Shown piece after piece: positions 1 through 41,262 of a stretch of 41,262 nucleotides of DNA. Below the pieces are notes generated by a model. It worked only from the letters and a program-made list of their open reading frames with translations, made no database searches and was not told the origin of the DNA. How positions within the stretch are numbered: position 1 is the first letter of the stretch; every line of letters begins with the position of its first letter. Both the position numbers and the translations under genes were made by a program. This DNA comes from a virus, in the IMG/VR virus record IMGVR_UViG_3300021197_000330, positions 1 to 41,262 of that record. One strand, written 5' to 3'.

Positions 1-195
1 CTCTTCTTGAAGGTCCTTGAAACTCTCGTATTCTGAATAGTCACAACAAAAGCCTATAGGGTCATATTCTACCTTTGGGTTGATCTCTGTCTCCCACTCA
101 TATATAAGCTGCCAAGCCTCGTAGCTGAACTGCTTCCAGCGTGAGTGCTGTCGCACATGTTCTAAAAATTGTGTTTCGCATAGTGTTTGTATCAT
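1..195 (-). CDS. Conserved phage hypothetical protein, 3' end cut by window edge
   Basis: An open frame of 65 codons starts with ATG at 195 and runs off the left edge without a stop, so only the N-terminal part is visible. A GGAG ribosome site lies about 8 nt upstream. The protein is rich in Trp, Tyr and Glu and carries a segment DPIGFCCDYSEYES that I recognise, from memory, as typical of a widespread phage and bacterial family of unknown function (usually DPIAIRCxxSEY). It lies downstream of the small terminase and nuclease genes and probably leads into the large terminase outside the window. Function unknown. Confidence 0.7.
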   Translation of the reverse strand, partial: MIQTLCETQFLEHVRQHSRWKQFSYEAWQLIYEWETEINPKVEYDPIGFCCDYSEYESFKDLQEE

Positions 196-454
196 TTTTA
201 TATTCTCCGTTAGTTATGGGTTAAGCGTAAACCAGACTTTTGCAGCTGTCAACAAAAAAAATTCCTGGGCTGCTGCAAGTGCTGCAGCGATCCTCCTGGA
301 AGAAACGGGAGAGAAACCTACGTTTTCTGGGTTTTTGTGCAGGCGTTTCCGGAGCTGGCGGAACTGGCGGGGCTGGAAAACGGTTTAAAAAACCCCAGTT
401 TTCTAGGGTTCAACGGGAACGGGAACGGCTTCTTCCTGGATGGCCAGCTGCTGG
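196..454. other. Non-coding, G+C-rich patch with CGGGAA repeats and hairpins
   Basis: No convincing gene lies here. The patch from about 240 onward is roughly 50 to 60 percent G+C by hand count, against about one third in the rest of the phage, and it continues into the 3' end of the neighbouring nuclease gene up to about 545. It contains AACGGGAACGGGAACGG at 412-428 and several short inverted repeats, for example GCCAGC-T-GCTGGC at 443-455 directly after the nuclease stop codon. Plus-strand open frames through it lack ribosome sites and recognisable protein character. Confidence 0.6.
387..410 (-). terminator. Possible weak rho-independent terminator
   Basis: Read on the minus strand, AACCC (410-406) can pair with GGGTT (395-391) across a 10-nt loop and is followed by four further T residues. 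It lies about 45 nt after the stop codon of the VRR-NUC gene. The stem is only 5 bp, so termination would be weak. Confidence 0.3.
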
Positions 455-523
455 CTAACCTGGTCGATCTTCTAACCAAAGTGCTAGTTCTAAAACGGGA
501 ACGGGAAGCACGGGAACGGGAAC
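412..523. repeat. Short tandem CGGGAA hexamer repeats in three clusters
   Basis: The hexamer CGGGAA is tandemly repeated at 412-428 (AACGGGAACGGGAACGG), 495-507 (ACGGGAACGGGAA) and 510-523 (ACGGGAACGGGAAC). A perfect 12-bp palindrome, GAGCCCGGGCTC, follows at 527-538. The last two clusters lie inside the nuclease gene and encode its Pro-Val-rich C-terminus. Confidence 0.8.
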
Positions 524-868
524 CACGAGCCCGGGCTCACGGACTTCTAGAATTTTAGGACCAAGTTCCAAGATGGGCCAGTTCAGAATAAAACAATTTC
601 CTCCAGCTCTTTTATATTTTAAATGCCATACTATTTGAAATTTTGAAACACCACAATTCTTACCTAGATTAGCTTTTAATTCTAACCAAAAAATGTAGCC
701 TTTAAAAACACAATGAACATCAGGTATTCCGTTTATTGTAGAGCTTTCGATCCTAGTAAAATGTGCTTCATCATGTTGCTTTTGAAAAAGGTTAAGATAA
801 TTCCAAATTTTTTTTTCACTTAACCTTTTTCTTTGTCGGTGTGACGTCAATAATCGTACTCCCATCAT
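455..868 (-). CDS. VRR-NUC type PD-(D/E)XK nuclease with unusual C-terminal tail
   Basis: The core matches the VRR-NUC family of small DNA nucleases: GIPDV at residues 47-51 supplies the catalytic Asp50, and ELK at 63-65 supplies the E-x-K pair. The following Q-x-x-x-W-H-L stretch and GGNCFIL strand complete the fold. In the family the enzyme cuts branched DNA and in phages is often near packaging genes, as here. From about residue 107 the protein turns into a low-complexity Pro/Val/Leu tail encoded by the G+C-rich hexamer repeats, which looks like an addition to a normal 100-110 residue domain. The ATG at 868 overlaps the upstream terminase gene by 53 nt; an in-frame TTG at 850 is an alternative start. 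Confidence 0.75.
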   Translation of the reverse strand: MMGVRLLTSHRQRKRLSEKKIWNYLNLFQKQHDEAHFTRIESSTINGIPDVHCVFKGYIFWLELKANLGKNCGVSKFQIVWHLKYKRAGGNCFILNWPILELGPKILEVREPGLVVPVPVLPVPVLELALWLEDRPG

Positions 869-1328
869 CTATTTTATTCTCCAATTCTTTAAGTCTTTTT
901 TCCAATTGTTCCCTACTCATGCCTTCTAAAGTTGAATGAAGCACCTCTTTTTTGTCTATAAATTGTCCAGCTAACTGTCCTGATCTAAATTCTGCATTAA
1001 TTGCACCAGTGTATTGACCTTTAGCCTCAGCTCCATCTCTTAATCTTTCAAAAGTTTTATATCTTCTTAATTTATCTTTTTCATATTTCTCTTGTTCTTT
1101 ACTTAACTTGTGTTCTAAATATCTGCATACGTGAGGGTTTAAATCTGGGTTAGTTAATTTACTAGCCATTACCATAGCAGTGTCCTTATTCTTACTTTTA
1201 TATCCAGCTTGTAATAAAGCATCTACCTTTGTAATGTTACCCCAATTAGCAACTAATATATCAATATATGTTTTTTGTTTAGTTGTTAAATCTTTGATAG
1301 TTCTCATCTGTTTACTTACTTGTGGCAT
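816..1328 (-). CDS. terS: Terminase small subunit (Terminase_2-like)
   Basis: This 170-residue protein has the layout of phage small terminase subunits. An N-terminal helix-turn-helix region starts LTTKQKTYIDILVANWGNIT, continues with the AGYKSKNKD and ASKLTN motifs, and is followed by a long charged helical region (residues 70-165) with oligomerisation character. In the family it binds the pac or cos site and recruits the large subunit for headful packaging. No large terminase is visible; it would be expected downstream, beyond the left edge. The start at 1328 lacks a good Shine-Dalgarno sequence. The gene lies directly downstream of the iteron region. Assignment is from family pattern, without a search. 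Confidence 0.7.
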   Translation of the reverse strand: MPQVSKQMRTIKDLTTKQKTYIDILVANWGNITKVDALLQAGYKSKNKDTAMVMASKLTNPDLNPHVCRYLEHKLSKEQEKYEKDKLRRYKTFERLRDGAEAKGQYTGAINAEFRSGQLAGQFIDKKEVLHSTLEGMSREQLEKRLKELENKIDDGSTIIDVTPTKKKVK

Positions 1329-1389
1329 ATATATCTCTATAGGTAATTATTATTAAAAAATAAATTGCAGCAATGCGGTCCTCTCTTTT

Positions 1390-1482
1390 CCCAAAACTTT
1401 AGGAATTTTCCTAAAACTTTCCTAAAACTTTTTCTCTGTAACACTAGTGTTTCTGCTATTTTTCCCATTTTCCCAAAACTTT
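1390..1482 (-). repeat. Four iterons AAAGTTTT(A/G)GG around a 12-bp palindrome
   Basis: On the plus strand CCCAAAACTTT occurs at 1390-1400 and 1472-1482, and CCTAAAACTTT at 1410-1420 and 1421-1431, all in one orientation. The middle two are directly adjacent. The perfect palindrome AACACTAGTGTT at 1440-1451 lies between the third and fourth copies. Ordered direct repeats of this kind are typical of replication-initiator or repressor binding sites. Confidence 0.8.
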
Positions 1483-1642
1483 TGCTATTTTTACACTTAT
1501 GTTTTTAAAAAAAGTTTGTATAGAGCTATATAGTAGAAAAACAGAAAGTTTTATTTTTTGTATTAAATTCATTTGACTTATATCCTTAATTATAATATTT
1601 TTTACTTAGTGGTTTATATATTTTAACCCACTCCGTTTAGTA

Positions 1643-1678
1643 AGAAAAAGTGAGGGATTTTTATTTCTCACTTTTTCT
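1643..1678. terminator. Bidirectional hairpin terminator, 12-bp perfect stem
   Basis: AGAAAAAGTGAG at 1643-1654 is perfectly complementary to CTCACTTTTTCT at 1667-1678, with a 12-nt loop. The GTGAG/CTCAC core is flanked by A and T tracts, so the hairpin ends in a U-rich run in either direction. It begins 4 nt after the stop codon of the 166-residue gene and would end transcription of the leftward early operon. Confidence 0.75.
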
Positions 1679-1681
1679 CTT

Positions 1682-2182
1682 TTAAGGTAAAACATTTACA
1701 AACAACGTAGTTACATAATCATTTTGCGTTACACTTAAAAATTTTACTTTTAATCTTATTTTAGTCATTTCCATTTTAATATTTTTTTTACAGTTATGAT
1801 CTGGCTCCCGTTTCGTGGTTCGGTAAAGTTTGTTATATTTATGCCACAACAGTTGTCTTTGTGTAAAAGTAATATTTTTATTACGTATAGCGTTTCTGTA
1901 AGCTAGGATCACGTCCTCTGGATCTAACTGAGCCCAATTACATACCCTATCAAAACTATCACAATGAGATAATATCCAGTTATGAGCTGTTGTTTTCAAT
2001 GTAGCTGATTTTCTATCGGATCTAACTATCATACAATCTTCTAAGGCGTTTACTACTACAGCTCTCCATAAATAATTTTCTTCTACCATGTTATCATTGT
2101 TGAACAAAATTCTTGCAAATCTATAACCAAGTCTTAACAAAAATTGATTGTTGGGGGGTTGGAATTGTTGTTTAGCAGCCAT
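1682..2182 (-). CDS. Hypothetical protein, 166 aa, last gene of early operon
   Basis: I do not recognise this protein. It is basic and mostly helical in character, with many Asn, Lys and Arg residues, a central LDPEDVILAYRNAIRN segment and a basic RTTKREPDHNCKKNIK stretch, which could suit nucleic acid binding. There are no membrane segments. Its start ATG at 2182 overlaps the previous gene by 11 nt, and a strong hairpin terminator follows its stop immediately, which makes it the final gene of this operon. The C-terminal 20 residues are hydrophobic and beta-like. Confidence 0.7.
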   Translation of the reverse strand: MAAKQQFQPPNNQFLLRLGYRFARILFNNDNMVEENYLWRAVVVNALEDCMIVRSDRKSATLKTTAHNWILSHCDSFDRVCNWAQLDPEDVILAYRNAIRNKNITFTQRQLLWHKYNKLYRTTKREPDHNCKKNIKMEMTKIRLKVKFLSVTQNDYVTTLFVNVLP

Positions 2183-2408
2183 ATAGTTTAATTAACGTGG
2201 ACAATATTTCTCCATACTTTTTTTCAAGTTTAGTTAATTTTTTATTTTTAAACAACCAATAATCTTCTAAAACTTCATTTATATACTTATTTCGCTCATA
2301 AGGAGACAAATATCTTAGATCAGGAACCTCTATTTCAAGACCTTCTTCTAAATCATCCCAATCAAATATTTTTTTACCCATATGTTTTAGTATAAGTTTT
2401 CTTTTCAT
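2172..2408 (-). CDS. Hypothetical small acidic/basic protein, 78 aa
   Basis: I do not recognise this protein. The first half is acidic (FDWDDLEEGLEIEVPD) and the second half is helical and Lys-rich, with NKYINEVLEDYWLFKNKKL. It starts in an ATGA overlap with the preceding 87-residue gene and overlaps the next gene by 11 nt, so it is tightly coupled on both sides. This places it in the operon of small early genes upstream of the non-coding region. Confidence 0.65.
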   Translation of the reverse strand: MKRKLILKHMGKKIFDWDDLEEGLEIEVPDLRYLSPYERNKYINEVLEDYWLFKNKKLTKLEKKYGEILSTLIKLYGC

Positions 2409-2668
2409 TTACTACTAGTCCTTGGTTTAAATTTTATTACATTATTTTTTTCAATGATTTTAATTTTTATTTCTCTTTTAGGTAAATTTTTTATTCTTTC
2501 TATATCGTGAAAAAAATTTGGATCATAACCTGTAACATAGTTATAGGTATCCCCATAGTACAAACCCTCTATCATCTTTGATATGATAGTATACTCTTCT
2601 CTAGAACATCTATTTCTTATAAGTTGCATAACATCTAAGAAAAAAGTTTTTCCGTTTACTTCTGTCAT
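2405..2668 (-). CDS. Hypothetical protein, 87 aa
   Basis: I do not recognise this small soluble protein. It has a helical N-terminal half with a single Cys (RNRCSREEY), a Gly/Tyr-rich middle (EGLYYGDTYNYVTGYDPNFF) and a basic C-terminus. A good GGAGGT ribosome site 3 to 4 nt before the ATG at 2668 supports translation, and it ends in an ATGA overlap with the next gene. It is preceded by a 39-nt gap after the HNH gene. Confidence 0.65.
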   Translation of the reverse strand: MTEVNGKTFFLDVMQLIRNRCSREEYTIISKMIEGLYYGDTYNYVTGYDPNFFHDIERIKNLPKREIKIKIIEKNNVIKFKPRTSSK

Positions 2669-2707
2669 TTGACCTCCAATTAAATTAACTGGCTCGTCAA
2701 TCGTGCG

Positions 2708-2992
2708 TCATGTTTCTCGTTTTCTCATTCTTTTATGCCCTACACTGAACGTATCTGTTTGAGAATTACAGTTCGGACACAAAAATCGTAAATTTTGTAA
2801 TCTATGATCATTGTTTACACCATTAATATGGTCTAATACTAAAGTCAAGGGTTTACTCTCCCACATAGGTTCTATACGACATATAGCACACACGTAATCA
2901 AGTAAACCCTCCATGATAATTCTATCTTTTAGTCTATGTCTTGCGTATGTAGAATTAGGAATAAAGACCTCTTGATTCGTCAAGCTTCTCAT
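2708..2992 (-). CDS. HNH endonuclease
   Basis: The protein has a full HNH layout: C35-x2-C38, the LDHINGVNNDHRLQNLRF core with D54-H55, and C72-x2-C75. The Cys pairs should hold a structural zinc and H55 should be the general base in DNA cleavage. The usual CPNCHSQT ending is CPNCNSQT here, so the last catalytic His is Asn, an HNN variant. I chose ATG 2992 because relatives begin with an LTNEEVF-like helix; in-frame ATG 3046 and GTG 3070 would extend it across the upstream Zn-ribbon gene. It may be a free-standing homing-type nuclease or act in packaging; position does not decide this. Confidence 0.85.
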   Translation of the reverse strand: MRSLTNQEVFIPNSTYARHRLKDRIIMEGLLDYVCAICRIEPMWESKPLTLVLDHINGVNNDHRLQNLRFLCPNCNSQTDTFSVGHKRMRKRET

Positions 2993-3182
2993 TTTGATCC
3001 GAGCTGCTAAACTTTTCTTCTGACCTTTGTCCTTTCTTTGTTTCATATGCAGAACCTGTATGACCCTCACCTTTACACCAGAAGCACGTTTGTGTTTGTA
3101 ACATACTTCCTAGTTTTCTAATGACTTGGTATCCGTTACCATTACAATGGTCGCATATAATATATGATCTGACTAGATCCAT
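2955..3182 (-). CDS. Small zinc-ribbon protein with two DnaJ-like CxxCxGxG motifs
   Basis: This 75-residue protein has CDHCNGNG at residues 10-17 and CFWCKGEG at 33-40. These are two copies of the CxxCxGxG motif known from the zinc-binding centre of DnaJ, and together they would bind one zinc. The C-terminal third is polar and probably disordered. Such small zinc ribbons are common in phage early regions, usually with unknown partners. It overlaps the HNH gene by 38 nt with the start chosen here, which suggests coupled translation. Confidence 0.8.
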   Translation of the reverse strand: MDLVRSYIICDHCNGNGYQVIRKLGSMLQTQTCFWCKGEGHTGSAYETKKGQRSEEKFSSSDQNEKLDESRGLYS

Positions 3183-3185
3183 ACG

Positions 3186-3392
3186 TTAACCTCCGTTTTT
3201 ACTAACTTTAATCATTTCTTTCTTAAAGTTTTCATAGTTAAGGCTTTGATCTTCAGCTACATTTTTTATGTAATCGTTTATTAACTTTGTTATAGTTCCA
3301 GAAAATTTTCTGTTCTTTTTGAAAGAAATACCACGCACTGCATGATAGTCCTCTACGTTCAAAGTTATACTCTTCCATTTTGTTTTATCCAT
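3186..3392 (-). CDS. Ribbon-helix-helix-like DNA-binding protein candidate
   Basis: The 68-residue protein starts with a short basic strand, KWKSITLN, followed by VEDYHAVRGISFKKNRKF and SGTITKLINDYIKNV. This strand-helix-helix pattern resembles CopG/Arc-type ribbon-helix-helix proteins, which dimerise through the strand and bind short palindromic operators. It would then be the best regulator candidate in the window for the many inverted repeats seen near promoters. A GGAG ribosome site lies 5 nt before the ATG. The assignment is by pattern only; a small structural or inhibitory protein is the alternative. Confidence 0.6.
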   Translation of the reverse strand: MDKTKWKSITLNVEDYHAVRGISFKKNRKFSGTITKLINDYIKNVAEDQSLNYENFKKEMIKVSKNGG

Positions 3393-3403
3393 TATATCTC
3401 CTT

Positions 3404-3637
3404 TTAAAATGTTGGTTCATACAAAATTCCTTTTCCTTGCAGCATCTCATAATGTTGCACTGATTTTCTTAATGGGATGATAACCTCTTCTTCATCTAAT
3501 CCTTCCCATTCTGCATCAGAAAGCTTTTGCTTATACTTTCTTAGCTCGTCTTCTACAACTAGTAATCTGTCTCTAACTAAATTTTCTTGTACTAATTGTT
3601 GTACTTTTTCATCGTCTATATCCATTAAGCTGCACAT
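3404..3637 (-). CDS. Hypothetical acidic coiled-coil-like protein, 77 aa
   Basis: I do not recognise this protein. It is acidic and strongly helical. Residues 5-45 (DIDDEKVQQLVQENLVRDRL onwards) have coiled-coil character, and the sequence ends with a less charged tail. The start is well supported by a GGGAGGT ribosome site 4 nt before ATG 3637. It follows the PAPS-reductase-family gene by 12 nt in the same operon. Confidence 0.65.
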   Translation of the reverse strand: MCSLMDIDDEKVQQLVQENLVRDRLLVVEDELRKYKQKLSDAEWEGLDEEEVIIPLRKSVQHYEMLQGKGILYEPTF

Positions 3638-3649
3638 AATAACCTCCCT

Positions 3650-4522
3650 TTAATCATGACAAAAACAAGCATCGTCAGACTTATCAAAATCAAACAAATC
3701 TAACTGGCTTTTGCTTATCTCCAACATAGTTTTATAATCTGGTCTATCGCTTCTAAACTTAAAACCATCTTTTGACTTAGTACCTAATTGTTTCTTTTCT
3801 TGATCCATCCACCATTGTGCTTTCTCTGGGTAGTTTTTCATTATATTCATGATAGTATTCTTACCCTTCAAGAAACATAAATCACAATTACCAAGTGGTG
3901 TTTTACCATTAATACCTGGTAGCTTTAAATCAAATGAATTGTTCTCCCAAAACTTAGCTACATCTTTTACTGTTCTTTTTTCTGTATGTAGAGGAGCTTC
4001 ACTATCCCATCTTTCTTTATCCTTGGCTCTTGACAATCTAGCAACTCTGTGAGGCTCATCATATCGTAAACCTACATAGTTAACCCAATACTTATGACCT
4101 ATAGATAACATAAAATCTTTCATGACTTTTATTTTAAGTTCTGAGGTACAGTATCTAGTTACCGGGTTTGGTAAAAACTTTCTTTTAGTAATAAGTTTAT
4201 CGTAGGGTTCCCCGTTCCGTGATGCGGAGTTATGGTTTACCATTACAAACTTTTTAGACTCGTGCCACTCGACCCAATCTATCTTGACGTTCCAATTTAC
4301 TTCACAATCACGAACAAAGTCTAATGTAGCATTCATCTCTTTACCTGTATTTGAGAATACAACACGCACATCTTTAGGTAGGGTACCACCATAAAAGTCT
4401 AGGATCTGACGCAACATATAACCCGATGTTCTACCGCCAGAAAAACTTATGCAACCAGGTGTGTCAAGATCAAACCCTGATACTCTGTCTGTTCTACGTA
4501 TAAGTTCTTTAGCCTTCGTCAT
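3650..4522 (-). CDS. PAPS reductase / ATP-PP-loop family protein with Cys cluster
   Basis: The PP-loop SGGRTSG at residues 28-34 and the VVFSNTGKE strand identify the adenine-nucleotide alpha-hydrolase superfamily, in the phage branch of the phosphoadenosine phosphosulfate reductase family. R-x-C125-T-x-x-L-K is also typical of that branch. Four further Cys, C213-x2-C216 and C286-x-C288, could bind zinc or an iron-sulfur cluster, as in the thiolation-type members. Its substrate is unknown; sulfur metabolism or modification of nucleic acid are both possible. The start at 4522 is set by GGGAGGT 8 nt upstream and overlaps the preceding gene by 14 nt; the longer open frame lacks this support. A DNA methyltransferase lies two genes upstream. 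Confidence 0.85.
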   Translation of the reverse strand: MTKAKELIRRTDRVSGFDLDTPGCISFSGGRTSGYMLRQILDFYGGTLPKDVRVVFSNTGKEMNATLDFVRDCEVNWNVKIDWVEWHESKKFVMVNHNSASRNGEPYDKLITKRKFLPNPVTRYCTSELKIKVMKDFMLSIGHKYWVNYVGLRYDEPHRVARLSRAKDKERWDSEAPLHTEKRTVKDVAKFWENNSFDLKLPGINGKTPLGNCDLCFLKGKNTIMNIMKNYPEKAQWWMDQEKKQLGTKSKDGFKFRSDRPDYKTMLEISKSQLDLFDFDKSDDACFCHD

Positions 4523-4844
4523 GACCAAAAACCTCCCTTGCCATTTTCTCTCCTTCTTCTTCATAATAAGTATCAGTAAGTTGTTCGTTTTCAGACAACT
4601 GTTGTTGTATCCTAAGTCTAACAAATCTTCTAGCTGTAACTTCATCAAATAAAAACTCTGTTCCATTATCAAAATCTGCGTACATACTTTCTATTTTTTC
4701 TAATACTTCGTCATGGTCTCCAGCATCTTCTGTTGGATTACCTTTAAAATCTACTACATGTACTTTAGATAAAATATCTTTTAAGTCATTAATTACATCA
4801 TAATGACTCTTACATTTGTATTTTCCAGTAAGGTCTTTAGGCAT
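4509..4844 (-). CDS. Hypothetical acidic protein, 111 aa
   Basis: I do not recognise this protein. It is acidic and helical, with DEVLEKIESMYADFDNGTEF in the middle and a Glu-rich C-terminus (YYEEEGEKM). ATG 4844 is preferred because GGAG lies 7 nt upstream; a GTG at 4847 is adjacent. It overlaps the upstream 57-residue gene by 8 nt and the downstream PAPS-reductase-family gene by 14 nt, so all three are probably co-translated. Confidence 0.65.
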   Translation of the reverse strand: MPKDLTGKYKCKSHYDVINDLKDILSKVHVVDFKGNPTEDAGDHDEVLEKIESMYADFDNGTEFLFDEVTARRFVRLRIQQQLSENEQLTDTYYEEEGEKMAREVFGHDEG

Positions 4845-5010
4845 CACTCGTCTCCTTTTTTGTCATTACAAAAGCACTAATACCAGATATGCTTTTTAGG
4901 TTAAAAAGAGAAGCAAACTTCTTACATGCGTTGTAAGTATTTTTAGCTTCTATTGTTCTTACACCATGTTTGTTGTGTGTTACATAATATAAATACATTA
5001 TTTTACTCAT
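4837..5010 (-). CDS. Small hypothetical protein, 57 aa, coupled to methyltransferase gene
   Basis: This gene reads MSKIMYLYYVTHNKHGVRTI, then EAKNTYNACKKFASLFNLKS and ends TKKETSDA. Its ATG overlaps the methyltransferase stop by 8 nt (ATGAGTAA), and its own stop overlaps the next ATG by 8 nt (ATGCCTAA). The pattern, an N-terminal strand followed by a helix with a Cys, has no family that I recognise. Both overlaps and the lack of any other frame in this interval support it as a real gene. An in-frame ATG at 4998 is a second possible start. Confidence 0.7.
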   Translation of the reverse strand: MSKIMYLYYVTHNKHGVRTIEAKNTYNACKKFASLFNLKSISGISAFVMTKKETSDA

Positions 5011-5959
5011 CGTCTATTTCCTTTTTCATTGATTTAAATATATGTGCAATTACATCTACTGTCCAACCATTACCTAACATCTTGTATCGCTGGCTATTGG
5101 AAACCGAACTCGTGTAATTATCTGGAACAGTTTGTAAACGCTCACACTCTAAAGGTGTAAGTTTACGCCATAACTTTTCTGTAACTGGTATTTTAGGTTC
5201 ACGGTTTCCTCCTGTACAAGTATTTAATGTAGGAGATTTACCTTCAACAGCATACACACGTTTTAGTATATCGTGACCATTAATGTTTACTGCTGTACCA
5301 ACTCTTCTGACTCCAGTCATAGACTGATTACCAAAACCTTTATAATCTCTAGCCATAAGACAATGAGATTTTTTTATATCTGCTTTGTATAAATGTTTAC
5401 CTTGGTTAACAACCATATCAGCTATACCTTCGTCTTCAAGAATATCTCTAATAACAATACCCTTGTCCTCGGGGGTCGTGATATTAGGTATGTTTGTCCA
5501 ATATAATCTCTTTCTACTTTGTCCAGAAACTAATGAAGAATTTATCTCAATAGGTTTAACCCCTAGGTATTGAGTTATAATATCCTCTGATTCTTTCTTC
5601 ATTTTAACATTTTCTAATAAAAAATATTTAGGTTTACACTCATTTAAAATACGTACAAACTCAAAAAACAATTTACTTCTTGGGTCTTCAAAATTTAAAT
5701 TGTTGCCAGCTTTACTAAATCCTTGACACGGACTACCACCAATTAACAAATCAATCTTTAAATAAGTAGCATGTATTTTAGTAACATCACCTAAGTGCAC
5801 CATGTTAGGAAAGTTTTCTTTAGCAACCTTAATTGCATACTTATCAATTTCACTTGCGTAATAAGCACCCACTTGTACACCTAATTTTTTTAATGCTATT
5901 TGACCACAACTCATGCCATCAAATAATGATAATACGTTTATTTTCTTTTCTTGTTTCAT
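5003..5959 (-). CDS. DNA cytosine-5 methyltransferase
   Basis: All key C5 methyltransferase motifs are present: LFDGMSCGQ at residues 12-20 for S-adenosylmethionine binding, GGSPCQGFS at 74-82 with the catalytic Cys78, ENV at 116-118, and QSRKRLYW at 147-154. The C-terminal target-recognition end includes ERLQTVPDNYT and YKMLGNGWTVDVI. At 318 residues it is a complete enzyme. The close run FFEFVRILNE and the compact size recall the DNMT3-like group seen in phages. It probably methylates phage DNA against host restriction; no partner restriction enzyme is seen. It is the first gene of the leftward early operon, with an AAGGAG-type ribosome site and its own promoter upstream. Confidence 0.92.
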   Translation of the reverse strand: MKQEKKINVLSLFDGMSCGQIALKKLGVQVGAYYASEIDKYAIKVAKENFPNMVHLGDVTKIHATYLKIDLLIGGSPCQGFSKAGNNLNFEDPRSKLFFEFVRILNECKPKYFLLENVKMKKESEDIITQYLGVKPIEINSSLVSGQSRKRLYWTNIPNITTPEDKGIVIRDILEDEGIADMVVNQGKHLYKADIKKSHCLMARDYKGFGNQSMTGVRRVGTAVNINGHDILKRVYAVEGKSPTLNTCTGGNREPKIPVTEKLWRKLTPLECERLQTVPDNYTSSVSNSQRYKMLGNGWTVDVIAHIFKSMKKEIDDE

Positions 5960-5978
5960 GTTTCTTTCTCCTTGTTAT

Positions 5979-6017
5979 GTGGGCAACTGTGAATAAGTAC
6001 ATTGGAGTGTCGCCCAC
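5979..6017. repeat. Inverted repeat in the methyltransferase leader
   Basis: GTGGGCAAC at 5979-5987 and GTCGCCCAC at 6009-6017 form a 9-bp inverted repeat with one mismatch and a 21-nt spacer. It lies between the leftward promoter and the methyltransferase start, so it would be transcribed into the 5' leader. It could be an operator or an RNA hairpin. Confidence 0.6.
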
Positions 6018-6024
6018 TATTTAT

Positions 6025-6053
6025 AATATATGTTATTTTATCGGAGATTGCAA
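6025..6053 (-). promoter_or_regulatory. Leftward sigma70-like promoter for the methyltransferase operon
   Basis: Read on the minus strand, TTGCAA (6053-6048) and TATATT (6030-6025) are separated by 17 nt. The -10 matches consensus at five of six positions and the -35 at four. It points at the methyltransferase gene, with a leader of about 60 nt. Confidence 0.6.
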
Positions 6054-6060
6054 GGGTATA

Positions 6061-6089
6061 TTGACATATAAGGTTAAATAACCTAATTT
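6061..6089 (+). promoter_or_regulatory. Rightward promoter with operator-like inverted repeat
   Basis: A perfect -35 box TTGACA lies at 6061-6066, followed at 17 nt by TAATTT (6084-6089), a weak -10. The spacer holds the inverted repeat AGGTTA-AA-TAACCT at 6071-6084. A repressor bound there would cover the promoter. It points at the 60-residue plus-strand gene, and the leftward promoter lies back to back with it. Confidence 0.5.
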
Positions 6090-6105
6090 ATAGGTAAGAG
6101 GTGTT

Positions 6106-6288
6106 ATGACTGAATTATTAAAAGCAAAGGTAGAGTTAGAGCATTTGTGGACTAACATGTACGAAAAAAATGGTGTTTACACTAATGAAATGGTTTATTT
6201 AGATAAAGCTATTTCTAATTTAAAGAAAAAGATTATTGTACATGACCAGGAGCAAGTGAAAAAACGCTACCATAATTATATTAAGTAG
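6106..6288 (+). CDS. Small helical-hairpin protein, weakly Spo0E-like
   Basis: This 60-residue protein is one of only two convincing plus-strand genes. An AAGAGGTG ribosome site lies 6 nt before the ATG and a promoter with an operator-like repeat lies upstream. The sequence forms two helices around a short turn: AKVELEHLWTNMYEKNG, then VYTNEMVYLDKAISNLKKKI. That spacing, with an Asp near the middle of helix two, loosely resembles Spo0E-type aspartyl phosphatases, but the diagnostic SQELD is only YLDKA here. Another option is a small regulator controlled by its own operator. It converges with the polymerase gene and overlaps its end by 8 nt. Confidence 0.65.
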   Translation: MTELLKAKVELEHLWTNMYEKNGVYTNEMVYLDKAISNLKKKIIVHDQEQVKKRYHNYIK

Positions 6289-8155
6289 CTTCCCCAAAAG
6301 TTTTACCAAGGGCAACGTCTACTACACTCGGAACATTAAGATCCATACAATTTTCCATGACAGCCTTTATTTCCTCAATTTCTTTTTCTTCATAAACATT
6401 AAAACAAAGTTCATCATGTATCTGTAAAATAGGTAATTTATTTAATTTATCTTTACAAGCTACAACAGCTGCTTTTGTTTGATCTGCTGCAGAACCCTGT
6501 ATCAATCTATTTAATGCCTTATATGTATAACAACGCTTAATATTATTTCTACCATATTTAGCTACAGCATTTTCAAACTTCTCTGGCGTGTACACACCAA
6601 AATCTTTTGGCTCCCACATATTAAATCTACACTTACGACCTTTCTTTGTTCTTATGACACCAGTTTCATTTGCTTTACGCATACATCTATCAGACAATTG
6701 TTTTACAAAAGGTACTTTAGTATTATACTTAGCAATTAAAGCATTAGCTTCTTCATAATCTAATCCCAACATACTAGATAATTTATGCTTACCCATACCA
6801 TACATTAAACCTAGTCCAATAGTCTTAGCTTGCTTACGTGCTATACCACAAATGTCTGCTACAGTTTGATGAAAGTCTGCATCTGCATTTGCATAGGCTT
6901 CAACTAACTCTTGGCTGCCTTCATAACCAGCCCCGATACTACTAGCATAATGTACCACGAGCCGTGGTTCTTGCTGAGAGTAATCAAAACTTCCCCATCT
7001 CGCTCCTTCTTCTGGTAAAAATAAACCTCTTATCATAGGACCAAATTCTTTACTTCTAGCTGGTAGTTGTTGTAGGTTTGGATTGGACATAGATAATCTG
7101 CCAGATACAGTTCCTCCATTATCTGATCTCAATTGATTTATTTCTCCATGTATTCTACCTTTATGTTCGTACTTTAAAATACTAGATATAAAAGTATTAT
7201 GAAACTTATTAACTTCTCTAGCCTGTACAATTAATTTACTAAATTCATTAGTATCATTCATTAACCAGCCTTGTGTAAAACTAGGCTCTTTTGATTTTTC
7301 TGTTCTAGGATAATCCACATTTAATTTATCATAAGCCCAAGCAATCTGACGAGCTGCCCATATGTCAATATCTTTTCCAACTAATTTATTCATTTTAGAT
7401 AATAAAGTTTTTTCCTTATTGACAAAGTGTTTTTGTAAAGCATGAGCTCCTTCTACATCTACACGCACACCCTTCCAACGCATATCTAACAGAGAAGGAA
7501 GTAAATCTCTTTCAAGTTCCCAAACTGTTTCTAAACTTTCTTTTTGTAAAATGTGTTTAAACTGCTGCCATAAAAGATACGTGAGCCGTGCATCTTGTTC
7601 CGCATAATAACCAACGTGCTCAGCTGGCAACTTCCACATCTCAGCCTTTGGGTCTACACCAAACATTTTAGCTGCTTCTTTTAAATCTGTTTCAGCTTTT
7701 ATCTCACCAAGATAATCTTTGGCTAAAGCGTTTAATCTATAAGTGTATCTGTTCTCATCTATCAATGCTCCAGCGATCATGGTATCGACAATTTCCCCAC
7801 GAACGTCAATACCATACGCCTTCAACCACCCTACATCATACTGTGCATTGTGGAATATCTTACGACAAGGTAAAGCACACACATCTTGCATATACTGTAA
7901 CACTTGTTCCTTAATTAAATTACCACCCCCAAGGTGTTCCATAGGATAATATGCTTCCCAACCTTCGGTGGCTACAGCAAAGCCAACTATCTTACCTTTA
8001 CCTAAAGCCCAACCAGCTCCGAGGTTCTCGTTAATTCCATCATCTCGAGTTTCTAAATCTATTGCTATCTCTTTAGCATCAGATAAATCCTTATAATCCA
8101 CTGGCGCTGACCAAATATTCTTCTTTAGATTAAAAACTAACTGTAAACTACTCAT
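6281..8155 (-). CDS. polA: Family A DNA polymerase with 3'-5' exonuclease
   Basis: The 624-residue protein has an intact proofreading domain (DLETR at 33-37, HNAQYD at 102-107, YYAEQDAR at 183-190) and an intact polymerase domain. Motif A is DYSQQEPR (391-398), motif B is KQAKTIGLGLMYG (441-453) and motif C is IHDE near the C-terminus. There is no 5'-3' exonuclease domain, as usual for phage replicative enzymes. Motif A has Gln-x-Pro where E. coli Pol I has Ile-x-Leu, and Leu448 replaces the Phe762 equivalent. The start overlaps the upstream 36-residue gene by 8 nt (ATGAGTAG), with a G-rich ribosome site. Confidence 0.95.
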   Translation of the reverse strand: MSSLQLVFNLKKNIWSAPVDYKDLSDAKEIAIDLETRDDGINENLGAGWALGKGKIVGFAVATEGWEAYYPMEHLGGGNLIKEQVLQYMQDVCALPCRKIFHNAQYDVGWLKAYGIDVRGEIVDTMIAGALIDENRYTYRLNALAKDYLGEIKAETDLKEAAKMFGVDPKAEMWKLPAEHVGYYAEQDARLTYLLWQQFKHILQKESLETVWELERDLLPSLLDMRWKGVRVDVEGAHALQKHFVNKEKTLLSKMNKLVGKDIDIWAARQIAWAYDKLNVDYPRTEKSKEPSFTQGWLMNDTNEFSKLIVQAREVNKFHNTFISSILKYEHKGRIHGEINQLRSDNGGTVSGRLSMSNPNLQQLPARSKEFGPMIRGLFLPEEGARWGSFDYSQQEPRLVVHYASSIGAGYEGSQELVEAYANADADFHQTVADICGIARKQAKTIGLGLMYGMGKHKLSSMLGLDYEEANALIAKYNTKVPFVKQLSDRCMRKANETGVIRTKKGRKCRFNMWEPKDFGVYTPEKFENAVAKYGRNNIKRCYTYKALNRLIQGSAADQTKAAVVACKDKLNKLPILQIHDELCFNVYEEKEIEEIKAVMENCMDLNVPSVVDVALGKTFGEAT

Positions 8156-8258
8156 AAAACCCCCTGTGAGTAAGGCTTTGAGATAAAAACCCGTTTAAAT
8201 GACCACTGAGAGCCAGTAAAATATCTTTGCTTATGATTGTACCTTGAAAATTATTCAT
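8148..8258 (-). CDS. Small protein, 36 aa, between DUF3310 and polymerase genes
   Basis: This short frame (MNNFQGTIISKDILLALSGH, ending SLTHRGFYE) fills the gap before the polymerase. Its ATG overlaps the DUF3310 stop by 8 nt (ATGAATAA), and its TAG overlaps the polymerase ATG by 8 nt. Identical overlap lengths at both ends match the local gene-packing rule, which supports a real gene or at least a coupling leader peptide. I recognise no family. Confidence 0.55.
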   Translation of the reverse strand: MNNFQGTIISKDILLALSGHLNGFLSQSLTHRGFYE

Positions 8259-8457
8259 AATCACGTTCTATTATCATTTCACAATAATGTATGGCTTTTA
8301 TAATATCTTCCTTCTTGCCCTTTAGTTTATGCCTACAAATATACTTTATAACATTACCTTCTGCAAACAAAAGTTCGTTATTGTTAACAAATTTAGAAGG
8401 TTGTATTTTAAAATCTTTATAATGATCACTACCTTTATCCCATACCTTACTTGACAT
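8251..8457 (-). CDS. DUF3310 (SaV-like) protein
   Basis: The pattern DHYKDFKIQPSKFVNNN, then EGNVIKYICRHKLKGKKED and HYCEMIIE, is the signature of the DUF3310 family of small phage proteins. The family is thought to include T7 gp1.7, which has been linked to nucleotide metabolism; that functional transfer is uncertain. At 68 residues it is of normal size. A GGAG ribosome site with an A-rich spacer precedes ATG 8457. It lies in the replication block, overlapping its upstream neighbour by 11 nt, which fits a nucleotide-related role. Confidence 0.85.
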   Translation of the reverse strand: MSSKVWDKGSDHYKDFKIQPSKFVNNNELLFAEGNVIKYICRHKLKGKKEDIIKAIHYCEMIIERDYE

Positions 8458-8620
8458 TTTTTTTCTCCTTTACTTCTTTTCTAGTTACATAATAATCCTC
8501 ATCTTCAACAGATCGTAAAGTAAAACCTTTAGCTATTAAATCCCATAACCTGTTTTCTACTTCTGATTTAGACGGTCTTTTTTCAAATTCCATTTTATAA
8601 TTTATTACAAATTTACCCAT
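8447..8620 (-). CDS. Small hypothetical protein, 57 aa
   Basis: The frame reads MGKFVINYKMEFEKRPSKSE, then VENRLWDLIAKGFTLRSVED, and ends with a Lys-rich tail. It looks like a compact alpha/beta protein with a strand, a helix and a second strand, but I recognise no family. Its ATG overlaps the stop of the upstream 22-codon peptide in a TAATG junction, and its end overlaps DUF3310 by 11 nt. The continuous coupling makes it a credible gene. Confidence 0.7.
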   Translation of the reverse strand: MGKFVINYKMEFEKRPSKSEVENRLWDLIAKGFTLRSVEDEDYYVTRKEVKEKKNVK

Positions 8621-8688
8621 TAAAAAACTCCAGCATTTTGTAAACCTATAAAGGTATATATAATTGTATACGCTATAATAAATTCCAT
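8620..8688 (-). CDS. 22-residue hydrophobic mini-protein
   Basis: The peptide is MEFIIAYTIIYTFIGLQNAG followed by VF. It is almost entirely hydrophobic and long enough for one membrane span. Its ATG forms a TAATG junction with the helicase stop, and its own stop forms a second TAATG with the next gene. AGGAGAG lies 7 nt before the start, inside the helicase 3' end. Position, ribosome site and hydrophobicity all argue for translation; function is unknown. Confidence 0.55.
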   Translation of the reverse strand: MEFIIAYTIIYTFIGLQNAGVF

Positions 8689-10313
8689 TATTTTCTCTCC
8701 TGTAAATAAATTAAATAATCTTGACCAATTGGATAATTGTATCTGTAATTACTAGATAAAATATGTAACGTGTCTCTGGCTCTCGTGGCTCCTGTATAAT
8801 AGACTCTTTTCTCATCACTCTTGTCACTTGCGTTTTTCTTATTTGTATATGAGGCAGGCCAATTTGTTTTAGAAAACAATAAGACATTGTTAGCTTCACC
8901 ACCCTTGACACTATGTATCGTATCTATAATTATCTTAGGTTCATTGTTTAAACTCTTCTGACCATATCTTTGTAGTAAACGTAAAAAGTATTCTGTTTGA
9001 CTAGGTGTAAAGTTACGTAGTAGTATTTCCCACCAAGGTTTTGTTGCAGCTTGATCACTCAAATTTAAACCACACCAATCACATAAACCATCAAAGTCAT
9101 AAGTCTGTGTATCGGGTAAATCTATCCAAAATCCAGAACGCCTAAAACTATGATCTTTAATTTCTCTTATATACTTCATCATATTTTCAGCATCTTTCTT
9201 TGTAATAGCCTCACCTTTTGCTATTCTTGTCCAAGATTTTATAGCTTGCCATTGTTTTGTATCAAATGATTTATTACCCTTGTTATCTGAATAATACAAG
9301 CCAGCGTCCTTTGCAGAAGCTCTTAGTTCGTTAACAGTGGTATTAACCCTACCCAATATATACCAAGTTCCAGGTAACTCTGCTATTGGTATCTCTGCAA
9401 AATTTAAATATCTTTTCACATAACCATCTTTTTCTAAGTGATGGTAATCTTTTTCTATACTATCTACTATACCTCTTCTAATCACTTGACTAAAATGATG
9501 TATGGCTTCACCAAACCTTCTTGTTTTTCTTAATATAACCTTACGGCCCGGGAAATATTTTGTAAAATACTTAGGGTCACTTCCATTAAATTTATATATA
9601 CCTTGGTCATCATCACCAGCGAGATAAACTCTTTTTGCTTTCTGAGCTAATTTATATAACACACTCCATTGTAAAGGTGTAAAATCTTGAGCTTCATCTA
9701 ATATTAATACTTGTAGTTCGGGAAAGTCTACCTCGTCTATTGTTCTTTCAATCATGTCAGTAAAATCTATAAAACTATCTTTTTTGTAATGCTTATAAGT
9801 ATCAATCTTTCTTAAATAAATATCTAAACTGTCTAACTTATATTGTTCTCTTTTGTATGTAATAATTGGATCTTGCATCATGTTTCTTGATTTATCATAA
9901 ACACCTAAAGACCAATCTTTATAAGTAAAGTTATCATCAGATAGTCTCTGATCTGAAGTTTTAATAATCTTGGCTTGAAGAGCATAATCTAACATACAAG
10001 CTTTGGGATCAAAAACTTCTTCCTCAAAGTAACGTCTACAAAATTTATGTAATGTTTTAAACCTAGCAAAGTCATCCGAATCATATTGTGGAAAAGCTTT
10101 AATAGTTCTGTCCACAGCCGTGTTAACAGCTTTATTGGTAAAAGATATAAAAGCCATGTCAATAGGTTTAACACCTCTAGCTATGTGTCCTTTTAAAACT
10201 CTTTCAACTAAGGTATGTGTCTTCCCTGTACCAGGAGGACCAAATATCTTAATCGTTTTTTTGTACAGAGCTTTGTGCTTTTGAAGCTCTGAATTTTGTG
10301 TGGTATTCGTCAT
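8688..10313 (-). CDS. Superfamily 1 (UvrD/PcrA-like) DNA helicase
   Basis: Walker A GPPGTGKT lies at residues 25-32, followed by motif Ia (ISFTNKA), DEAQDFTPLQW (motif II), GDDDQGIYKF (motif III), and motifs V and VI as TIHSVKGGEANNV and YYTGATRARD. At 541 residues it is shorter than UvrD, with reduced insertion domains. The helicase motor is complete and should unwind DNA 3' to 5' as in the family. I use ATG 10313; a GTG at 10322 is in frame. The gene overlaps the primase by 65 nt. With no DnaB-type helicase in the window, it may be the replicative or repair helicase. Confidence 0.92.
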   Translation of the reverse strand: MTNTTQNSELQKHKALYKKTIKIFGPPGTGKTHTLVERVLKGHIARGVKPIDMAFISFTNKAVNTAVDRTIKAFPQYDSDDFARFKTLHKFCRRYFEEEVFDPKACMLDYALQAKIIKTSDQRLSDDNFTYKDWSLGVYDKSRNMMQDPIITYKREQYKLDSLDIYLRKIDTYKHYKKDSFIDFTDMIERTIDEVDFPELQVLILDEAQDFTPLQWSVLYKLAQKAKRVYLAGDDDQGIYKFNGSDPKYFTKYFPGRKVILRKTRRFGEAIHHFSQVIRRGIVDSIEKDYHHLEKDGYVKRYLNFAEIPIAELPGTWYILGRVNTTVNELRASAKDAGLYYSDNKGNKSFDTKQWQAIKSWTRIAKGEAITKKDAENMMKYIREIKDHSFRRSGFWIDLPDTQTYDFDGLCDWCGLNLSDQAATKPWWEILLRNFTPSQTEYFLRLLQRYGQKSLNNEPKIIIDTIHSVKGGEANNVLLFSKTNWPASYTNKKNASDKSDEKRVYYTGATRARDTLHILSSNYRYNYPIGQDYLIYLQERK

Positions 10314-11832
10314 CCATCTCACTCATTTCTTTTTTATTTTCTTTTTTCTTCACTGTTTTATGTTTAACAAACTCTGGCATCTCTACAGTCCATACGTTTT
10401 TTTCACCTTCATGATAATCAATTCTCTTACAATCTAATAAATTTAATGCTGCCATAGGATTGCTAAAACTTTTTGTACCACTCTTTTGTAAAAAACTAGC
10501 TAGGGTTATCTTCTTAAAGTAACATATATTTGTATTACTATCTAGAACCACATAACCATCTTTAAGTTTTTCAAACCTATCTTGTTCTATATGACTTTCA
10601 AAAAACTTCTTTAATACTTCATACCTTTCTTCTTCTAAACTATCCTCATACTTATGATCTGTACTTTCTACTGATTTTTCTACTATAGCTTTCATTAAAA
10701 GTTCATACATACTTGGGCCTTTTCTGTTCTTGGGTAAGGTCAACCAAAATACTCTGTACCTTAATAATTTAACTCTCCAACTTTTTTCGTCCTTCATATC
10801 ATCTGGAGTTACAGTAATATGATGTCCTTCATAATCAAATTCAAACCATACATTTTTAGTATCTTGAACGTAAGTTATATTTGTAAACTTATCTATAATT
10901 GCTGGAGTTTCTTCTCCTCTACCAAGTTTACGAGTCTTACACATCTCCATATTACATATAGGTTGATACTCAGTATGCTTTGGAGGACATTGATAACCAT
11001 AACCATCTTTGTGAACACTTTTTGCTATTTGAGATACTTCAGTGGGTGGTAAAGGTGTAGTAAAAATAGTTCTATTTCTATCTTGCATGATCTCATCTAA
11101 ATCCACGTAGTTTATACCAACTCTTTTTTTAATCTCTAAAACTGTGACGTTATATAAATACTGATGTCTATTTTTACCAGCCCAACCATCTTGTACTAGT
11201 TTTTGTACGCAAGGAGGATAGTGTTTCCAATCTCTTTCTACTTCATGATCTTGTACTTTATAATTCAAAAAATCTTTTGGTGTAATTACTTTGCTCTTAG
11301 CTATATCTAAAAATTGACCAACTAATACTGGAGTACCATTACTATTGTAAGCAAATTCCATAGTAGCGTTCATTTTAAAATAAGGCATGTTTATAGTTTT
11401 ATTACATGGGTAAATTTCATTAGCCATAAAATATTGTTCATTAAATTCTTGTAACTTTTCTTTTACTTTGTCTATCTTTATAGCTTCGGTAAAAAACACA
11501 AAAAAGTGTAGACCGCCAGACTTAGATAAAACAGGCACAAAAGGTAAATTATATTTATTAATAATATCTACATACTTTTGAGCAGAATAATTTTTGTAAT
11601 CAACAGGATCTAAATCTATACAACTCCACATACACTCATCTCCGAACTCTGGTCTAAGACCTATACCATACTTACCATCTAGATGGTCTTTCCAAATACC
11701 AGAAGTAACTGGCTCGTGTATCGTGATATATTTAGCTTCCTTCTTGCCACTTGTATCGCTTTCCCCCGTAAGGGAAAGCTTTACAAATGACTTCTCGCCT
11801 GAAGCAAAAAGTTTAAACAATTGTTCTTGCAT
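10249..11832 (-). CDS. Archaeo-eukaryotic-type primase (prim-pol) protein
   Basis: The N-terminal half has an archaeo-eukaryotic primase pattern: CIDLDP with D73 and D75 for metal binding, then SKSGGLHFFVFF with S103 and H109, and NMPYFKMNATMEF further on. In the family this fold makes primers and sometimes extends DNA. Near residues 280-305 a Cys/His cluster, CPPKHTEYQPICNMEMCK, could bind zinc or iron-sulfur. The C-terminal part is charged and helical without a Walker motif, so helicase activity must come from the overlapping downstream gene. It starts in a TAATG junction with the SSB-like gene. Primer synthesis is inferred. Confidence 0.75.
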   Translation of the reverse strand: MQEQLFKLFASGEKSFVKLSLTGESDTSGKKEAKYITIHEPVTSGIWKDHLDGKYGIGLRPEFGDECMWSCIDLDPVDYKNYSAQKYVDIINKYNLPFVPVLSKSGGLHFFVFFTEAIKIDKVKEKLQEFNEQYFMANEIYPCNKTINMPYFKMNATMEFAYNSNGTPVLVGQFLDIAKSKVITPKDFLNYKVQDHEVERDWKHYPPCVQKLVQDGWAGKNRHQYLYNVTVLEIKKRVGINYVDLDEIMQDRNRTIFTTPLPPTEVSQIAKSVHKDGYGYQCPPKHTEYQPICNMEMCKTRKLGRGEETPAIIDKFTNITYVQDTKNVWFEFDYEGHHITVTPDDMKDEKSWRVKLLRYRVFWLTLPKNRKGPSMYELLMKAIVEKSVESTDHKYEDSLEEERYEVLKKFFESHIEQDRFEKLKDGYVVLDSNTNICYFKKITLASFLQKSGTKSFSNPMAALNLLDCKRIDYHEGEKNVWTVEMPEFVKHKTVKKKENKKEMSEMDDEYHTKFRASKAQSSVQKND

Positions 11833-12620
11833 TAGAACGGTACTTTGTCGCTACTTTTCTCAGTTGTACTAGGAGCAGAACCATCTAATGATTCAGCCTC
11901 GTAGTATAGATTAAAGTCCTTGGCTAAATGTGCAAAAGACTTTGTTTGAGATATAGTCTCTTCTTTTTTAAGATAACTCTCAAACTTAATTTGCCATCCA
12001 AAGAATTTATATTTACCAGATTCTTGTCTATGTGTATTTAATTTATACACAGTCATGTATCCAGGTGGTACTAAACTCTTACCATCTTTAACTATAATGT
12101 TACTTTTCAATTTTTGTAACCATTCATTACTCTTTTTCTTTTGAGTAGATTTCATGGTTATCATTCCTTGATCTATAACATGATCGTTATCGTCAATGAC
12201 CATTACAAACCAGTTACCAGTATCTTCAACATAATTACCGTTAGGCAATACATCTTTATTACCACTTCTGCTTAAACCAGCGGGCTTATCCTTATGAACG
12301 GCTACAGGTCTATTATTACCTTCTTCCATTTCTTTCCATTCATTAAAACTTCTTTTGTAATAAACAGGAACAACTCTAAAGCCTTGTTTACCATCATAAG
12401 CTTTCTCACTTGTTTGATTAAAAATACAACCCTCAGCTACAGGTGTACCTTGAACGGTAGTTTCTATATCTGGCATGTTACTAGAATATAATATTTTAAT
12501 TAAAGGTAATTTAAATTCATCAGACGAAGCTGACTCAATACCCATTCCAGCATCTTCAATCCAACTATCTGTATTAATAGCTGGAGTACTTTCTTGTTTA
12601 ACTGCTACTTTACTCATCAT
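11832..12620 (-). CDS. Putative single-stranded DNA-binding protein
   Basis: This 262-residue beta-rich protein sits directly before the primase. The last residues, SSDKVPF after a Ser/Thr-rich acidic linker, resemble the SSB tip (DDDIPF in E. coli) that recruits replication partners. The core has conserved-looking segments (FRVVPVYYKRSFNEWKEMEE, GNWFVMVID) also found in phage proteins annotated as ssDNA-binding, as far as I remember. I assign it by position, tail and general character; a recombination mediator is the main alternative. ATG 12620 or 12617 are both possible, and the start overlaps the preceding gene by 11 nt. Confidence 0.6.
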   Translation of the reverse strand: MMSKVAVKQESTPAINTDSWIEDAGMGIESASSDEFKLPLIKILYSSNMPDIETTVQGTPVAEGCIFNQTSEKAYDGKQGFRVVPVYYKRSFNEWKEMEEGNNRPVAVHKDKPAGLSRSGNKDVLPNGNYVEDTGNWFVMVIDDNDHVIDQGMITMKSTQKKKSNEWLQKLKSNIIVKDGKSLVPPGYMTVYKLNTHRQESGKYKFFGWQIKFESYLKKEETISQTKSFAHLAKDFNLYYEAESLDGSAPSTTEKSSDKVPF

Positions 12621-13197
12621 TCTTTCCTTTCGTTAATTTAGTTTCGGTTTTATAAAAAACATTAAATAATTCATCATTAAATTCACCATTATCTTTTTTA
12701 ATCACATTAATATGTGCTTTTAAAGTGGCTGCATTTACTGAAGGATCTAATGTTACGGGGTAGCCTTTATTCTCTAAGTCAGCCTTGACACTCTTAGCTT
12801 CGTTGTCTTGACCTTTAGAAAATGTTATAGCCAACTCGTTCTTGATTAAGGAGTCGTGTCCGTTTTCACTTAAATACTTTAAACAAGCTTCCCTACGTTC
12901 AGCTAGTTCTGGACTTTTAGCACTAGCTTTTAAAGTAGGTATATAGCCTGTGTAAAAACTTTTGACTTTAACCTTCACTCCTTTGTCAGTGACAAACTCT
13001 TGCATACCCATATCTTTCATTTTAGTAGGTACATCTACTTCAGATAATTGTCGCTGATGTTGCTTTAATTCAGAGAGAGCTGATTCTAAATCTTTAATAG
13101 TTTTTTCATTCTTCACCATTGATTCAATTAAATACTTTAAATCTTTTAAATCGTCATCTCCAATATTAACTTCTAGTTTTACTTCTTCTTGATTCAT
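12610..13197 (-). CDS. Conserved hypothetical replication-block protein with coiled coil
   Basis: Residues 15-52 (DDLKDLKYLIESMVKNEKTI and following) form a likely coiled coil. A small beta region (FVTDKGVKVKVKSFYTGYIP) and helices with a possible C-terminal mixed domain follow. It is the first gene of the leftward replication operon, with a GGAGGT ribosome site 5 nt before ATG 13197 and a promoter-like sequence just upstream. The layout loosely recalls Gam-like nuclease inhibitors, but I see no decisive motif, so I leave the function open. Confidence 0.65.
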   Translation of the reverse strand: MNQEEVKLEVNIGDDDLKDLKYLIESMVKNEKTIKDLESALSELKQHQRQLSEVDVPTKMKDMGMQEFVTDKGVKVKVKSFYTGYIPTLKASAKSPELAERREACLKYLSENGHDSLIKNELAITFSKGQDNEAKSVKADLENKGYPVTLDPSVNAATLKAHINVIKKDNGEFNDELFNVFYKTETKLTKGKNDE

Positions 13198-13213
13198 GTT
13201 TACCTCCGTTAAT

Positions 13214-13247
13214 TGTATACCCTAATTTTTAATTCTTGCAATGTCAA
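13214..13247 (-). promoter_or_regulatory. Promoter region of the replication operon
   Basis: Read leftward, TTGACA (13247-13242) is directly followed by TTGCAA (13241-13236). Usable -10 boxes are TAGGGT at 17 nt from the first or TATACA (13219-13214) at 16 nt from the second. The TTGCAA and TATACA pair resembles the methyltransferase promoter, though the leader would be only about 10 nt. The spot lies between divergent genes, so some promoter is expected here. Confidence 0.45.
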
Positions 13248-13265
13248 CCAAAAAATCCTAGAATT

Positions 13266-14675
13266 ATGATAATGACACACATTTATAAAACAAAACCATT
13301 TGAACATCAAAGACAAGCCCTTATAAAAGGTGCAGAAAAAGAGTACTTTTTGTTCTTAATGGGTATGGGTACAGGTAAAACTAAAGTTGCAATTGATAAC
13401 GCTGTTTATTTATATAATAACAAAAAAGTAGATACAGTATTAATAATAGTTCCAAATAGTATTACACACAATTGGAAAAAAGAAATTGAAATACACAGCT
13501 CAACACAAAACAAAACACATATATATAAAAAAGATAATTTTGATTATTATGAAAAAGGTAAATTAAATTGGTACATTATGAACGTAGAGGCTTTGTCTCA
13601 TGTGTCTGGTGTAAGAGTTGCAAAAAAACTTATAGATAGTAAAAAAGATACTATGTTTATGGCGGTAGATGAGTGCACTACTATTAAAAACCATAAAGCA
13701 AAAAGAACAAAAAATATAATTAAGATTAGTTTAAAAGTAAAATATAAAAGAGGAATGACTGGTTCACCTACTACAAAAAGCCCTTTAGATTTATATAGTC
13801 AATGTGAATTTTTAAAACCTGGTTTATTAGGTTATAAAAGTTATTATGCTTTTCGTGCAAGGTATTGTGCAATGAGACCTTTAAGTAATGAAGGTAATAG
13901 ACAAATTATGATACCTATGTATTTTACAAATTTATCAGAATTAGAAGGTAAGATAAAAAGTTTTTCATCAAGAGTAAAAAAAGAAGATTGTTTTGATTTA
14001 CCACCAAAAGTTTTCTCTAAAAGATTATTAGGTATGTCTAAAGAACAATTAGAATGTTATACAAGTTTAAAGAAATATGCCAGAGCTATTTTTCAAGATA
14101 AAGAAGCAAGTTATACAAATAAATTAACAGAGCTTTTAAGGTTGCATCAAGTTACTTGTGGTTTTTTTGTTTCAGATAAAGGTCAAAAGGAATCATTTGA
14201 TACACCAAAAATGGCAGAGTTATGTAATATAATAGATGAGGCTGAAGGTAAAGTAATTATATGGGCAAACTATATTCATAATTTAGAACAGATAATACAA
14301 GTTCTTAAAAAGAAATATCCTTTAGATGAAACAGTAGCTATTTACGGAGCTGTTAATGTTAAAGATAGAGATCAAGCAGTAGAGGCTTTTCAGAATGATT
14401 CTAAAACAAGATTTTTTGTTGGTAATCCATCTACAGGAGGATATGGACTAAATCTTACAGCAGCTACTACAGTAATTTATTTTAGTAATAGTTATGACTT
14501 GACGTTAAGAGAGCAGTCCGAGGATCGAGCACATAGACATGGTCAAAAAAATAGTGTTGCTTATATTGACTTAGTCACTAAAGGAACTATAGATGAGTTT
14601 ATAATAAAAGCTTTAAATGAAAAAAAGAAAATGTCTGCTCAAACTTTAGGAGAAGAGGTACTTAACTTTTTATAG
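13266..14675 (+). CDS. SNF2-type (superfamily 2) DNA helicase/ATPase
   Basis: Walker A MGTGKT lies at residues 34-39, after the PFEHQRQAL Q-motif-like start. Motif II is VDECTTIKNHKAKRTK, with DECT in place of DEAH, motif III is GMTGSPTTKSP, and the helicase C lobe has NPSTGGYGLNLTAATTVIYF and the SNF2-typical REQSEDRAHRHGQ. At about 469 residues it is a compact single-motor translocase. It is transcribed opposite to all replication genes and converges with the nuclease gene. Start choice lies between ATG 13266 and 13272, since the longer frame begins with TTG and neither has a good ribosome site. Its strand, low G+C and position suggest separate acquisition. Confidence 0.92.
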   Translation: MIMTHIYKTKPFEHQRQALIKGAEKEYFLFLMGMGTGKTKVAIDNAVYLYNNKKVDTVLIIVPNSITHNWKKEIEIHSSTQNKTHIYKKDNFDYYEKGKLNWYIMNVEALSHVSGVRVAKKLIDSKKDTMFMAVDECTTIKNHKAKRTKNIIKISLKVKYKRGMTGSPTTKSPLDLYSQCEFLKPGLLGYKSYYAFRARYCAMRPLSNEGNRQIMIPMYFTNLSELEGKIKSFSSRVKKEDCFDLPPKVFSKRLLGMSKEQLECYTSLKKYARAIFQDKEASYTNKLTELLRLHQVTCGFFVSDKGQKESFDTPKMAELCNIIDEAEGKVIIWANYIHNLEQIIQVLKKKYPLDETVAIYGAVNVKDRDQAVEAFQNDSKTRFFVGNPSTGGYGLNLTAATTVIYFSNSYDLTLREQSEDRAHRHGQKNSVAYIDLVTKGTIDEFIIKALNEKKKMSAQTLGEEVLNFL

Positions 14676-15403
14676 TACTCATAAGCTCTATCAAACCATT
14701 TATTTTCGTACTCTAATAATTTTTTTTCATCCATTATAAATTGTTGGTACACAAAATCTTTTGTACAAATACAAATTAAACCTTGTGTTATCTCACCATA
14801 GTACGCCTTATGAGCAATAGAATATGCTGCAATTTGATAATAATAATCCTCAATCCAATCTTCTCTTTTTAATTTATTAGATTGTTTAAAATCTATAATG
14901 GTAGGTTTATCATCATATAACCCCACTAAATCAGTCATACCAGCCCAAGCCATTTTTTTAGGATCTGGATATAAGGAAGGACAATAATCTTCGTACATTA
15001 AATTAACTTCACTGCCCCATACTTCTTTTAATTTACCTAAATTTTCTACAATCCTATGAGCCATTAATCTTGACTGATTACCTTGTGGTGTAATATTTAA
15101 ATAAGGTTTAGCTTGACAATACTTTTCTAAAACTAAGTGCATCTCAGTTCCTCGTCTGGCTGCGTCTACCGTGATTCGTGTAGCTTGTTCTTGTCCAACT
15201 CTTTTCCGCCATTGCTCTAACGACTTCATTTTTTCTTTACTTTGTGTTGCTGATAAAATAGTAGTAACAGACGGATGCTTTTTTCCATTTACATTGTAAG
15301 TTCTTACCTCTTCATCGTTTCTAGAATAACTTTTATACTTATATTTTTGTACAATACTAAAGTCAGATATTACAAAACCTTTATTTTTTCTTTTTATCTG
15401 CAT
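14639..15403 (-). CDS. RecB/Cas4-like PD-(D/E)XK exonuclease
   Basis: The active-site order fits RecB-family nucleases: GTEMH with H89, AGMTD with D158, IIDFK with D171 and K173, then Q190-x3-Y194 in YYYQIAAYS. Such enzymes act on DNA ends in recombination or host DNA breakdown. At 254 residues it matches single-domain phage versions. I use ATG 15403, just inside the end of the previous gene (23-nt overlap), because the extension to 15499 is not domain-like. The 3' ends of this gene and the SNF2 helicase overlap convergently by 37 nt. Confidence 0.85.
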   Translation of the reverse strand: MQIKRKNKGFVISDFSIVQKYKYKSYSRNDEEVRTYNVNGKKHPSVTTILSATQSKEKMKSLEQWRKRVGQEQATRITVDAARRGTEMHLVLEKYCQAKPYLNITPQGNQSRLMAHRIVENLGKLKEVWGSEVNLMYEDYCPSLYPDPKKMAWAGMTDLVGLYDDKPTIIDFKQSNKLKREDWIEDYYYQIAAYSIAHKAYYGEITQGLICICTKDFVYQQFIMDEKKLLEYENKWFDRAYEYYKKLSTSSPKV

Positions 15404-16058
15404 ACAAATTATCAAAGGTTTGTTCCCAATCCATATAGCTATCGTGTTCTTCGGCACTATGTGTATATTGACTAGGTATAAAATCTGGTGCTCCATCACC
15501 AGTTACCCACATAGCTGGAGAAGTTACTCTTACTCTATTATTAGGTAAAGCAACCATGCAACCTTTGTAAGGACCATTAGTTAAATGTAATAAATGACTT
15601 TGCTTATGTTGAGCTGGATCATCAGCTATCTCATTACCTGTATAATCAACAGTAAAATGATACTTACCTGTATAAAACTCTCCACCTACTTTACATAACC
15701 AAGGACTAGAACTAGCTCTGTTAATATTTATAATGGAATGATCTCTACTAGAACAATCCCACGGTTGAGCTAAATGAGTTGGCATAGGGTTAGGCCATTC
15801 ATCCAGTGGGTCGTCATATACTAGAGACGTAATAGGGAGTCTTGCCCACATTGCCCCACCGTGAGGATTTTCCAAACGATTGTCTTCATCTTCACACCCA
15901 GTAAAGATGACTTGGAAGGATAGACATCTGTCTGGAATAGTTGTTACAGCTACCACTAAAGCATGTAGATAGTCACCATGATAAGCTCTATGGTTTGTTG
16001 TAAACTCTCTACGTACCCATACTTTAAAGTATGGAATGTTTGATATTAAATTTCCCAT
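15381..16058 (-). CDS. Unknown conserved-looking protein, 225 aa, leaderless start
   Basis: I do not recognise a family. The protein is rich in Trp, His, Asp and Pro and looks like a compact beta-rich enzyme or binding protein; notable segments are NHRAYHGDYLHALVVAVTTI, GCEDEDNRLENPHGGAMWA and GDGAPDFIPSQYTHS. There is no signal peptide or membrane segment. The start codon is preceded by a promoter whose -10 box ends 5 nt before the ATG, so the mRNA is probably leaderless. An 18-bp palindrome lies in codons 9-14. It heads the operon that includes the RecB-like nuclease. Confidence 0.7.
   Translation of the reverse strand: MGNLISNIPYFKVWVRREFTTNHRAYHGDYLHALVVAVTTIPDRCLSFQVIFTGCEDEDNRLENPHGGAMWARLPITSLVYDDPLDEWPNPMPTHLAQPWDCSSRDHSIININRASSSPWLCKVGGEFYTGKYHFTVDYTGNEIADDPAQHKQSHLLHLTNGPYKGCMVALPNNRVRVTSPAMWVTGDGAPDFIPSQYTHSAEEHDSYMDWEQTFDNLYADKKKK
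16017..16034. repeat. 18-bp perfect palindrome inside the 225-aa gene
   Basis: CCATACTTTAAAGTATGG is a perfect 18-bp palindrome within the first codons of the gene. A half-site copy, CCATACTTT, occurs again at 16055-16063, covering the start codon and touching the -10 box. One full site and one half site about 38 nt apart suggest an autoregulatory operator. Confidence 0.8.
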
Positions 16059-16063
16059 ACTTT

Positions 16064-16092
16064 ACTATAAGTATAGGAAACATATTTATCAA
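16064..16092 (-). promoter_or_regulatory. Strong promoter with -10 box against the start codon
   Basis: On the minus strand TTGATA (16092-16087) and TATAGT (16069-16064) are spaced by 17 nt, each matching consensus at five of six positions. Only AAAGT separates the -10 from the ATG, so transcription should start at or within a base of the start codon. The sequence also has CTATA-CT-TATAG arms over the -10. Confidence 0.7.
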
Positions 16093-16093
16093 G

Positions 16094-16507
16094 TTATTTC
16101 TTTGTAAGCTTGTACCCCATACCACCAGCTGCTCTTCTTATAGCAGTAAGATTCATTTTAGCTCCACCTTTGGAATAGCCTTTAGCCATCTTACCGCCAG
16201 CTGCTTTAACCATTGTGCCTCTTCTAGCACCCATACCAGCTCCCATCATTGGAGATTTATTATTTTTCTTTGGTATTAATTTTTTAAAATCTCTTTTTCC
16301 TCTTTCTGCTTTGCTTTTATCTGCTGCTGTAGATTTAATTGGTTTCATTGGTAATTTTAATCCAGCACCAGCTCTAATTTTATTTTTGTCTTTAATACCA
16401 GGATTCATAGACATTATTTTAGCTACTGTAGTACCTCTTTTCTTAGCAATACCAGATAAAGTATCACCAGCTTTAATCTTATAAGCTCCTTTAGTTTTTG
16501 GAAACAT
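16094..16507 (-). CDS. LysM-domain protein with basic C-terminus
   Basis: Residues 8-52 form one LysM domain (YKIKAGDTLSGIAKKRGTTV, then NPGIKDKNKIRAGAGLKLP), the fold that binds peptidoglycan N-acetylglucosamine. The C-terminal 80 residues are Lys/Arg/Gly-rich, with no catalytic domain. It may anchor a virion or lysis component to the cell wall. The LysM module is 42 of 49 residues identical to that of the protein at 38073-38981, a clear internal duplication. A GAGGAG ribosome site lies within the overlapping 34-residue gene. Confidence 0.85.
   Translation of the reverse strand: MFPKTKGAYKIKAGDTLSGIAKKRGTTVAKIMSMNPGIKDKNKIRAGAGLKLPMKPIKSTAADKSKAERGKRDFKKLIPKKNNKSPMMGAGMGARRGTMVKAAGGKMAKGYSKGGAKMNLTAIRRAAGGMGYKLTKK
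16358..16504 (-). repeat. LysM duplication, copy 1
   Basis: This 147-nt segment encodes 49 residues that align without gaps to 38352-38498. By hand, 42 of 49 residues are identical and the DNA remains visibly similar. Confidence 0.85.
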
Positions 16508-16595
16508 GTTTTTCTCCTCTTAAATAATTAATTATTTTATTTTTTTTAATTTGTTGCAACTCTTTCTTATAATACCATAAAGCCATTTTACTCAT
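16491..16595 (-). CDS. 34-residue protein with an exceptionally strong ribosome site
   Basis: The frame encodes MSKMALWYYKKELQQIKKNK followed by IINYLRGEKHVSKN. It is preceded by AAGGAGGTGAT, an 11-nt exact complement of the bacterial 16S rRNA 3' end, 4 nt before the ATG. That is the best ribosome site I saw in the window. The peptide is a basic amphipathic helix with an aromatic N-terminal patch. It overlaps the LysM gene start by 17 nt. Function is unknown; a role in lysis timing or host takeover would be speculation. Confidence 0.7.
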   Translation of the reverse strand: MSKMALWYYKKELQQIKKNKIINYLRGEKHVSKN

Positions 16596-16647
16596 ACACA
16601 TCACCTCCTTCAAGATAATGCGTTTCTTCGGTTTTAACCTACTTCCG

Positions 16648-16659
16648 ACTCATATGAGT
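16648..16659. repeat. 12-bp perfect palindrome in leader
   Basis: ACTCATATGAGT lies between the promoter at 16679-16707 and the 34-residue gene. It would be transcribed as a short hairpin or serve as an operator. Confidence 0.65.
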
Positions 16660-16678
16660 TAAACGGATTTATTAATAT

Positions 16679-16707
16679 AGTATACTATGTTTATTCCTCT
16701 ACCTCAA
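16679..16707 (-). promoter_or_regulatory. Promoter overlapping a 12-bp palindrome
   Basis: TTGAGG (16707-16702) and TATACT (16684-16679) are spaced by 17 nt on the minus strand. The -10 lies inside the perfect palindrome ATAGTATACTAT (16677-16688). It sits at the end of the 214-residue gene and points at the 34-residue and LysM genes, leaving a leader of about 75 nt. Confidence 0.5.
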
Positions 16708-17335
16708 GCCACTCACTACGATTTTTTAAATAATCTAAATATACTTGCGTATCAGCGTGTTCTCTTGATTCATTTACACATATAAGATAGTATTTTGGAC
16801 GATAAATAAGACAACTTCCGTCATCATATTCTACCTCGTGAGCATATACAGGAGAACTTAATGTAACAAAGAACTTTAAAGTAATTCCTATTGACACTCC
16901 TATAAAAGCTACTGTTGCTATGGTAATAAAACCCCATTTGACATACTCCATAATTTCTTGTTGTTTCTTATGAGCCTTGGCCCGTGCTTCTTTAATCGCT
17001 TTTTTTCTTTTGTCTATACGTTTTTTACGTTCTTCAAGAATATATTCCCATGTCCCGTGACCAAATCTAAGGTTAATTAGCTGTTTCATTTCGTAGAGGG
17101 CTTCTTGAGCTAAACGAGCATTTATCACTTCCTTTGCGACTTCTTGTGTTGAAAAGGGATCGGCCCCAGACTTCTCTCTTTCTTTTATGACTTTTTTTTG
17201 TCCTTCAAAGGCGTTTTCTACATGACCAATTAGTTCACCAATATCTTGACAAGTACTAATATTTTTCTTAACAAACTCAACACTTTTGGTAACTAAAGCA
17301 ATTCCCGTAAGAACCGCACTGACTGGCTCAACCAT
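16691..17335 (-). CDS. Membrane protein with coiled coil, late-region hypothetical
   Basis: The N-terminus (MVEPVSAVLTGIALVTKSVE) followed by KKNISTCQDIGELIGHVENA matches a hypothetical family I remember from marine phages, without known function. A basic helical region (EERKKRIDKRKKAIKEARAK) precedes one clear membrane span near residues 136-160, and the C-terminal 55 residues, with two Cys, would lie on the other side. I use ATG 17335, which overlaps the preceding gene by 8 nt (ATGGTTGA). A role in lysis or virion-membrane contact is possible but unproven. Confidence 0.7.
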   Translation of the reverse strand: MVEPVSAVLTGIALVTKSVEFVKKNISTCQDIGELIGHVENAFEGQKKVIKEREKSGADPFSTQEVAKEVINARLAQEALYEMKQLINLRFGHGTWEYILEERKKRIDKRKKAIKEARAKAHKKQQEIMEYVKWGFITIATVAFIGVSIGITLKFFVTLSSPVYAHEVEYDDGSCLIYRPKYYLICVNESREHADTQVYLDYLKNRSEWLEVEE

Positions 17336-17549
17336 TTGATTTCTCAATAAAACGATCAAGTTTATCCTCTAATCTACGAAGATGTTCGAGTATTTGATTT
17401 GTCTGTGACTGTGCATCGTCACGAGGCAGGTACTCTTCCCTGGTTTTATTGAGTAGTATTTGTAGTCTCTTTACTTCATGAAACATTTTATTAAATGCCC
17501 AACCTACTGCTGATAACAGTAAAGTTAACAATATATTCCACAACATCAT
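17328..17549 (-). CDS. Small membrane-anchored coiled-coil protein, holin/spanin-like candidate
   Basis: The 73-residue protein has an N-terminal membrane span (MMLWNILLTLLLSAVGWAF) followed by a charged coiled coil up to the C-terminus. This N-in anchor plus coiled coil is the layout of inner-membrane spanins and some small holins. The start is ATG 17549 or 17546, one base after the stop of the large ejection-type protein; the longer upstream frame is an overlap artefact. It is followed by another membrane protein, so the pair may serve lysis. The role is inferred from layout only. Confidence 0.65.
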   Translation of the reverse strand: MMLWNILLTLLLSAVGWAFNKMFHEVKRLQILLNKTREEYLPRDDAQSQTNQILEHLRRLEDKLDRFIEKSNG

Positions 17550-17550
17550 A

Positions 17551-20500
17551 TTATCCACTTTTTTGGCCTTGGTTTTGAGCAATAGCTTGTCCAGCAGAAT
17601 CCCCTGGAAACAAGAAACTGTAACTTTGTAAATTCTTTTGCACAGCACTTGGTGTGTTTTGTTGAGTTTGAGTAGGTTGTTCAGGCATTGCTTGAGATAC
17701 TTCTTCCTCTGGCTGTAATACATTTTGATCTAAATTTTGAGGTTGTGGAGCTTCTAACTCTTGATCTGCAGCAGTGTTTTGTCCTACAGCATTTAGATTT
17801 CCTTTAACAGTTTCTAATATTTTATCCTGTTCTTCTGGTTTAGCGTATTTAAAGTACAGAACTTCAGGAGATACTTTTTCTAAAACTTTATCTGGTAATT
17901 GAAAAGCATTAAATTGCGGAGTATCTACCGAACCTAATCTATCTATATAAGCATTTACATCCTTAATTGATATTTTATCAGGATCTAATTTAATTTGATC
18001 TTTGTTTTCATCATCTAAAAAATTTAAACCTATAGCTAAGTTTCTAGCTCTTTTAGGACCAAAGTATTTACCTAAAGGTTGAGTAGGATCTACTACACCA
18101 AGTATACCTTTTTGCCCGGGACCTGTAAAAGGAAACTTTACGTTTTGTGGGTCCATTAAATATTTTCTTTCTTGTTCTGTAAGTAAGCCTAATAAAGCAG
18201 AAGATTTTTTTGGGTCCGAAACAATAGCTCCGACTCTTCTGCCAAGTACCGCAGTCATTATGGAAGGAATAAGTCCTCCAGCCATATTATAAACAAGCAT
18301 ACCTGAACCTAAACCTAATACAGCTTCTGTTCCTTTTAAGCCAGCTCTTCTTTGTAAATAAGTTGAAGGATCTGTAAAACCTAAGGTAGACGCTTGTTTT
18401 AATACAGTTACTGTATCTCTAAAATTACCAAAAGCTTCTTTTCCTATTAATTCTCTTAAAGCATCTTCTTTAACTTGCTCTCCTAACCCTAAATTTTGTG
18501 CAAATTTAGTGTAATTAAAATCGCCACCAATTAAATCAAATTTAGTAAAATCAATTTTTTTAGAAGACTCTGCTATAGAAGCTGCTATTTGATCTCTTAC
18601 TAATTTATTTTCTATATAATTTGGGTTTTTAATCTGTTTTAAGGTCCCATCTTTACCAGGAACTGTTATTGTACGTTCAGATATTTTACTTAATTGTTCT
18701 GCTAAAGTTCCTTGATCTGTTTTATTAACTCTCTTAGGATCAATCATTTCATCAATAAATTTATAACCATTAATACCTTGGTCTTTTAACTTGTCTCTTG
18801 CTGCTAGTAAACTACCACTAATAATACTTTCTTTTGCTATAGGATCTAAAGCAGACATAAAAGAATCAAATATATGTCTACTTGCTAGTTTTTTTACAAA
18901 GCCCTCAGCATATTTTTTTAACTCTGGATTTTGTGTTGCATTTACTCCTATTAAATCTTTAAATTGCTTAATGGTTTCAGCGTCATTGCTTCGTAATACG
19001 TTTTTAGTAATTGCATCAAATTGTTCTTTAGCAGTAGTTGCAACTTGTGGTGAATTAACCATTCTTGGTGTAAGAAAATCATTGTTTTGTCCACCTAATC
19101 CTCTTCGAAGCCTTTCAGCTAAACCAGTTTCAAAAGTTGAGGTTAAATCAAAATAAGTTTTATTAGCATTTGTAAGTAATTTTTGGTACTCTTTCATAGT
19201 TTGTTTTGCTTTTTCAACAGAAGTAGTACCAAGACTATCCCTTACTTCTTGTCTTTGAAAAACATCATCACCTACTTTTTCAGCAGCGGCTAAATCATGA
19301 TCTAGAGCTACTTTAAACCTAGTTAATAAAGGTTGAGATTTAGAACTTTGAAAATCTTTTTGTTTTGTCATATTATTAATAGCTTCTCTAAATCTTTTTA
19401 TATCTAAAAAAGAAGTGTATTCAAATTTCATTTCATCCATTGATCCAGAAAAAGCTCTCATAGCAGTAATTAAAGCTGGATCAACATCTGTAAATACTTT
19501 TGTAGCTTTAGGGTCATTTAAAAGATCAGTAAGTCTTGCAAAATCACCTTCTCCATATATAGCACTTAATGTTTTTCTAAATTCTTCTTTAGTAGAGGTT
19601 GTAGGAACAAATCTAAAATTACCATTTGCTTCCACTGTTTTATTTAATTGTCTATATTGTAAATTTATTAAACGATCTTTTTCAAAATAATTTTTTCTTA
19701 TTTGATTAGTACCTTCTGAACCAAGCAATTCTGCAAAAGAAAAAGGAGCTAAGGATTCTGCTTCTTCTAATGTTTTACCTAAAGCACCAGCTAATTGTTT
19801 TGAAGTTAATTGCCGACCCGCACCTCCGATAAAAGGAGTAACACCTAATATTTTAAAAAAGTTTTTAAATAAAGAACCTGTTCCAGAATCTTCAGCTAAT
19901 TGTGCAATATTTAATTCCATCCCTTTTTCCTTTGCTAGTTTAGCTAATTTTAAAGTTTCTGGATTATTTACACCAAGTAATCTTCTTAAACCACTTCTAC
20001 CCATTCTTACAGCATAATAACCTGCTGTTGTTCCAGCCACTCCAAATACAGCAGAGTTAGCAAAAGCAGCACCTGCATCGACCATCATTTGAGCTGGTTG
20101 AGGTAGTTTTTTATAATCGTCTTCTGTAATTTCATTTAAATCTAATAATGAATCGCTTCCTACATTAGAAGCAAAGTTTGCTATATCGTAAGCAACAGAA
20201 CCAGCTGCTGCTCCAGTTGCACCTAAAGCAAGAGATTGAGCTTCTGTTAAAGCACCTGTTCTTAATAAACTTTGTGCTGGGTCAGAAAAACCTCCACCTC
20301 CTCCAACAGACTTTGGGGCCATTTGTTGTGTAAACTGAGCTGTTTTTCTAGTTGTGTTTTCTAATCTACTTGCAAGTCTAGGCATTAATCTTCCTACTGC
20401 TCCAAATCTTCTACCAACTACTTTACTTACAGCTCTTTGAAACTTAGAAGAACTTTTTATAAATTTGTCCAATTTAAATTTTTCTTTACCTTGAGGGTCT

Positions 20501-20862
20501 ATAAATTTTTCACCCTTTACGCCTTTTTCTAAATCTTTAGCTATGGCTTCTCTATTCATTATATACGGAGTAAAAGAACCTATAACATCTCCTACTAATT
20601 CATAGTCCGCTCTTTCATTAAACATAGTTCCTATTATAGGAACATCTATACCTTCCATAGTGCCAGCGTCTTGTGCTTCATTAGCTATTTTAGCTTTAGT
20701 TTTAGCTTGAAGATACTCTTGAGTGTTAAGAGTAGGACCTTTAATAATACCAGCCTCTATAGCTTTATCTAATACTTGTCTTTCTTTATCAGGAAGTTTG
20801 TTAATATCTATTTCGTTATTATCAAGCTGTTTTTGTATTTGTTGTATTTGTGTAGCACTCAT
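17551..20862 (-). CDS. Large internal virion/ejection protein candidate, 1103 aa
   Basis: No enzyme motif is evident. The protein is long, mostly helical, and carries several Gly/Ala-rich hydrophobic stretches (SLALGATGAAAGSVAYDIAN, AFANSAVFGVAGTTAGYYAV, LVYNMAGGLIPSIMTAVLG) able to insert in membranes. The C-terminal 70 residues are Gln/Pro-rich. Size, hydrophobic patches and position among virion genes match the internal core proteins of podoviruses, which are ejected to build a channel. The start ATG 20862 follows the previous stop by one base; the in-frame TTG 20874 is rejected. Confidence 0.6.
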   Translation of the reverse strand: MSATQIQQIQKQLDNNEIDINKLPDKERQVLDKAIEAGIIKGPTLNTQEYLQAKTKAKIANEAQDAGTMEGIDVPIIGTMFNERADYELVGDVIGSFTPYIMNREAIAKDLEKGVKGEKFIDPQGKEKFKLDKFIKSSSKFQRAVSKVVGRRFGAVGRLMPRLASRLENTTRKTAQFTQQMAPKSVGGGGGFSDPAQSLLRTGALTEAQSLALGATGAAAGSVAYDIANFASNVGSDSLLDLNEITEDDYKKLPQPAQMMVDAGAAFANSAVFGVAGTTAGYYAVRMGRSGLRRLLGVNNPETLKLAKLAKEKGMELNIAQLAEDSGTGSLFKNFFKILGVTPFIGGAGRQLTSKQLAGALGKTLEEAESLAPFSFAELLGSEGTNQIRKNYFEKDRLINLQYRQLNKTVEANGNFRFVPTTSTKEEFRKTLSAIYGEGDFARLTDLLNDPKATKVFTDVDPALITAMRAFSGSMDEMKFEYTSFLDIKRFREAINNMTKQKDFQSSKSQPLLTRFKVALDHDLAAAEKVGDDVFQRQEVRDSLGTTSVEKAKQTMKEYQKLLTNANKTYFDLTSTFETGLAERLRRGLGGQNNDFLTPRMVNSPQVATTAKEQFDAITKNVLRSNDAETIKQFKDLIGVNATQNPELKKYAEGFVKKLASRHIFDSFMSALDPIAKESIISGSLLAARDKLKDQGINGYKFIDEMIDPKRVNKTDQGTLAEQLSKISERTITVPGKDGTLKQIKNPNYIENKLVRDQIAASIAESSKKIDFTKFDLIGGDFNYTKFAQNLGLGEQVKEDALRELIGKEAFGNFRDTVTVLKQASTLGFTDPSTYLQRRAGLKGTEAVLGLGSGMLVYNMAGGLIPSIMTAVLGRRVGAIVSDPKKSSALLGLLTEQERKYLMDPQNVKFPFTGPGQKGILGVVDPTQPLGKYFGPKRARNLAIGLNFLDDENKDQIKLDPDKISIKDVNAYIDRLGSVDTPQFNAFQLPDKVLEKVSPEVLYFKYAKPEEQDKILETVKGNLNAVGQNTAADQELEAPQPQNLDQNVLQPEEEVSQAMPEQPTQTQQNTPSAVQKNLQSYSFLFPGDSAGQAIAQNQGQKSG

Positions 20863-20863
20863 T

Positions 20864-23332
20864 TTAATTACCAAAATACTTTAATAATTCTTCTTCTCTT
20901 CTTTTTAAAACTCCTGCTTGATCTTGCTCATTTATTTCTTTAAACGATCCTTCTTCTTTTTGTCTATTTTTCCAATTTTGAACAAAAGTCGTTTGCCCAA
21001 AAGAGTGAATTATGTCAGACCCTCCACCAGCTTCTTGATACGCTCTTGCAGCTACTGCAAATTTTTTATTAAGTTCTACACCTAATTCTTGGTATCTAGC
21101 AAAAATCATATTAGAACCACCTGTAATATTAAAAATATTAGTAGTTTCTGCTGCAGCATTAATATCATCTTTGGTTAGCCTTTCTTCTCCTTTATTACTG
21201 TTAGCTATAATATACTTCATTCTATTTTCTATAATAAGTAATTTAGCTATATCTCTAGCTATATCTTGTTTAGTTCTAGTCTTACTTCCATCACCTATTT
21301 TTTTCTCATATTTCTTAAATACTTTTGAGTTATAATTATTTAAATCTTTTAAATTTTGATCTAATTGAGCTTTATCAGAATTAAATTCCTTCATTACATC
21401 ATTATAACCTTTTTCATCATCCCCGTATTGTGCAGCTACTGTTTTTGAAAAAACACCTCCAAAATCGTTAGCTTGATAATCTGATTTTACACCAGGTAAA
21501 TCAGAAGAACTAAATAGGTTAAACATATCTTTTGATACAGAAGCAAACTGTTCTGAAAATTTTTGACTAAAGGCTGGTAGTCCAAGACCTCCAGTTTGTG
21601 AAGCTATCTGTAAAACTTGACCTACCATAGTTACACCTTGTGCAGAAGATTCCATTCTTTCTAAAGCTGTTCTTCTACCTTTTTGATCTTGTTTTACGTC
21701 AGGAGAGTTTATTAAAGATTTAGCTTCCTCACCTGTAGCCTCCACAAAACTACTCTTTTGAGTGTTAGGATCATATTTTTCAACTCTTTGCTTACCGTCT
21801 TTTGTTAAACCAACCCTTACAATTTCAAATCCAGTAGCTGTGTTCGCTGGTACTTTTCTATAAATTATTTTTTCTAAATTATTTGCTTTTCTAGAAGCAT
21901 CTTCTGCTGCGGCAGTAACTTCCATTTTTTTTGTTTCATAATTTATTAATGCACTTCTAAAATCTCGCATATCTGTAATTTTTGCATTTTCGAGCTGTCT
22001 TATTTGACTAATATTTAATTGAAAAGCTTCTCTTTCTAAAGCATCAAAAGAGCTATTTACATTTTCTTCATACTGCATGTAACGAACAGCTAAATCTCTG
22101 TTTTCAGCTTTTTCTTGTGCATTAATAGCTTGTAAATCATCTGCTGCTTCTACTCCAGCTTTACCCGCTACATCAAGTAATCCAGCAAAACCACCTTGTG
22201 AAGTAGTTCCTGTCATCATGTTCATAGCCCATTTAAATAAGGCAATGTTTTTTGATTGGTCATTGTCATCTCCAGTGTATTCTGTAAATGCTTTTTTGTA
22301 ATCCTCAAAACTTTTTACTTTACTTCTTTGCCCTTTAATCATTTCTTGATAACTTTTAATCGCTTCATCTGATCTACTATAAGCATTTTCCTTAATTTGA
22401 AGTTTATCAAATAAATCTCCTATGGGACCAGCATATTGAGAATAATTAAAATTTCCACTTTTAGAGCCAGTAGGGTTGGAGGTTGTAGCTAAAATAGAAG
22501 GTACTGCTTTTTTTGCTTGATCTATACCTTGTGTTGGATCACCACCATCTTCTATCATTACTTTATTTGGTTGAGCATTTTGAGCAGCTTGTGCTTGAGA
22601 CACTTGTTTATTAACATCAACTAAAGTAGTTTGACCATCATCTTTAACAACTTCTACTTTGTTATTTTTTTTGTCATTTCCTAATCGAACTAATTCCTCT
22701 CCTAATCTGTTTTGTTCTTCACCACTTAAATTGTTTAAATCTCCACCAGGAGCAATTTTTGTAAACTGATCTATAAGTTTATTTTGTGCGTCATTATAAT
22801 TAGTTTGTTTTATTAAACTCTGTGCTTCTTCAGAAAAAGCAACAGGTTGTATTCTAGATGGGTCCTCATCAGTAACCATATCTTTACCAATTTGTAAACC
22901 TGTTAAGGGTAAAGCGTATTTAGTTTGACCTAAAGAAGCTAAAGGTCTTCTTTCATTTAGTATTGCATCTTGAGCTCCTCTTCCTCCACCTCTTGCAGAA
23001 GTTAAAGTTCTTCTAGCTCCTCTTCTCATCATTCCAAAACCACCAAGACCTAATGCAGTTCCTACCGCTTTATCAAAAAGATCAGCTTCAGGGTCATCAA
23101 AAGTATCTATACCATAAGCAAATTCAGCACCACCTATACCAAGATCAGTAAGGCCACCTCCGTATCTTTGAAAACGTGTACCTTTTGTTCCCTCAATTAA
23201 TTCAGTTCCTCTTGAAGGTTGTCTAGGAGGTTGTTTACCATAATACTTATTATAAAGTTTTCCAATTCCTTTTGCTATTGGCTTTCTAGCTCCATAAATA
23301 GCTCGTGCAGCCGTTGGTAAAAACTGAAGCAT
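20864..23332 (-). CDS. Internal virion/ejection protein candidate, 822 aa
   Basis: The N-terminal 120 residues are basic and Gly-rich with hydrophobic patches (AVGTALGLGGFGMM). The remaining protein is helical and polar, with long coiled-coil-like segments around residues 400-500 and again near the end. I recognise no catalytic motif. Together with the 302- and 1103-residue neighbours it forms a block like the internal protein cassette of T7-like phages. It starts in a TAATG junction with the Gly-rich protein gene. Confidence 0.6.
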   Translation of the reverse strand: MLQFLPTAARAIYGARKPIAKGIGKLYNKYYGKQPPRQPSRGTELIEGTKGTRFQRYGGGLTDLGIGGAEFAYGIDTFDDPEADLFDKAVGTALGLGGFGMMRRGARRTLTSARGGGRGAQDAILNERRPLASLGQTKYALPLTGLQIGKDMVTDEDPSRIQPVAFSEEAQSLIKQTNYNDAQNKLIDQFTKIAPGGDLNNLSGEEQNRLGEELVRLGNDKKNNKVEVVKDDGQTTLVDVNKQVSQAQAAQNAQPNKVMIEDGGDPTQGIDQAKKAVPSILATTSNPTGSKSGNFNYSQYAGPIGDLFDKLQIKENAYSRSDEAIKSYQEMIKGQRSKVKSFEDYKKAFTEYTGDDNDQSKNIALFKWAMNMMTGTTSQGGFAGLLDVAGKAGVEAADDLQAINAQEKAENRDLAVRYMQYEENVNSSFDALEREAFQLNISQIRQLENAKITDMRDFRSALINYETKKMEVTAAAEDASRKANNLEKIIYRKVPANTATGFEIVRVGLTKDGKQRVEKYDPNTQKSSFVEATGEEAKSLINSPDVKQDQKGRRTALERMESSAQGVTMVGQVLQIASQTGGLGLPAFSQKFSEQFASVSKDMFNLFSSSDLPGVKSDYQANDFGGVFSKTVAAQYGDDEKGYNDVMKEFNSDKAQLDQNLKDLNNYNSKVFKKYEKKIGDGSKTRTKQDIARDIAKLLIIENRMKYIIANSNKGEERLTKDDINAAAETTNIFNITGGSNMIFARYQELGVELNKKFAVAARAYQEAGGGSDIIHSFGQTTFVQNWKNRQKEEGSFKEINEQDQAGVLKRREEELLKYFGN

Positions 23333-24240
23333 TATACTTGCCCTCCAACAGCAGAACCTTTACCACCCGGTCCAACCATTTGATACGCACTATAAGCACC
23401 CACTCCAGCACCAATTGCTTGAGCAAAAGGATTAGTTCCAGGGCCTGTAGACTGTGTTACTTGTGAAGCTGCTGTTGGTAATGTTGTCATAATACCTTTA
23501 GCAAATTCCATTCTTTGATAAGGTTCGTAGGCTCGTGCTACTTCTGTCGCTCTTTGAGCAGCTAAGGTTCTATCAGCTATACTTCTTTGTAACGCACCTG
23601 CTTGACCTAATTGTGAAATGTCTGCTTGTTGAGAAGCTTGTTGTTGAGCCCCCGCTCCAAGTAATTTACCACCCGTACTCAATGCAGCATCTGTTTGAAA
23701 TTTTTGTTGTGCTTGTGCAGCTCCTAAAGCTGTTTGAAAACCAGATTGTTGTAATTGACCTATAGTACCTAATCTTCTAGCTTCTCCTTCTGCTCGTTCA
23801 ACACCCTCTCTACCACCTCCAAAAGCTCCTGCTTGTATAGCTTGTGCAGACAATTGATTTTGTTTTTTTGCTGCTTCTCTATTTACTTCATCAATAACAT
23901 ATCTTTGATAAGGATTCATAAAAGCATCAATATCTGGTTGTTGTGTTGCAATTAAATTACCTTGTAAAATAGATCCAATACCAGCGTTCATTGCATCTTG
24001 ACCTACTCCAGTATTACCTGCCATAGTAAAAGCTTGTTGCTCTAAAGGACTTGGGCCAGCTACTTGATATTCAGGTACTTCAATTGGTTTTCTAGCTAAA
24101 TCTATAGCCTCATCATATAAGGCAAGTTTTCTACCTTCAATAGCTGGAGCTTCTCTTGTAATATTAGTTTGTGTTCCTGTTGAGGCACCACCGCCACCAC
24201 CAGAGCCACCGCCACCACCGCCGCCAAATATAAAACTCAT
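23332..24240 (-). CDS. Gly/Gln/Ala-rich internal virion protein
   Basis: After a polyglycine N-terminus (residues 6-18) the 302-residue protein is an Ala/Gln-rich helical protein with patterns such as PDIDAFMNPYQRYVIDEVNR and QAIQAGAFGGGREGVERAEG. The composition suits a small internal or ejection protein. Similar proteins follow the gp13-like gene in marine podoviruses as far as I remember. The ATG forms an ATGA overlap with the upstream gene and the stop a TAATG with the downstream gene. Confidence 0.6.
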   Translation of the reverse strand: MSFIFGGGGGGGSGGGGGASTGTQTNITREAPAIEGRKLALYDEAIDLARKPIEVPEYQVAGPSPLEQQAFTMAGNTGVGQDAMNAGIGSILQGNLIATQQPDIDAFMNPYQRYVIDEVNREAAKKQNQLSAQAIQAGAFGGGREGVERAEGEARRLGTIGQLQQSGFQTALGAAQAQQKFQTDAALSTGGKLLGAGAQQQASQQADISQLGQAGALQRSIADRTLAAQRATEVARAYEPYQRMEFAKGIMTTLPTAASQVTQSTGPGTNPFAQAIGAGVGAYSAYQMVGPGGKGSAVGGQV

Positions 24241-24575
24241 TTAATTTCCTTTCGCAATAAAACTGCTTTTTTATCATAACCAGATAAAACTTTTTGCCAA
24301 CCCGATCTACCTAAAATATCAATCGCATTATAATGTCTATCTTTTGCAAATTTTTCAATGTCTTCTACTATCTTCTGCACCTCTGCTAAATTACCTCCAC
24401 CTAAACCAATACGTAGAGTGTTCTTTATACTTGAAGCTAAACAAGCACTTCTCCCATAAGCAAATAAAAAAAAGTGTCCGTCTTTAAGACCTTGTTCAAC
24501 ATCCTCTCTCGTAGCTCCATCTCCAATCTCCGCAGCTGGTTGTAGTATTTTCCAAATGTCATCAGTAAGCATCAT
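24237..24575 (-). CDS. Acetyltransferase-fold phage protein (T7 gp13-like)
   Basis: At 112 residues the protein has the short alpha/beta pattern of the GNAT-like internal virion protein family: an N-terminal helix with DDIWKILQPAAEIGDG, strands HFFLFAYG and ASSIKNTLRIGLGGGN, and a final HYNAIDILGRSGWQKVLSGY. The last segment is the most typical. In T7, gp13 is needed for assembly of the internal core and ejection proteins; acetyl transfer is not established. The gene order, directly before the internal protein cassette, agrees. It begins in a TAATG junction. Confidence 0.7.
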   Translation of the reverse strand: MMLTDDIWKILQPAAEIGDGATREDVEQGLKDGHFFLFAYGRSACLASSIKNTLRIGLGGGNLAEVQKIVEDIEKFAKDRHYNAIDILGRSGWQKVLSGYDKKAVLLRKEIK

Positions 24576-25414
24576 TAGCTTACCATATCATATATTCTTT
24601 TCAGCTGGTCTTGTTGTGTATAAAAAAACTTAGCTCCTTTTCTTCTCATTTCTTTAAAATCTTTAGGGTTTGCTCCACTCATAATTCCAGCACCTAAAAT
24701 AGCATCTGCTCTACTTACAAATTCACCATCTGCTAATTGAGCTAACATTGTATCTTTATCTTTATCTGCTATATCTGTAGCATCTTCAATGTAACCCTCA
24801 GCTCTTACATAATTAGTACCATCTTTTTCATCATGATCTAATTTACTAGGTAAATAGTTTACACCACCTTCTTTAAATTTTGGTAAAGTTTCTGTGTTAA
24901 CAATACCACCTTTTGAAAAGGTATAGTTTTGATTAGGTTGTTCATAATTATAAAGATTAGCTGTTTGAGCATTTTGAAACTCTCTATCTCCTCCTGTAAC
25001 AGTATCGTAATTAAATCTATCTCCTAAACCTTGCACGTTTTCTCTTTGTTGTGCATATTGACTTGCGTATTCAGCTTCATCAAAAGGAGGTGCCAAAGGG
25101 TTGTTTTTATTTCCCCCACCCGCTAACATAGAAGCACCCGCTAGACCTATACCTACTTTTGTTGGTGTGCTTAAAGCTCCAAATTTTGCGGCTAAATTAG
25201 AACCCATTGTAGCGTTTTGCATTCCTACTGTTGTTTGTGCTCCTACAGAACCCATACCACTTGCTGCAGCTCCTCCTGCATAACCAACTCCTGTCCCAAG
25301 TGCTGCACCTATCAACATGTTTTTCATCATATCTCTGTTTGAGCCTCCTGAAGATTTAGTATACAGTGCCCCGATGCCTGCTCCTATTGCCATTGCTATT
25401 ACTGGAAATGCCAT
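24575..25414 (-). CDS. Late structural-region protein with hydrophobic N-terminus
   Basis: Residues 1-105 are Gly/Ala-rich and hydrophobic, with at least two membrane-prone stretches (FPVIAMAIGAGIGALYTKSS, MLIGAALGTGVGYAGGAAAS). The C-terminal 80 residues (ADKDKDTMLAQLADGEFVSR, then ADAILGAGIMSGANPKDFKE) resemble a domain repeatedly seen in phage tail or internal proteins, in which an LxxGEFVxxxxAV motif recurs. I take it as a virion protein linked to the ejection cassette. A GGAG ribosome site precedes ATG 25414. Confidence 0.6.
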   Translation of the reverse strand: MAFPVIAMAIGAGIGALYTKSSGGSNRDMMKNMLIGAALGTGVGYAGGAAASGMGSVGAQTTVGMQNATMGSNLAAKFGALSTPTKVGIGLAGASMLAGGGNKNNPLAPPFDEAEYASQYAQQRENVQGLGDRFNYDTVTGGDREFQNAQTANLYNYEQPNQNYTFSKGGIVNTETLPKFKEGGVNYLPSKLDHDEKDGTNYVRAEGYIEDATDIADKDKDTMLAQLADGEFVSRADAILGAGIMSGANPKDFKEMRRKGAKFFYTQQDQLKRIYDMVS

Positions 25415-25443
25415 TTATGTCTCCTAATGTTTATTACTATAGT

Positions 25444-26274
25444 TTAACTGTTTTTCTCTGGCTTATCAAGACCCGTAGCTACCATTTCATCTATTAACCT
25501 TCCTGAATACTGATATTCCCCTACATGAGTTATGTATTCTGTAATTAAAGCCATACATTTACCCCCTATTTTAGTCCATAGTCTTGAGAAAGCAAAATCT
25601 TCTCCGTAATATATTTTTGTTACAGTATCATAATAAGTATCAAAAAAATTATATAAATTAGGTTTTACTATAGTTTTACCATCTACAACAGTTTCTTGTT
25701 TTATAGTAAGTTCTGGATAAGCTGTAACCATTTTTTCTAAAGCTTCTCTTTTAATTAACATACACCCAGTCATAGAATGAGATAACTCAATCATTTCATT
25801 AACACAATTTATATCATCTTCTCTATCTTTTAAACGAACAGGGTATTTATTACCAGCCGTACTTATCTGTGTATAGTTCATATCGGGTATATCTTTCCAT
25901 TTATTAAGCACCTTATCCCATTGAATGTTTTTCATAGGATATGGTATACTTAAAAGCTCTTGATCTTTGCTTAACATTTTAAAAATAGATTCTGTGTTAA
26001 ACTGAATATCGCTATCAATAAACAACATATACGTAAAGTCTGTATTTAAAAATTCTGCTACACATAAATTACGACCTTGTGTTATTAATGAGGATTTCAT
26101 TAGTTGTAACATAATAGGTATTTGTTTTTCATTACACTCAGCTTGTAATTTAAAAACAGATTGCATGTAATGTATGGACACCTCACTATGTACTGGTGTA
26201 GCTACAAATAATTTAATATCTTTTTTACTCACCCAATTAGCATCAGGTGTGTACAAGGGTTCTTGCTTTTTCAT
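25444..26274 (-). CDS. GT-A type glycosyltransferase
   Basis: The protein has the nucleotide-sugar transferase pattern: an N-terminal strand (IKLFVATPVH), a QGRNLCVAEFL helix and the YMLFIDSDIQF strand with the metal-binding D87-x-D89. HSMTGCMLIKREAL and YYGEDFAFSRLW fit the acceptor region. At 276 residues it is a complete single domain. It should transfer a sugar from an activated donor to an unknown acceptor. It overlaps the GT-B gene by 32 nt, so the two are probably one functional pair within the structural operon. Confidence 0.85.
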   Translation of the reverse strand: MKKQEPLYTPDANWVSKKDIKLFVATPVHSEVSIHYMQSVFKLQAECNEKQIPIMLQLMKSSLITQGRNLCVAEFLNTDFTYMLFIDSDIQFNTESIFKMLSKDQELLSIPYPMKNIQWDKVLNKWKDIPDMNYTQISTAGNKYPVRLKDREDDINCVNEMIELSHSMTGCMLIKREALEKMVTAYPELTIKQETVVDGKTIVKPNLYNFFDTYYDTVTKIYYGEDFAFSRLWTKIGGKCMALITEYITHVGEYQYSGRLIDEMVATGLDKPEKNS

Positions 26275-27190
26275 TTAATATTCCAGTCAAGAAGTTAGTC
26301 CATTCTGATTTCTTTTTATCCCAACTATAAAATTTCTTTACAAAGTCTTGTTGCATTTGCAAATGTTCAAATACCTCTGGCTCGTGAAGCGTGGCTACTG
26401 AACTACGAATAGCGTTAGCAAATACAGTAGACAATCTTTTGTAATCCTTATCATAGGTAACATAAGCAGGGAACTCGGAACAGGTTTCATATAAAGCACC
26501 ATAATTAGTCACGATACAATATAATCCTGCGGCCATAGCTTCTAATGCAGCATTACAACTTGTCTCTTCCCATATACTAGGGTAAGCAAACATATGATAG
26601 CGATACATAAACTTTTGTATAAATGAATGTTCTTTGTAACCAATATAGTTTACGTTCTCTAACTTTCTTGCTTGCTCATATAAAGGTTCATACTTAGCTT
26701 CATTTGCTTGTTCAAACTCTTCCCCATATATTTTACAACTACTAAACACATCAAGATGTACATTACAATCTTGTAGTTGTTGCATTGCACCAAGTAATAC
26801 ATTTAAACCTCTCCAAGGAGTTACGTGAAATAACATTCGTACCATGTCCCCATGTTTGTAAGGAGTAAGAACAGGAAAGTTTGTTACTCCATTTTTAATT
26901 ACATGACATTTGTGTGTAGGTATATCAAACTTGTATCTAAACTTTTCATAGTTCCAGTGTGAATTAAATACATACCAGTCAAACTGGTTGTGGTTGTTTT
27001 TATCTTCAAACCAAGGGTATATATTAGGTTGATCATAACTATTCTTTTGCCATAGAATATTTACTTTATTATTATCTGTAGGTATTTTACCTGGTATTGA
27101 AGTACATATTTGAAAGTTTTTTAATAAATCTTCATCAACATAATGATCTAGAAAATGATGCTGTATCTCCGTGCCCCCTTTAGGAAACAT
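26243..27190 (-). CDS. GT-B (family 4-like) glycosyltransferase
   Basis: The C-terminal half contains the family 4 pattern: RMLFHVTPWRGLNVLLGAMQ, strand NVNYIGY, then FAYPSIWEETSCNAALEAMA with the E-x7-E-like donor-binding region and GLYCIVTNYGALYE. The N-terminal half starts directly with GGTEIQHHF, as in compact versions of the family. It is 315 residues long and appears complete. Substrates are unknown; virion glycosylation or host surface change are both possible. The ATG shares a TAATG with the stop of the 64-residue gene. Confidence 0.85.
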   Translation of the reverse strand: MFPKGGTEIQHHFLDHYVDEDLLKNFQICTSIPGKIPTDNNKVNILWQKNSYDQPNIYPWFEDKNNHNQFDWYVFNSHWNYEKFRYKFDIPTHKCHVIKNGVTNFPVLTPYKHGDMVRMLFHVTPWRGLNVLLGAMQQLQDCNVHLDVFSSCKIYGEEFEQANEAKYEPLYEQARKLENVNYIGYKEHSFIQKFMYRYHMFAYPSIWEETSCNAALEAMAAGLYCIVTNYGALYETCSEFPAYVTYDKDYKRLSTVFANAIRSSVATLHEPEVFEHLQMQQDFVKKFYSWDKKKSEWTNFLTGILNEKARTLVHT

Positions 27191-27384
27191 TATTTTTTAG
27201 TCCCACTCATTAAACTTAAAGCCTCGGGAGGTAACATTATATTTACATCCACTACAATATCTTCTTGTTTAGTATCGGTATTAGGGTTATTTACATCATG
27301 TTCAGAATCTTTTTTAGACGCATAAACCACATTAGTTTTTTTATTTCTGTAAGTTTCTTTTGATTCGCATTTAATAGTTTTCAT
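27190..27384 (-). CDS. Hypothetical small polar protein, 64 aa, first gene of glycosyltransferase unit
   Basis: I do not recognise this protein. The N-terminal half is Lys-rich and polar, a middle acidic, Asn-rich part is probably disordered, and the end (VDVNIMLPPEALSLMSG) is mildly hydrophobic. It has no Shine-Dalgarno sequence. Instead its ATG lies inside a long inverted repeat with a promoter-like -10 box right in front, so leaderless translation is possible. It is coupled to the GT-B gene through TAATG. Confidence 0.6.
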   Translation of the reverse strand: MKTIKCESKETYRNKKTNVVYASKKDSEHDVNNPNTDTKQEDIVVDVNIMLPPEALSLMSGTKK

Positions 27385-27403
27385 ATAAGTATAATACTTA
27401 TAT
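27383..27403. repeat. 21-bp inverted repeat covering promoter and start codon
   Basis: ATATAAGTAT and ATACTTATAT are perfect 10-bp arms separated by one base. They fill the whole gap between two genes and include the start codon bases of the 64-residue gene. A candidate leftward promoter (TTTACA, 16 nt, TATTAT) has its -10 in this repeat, 6 nt from the ATG. The decamer TATAAGTATA is shared with the promoter at 16064-16092. Confidence 0.7.
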
Positions 27404-27744
27404 CAGCCATTTTGTAAAGAACGATCTATTAAAGCATATGAAACTATACCTTGTATTTCATCCGCAGTTCCTGCTGTCATTTTTAAAATATCACCTTCTT
27501 CTAATACCAAAGTGTGTGTGATAATTTGTCTTGTAGTGTTTGCTGCTATAGAAGCATTATCTATTCTAAAAGTAGCTGTTGCACTTGTATCCGTTACTTG
27601 TGTTACTAGACTTACAACGCCAGTTGATCCATTGTGTGCTTGTATTTGTTTTACCAAACATCTACCATTTGTAGGGGCAGTTAAAATTGAAATAGTTCCT
27701 GTAGAATTTAAATTAAAACCTGCATTTTTATATTGTATACTCAT
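27403..27744 (-). CDS. Small beta-rich virion protein candidate
   Basis: At 113 residues this protein is a run of short beta strands (GTISILTAPTNGRCLVKQIQ, RQIITHTLVLEEGDILKM) with few charged residues, the look of a small phage decoration or tail surface protein. The similar-looking protein at the right edge (40951-41259) may belong to the same type. ATG 27744 is chosen because it overlaps the stop of the preceding gene as ATGA; the frame extends to 27756. Confidence 0.6.
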   Translation of the reverse strand: MSIQYKNAGFNLNSTGTISILTAPTNGRCLVKQIQAHNGSTGVVSLVTQVTDTSATATFRIDNASIAANTTRQIITHTLVLEEGDILKMTAGTADEIQGIVSYALIDRSLQNG

Positions 27745-27905
27745 GATATAAACCAATCAAAAGCTTGTTGATCTTTACTTATATCATCTTGGTAAGAAGT
27801 ATTTAATTTTTGCACTATTTGATTTAAAGCTAAATTTATTAATCTTTGATTCTCTACACTATATTCTGTTTTTGGATCTGGTATGTTTGTAATTATTTTT
27901 GCCAT
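27741..27905 (-). CDS. Small late-region protein, 54 aa
   Basis: The frame encodes MAKIITNIPDPKTEYSVENQ, then RLINLALNQIVQKLNTSYQD and ends FDWFIS. I remember close matches with the same N-terminus and FxWF ending in marine podovirus tail regions, always annotated hypothetical. It is helical in the middle. It is joined to the 727-residue gene by TAATG and to the next gene by ATGA. The tight junctions and familiar sequence make it a confident call. Confidence 0.75.
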   Translation of the reverse strand: MAKIITNIPDPKTEYSVENQRLINLALNQIVQKLNTSYQDDISKDQQAFDWFIS

Positions 27906-30088
27906 TACCTTCTTCCATCTATTTGTGTATCTGCTCTAAAAGTACCATATCTCCAAGTTTCATCTGTAGTTGTGTTTTGTATTTTAAGATTAGCTGCTCT
28001 GGCTCTAGCTCTTGTATCAACTTTTTGTGTAGAAGAGGATACAGTAAAAGGCCCTAAGCTACTACTAGCCTCTGTGTCACTTGGAAAATTTTTTAAGTTT
28101 ATTGTAACTTGAGCATTACCAGTAAGAGCTCTAAAGTCTGGTACAAATCTTCTTATAGTTAAGAAAAATTCACCTGTTGCTTGAACACCATCTCCAGCTG
28201 ATTTAACTTCAAAATCTCCACTTTGAATACTACCAACTATAGGAGTAGTAGCACTTGTGTTTACTTGATTGTTACCTATTTCATGAGCATATACAGTTGT
28301 TGCACCATTTACATTTGTTACACCTTGTATAGTAGGAAAAGTTGGGACACCACTATCATTGTAATCACTTGCATAAGGGTTATCAAAAACTGTTTTGTCA
28401 TAATACGTTGTTCGTGCAAGAGAACCAACTGTCCATAATTTTTCTTGGTAATTAAAAGTAACTACTCTATCTATTTGATTTGAGTTTTTAGATGGGTAAA
28501 ACCAATTAATTTCATTGAACAAAGAATTGTATCCAGCAAAAACAACATCAGAGGAATCAAAATTTATACCTAAGTCACCATCATCAATAGTAGTAAAAAC
28601 AAAATCTTCTACTGAACAAGGTATCTTTTTTACAGTACCATCAAATAAATAAAAACCACCAGCTTGTCCCATCCAATAAGATACACCATTTACGGACACT
28701 ACTCCATGTTGTGATATTAAACCACAGTTTGCTCCAGCTTGTTCAATACCAAAAGTAAAAGGAGGTCCAATAAAACGCATAACATATGCAGCAGTATCTG
28801 TTAGAATTAAATTGTAAGAACCAGCGTTTACTCCTCCTACTATTTTAGTACCAGCATCTATTCTTAAAGTACCAGCTGTGTTTACTGAAGTAGGTGTGTA
28901 ATCTGTAAGACTTTCTTGATCAGAAAAACGTATAAACATTTTATCTTGAACGCCACTAGCTATAGTTGGTTCTGTTCCTAAATGAATTAAATGTCTATCT
29001 CTATCGGAAACTAAAGTCATAACACTTTTTTCTGGTGCTCCTGATATTACTGTTGCTCTGGTTGTTAAAGGAGAAGAAGCACTAGGGTTCCATTGAAATG
29101 ATTTGTTGTTTCTTATAGTGCCTATTAATATTTCACCAAAATTATCTAAAGACCAATTACCAGGTTCTAATATAGTTACAGCTTCATTTGTTGCATCTCC
29201 CCAACCAAAATAACTTGATGCTTCAATTACTGTTGCTCCATCATTGTGGGAGGCTGTTGCAGTGCCAGAAGCTCCTCTTGTTATACCTGTAAGATTTGCT
29301 CCAGCTTTACCACCATAAGTAATTAATTCATTATCTATTAATACTGTTCCACCATCAGATGAAAAATTAGTAGTAGAGTCTAAAGTAATAGAAGTTCCTG
29401 ACCCACCAGTTCCAGCAGAGTCATTATTTAATGCACCATCTAATGTGTTTGAAGCTATAGGAAAAGCCTCTCCACCATAACGACCAGTACCAAAACCATA
29501 ACCAGCTACTTGTATAGAATCACCAATACTAAAATAAGGTGTAATGGTACAACTTCCAGCAGCCGACATAGCTGTTCCTGTTTCATTAGCCGACATAGTT
29601 ACTGTAAAACTATCGGATAAAGCTGTTACTACTTGAAAAGTATTTGTTGTAAAATTAGCACCAGTAAAAGAAGTAGCTCCCCCACCAGGTAAGGTAACAC
29701 TTGAAAATAAAAATAAATCCCCTTCTACTAATCCATGAGCTGCTTTATTAATAGTGACTGTTGCTGAACCATTTGTAGAAGTAAAAGTGCAAGAAGTAAG
29801 TGCAGTACCTAAAGGTGTAATATCATAAAAAGCATCAGCGTAATAAATAAATAAAGCTTTGTTTGTTCCTACAGCAATAAATCTTCGACCTAGTTTATCA
29901 GCCCAAATGTGCATGGCTCTTGTAACGCCTACTAACGTATTTGTTGTAGTTTGCTCCCAACCACCTATTTTTTCAGGATACCCATAACGAAAACGAACAT
30001 TGTCACAATCAATCCATTTACCTTCCGCTCCTGTAGGAGTAACCTGCTTGTTAATACCAGGTGCTATTTGTACTTCACTTAGGGCCAC
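27905..30088 (-). CDS. Tail hub / DNA stabilisation-type virion protein, 727 aa
   Basis: The N-terminus (PGINKQVTPTGAEGKWIDCD, then NVRFRYGYPEKIGGW) is characteristic of a large beta-rich tail protein common in marine podoviruses and reminiscent of P22 gp10, which plugs the tail hub. The remainder is beta-propeller-like, with repeats such as FIRFSDQESLTDYTP and SYWMGQAGGFYLFDG. It has no enzymatic motif. Position between the fibre genes and the internal proteins fits a tail tube or hub part. The gp10 comparison is tentative. Confidence 0.65.
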   Translation of the reverse strand: MALSEVQIAPGINKQVTPTGAEGKWIDCDNVRFRYGYPEKIGGWEQTTTNTLVGVTRAMHIWADKLGRRFIAVGTNKALFIYYADAFYDITPLGTALTSCTFTSTNGSATVTINKAAHGLVEGDLFLFSSVTLPGGGATSFTGANFTTNTFQVVTALSDSFTVTMSANETGTAMSAAGSCTITPYFSIGDSIQVAGYGFGTGRYGGEAFPIASNTLDGALNNDSAGTGGSGTSITLDSTTNFSSDGGTVLIDNELITYGGKAGANLTGITRGASGTATASHNDGATVIEASSYFGWGDATNEAVTILEPGNWSLDNFGEILIGTIRNNKSFQWNPSASSPLTTRATVISGAPEKSVMTLVSDRDRHLIHLGTEPTIASGVQDKMFIRFSDQESLTDYTPTSVNTAGTLRIDAGTKIVGGVNAGSYNLILTDTAAYVMRFIGPPFTFGIEQAGANCGLISQHGVVSVNGVSYWMGQAGGFYLFDGTVKKIPCSVEDFVFTTIDDGDLGINFDSSDVVFAGYNSLFNEINWFYPSKNSNQIDRVVTFNYQEKLWTVGSLARTTYYDKTVFDNPYASDYNDSGVPTFPTIQGVTNVNGATTVYAHEIGNNQVNTSATTPIVGSIQSGDFEVKSAGDGVQATGEFFLTIRRFVPDFRALTGNAQVTINLKNFPSDTEASSSLGPFTVSSSTQKVDTRARARAANLKIQNTTTDETWRYGTFRADTQIDGRR

Positions 30089-30100
30089 AAGTGTAAACTC

Positions 30101-30736
30101 CTATCTTATGTAATCTTCAACTGTACTATCTGTAGTCCACCTATTTATTCTATTGACTTCGGTAACTTCACCATCACTGTTTACAGTGTCTGCGTACAAT
30201 GCTTTAAAAGCAGTCATGTTTGATGCTCCATCAATAGCAGTTATTATTGCAGCACAATCAGTTCTGATAGCTGCACAATACGTTGTTACTGCTGAAGGGA
30301 TTGTAGCACTACTGTCCATAGTTACTCTTTGTACTAACCAACCAAATCTTTTAATTAAACCATGTGCTGTTGTTTTAGCTTGATTCTTGGCTATTGTTTT
30401 TAAACCATAATTAATTACTTGGTTTCCATCTAAATCTAATATGTTATTTCCATCTTCGTCAACAGCATTAGAATCTGCTAATGCTTTATCAGTTGTAGTG
30501 TACGCAGTAGTTACTTTTTTACCAGAAGAACTATAAGTGTAAGTAGGGTTAGAAGTTATTTCAAACCTATCATCACCTTGTGTTCCTGCTTCTACTGTAT
30601 AAATACCTATGGCATTGAGTTCATCCCAAGTCCATGCACTAAATATTCTTCGAGAATGTCTTACATCATCTATAACCATATCTTTTGGTCTAGCGATTAT
30701 CTCCTGTATATTTCCATCTGTTATTAAAGCCCACAT
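30101..30736 (-). CDS. Tail fibre-associated virion protein, 211 aa
   Basis: The N-terminal 45 residues (MWALITDGNIQEIIARPKDM and following) resemble the start of phage fibre-attached proteins. A beta and Asp/Thr-rich middle part follows, with DEDGNNILDLDGNQVINYGL. The C-terminal 90 residues are helical, with an LIKRFGWLVQRV patch. This order recalls fibre chaperone or fibre tip proteins, but I have no decisive motif. It lies directly after the SPRY fibre gene. Confidence 0.55.
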   Translation of the reverse strand: MWALITDGNIQEIIARPKDMVIDDVRHSRRIFSAWTWDELNAIGIYTVEAGTQGDDRFEITSNPTYTYSSSGKKVTTAYTTTDKALADSNAVDEDGNNILDLDGNQVINYGLKTIAKNQAKTTAHGLIKRFGWLVQRVTMDSSATIPSAVTTYCAAIRTDCAAIITAIDGASNMTAFKALYADTVNSDGEVTEVNRINRWTTDSTVEDYIR

Positions 30737-30747
30737 ATTTTAATCTC

Positions 30748-32511
30748 CTAAAAAGTATTGTTATATTTAAATGGGACGTCAGCCCATGCCATGTAGATAT
30801 AATCAGCTCCATTAGCATTAATTTTACCATCAGTATTTCTCATTTTCACCCCATTGCTAACAAAGTCTAAATTCACGTTAGTAGGGTCAAATTCTGCATC
30901 AGTAGTATCCCACATTAAAATTTTTTCTCCCATTGCGTTAAAAGTTTCTCTTGCAGAATCTATTACTACCCAATTATCACTACCACTTGTTTTTTTCACT
31001 GCTAAGAGTCTGGGTCTAAAACCTGTATAGATAAATGCACCATCAGCATTACCAGTCCCAGTATAAGAACCGAAGCGTTGCATACCTTCAACATTATGCC
31101 ACGCATAACAAACATAATCAGAGCCACTACTATTTACATGACTAATAGTTCCTATACCTATGGTAGAAGTAGTAGGTTCAGTATCATTAAATCTTGTGCT
31201 ACCTGAATAAGCACCATCATTTGCATCTATTTCAAGATATTTTGTAGCACCTAGTGCACTATGATAGGTTGCCCAAGCCATTCCTGCTCCACCATCTCTA
31301 TTTTTTATTGTAAAAAAATCTGGTTTAGCTGATAGTCCATGTCCTATAGTTGCATTACTTCCTGTTCCTGTATAGGTTATAATCGAAAAGCCACTTTTTG
31401 TGTTTGCTTGTACTGTAGAAGTTATTGAACCATTACTATTACTAGCTGTTGTTCCACCATTAGCTTTCCAACACCAAGCAACATAAGTTCTACCACTATC
31501 ATTTGGTCCACTACCACTTGTTCCAAAAACAAAACCATCATCGTTAAATGCAGTATATATAGGATTAGTATTTCCCATTGAACTATCTGTTTCTTCAGCA
31601 CTTGTAGCATCAGAAAATAAATGTTTACTAATGCCTCTACTAGTATCAGTTAAAAAATTTCTTTGACTACTATTTCTCATTTTAGCCCATACTAAATCTG
31701 GTTTAAAACCTAATCCAGTTATTGTTTGAGCACTTGTTGAACTACCTGTATAAGTAACTATTCCAAATTGTTTAGTAGGATTATCTGTTGCACCATCATC
31801 TCCTGCAGGATCTATGTCAGAGGAAACCGACATATTCGCGGAACATAAAGCCAAGAACGAAGCTGGCGGCGAATACTTGAAGGCTCCGTAACCGTTTCCA
31901 TCTGCATTTCCTGCTGCTGTAACATTTCCATTAAAAGTATCGTCCTGACCTGCGTTAATATGCATATAAGAAGACCCATTATAACTTGCTACCCAAACAG
32001 ACATTTCTGTTCCAGAAGTAAATGTATCTATAGGATTATTACCATTAGCTGGATCTCCACTGCCTGCCCAAGTATTATTTTTGCCGAACCACCATTTACC
32101 AGCATCTATATCTACAGCTATTTGTAATATATCTGTACTTGTCCAACTTACACCACCTGAAGCAGCACTTGCACCAAACTTAACTATTTGACCACTTGTT
32201 CCTACCACTTCTGATTTATTATTTGTATCACTAGAAGCATATTGATAGTTGCTTATGTTTTGAGTAATTGAGATAGAAGATGTTTTACAAATACCTAGTG
32301 TGGGCCATCCTCCAGCTGGATTATTTTCTGCATATACTTCAATATACCACTTACCACTGGTCATACTATGAGTTGAAGTCATAGTAGAAGTACCACCTGT
32401 ATTGCCTCTAAATCTTGTATTACCTTTATCAAGAATAAAGGCTGAATAACTTAAAGATGGGTTTACATTAGCTAAACGATTCCATGTTGCAAAATTTGCG
32501 TTTCCTGCCAT
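30748..32511 (-). CDS. Tail fibre protein with SPRY-like domain and three repeated modules
   Basis: Residues 45-190 form a SPRY-like domain (SGKWYIEVYAENNPAGGWP, later KWWFGKNNTWAGSGDP). After that, three modules of about 90 residues repeat the pattern YTGxGxxxxIxxGLxxKPDF and an SARG or TSRG-like element, as in marine phage fibres. Such domains bind glycans or protein ligands, so this is a candidate receptor-binding protein. It begins with NFATWNRLANVNPS, which in the relatives I remember directly continues the LamG domain of the neighbouring gene. The GGAGG ribosome site is the 3' end of that gene. Confidence 0.8.
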   Translation of the reverse strand: MAGNANFATWNRLANVNPSLSYSAFILDKGNTRFRGNTGGTSTMTSTHSMTSGKWYIEVYAENNPAGGWPTLGICKTSSISITQNISNYQYASSDTNNKSEVVGTSGQIVKFGASAASGGVSWTSTDILQIAVDIDAGKWWFGKNNTWAGSGDPANGNNPIDTFTSGTEMSVWVASYNGSSYMHINAGQDDTFNGNVTAAGNADGNGYGAFKYSPPASFLALCSANMSVSSDIDPAGDDGATDNPTKQFGIVTYTGSSTSAQTITGLGFKPDLVWAKMRNSSQRNFLTDTSRGISKHLFSDATSAEETDSSMGNTNPIYTAFNDDGFVFGTSGSGPNDSGRTYVAWCWKANGGTTASNSNGSITSTVQANTKSGFSIITYTGTGSNATIGHGLSAKPDFFTIKNRDGGAGMAWATYHSALGATKYLEIDANDGAYSGSTRFNDTEPTTSTIGIGTISHVNSSGSDYVCYAWHNVEGMQRFGSYTGTGNADGAFIYTGFRPRLLAVKKTSGSDNWVVIDSARETFNAMGEKILMWDTTDAEFDPTNVNLDFVSNGVKMRNTDGKINANGADYIYMAWADVPFKYNNTF

Positions 32512-32512
32512 A

Positions 32513-33307
32513 TTATCCTCCTGTACCTATGGTCGGTGAGTCAAGAACTTGACGATCTACAGGCATACTAGTTACTGAATAATCATTATTGTTCCCTGAA
32601 CTATCATCTCCAAGTGCAGAGGCATTTTGAAATTTAAGGTATACTCCATTTGTACCAAAGGTTAAACCACTTGGGTCTTTTGGAATCCAAACACCATTTT
32701 TACTTTCACCTAAATCTGTTGGTGCTTGAGCTGTACCATCTATTAATATAAATTCTGCCATATATCCTGCAAAATCTGATGAACTTGAACCATATTTCAT
32801 TATTCCTATTTGATGTTCTGTAGTATTGTTTACTTCTGTTTCATAATTTTGTGCAGCTGAAGATGAGGCATCAGTATCAGTTACTTGTGTACCATTAAAA
32901 TAAAATTTCATTCTATTTCCTGCTGTTGCTTGTGTCATATCAACTGCTAACATATAATGTCCCCAACCAGAAGTATCTCTATACATAGGTGTCCAAATAT
33001 ATTCTGTACCACCACTTGCTCCAATTTGATATTGGTCAGTATTTCTCATTCTTATATTCCAAACAGTAGAACCACCATTATTAGCATCAGCACCAAATGG
33101 CACCATATGATTTCCTGAATGTGTTATTACAGTTCTTTTCCACCAAAAACTTACAGTAAAAGTTCTTCTATTACTTGCACTACTAGGAGTTCTTGTCATA
33201 TAATCTCCTGCATCTTCCTCAAATTTTACTGAATGATTTATCTGATGGTCATAAAATGCTCCACCACCTGCACCAGGATTTTGAAAAAATTCACCTTGTA
33301 CTGGCAT
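32513..33307 (-). CDS. Tail fibre protein with LamG/concanavalin-like domain
   Basis: The protein is one LamG-type jelly roll: SVKFEEDAGDYMTRTP, FTVSFWWKRT, WGHYMLAVDMTQA, MKFYFNGTQV and GYMAEFILIDG. It ends with the common DDSSGNNNDY and VLDSPT signature. LamG domains bind sugars, so host recognition is likely. In homologues I recall, the DSPT signature runs on into NFATLNP and a SPRY domain, whereas here the protein ends with TIGTGG and the SPRY part is a separate gene, two bases away. A GGAG ribosome site precedes ATG 33307. Confidence 0.8.
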   Translation of the reverse strand: MPVQGEFFQNPGAGGGAFYDHQINHSVKFEEDAGDYMTRTPSSASNRRTFTVSFWWKRTVITHSGNHMVPFGADANNGGSTVWNIRMRNTDQYQIGASGGTEYIWTPMYRDTSGWGHYMLAVDMTQATAGNRMKFYFNGTQVTDTDASSSAAQNYETEVNNTTEHQIGIMKYGSSSSDFAGYMAEFILIDGTAQAPTDLGESKNGVWIPKDPSGLTFGTNGVYLKFQNASALGDDSSGNNNDYSVTSMPVDRQVLDSPTIGTGG

Positions 33308-33319
33308 TACTTATGTCTC

Positions 33320-34261
33320 CTATGCAAACGCAAGTTGTGGTGCTCCAAGCTGAATACTTGAGGCAGCTTTGACAAAATATGGTATGACATCGACTGCATT
33401 AGCAGCAGTTGATATAGTTAAACCAGCACCAGCAGCTGTTTCATAATCTGTACCTAGACTTAATGTACGACTTCCAGTACCATCTTGTACAAATACTATA
33501 ATACCAGATTGTCCAACAGATTCTGTACTTGGATTTACTAATGTAACATTACCTGTTGCTGTGAGAACAAAGTTTTGATAAGTGTCAAAATCTAATGTAA
33601 CATTACCAGTTTGAGAACCAGCAGTTTGTGTGCTACCTCTTAGTGCTTTAGTAAAAGTTGTGTTTGCATTTGATGCTACAATATTTGCACCAGATAAACT
33701 TGTTGAACCAGTACCACCACCAGCTAATGGTAGGACACCGTACTCAACTGCACTTCCACCACTGTTTACTTTTAATGGTAGGTTAGCAGCTCCTATTGCA
33801 GCTAAACCAGTACCCCCTTGAGTAGTAGGAAGTAATCCACCTAAACTATCTAAAGATACCTCTACAATATTAGTTCCATCAGCATATGCAAAATATATTT
33901 TTGCTTGGTCGGTTACAAAACCAGAACCACTTGCTGTTTTTATTGTTAAGTTTGTAGGATTAGTTACTGCTGTTATATCAAAAATATACATTTTTTCTAT
34001 ACTGTCTGGCACTGTAACTACAGTAGCTCCTGATAGGGTAACAGAAGCTACCTTTATAACCATATTTCTTGCATTAGATATAGTTGCGTTTGACATAGCT
34101 AAAGCAACAGTTGCTCCACTACTAACACTTACTTGTTCAAAGCCACCTATTGCTTGTTGTACTAAATTTAAATTTGTATTTGTTTTTGTTCCCCATGTAC
34201 CAGCGTTTTCACCAGTAGCCATGAGTTCCAGTTTTAAATCTGATGAGTATGTTGATGCCAT
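33320..34261 (-). CDS. Tail fibre / virion protein, 313 aa
   Basis: The start MASTYSSDLKLELMATGENA followed by GTWGTKTNTNLNLVQQAI is typical of a marine phage fibre protein family. The rest is a beta-rich repeat protein with PLAGGGTGSTSLSGAN and TQGGTGLAAIGAANLP, GGTG motifs common in fibre shafts. There is no enzyme motif. It sits among the fibre genes, 12 nt before the LamG gene, with a GGA-containing ribosome site. Confidence 0.75.
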   Translation of the reverse strand: MASTYSSDLKLELMATGENAGTWGTKTNTNLNLVQQAIGGFEQVSVSSGATVALAMSNATISNARNMVIKVASVTLSGATVVTVPDSIEKMYIFDITAVTNPTNLTIKTASGSGFVTDQAKIYFAYADGTNIVEVSLDSLGGLLPTTQGGTGLAAIGAANLPLKVNSGGSAVEYGVLPLAGGGTGSTSLSGANIVASNANTTFTKALRGSTQTAGSQTGNVTLDFDTYQNFVLTATGNVTLVNPSTESVGQSGIIVFVQDGTGSRTLSLGTDYETAAGAGLTISTAANAVDVIPYFVKAASSIQLGAPQLAFA

Positions 34262-34275
34262 ATTTTATTCCTTTA

Positions 34276-35382
34276 TTATGCCGCTGTTGTTATCTCGGTC
34301 CACGTTGTTTGTGCACCTGTATTTATTTCTGACCACGCTATTATTATTACACTTCCTACGTTGCTCGTCAATACTACACCTGTTACGTCATCTACTAAAC
34401 AAGTGCCTGTTATTTCTGTTGGACTGCCAACAGCACTTGTTAAAGAAACACCAGTTACATCATATCCTGAAATAGGTGTAATAGAACCTACTGCTGATGT
34501 TGTTGCTACACCAGTTACAGAAGTAGTTCCTGTTATAGATAAAGTTATACTTCCAATTGCACTTGTCGCTGATACTCCTGTTACAGGTACATTTAATTTA
34601 GGAGCAATAACAACGTCATTTGTTCTTGCTGTTCCTTCTACTCCTGTTGGAACAACAGTTACATCACCTTCAAAATCAACTGTACCAGCACTACTTAATA
34701 AAGGTAATCCTGTTTGAGCAATTTCTACACCTTGTGTTGTTGTTACATCCTCAGTATTAGATTGTAAGCCCATACCTGAAGCATTAATAATTACAGTATG
34801 TGACACACTTGCTACTGCTGTTCCTATTGCAGAGGTTGCACTTACTCCTGTTGGTATGACAGAATATACACCATCCCAAACTCTATTACCCCAAGTTCCT
34901 CGACCCCAACCTTCTCCTATTTCTGCATCAATAGTTACAGAACCTATAGCAGTTGTTGAAGAAACACCAGTTACAGCAAAACCTATACTATTTTGAGCTC
35001 CCCAACTACCTTCATCCCAAGATAATAAACCCCATGTAGTAGCTGCTTCGGTATTAGCTGTGCCACCCATACCAGAATGATTAGTACAGTAGTAATAAAG
35101 AACTGGAGCAGAAGATGCGACTTGTATAGTAGTTTTAGCACCAGCATTACCAGGGGTGCCACTTGTAGTTACGCCAGTAGTGTACTCACTTCCACTATTA
35201 TGAGTACCATCTGAAGTAGTAGAAAACCTAAGAGGATGTCCACTATTAGAGCTATCAGCTTGGTCAAATACATAAGTACCCCCTTCAGCTAATACAACGG
35301 TAGCTTGTTGAGCACCGTCTAAAAAATACTTATTTCCAGAACCTGGATTGGATACCGTAACTGTAATTGTTCTAGTAGTCAC
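34276..35382 (-). CDS. Virion protein with cupredoxin-like domain and VTGVSxTSAVGS repeats
   Basis: Residues 1-108 look like a cupredoxin domain: FLDGAQQATVVLAEGGTYVF, H49 in SGHPLRF, then YYYC99TNH102SGM105GG. The C-x2-H-x2-M spacing equals that of the type 1 copper site of amicyanin, and His49 would be the fourth ligand. From about residue 137, seven degenerate repeats of VTGVSATSAIGS (16 to 40 residues apart) form the second part, with W-G-x-G-T-W-G elements between. Copper binding is inferred from the ligand set. The start is GTG 35382, chosen from GGAG 9 nt upstream; no ATG is near. Confidence 0.75.
   Translation of the reverse strand: MTTRTITVTVSNPGSGNKYFLDGAQQATVVLAEGGTYVFDQADSSNSGHPLRFSTTSDGTHNSGSEYTTGVTTSGTPGNAGAKTTIQVASSAPVLYYYCTNHSGMGGTANTEAATTWGLLSWDEGSWGAQNSIGFAVTGVSSTTAIGSVTIDAEIGEGWGRGTWGNRVWDGVYSVIPTGVSATSAIGTAVASVSHTVIINASGMGLQSNTEDVTTTQGVEIAQTGLPLLSSAGTVDFEGDVTVVPTGVEGTARTNDVVIAPKLNVPVTGVSATSAIGSITLSITGTTSVTGVATTSAVGSITPISGYDVTGVSLTSAVGSPTEITGTCLVDDVTGVVLTSNVGSVIIIAWSEINTGAQTTWTEITTAA
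34326..34974 (-). repeat. Seven VTGVSxTSAxGS protein repeats
   Basis: The repeats read VTGVSSTTAIGS, PTGVSATSAIGT, PTGVEGTARTND, VTGVSATSAIGS, VTGVATTSAVGS, VTGVSLTSAVGS and VTGVVLTSNVGS. A related unit, LTSVSASSAVGG, closes the separate 125-residue protein at 36496-36873. Confidence 0.8.
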
Positions 35383-35401
35383 CGAACCAAGCTCCTTTTA
35401 T

Positions 35402-35833
35402 TTAAGCTATTCTTAAAATAGCATTTGATGCGTCATCAGTTGGAAACTGTATTGTAAATGTACCTGAAGTAGCTGTTTTATCTCCACCAAAATCTAAAAC
35501 TGCAACTGCTGGATCACCAGAAGCTGTGTCGTTATAAATTAAAGCACCTCTTGCTGTAAGTGAAACACCTACAAAAGATAAATCAGCAAAATCCACAACA
35601 GCAGTATCTGTACTCAAAGCTGGAGTTACATTTACTAATGCTTTACCACCAGCTGGATAACCAGATGATGAAACTTGATTGTCTGTTGTGAAAGAAGTTG
35701 TTGATTTACCAAGAGTTGCACTTGATGTATACATACTTAATTTAAAACTATTTCCACCGTTTGTAAAATTATGTACGCCTTTTAAAACATCTGTTTTAAA
35801 TACGTTACATACCACACTTGTTGTTATTGCCAT
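35402..35833 (-). CDS. Small beta-rich virion protein, 143 aa
   Basis: The protein has a short helix-rich start (VVCNVFKTDVLKGVHNF) followed by beta strands and Gly/Thr-rich loops (STDTAVVDFADLSFVGVSLT, TSGTFTIQFPTDDASNAILR). It closely resembles small marine phage structural proteins near the adaptor genes. I infer a tail or decoration role from composition and place only. Confidence 0.65.
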   Translation of the reverse strand: MAITTSVVCNVFKTDVLKGVHNFTNGGNSFKLSMYTSSATLGKSTTSFTTDNQVSSSGYPAGGKALVNVTPALSTDTAVVDFADLSFVGVSLTARGALIYNDTASGDPAVAVLDFGGDKTATSGTFTIQFPTDDASNAILRIA

Positions 35834-35845
35834 ATTATTTTTCTC

Positions 35846-36499
35846 CTAATTTTGTGGTGATGGTGATTGCACAGGAACCCTCATCACACCATTATCATAT
35901 TCAGAACGCCTACGTCTTCCACTTTGTGCTAACATAAACGCCTCCGTACTTTCATTATACTTGTCTTGATACAGTTTGTACATATCCAATGGGCCTTTTA
36001 AATAACTAAAACATTCAACTAGCACTCCGTATAATAATAAATTTTCTTGATGTTTAGATAAAAAAGTATCTGTTGTTGCGTTAAAATGATCTGGGTCTTT
36101 AATATAATTTAATTGTATCTCATATGCTTGATCTGGCACTGGTGCAAAAACAATATTTTTATCATCCCAATTAGCAAAGTATTTTGGTAGACCAGTTGCA
36201 TCGGTAGGATTATATTCAGCCATAAAAGAAGTATCTCTTTTTTCTAAAAAATCTCTAGTACTACTACTTATTACTTGAACAGAACGTATAACTATACAAT
36301 CATCTGGAACATTTAAATATCTTTGTGTTCCTGTTACAGCAGTAACGTATTTACGTATGTCATCGTAATCAACTTTACCAGCAATGTCTAATTCAGTATT
36401 TCTAATAAACTCATCCAATATAGTATCTGTAAGAACATTAGAATCTACTTCTGTGTATGATCGAACTTGTGTTAAAAAACTTGTATATGTTATACTCAT
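35846..36499 (-). CDS. Head-tail adaptor protein (SU10-adaptor-like)
   Basis: The helical N-terminus (TDTILDEFIRNTELDIAGKV) and the beta part with RYLNVPDDCIVIRSVQV, then LPKYFANWDDKNIVFAPVPD and YEIQLNYIKDPDHF, match the phage adaptor family seen between portal and tail in podoviruses. A helix (LLYGVLVECFSYLKGP) that packs against the portal and a basic C-terminal tail close it. At 217 residues it has the expected length. It overlaps the preceding gene by ATGA. Confidence 0.75.
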   Translation of the reverse strand: MSITYTSFLTQVRSYTEVDSNVLTDTILDEFIRNTELDIAGKVDYDDIRKYVTAVTGTQRYLNVPDDCIVIRSVQVISSSTRDFLEKRDTSFMAEYNPTDATGLPKYFANWDDKNIVFAPVPDQAYEIQLNYIKDPDHFNATTDTFLSKHQENLLLYGVLVECFSYLKGPLDMYKLYQDKYNESTEAFMLAQSGRRRRSEYDNGVMRVPVQSPSPQN

Positions 36500-36873
36500 G
36501 ATATTACTATGGTTACTCCCCCTACCGCAGAAGATGCTGAAACTGATGTAAGCTTATGTCCTAAAATATCATTGCTTTGTTCTACTGTCATACTTGCTCC
36601 ACCTGTTATACCACTATCGCCAACCTCAGCAAAAAACCCATTGCTTATATATAGGAGAAATTCTTGATTAGGGTTTTTATGTTGAGGTCTAGCGTTTGCT
36701 AAAGCAATACCATCTGCTTTTATATGTTTTCTTTTTATCTGAGGTTGTTTAGCCTCAAACTCAGAACGATGAACAAAAGAGCCATTCCATTCTTTAACCA
36801 TTTCTTGATAAGGAAAAGCCATACCCGACCTATCTGAAATTGCTTTTGCATATTTACCTCTTGCATACGCCAT
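36496..36873 (-). CDS. Virion protein, 125 aa, between two adaptor genes
   Basis: The first 60 residues (MAYARGKYAKAISDRSGMAF, then EFEAKQPQIKRKHIKADG) match small basic proteins that accompany the adaptors in marine podoviruses. The C-terminal part ends with LTSVSASSAVGGVTIVIS, a single copy of the repeat found seven times in the cupredoxin-domain protein. This suggests that both carry the same small structural module. It starts in a TAATG junction. Confidence 0.65.
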   Translation of the reverse strand: MAYARGKYAKAISDRSGMAFPYQEMVKEWNGSFVHRSEFEAKQPQIKRKHIKADGIALANARPQHKNPNQEFLLYISNGFFAEVGDSGITGGASMTVEQSNDILGHKLTSVSASSAVGGVTIVIS

Positions 36874-37562
36874 TATGCACCTTGTGGGTAATAGTTTTGT
36901 GGAGATATATAAACAGAAGTTCTTTGACCATCTTCTGTTAAAGCTCTATTTAACTCATCTTCATACAACATCTTATTTTGTTGCACTAATTGAGGAGCTC
37001 TTTTTAAACTCAAGTAGTAGGCAAGACCAGCCACCATACATGGAATGAATCTAAACACCACGTCAGCTTGATTAGTATAGTTGCCTGCATCTTCAATCCT
37101 TTTTAAATAATAATATTTTAAATATGTATACGTACTAGCATCTGGTGCTTGGTATAAATTTATTTTTGGCACAGTTTGTCTATCAACATAATATTGACTA
37201 GGTTGACCAGTAGAGCCTTTATTAGGTAAAGCAGCATACTCACTTCTACTTATTTTTGTTAATGATACATCGTTTGTAGAAGATGTTGTACTAGTGGTTG
37301 TACTAACGTAAGCTTCTAAAATATCGTTAGCATTAGTTGGAGCATCGTAAGTAGCCGTACCTGCTGTAAGCTGTTGTTCTTTTAATTCTACTTTCCAAAG
37401 ATGTATACCTCTGTTACCCCATTCTGAAAAAAGTATATTTAAACTTCTTCTAGCTGATTTTAAATCATAACCAGAGTTAGTTCTTACACCACATCTTTCG
37501 TAAGATTCTTCAATAATCTCATCTATGTCTAGGTTAAAGGAAGTTGAACCAGAAGTAGCCAT
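36873..37562 (-). CDS. Second adaptor/tail-tube-type protein, 229 aa
   Basis: The N-terminal helices (IDEIIEESYERCGVRTNSGY, DLKSARRSLNILFSEWGNRG) are the classic start of tail tubular protein A or adaptor proteins, followed by W-KVELKEQQLTAG-ATYDAP. The C-terminal half has YLKYYYLKRIED and a helix pair with MVAGLAYYLSLKRAP. In the family it forms the ring below the portal. Two adaptor-type genes in the same block suggest a two-layer connector. GGAG lies 11 nt before the ATG. Confidence 0.75.
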   Translation of the reverse strand: MATSGSTSFNLDIDEIIEESYERCGVRTNSGYDLKSARRSLNILFSEWGNRGIHLWKVELKEQQLTAGTATYDAPTNANDILEAYVSTTTSTTSSTNDVSLTKISRSEYAALPNKGSTGQPSQYYVDRQTVPKINLYQAPDASTYTYLKYYYLKRIEDAGNYTNQADVVFRFIPCMVAGLAYYLSLKRAPQLVQQNKMLYEDELNRALTEDGQRTSVYISPQNYYPQGA

Positions 37563-37563
37563 T

Positions 37564-38064
37564 TTAGCTTACTCCGTTAAACTTAGTACCTTGTATAGCT
37601 ATACCACCACCTCTAGAAAAACCCTCTCTTTTTAATTTAAGGTCGTTAGAAGTAATTGTGCGGTCTCCATCAACATCAATTTCAGAAGATTGTTTAGGAG
37701 TTAAACCACCCTTTTGAAAGGGTAAAGTATAAGAAGCACCAACTTTAAAACCTGATTTCTTTTCCGAACCAAAATTGTTTTTATCTTTTGTTTTAAAAAA
37801 TTCTGCACCAAAACCACCTCGATTGTTATCAAATTTTTTTGTAATATTTAAACTAGCACCTTTTCTTGATGCTTCTTGACTACCAGAAGTTTGTTTTTGT
37901 TTACCTATTTCACCTACAACATCTAAACCTAATATTTTTTTACCCACTGAAAGTTTTTTAGACTTTCTTACAACACCAGATTCTGTTTTTTCTTCACTTA
38001 CTTCTGGTTTAACAACAGTTCCTTTCTTTGGTAGTAATAATCTACTTGTATATTCATCAGCCAT
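37564..38064 (-). CDS. Hypothetical protein with EF-hand-like loop, 166 aa
   Basis: The first 70 residues are Lys/Ser-rich and probably disordered. Residues 70-117 alternate like beta hairpins (GGFGAEFFKTKD, GFKVGASYTLPF). Near the C-terminus, D130-V-D132-G-D134-R-T-I137-T-S-N-D141 has the spacing of a calcium loop as in EF-hand and dockerin proteins. The remaining tail is Gly-rich. I recognise no named family. It lies between adaptor and LysM genes and is presumably a virion protein. Confidence 0.6.
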   Translation of the reverse strand: MADEYTSRLLLPKKGTVVKPEVSEEKTESGVVRKSKKLSVGKKILGLDVVGEIGKQKQTSGSQEASRKGASLNITKKFDNNRGGFGAEFFKTKDKNNFGSEKKSGFKVGASYTLPFQKGGLTPKQSSEIDVDGDRTITSNDLKLKREGFSRGGGIAIQGTKFNGVS

Positions 38065-38072
38065 AAAAACTC

Positions 38073-38981
38073 CTATAATAAATCTTTTATATATTTATCC
38101 ATGGAAGCCATACCACCTTCTGCCTTACCAAGTTGTTGTTTTCTTCTCGCTATTTGTTTTTCTGTTGGTTTTAAAAATCCAAAAATTGATCTTCTTAATG
38201 TCTTTTTTTTGGCTGTTGTTTTACTTTTACCTTTGCCTTTGTCTTTATAAAGTTCTCCGTATTTAGTATTCACTGGATCAGCTTTACGTTTTTTACCAGC
38301 ATCAGCAATATTTTTAGTAGTAGACGAACCTTGTAAACCCGGAACACCTTTTAATCCTGCCCCAGCTCTAATTTTGTTTTTGTCTTTTATGCCTGGGTTT
38401 GCTGCCATTATTTTAGCAACAGTTGTTCCTCTGGCTTTTGCAATACCAGCTAAAGTATCTCCACTCTTAATTTTATAGCTACCTGTTGTTTTTGGAAATT
38501 GTACTTTTGGTGCAGCTCCAAATCGTTTTCCTTTCTCTTGAGATTTTCCTTGTTTACCTGCTTTAGAAATATTACCTTCAGTAGACATTCCAGCTTTTGT
38601 AGTATGTTTATCATACATAGCTTTTGTTTTAGCTGCTTTTTTTTCTTTAACAGACTTTTCTGGAGGCATTTGCCTACCAGTAATTGAACCAGCTCCACCT
38701 CTTCCTCTTACGTCTTTTGGTTTTGTGCCGCTATCTAAAAATTTTTTAGCTTTACTTAATAAACCCCCTTCATTTCTTTTATAAGGTTTCATTTTTTGTT
38801 GCATTTTCATTTTTCTCCCTTTTGATTTAATTGATCCAGTTGGTCCAGTTGGTCCAGCTGGTCCAGGTCCTCTCCTTAGCTTACCTTTTACAAATTTTTG
38901 TTCTGGATATAAGTATTCAAAATCTTTTCTAGGTAAACCTTTAGTATCTGGGTTTAATGTTTTTTGTACTCTTTTAGTCAT
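38073..38981 (-). CDS. Basic LysM-domain protein with short collagen-like stretch
   Basis: The 302-residue protein is Lys/Gly-rich over most of its length. A short collagen-like run, GPAGPTGPTGS, lies at 40-50, and a LysM domain covers about 165-212 (YKIKSGDTLAGIAKARGTTV and following), with 42 of 49 residues identical to the LysM protein at 16094-16507. The rest is low-complexity, with AMYDKHTTKAGM and RRSIFGFLKPTEKQIARRKQ helices. Peptidoglycan binding by the virion is likely; the basic flanks could also contact DNA or capsid. Confidence 0.75.
   Translation of the reverse strand: MTKRVQKTLNPDTKGLPRKDFEYLYPEQKFVKGKLRRGPGPAGPTGPTGSIKSKGRKMKMQQKMKPYKRNEGGLLSKAKKFLDSGTKPKDVRGRGGAGSITGRQMPPEKSVKEKKAAKTKAMYDKHTTKAGMSTEGNISKAGKQGKSQEKGKRFGAAPKVQFPKTTGSYKIKSGDTLAGIAKARGTTVAKIMAANPGIKDKNKIRAGAGLKGVPGLQGSSTTKNIADAGKKRKADPVNTKYGELYKDKGKGKSKTTAKKKTLRRSIFGFLKPTEKQIARRKQQLGKAEGGMASMDKYIKDLL
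38352..38498 (-). repeat. LysM duplication, copy 2
   Basis: This is the partner of 16358-16504. Both encode 49 residues without gaps and lie in unrelated protein contexts about 22 kb apart. Confidence 0.85.
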
Positions 38982-38990
38982 TTCTTATTC

Positions 38991-39272
38991 CTAATTTATA
39001 TTAATCATACCACCGTAGTATTTCTTTGTAAACGTACTGACATTAGTAGGTTTACCTAAAACACCTTGTGCTTTTGATCGTTTTCTTGTAACTGCACTTT
39101 TTCTTTGTCCTTCACTCATTCTTCTAGCTTTTGATAGTGGTACACATTTAGGATACTTTCTTTTTGCATCTTCTTTTTTTTTACTTCTTCCACACTTTGC
39201 AAAAGTACCATCTTTCTTTTTACTTCCGATGTCTACCCATTTTTCTTTAAACCACTTATCTAAACCAGACAT
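38991..39272 (-). CDS. Small basic Cys-containing protein (DUF5872-like)
   Basis: The sequence GLDKWFKEKWVDIGSKKKDG, then CGRSKKKEDAKRKYPKCVPL and ARRMSEGQRKSAVTRKRSKA is a recognisable pattern of a small marine phage and algal-virus protein family that I recall as DUF5872. Two Cys and many Lys/Arg suggest a nucleic acid-associated virion protein, but the function is not known. It is coupled to the upstream 223-residue gene through TAATG. Confidence 0.75.
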   Translation of the reverse strand: MSGLDKWFKEKWVDIGSKKKDGTFAKCGRSKKKEDAKRKYPKCVPLSKARRMSEGQRKSAVTRKRSKAQGVLGKPTNVSTFTKKYYGGMININ

Positions 39273-39943
39273 TAGTCAAGCATACCTTTATAATAATCGG
39301 ATGTTGATGAATTTGTTTCACTGACATTAGAATCATCTCTAATGTAAGAGCCAGAAACATAACCACCTTGATTCATTTTAGACATACCACTTTCAGAAGC
39401 ATTTTTTGCAGCCATCATTTCAGCCTCACCTTGTGCCGCTTGCATTCTACCTTCTTTTTTACCTTGTTTTTTCATCATATTAGCTAAAAACAAAGCACCT
39501 AAAATAGCACCTTTTGGTTTTCTTGCTAGTTTTCCATTTCTAGCACCCATTTTATTTTTTAATCCTATATTTACTGCTTGTTTACCAAAATCTTGTATAT
39601 TTTGAGATTGTCCTGCACCTTTACCTGTCACAGGATCAACTGCATTTTTGTTTGCTGAAACTGTGCCACTTTTCTTTTTATTCATTTGCATATATTTCAT
39701 CATTCCTGCTAATCCCATTAAAGGCATTAACATTCCTTTACCTGCTTTAATTGGTTTGTTTTTTAATTTCATCATAGCTCCTTTGTTAGCTTTTTTAGGA
39801 CCCCAATCTTTTTTCTTCTTACCACTAGGGTCTTTAATTTTTCCTGCACATACCTTTGATGCGTAAGCATTTGCATAGGCTGAAGGATATACCTTAAACT
39901 TTCTTTTTGCTGCTGCCTTACCTCTTGGGCACAATTTAGTCAT
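39272..39943 (-). CDS. Basic virion-region protein, 223 aa
   Basis: The first 35 residues (LCPRGKAAAKRKFKVYPSAY, then ANAYASKVCAGK) match a short domain common in marine phage structural regions, with two Cys. The middle is Lys-rich with a hydrophobic patch (GKGMLMPLMGLAGMMKYMQM), followed by GAILGALFLANMM, a second. The acidic, Ser-rich C-terminus ends MLD. No function is established; the pattern suggests a virion or scaffold-like protein. Confidence 0.7.
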   Translation of the reverse strand: MTKLCPRGKAAAKRKFKVYPSAYANAYASKVCAGKIKDPSGKKKKDWGPKKANKGAMMKLKNKPIKAGKGMLMPLMGLAGMMKYMQMNKKKSGTVSANKNAVDPVTGKGAGQSQNIQDFGKQAVNIGLKNKMGARNGKLARKPKGAILGALFLANMMKKQGKKEGRMQAAQGEAEMMAAKNASESGMSKMNQGGYVSGSYIRDDSNVSETNSSTSDYYKGMLD

Positions 39944-39946
39944 ATG

Positions 39947-40069
39947 TTATTTTACCTTTTTTACTACCTTCTGTCTACTTAGCAACTTACCTTTTCTTGC
40001 TTTTACAAATTTTTTCTTTTGAGGACCTTTAGTTATTTGTTGCCTCATGCTTCCTCTATTTAATGCCAT
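39947..40069 (-). CDS. Small basic protein, 40 aa
   Basis: The frame encodes MALNRGSMRQQITKGPQKKK followed by FVKARKGKLLSRQKVVKKVK, with 14 Lys or Arg in the last 25 residues. A similar start (MAxxRGSMRKQIT) is familiar from marine phage small proteins of unknown role. Its ATG lies within the end of the 42-residue gene (10-nt overlap). It may bind DNA or RNA. Confidence 0.7.
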   Translation of the reverse strand: MALNRGSMRQQITKGPQKKKFVKARKGKLLSRQKVVKKVK

Positions 40070-40188
40070 TTATTTTTTATCCATTTGTATGCAGCGTAAG
40101 TTGTCAATCCTAATACGATATAACATATACCATCAAACCATGATATGTTATGAACTGTTTCAACTAACTCTGGTGTAATATTATCCAT
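40060..40188 (-). CDS. Small membrane protein, 42 aa, holin candidate
   Basis: The peptide has an acidic N-terminus (MDNITPELVE) and one hydrophobic segment, ISWFDGICYIVLGLTTYAAY, followed by a basic end, KWIKNKWH. It directly follows the M15 peptidase gene, sharing a TAATG junction. Adjacent endopeptidase and small membrane protein genes are the usual phage lysis pair, so I propose a holin. The single span would make it a pinholin-like or class III type. There is no direct proof. Confidence 0.65.
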   Translation of the reverse strand: MDNITPELVETVHNISWFDGICYIVLGLTTYAAYKWIKNKWH

Positions 40189-40649
40189 TATCTTAATCTA
40201 TACCTTGTTTGACCTTGTTCATTTTTGTAAGCCTCTTTATAATCATGTTTGTTATAACCTTTGTTAAAAGAAACATGAACCCATCCTGAATGAGGCCCTT
40301 CTTTTTCGTTGTAAAATTCTAATATAAGTTGATCAAAATCTAAATTAGCATTTATCCAATCACTAAGTTCCACATTACTAAATCCTAATACTTCTATATC
40401 AGCTGCTTGACCCAAAACATGTTGTGATGTTTTACTACCACCTATTTTAGTATTTAATTCTTCACATCTAAAGCCAGAGCTTATAATCATAGGTTTCATA
40501 AAATGATTTCTTACAGGTTGTAAAACACCTTCACACAAACTTTTTAAATTTATAATGTTAGTCATACTTGGTGTGTTATCTATACCATGTCTTGTAGCTG
40601 TTTGAGATTTTGTAAATTCATGTAAGCTAAAATTTGTTGTTAATTTCAT
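40188..40649 (-). CDS. M15 family peptidase, endolysin candidate
   Basis: The zinc-binding residues of the M15 D-Ala-D-Ala family are in place: SQH77 in the SKTSQHVLGQAADIE motif, D84 in the same motif, and H125 in GWVHVSF. FSLHEFTKSQTATRHGIDNT at the N-terminus is typical of the phage M15_3 branch. At 153 residues it is a single catalytic domain that should cut peptide bridges of peptidoglycan. It lies next to the holin candidate and would serve lysis, though virion-carried versions exist. Start ATG 40649 directly follows the previous stop. Confidence 0.88.
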   Translation of the reverse strand: MKLTTNFSLHEFTKSQTATRHGIDNTPSMTNIINLKSLCEGVLQPVRNHFMKPMIISSGFRCEELNTKIGGSKTSQHVLGQAADIEVLGFSNVELSDWINANLDFDQLILEFYNEKEGPHSGWVHVSFNKGYNKHDYKEAYKNEQGQTRYRLR

Positions 40650-40958
40650 TTAACATTTCCATCTACGTCTTGCTTGACGTAATCTTGAATTAGGGTCTTT
40701 AGCTGCCTTTGGAAACTTCTTCATTTGTCCTGCACTTCTTGCACAAAATGATTTTCTTCTGTTTGCAGCTTTACTTCCTTTTTTTACTTTACCAGTCACA
40801 GCAGTCTTGAGTTTGGAACCAGGATTGTCTCTTCGGTATTTTTCAACACCAGCTTGAGTCATTCCTGCTCCAGACTCTGAAGACCTATAATACTTCTTAT
40901 TTCTTGGTGGCATACCGCCTGTTTTGAAACTAAGAAGTTCTGCTGTGTATTTATCCAT
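40650..40958 (-). CDS. Basic marine phage protein ending WKC, 102 aa
   Basis: The C-terminal 50 residues (KKGSKAANRRKSFCARSAGQ, MKKFPKAAKDPNSRLRQARR, then RWKC) match a short domain common in cyanophage and pelagiphage structural regions. Two Cys with many basic residues suggest nucleic acid or metal binding. Its function is not known. The ATG overlaps the upstream stop by 8 nt (ATGGATAA). Confidence 0.75.
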   Translation of the reverse strand: MDKYTAELLSFKTGGMPPRNKKYYRSSESGAGMTQAGVEKYRRDNPGSKLKTAVTGKVKKGSKAANRRKSFCARSAGQMKKFPKAAKDPNSRLRQARRRWKC

Positions 40959-41259
40959 TGTCAGTAGCTGATGTAATCGGTGTTACAAAAACTGTAACAG
41001 AGGTTACATTACTAATAGTCAAGTGCATATCAGTTTTAAATAAAATACCGTCTAAAGGCATATCTACCTGATATTGATCAGCTGCACTTCCAGCAGGTGT
41101 TGCGATAACAAGTTTTTGTGTACCGCTTCCACCTCCATCTTTAAAAGTTAAACTTCCAGCTGACGCATGACCTACATAATAAATAGATAGCAATCTTGTT
41201 CTACCAGACTGAATAGCTCCAGTACTAGTTAAAGTTAATGCACCTATATCTGAGTTCAT
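40951..41259 (-). CDS. Small beta-rich virion protein at right edge, possibly complete
   Basis: The 102 visible residues are a run of beta strands with small residues (IGALTLTSTGAIQSGRTRLL, GSLTFKDGGGSGTQKLVIAT). This fits a decoration or tail surface protein, as at 27403-27744. ATG 41259 is only 3 nt from the window end, so the true start could lie upstream. Capsid and portal genes are expected just beyond. Confidence 0.6.
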   Translation of the reverse strand: MNSDIGALTLTSTGAIQSGRTRLLSIYYVGHASAGSLTFKDGGGSGTQKLVIATPAGSAADQYQVDMPLDGILFKTDMHLTISNVTSVTVFVTPITSATDNG

Positions 41260-41262
41260 AAT

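Follow-up and report, generated by a model that had tools for sequence, protein, structure and literature searches.

A cupredoxin-like domain with a predicted type 1 copper site on a pelagiphage tail-region protein

Introduction

Amicyanin (PDB 1aac) and plastocyanin, of the PF00127 family, are soluble periplasmic electron carriers; amicyanin is the periplasmic electron acceptor of methylamine dehydrogenase. Cupredoxins are encoded by marine phages as well; the plastocyanin of cyanophages is of host type and serves the infected cell as an electron carrier, and it is not built into a virion protein. Its gene, petE, is a cyanophage auxiliary metabolic gene (PMC5083919). On virions themselves, iron-binding HxH motifs have been described in phage tail fibres (PMC11705849). 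In the open PMC literature, we found no paper joining cupredoxins with phage tail fibres or virions.

Here we analysed a 41,262-nucleotide stretch of viral DNA (IMG/VR record IMGVR_UViG_3300021197_000330, positions 1 to 41,262), which as a whole is called the window. A preliminary description had proposed that a protein in its fibre region carries a cupredoxin-like domain with a full set of type 1 copper ligands. We find that the domain is a divergent cupredoxin variant, uncatalogued and shuffled among marine phage tails, which is a wider finding than that description stated.

Results

Judged from its genes, the window virus belongs to the HTVC023P-type pelagiphages, which infect the ocean's commonest bacterium. 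Its DNA polymerase is 69% identical to that of HTVC023P, and its SU10-type adaptor protein (35846-36499, minus strand; Pfam PF24175, 2.8e-21) is 63% identical to HTVC023P gp56. The paper describing this lineage makes no mention of copper or cupredoxins (PMC9599517). The protein of interest is encoded on the minus strand at 34276-35382 and has 368 aa, with a GTG start and an AAAGGAG ribosome-binding site about 9 nt 5' of it. Residues 10-113 match PHROGs families of tail fibre and baseplate wedge proteins. The cupredoxin-like domain covers residues ~1-113 (35044-35382, minus strand), followed by the repeat region at residues 114-368 (34279-35043, minus strand), whose degenerate units of ~22 residues follow the form V-T-G-V-x2-T-S-A-I/V-G-S.

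The preliminary description had listed His49, Cys99, His102 and Met105 in order, with amicyanin spacing (C-x2-H-x2-M), on a protein otherwise made of repeats, and each of these points agrees with what we found. His49 (35236-35238, minus strand), a predicted copper ligand that is conserved jointly with the CxxH motif, aligns with amicyanin His53, and the C99-TN-H102-SG-M105 loop (35068-35088, minus strand) aligns with C92-x2-H95-x2-M98 of amicyanin in PDB 1aac. The columns of this loop are among the most conserved in the domain alignment (70% non-redundancy). The pattern H-x35-60-C-x2-H-x2-4-M arose in 1 of 20,000 shuffles of the 368-aa protein and occurs in one of the 128 window ORFs of at least 60 aa, namely the one studied here. 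Beyond the ligands, the domain holds His61, and the rest of the protein adds Cys328 and His195. His61 (35200-35202), part of the motif DGTHNSGSEY, is near-invariant across the subfamily of phage and cellular domains (56/59 genome copies) and is missing from the gp9/10-type copies of the domain. A disulfide use of Cys99 inside the domain was rejected, as it is the sole cysteine there.

We modelled the domain with AlphaFold2 from an alignment of 69 relatives, both phage and cellular. The model reached a pLDDT of 95.8 and a pTM of 0.89; the single sequence had given a useless model with a pLDDT of only 40, which the alignment fixed. When the model was compared with the PDB using Foldseek, the best matches were nearly all cupredoxins, including all seven matches with E <0.001 (probability 1.00, TM 0.50-0.60); the first 15 matches had a probability of 1.00, TM 0.47-0.60 and a best E of 3.8e-4. 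Three-domain nitrite reductase, rusticyanin, multicopper oxidases and 2ux6, a pseudoazurin carrying an engineered amicyanin loop, stand at the top, with small laccases lower. Because the TM-scores are moderate, the domain is, on the model, a divergent member of the cupredoxins. The predicted structure is a Greek-key beta-sandwich matching solved cupredoxins, in which DSSP places H49 just ahead of strand 51-54, C99 as the last residue of strand 95-99, and H102 and M105 in the loop ahead of the last strand, 107-112, a cupredoxin-like arrangement. His, Cys, His and an axial Met (Gln in some copies), the makings of a type 1 copper site, are found in canonical order and strand context. From the fold and the register, we infer that the four ligand side chains converge on one site.

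At the sequence level, the domain has no significant match in Pfam or NCBIfam, and the window protein has no match to PF00127 Copper-bind, whose cut-off is 21.2 bits. Among the relatives, Copper-bind is the commonest weak Pfam match (19/69, best E 0.0012), plastocyanin is the commonest such match in NCBIfam (11/69), and some weakly match a plant At5g54830-like domain. A Bacteroidetes homologue (L321) passes the Copper-bind cut-off (32.8 vs 21.2 bits) and aligns with the window domain family. In hhalign comparisons, the domain family aligned with amicyanin and four cellular Copper-bind proteins at E 6.3e-7, with 4/4 ligands in register. Without the bridging L321, the score was 27.7, against 9.7 +/- 1.8 (maximum 17.7) for 200 column shuffles; with the ligand loop masked, it was 14.8, inside the shuffle range (9.5 +/- 2.1, maximum 17.5). 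The profile signal to known cupredoxins therefore resides mostly in the ligand loop, with weak sequence similarity elsewhere. PDB sequence searches started from the window protein and from its close relatives gave no cupredoxin, and antibody chains, their sole matches, were rejected as a spurious YYC match. In a deeper profile search of the PDB, plastocyanins appear with weak E-values.

To describe ligand conservation, we used 497 domain copies from 315 loci, 400 of which are complete at the four ligand columns. All four ligands (H-C-H-M) are kept in 381 of these 400. Sixteen of the 19 exceptions have Met replaced by Gln as their sole change, an axial exchange known from stellacyanin-type copper sites, and the remaining three (FSQM, DATM and RDVY) have lost three or all four ligands. 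At 60% non-redundancy, 26 copies have both H49 and CxxH, 4 have H49 only, none has CxxH only and 10 have neither (Fisher 1.2e-6, with phylogeny ignored and one of the four rows with H but without CxxH cut by a contig end). Across this alignment, the ligands behave as one unit, their loss being rare and, bar Met-to-Gln swaps, all-or-none. PSS2 CSPG_00077 keeps the fold signature (YRFDQS, LYYY, MGG) and has lost H49, C99 and H102; the baseplate-wedge copies of S-RIM12-like phages have likewise lost the ligands and kept the fold pattern. In cyanophage PSS2, a stand-alone 112-aa gene (L308 2492-2830) amounts to the entire cupredoxin-like domain minus H49, C99 and H102.

A first viral scan had shown conserved ligands in 84/84 copies, a biased figure because the search patterns included part of the ligand loop. 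Instead, we used loci drawn by their neighbouring adaptor gene, independently of the domain. The domain is present in 33 of the 85 informative loci, with CxxHxxM kept in 33/33; of the other loci, 41 lack module and repeats alike and 11 have the repeats alone. Complete copies at adaptor-anchored loci have the full H-C-H-M set in 46 of 46 cases.

Searching 50,697 phage records, we found the domain in 358 (E<=1e-3), mostly Synechococcus and Prochlorococcus phages but also pelagiphages and Methylophilales phages. HTVC028P and EXVC032P are among the pelagiphage carriers. The domain is seen in tail fibres and in baseplate wedge proteins, is C-terminal in a T4 gp9/10-like baseplate protein and, in a SAR11 single-cell genome, lies within a T7-type tail fibre. 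The T4 gp9/10-like connectors between baseplate and tail fibre of cyanomyoviruses (L138 1613-2833 and L141-L220, in many IMG/VR contigs) carry it at the C-terminus with a full ligand set. The earlier label of a fibre-region protein fits the window but is too narrow for the module, which other phages also have on proteins of the baseplate and the head-tail adaptor. The S-SCSM1 protein SSCSM1_231 (S-SCSM1_231) has the full ligand set and is labelled 'virion protein' in its record; since the S-SCSM1 virion proteome was determined by mass spectrometry (PMC9602691), this label most likely reflects detection by that method. Among the S-CREM2 proteins detected by mass spectrometry, the domain was not found in those tested. 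In SAR86, SAR92 and marine group II archaea, the domain lies at or near the C-terminus of proteins with lipoprotein-like N-termini, which are probable surface lipoproteins, and in some of these cellular copies it is adjoined by cadherin-like or collagen repeats.

The genes around the locus are informative about the history of the module. Just upstream in the operon is a phrog_644 protein (35402-35833, minus strand) that is syntenic in HTVC023P and HTVC027P, and a second SU10-type adaptor-like protein lies at 36873-37562 (minus strand; PF24175, 2.6e-10). The whole HTVC023P genome holds no copy of the cupredoxin module. In HTVC027P, the syntenic orthologue gp68 matches the repeats only (residues 113-330, 28.6% identity, E 1.5e-10); it starts where the module would end and has no cupredoxin module. 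In phage 023Pt_psg01 (L315 7989-9086), an in-frame fusion places the module at the N-terminus of a head-tail adaptor-like protein, a homologue of the window protein at 36873-37562. Within the window protein, dN/dS is 0.05-0.24 for the domain and 0.5-0.77 for the repeats, where misalignment may inflate the value. The synteny comparisons show a shuffled module that has been gained, lost and moved among virion proteins. We disfavour the view that the domain serves fibre proteins as their fixed anchor to the virion, as it is N-terminal, internal or C-terminal on unrelated virion proteins.

Several other features of the window were recorded. The small protein at 36496-36873 (minus strand) ends in LTSVSASSAVGGVTIVIS, which resembles one copy of the cupredoxin-protein repeat, and its HTVC023P and HTVC027P homologues match the first 64 residues only. 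A DUF7483 protein (30748-32511, minus strand) and a laminin-G-like lectin protein (32513-33307, minus strand) adjoin the cupredoxin protein; against a close relative (L001), they are 37-39% identical while flanking genes are 84-99% identical, and this receptor-binding-like cassette therefore seems to have been exchanged. Elsewhere, the phage encodes a phosphoadenosine phosphosulfate reductase (3650-4672, minus strand; PHROG match, 3.9e-49). The protein at 15381-16058 (minus strand) strongly matches a PHROG labelled ferredoxin (9.7e-29) and has no Pfam match; the label may be wrong. Two large proteins, at 17551-20874 (1107 aa) and 20864-23332 (822 aa), both on the minus strand, have no PHROG or Pfam match.

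Discussion

We propose that a cupredoxin module whose type 1 copper ligands are all in place was grafted onto a pelagiphage tail-region virion protein, where it probably binds copper and may serve as a metal-dependent display module. Both checks suggested in the preliminary description favour a cupredoxin copper site: the predicted fold is a cupredoxin, and relatives keep the four ligands in the full set as well as in the domain-independent sample. Purifying selection maintains the module, whereas the repeats that follow it are diversifying. Sequence and model together strongly predict copper binding by the domain, presumably at the site formed by His49, Cys99, His102 and the axial Met105. Maturation outside the cytoplasm is the rule for type 1 copper proteins, so that a phage protein made in the cytosol would have to take up its copper later, which counts against the copper reading; so do the weak similarity outside the ligand loop, the moderate TM-scores and the near-invariant fifth residue His61. 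A cupredoxin pocket is preformed, and the assembled virion could therefore pick up copper from seawater after lysis. On the particle, we favour a metal-dependent role in the adhesion or stability of exposed tail parts, and the module may act there in display rather than as a soluble electron carrier, because it is found on differing exposed virion parts and on probable cellular surface lipoproteins beside adhesion-type or collagen repeats. The preliminary description had raised metal sensing or binding at the host surface, or fibre stabilisation, as possible roles.

The main rival, which we hold to be unlikely but worth weighing, is that the cupredoxin fold is a structural or anchoring beta-sandwich only, comparable with Ig-like decoration domains, and that its metal residues are inherited and unused on the virion. 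Copies that keep the fold pattern minus the ligands, such as those of PSS2 and the S-RIM12-like phages, speak for it, and virion-attachment domains typically show a conserved N-terminus ahead of a tail that evolves fast. However, most copies keep the four ligands over large divergence, the changes are concerted or consist of the axial Met-to-Gln swap, and the position of the module varies among its carriers (N-terminal, internal or C-terminal).

We consider it improbable that the copper site has a redox role, transferring electrons or dismutating reactive oxygen at the host surface. Redox activity is inherent in the chemistry of a type 1 site, and the weak matches to the plant At5g54830-like domain, of unclear meaning, could be read in the same direction, but the protein has no partner oxidase or reductase domain, and in cells the domain is found not beside redox enzymes but on proteins that are probably at the surface and have adhesion-type or collagen repeats. 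Slightly less probable still is that the site binds another metal, either Zn, which His/Cys sites are able to take in vitro, or Fe, which the Ferrojan horse hypothesis places at HxH sites of tail fibres. The 368-aa protein has no HxH motif, and His-Cys-His-Met in a cupredoxin fold, together with the exchange of Met and Gln at the axial position, is the pattern of type 1 copper. A chance motif in a low-complexity phage protein with no significant Pfam match is refuted by the rarity of the pattern in shuffles, by the hundreds of homologues that keep the ligand set and by the predicted cupredoxin fold.

Hundreds of marine phages carry the domain on their tail proteins, which points to a capacity for copper binding in many marine virus particles. 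If the sites do bind the metal, metal content would be a property of some of the sea's most abundant virus particles, and this would bear on adsorption, on virion stability and on the organic copper ligand pool. The unnamed tail and baseplate proteins of the 358 phage records can be treated as one family whose defined site is open to testing, and a concrete folded domain is at hand for the debated notion that phage tails bear metal. More speculatively, and with considerable doubt, the blue-copper domains on the tails of many marine phages, pelagiphages and cyanomyoviruses among them, might be copper-loaded from seawater after lysis, and the phages might use the copper state for docking on, or recognition by, copper-handling proteins of the host surface. 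This scenario, an equally doubtful copper parallel to the Ferrojan horse, would turn free virions into an oceanic copper-binding pool.

Compared with known systems, the window domain shares the cupredoxin fold and the His...Cys-x2-His-x2-Met order with the amicyanin/plastocyanin family, and the spacing of its ligand loop is the same as that of amicyanin. In contrast to these soluble periplasmic carriers, it sits on a phage virion protein, has a longer G/T-rich stretch from the first His to the Cys and lacks a PF00127 match; with amicyanin as acceptor of methylamine dehydrogenase, it has only the loop spacing in common. Rusticyanin (1rcy) and the cupredoxin domain of three-domain NirK (2dv6), the best structural matches of the model, differ from it in function and loop lengths, at ~15% sequence identity. 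Cyanophage petE is likewise a cupredoxin encoded by a marine phage. The same domain is found in unnamed tail proteins of cyanophages and pelagiphages (PHROGs 27200, 693, 30742 and 708; S-TIM5 H6WFV3; P-SSM2 Q58M60), which are annotated as tail fibre, baseplate wedge, virion structural or hypothetical proteins, with no mention of a copper site in the records and papers covered; S-TIM5 H6WFV3 is 59% identical to the window domain, with a model TM of 0.97. In iron-binding HxH tail fibres (T4 gp37; Ferrojan horse hypothesis; R22Y, PMC11705849), iron is held between histidine pairs, whereas the window protein carries a predicted, folded copper-protein domain; the theme that we propose they have in common is metal on exposed tail proteins.
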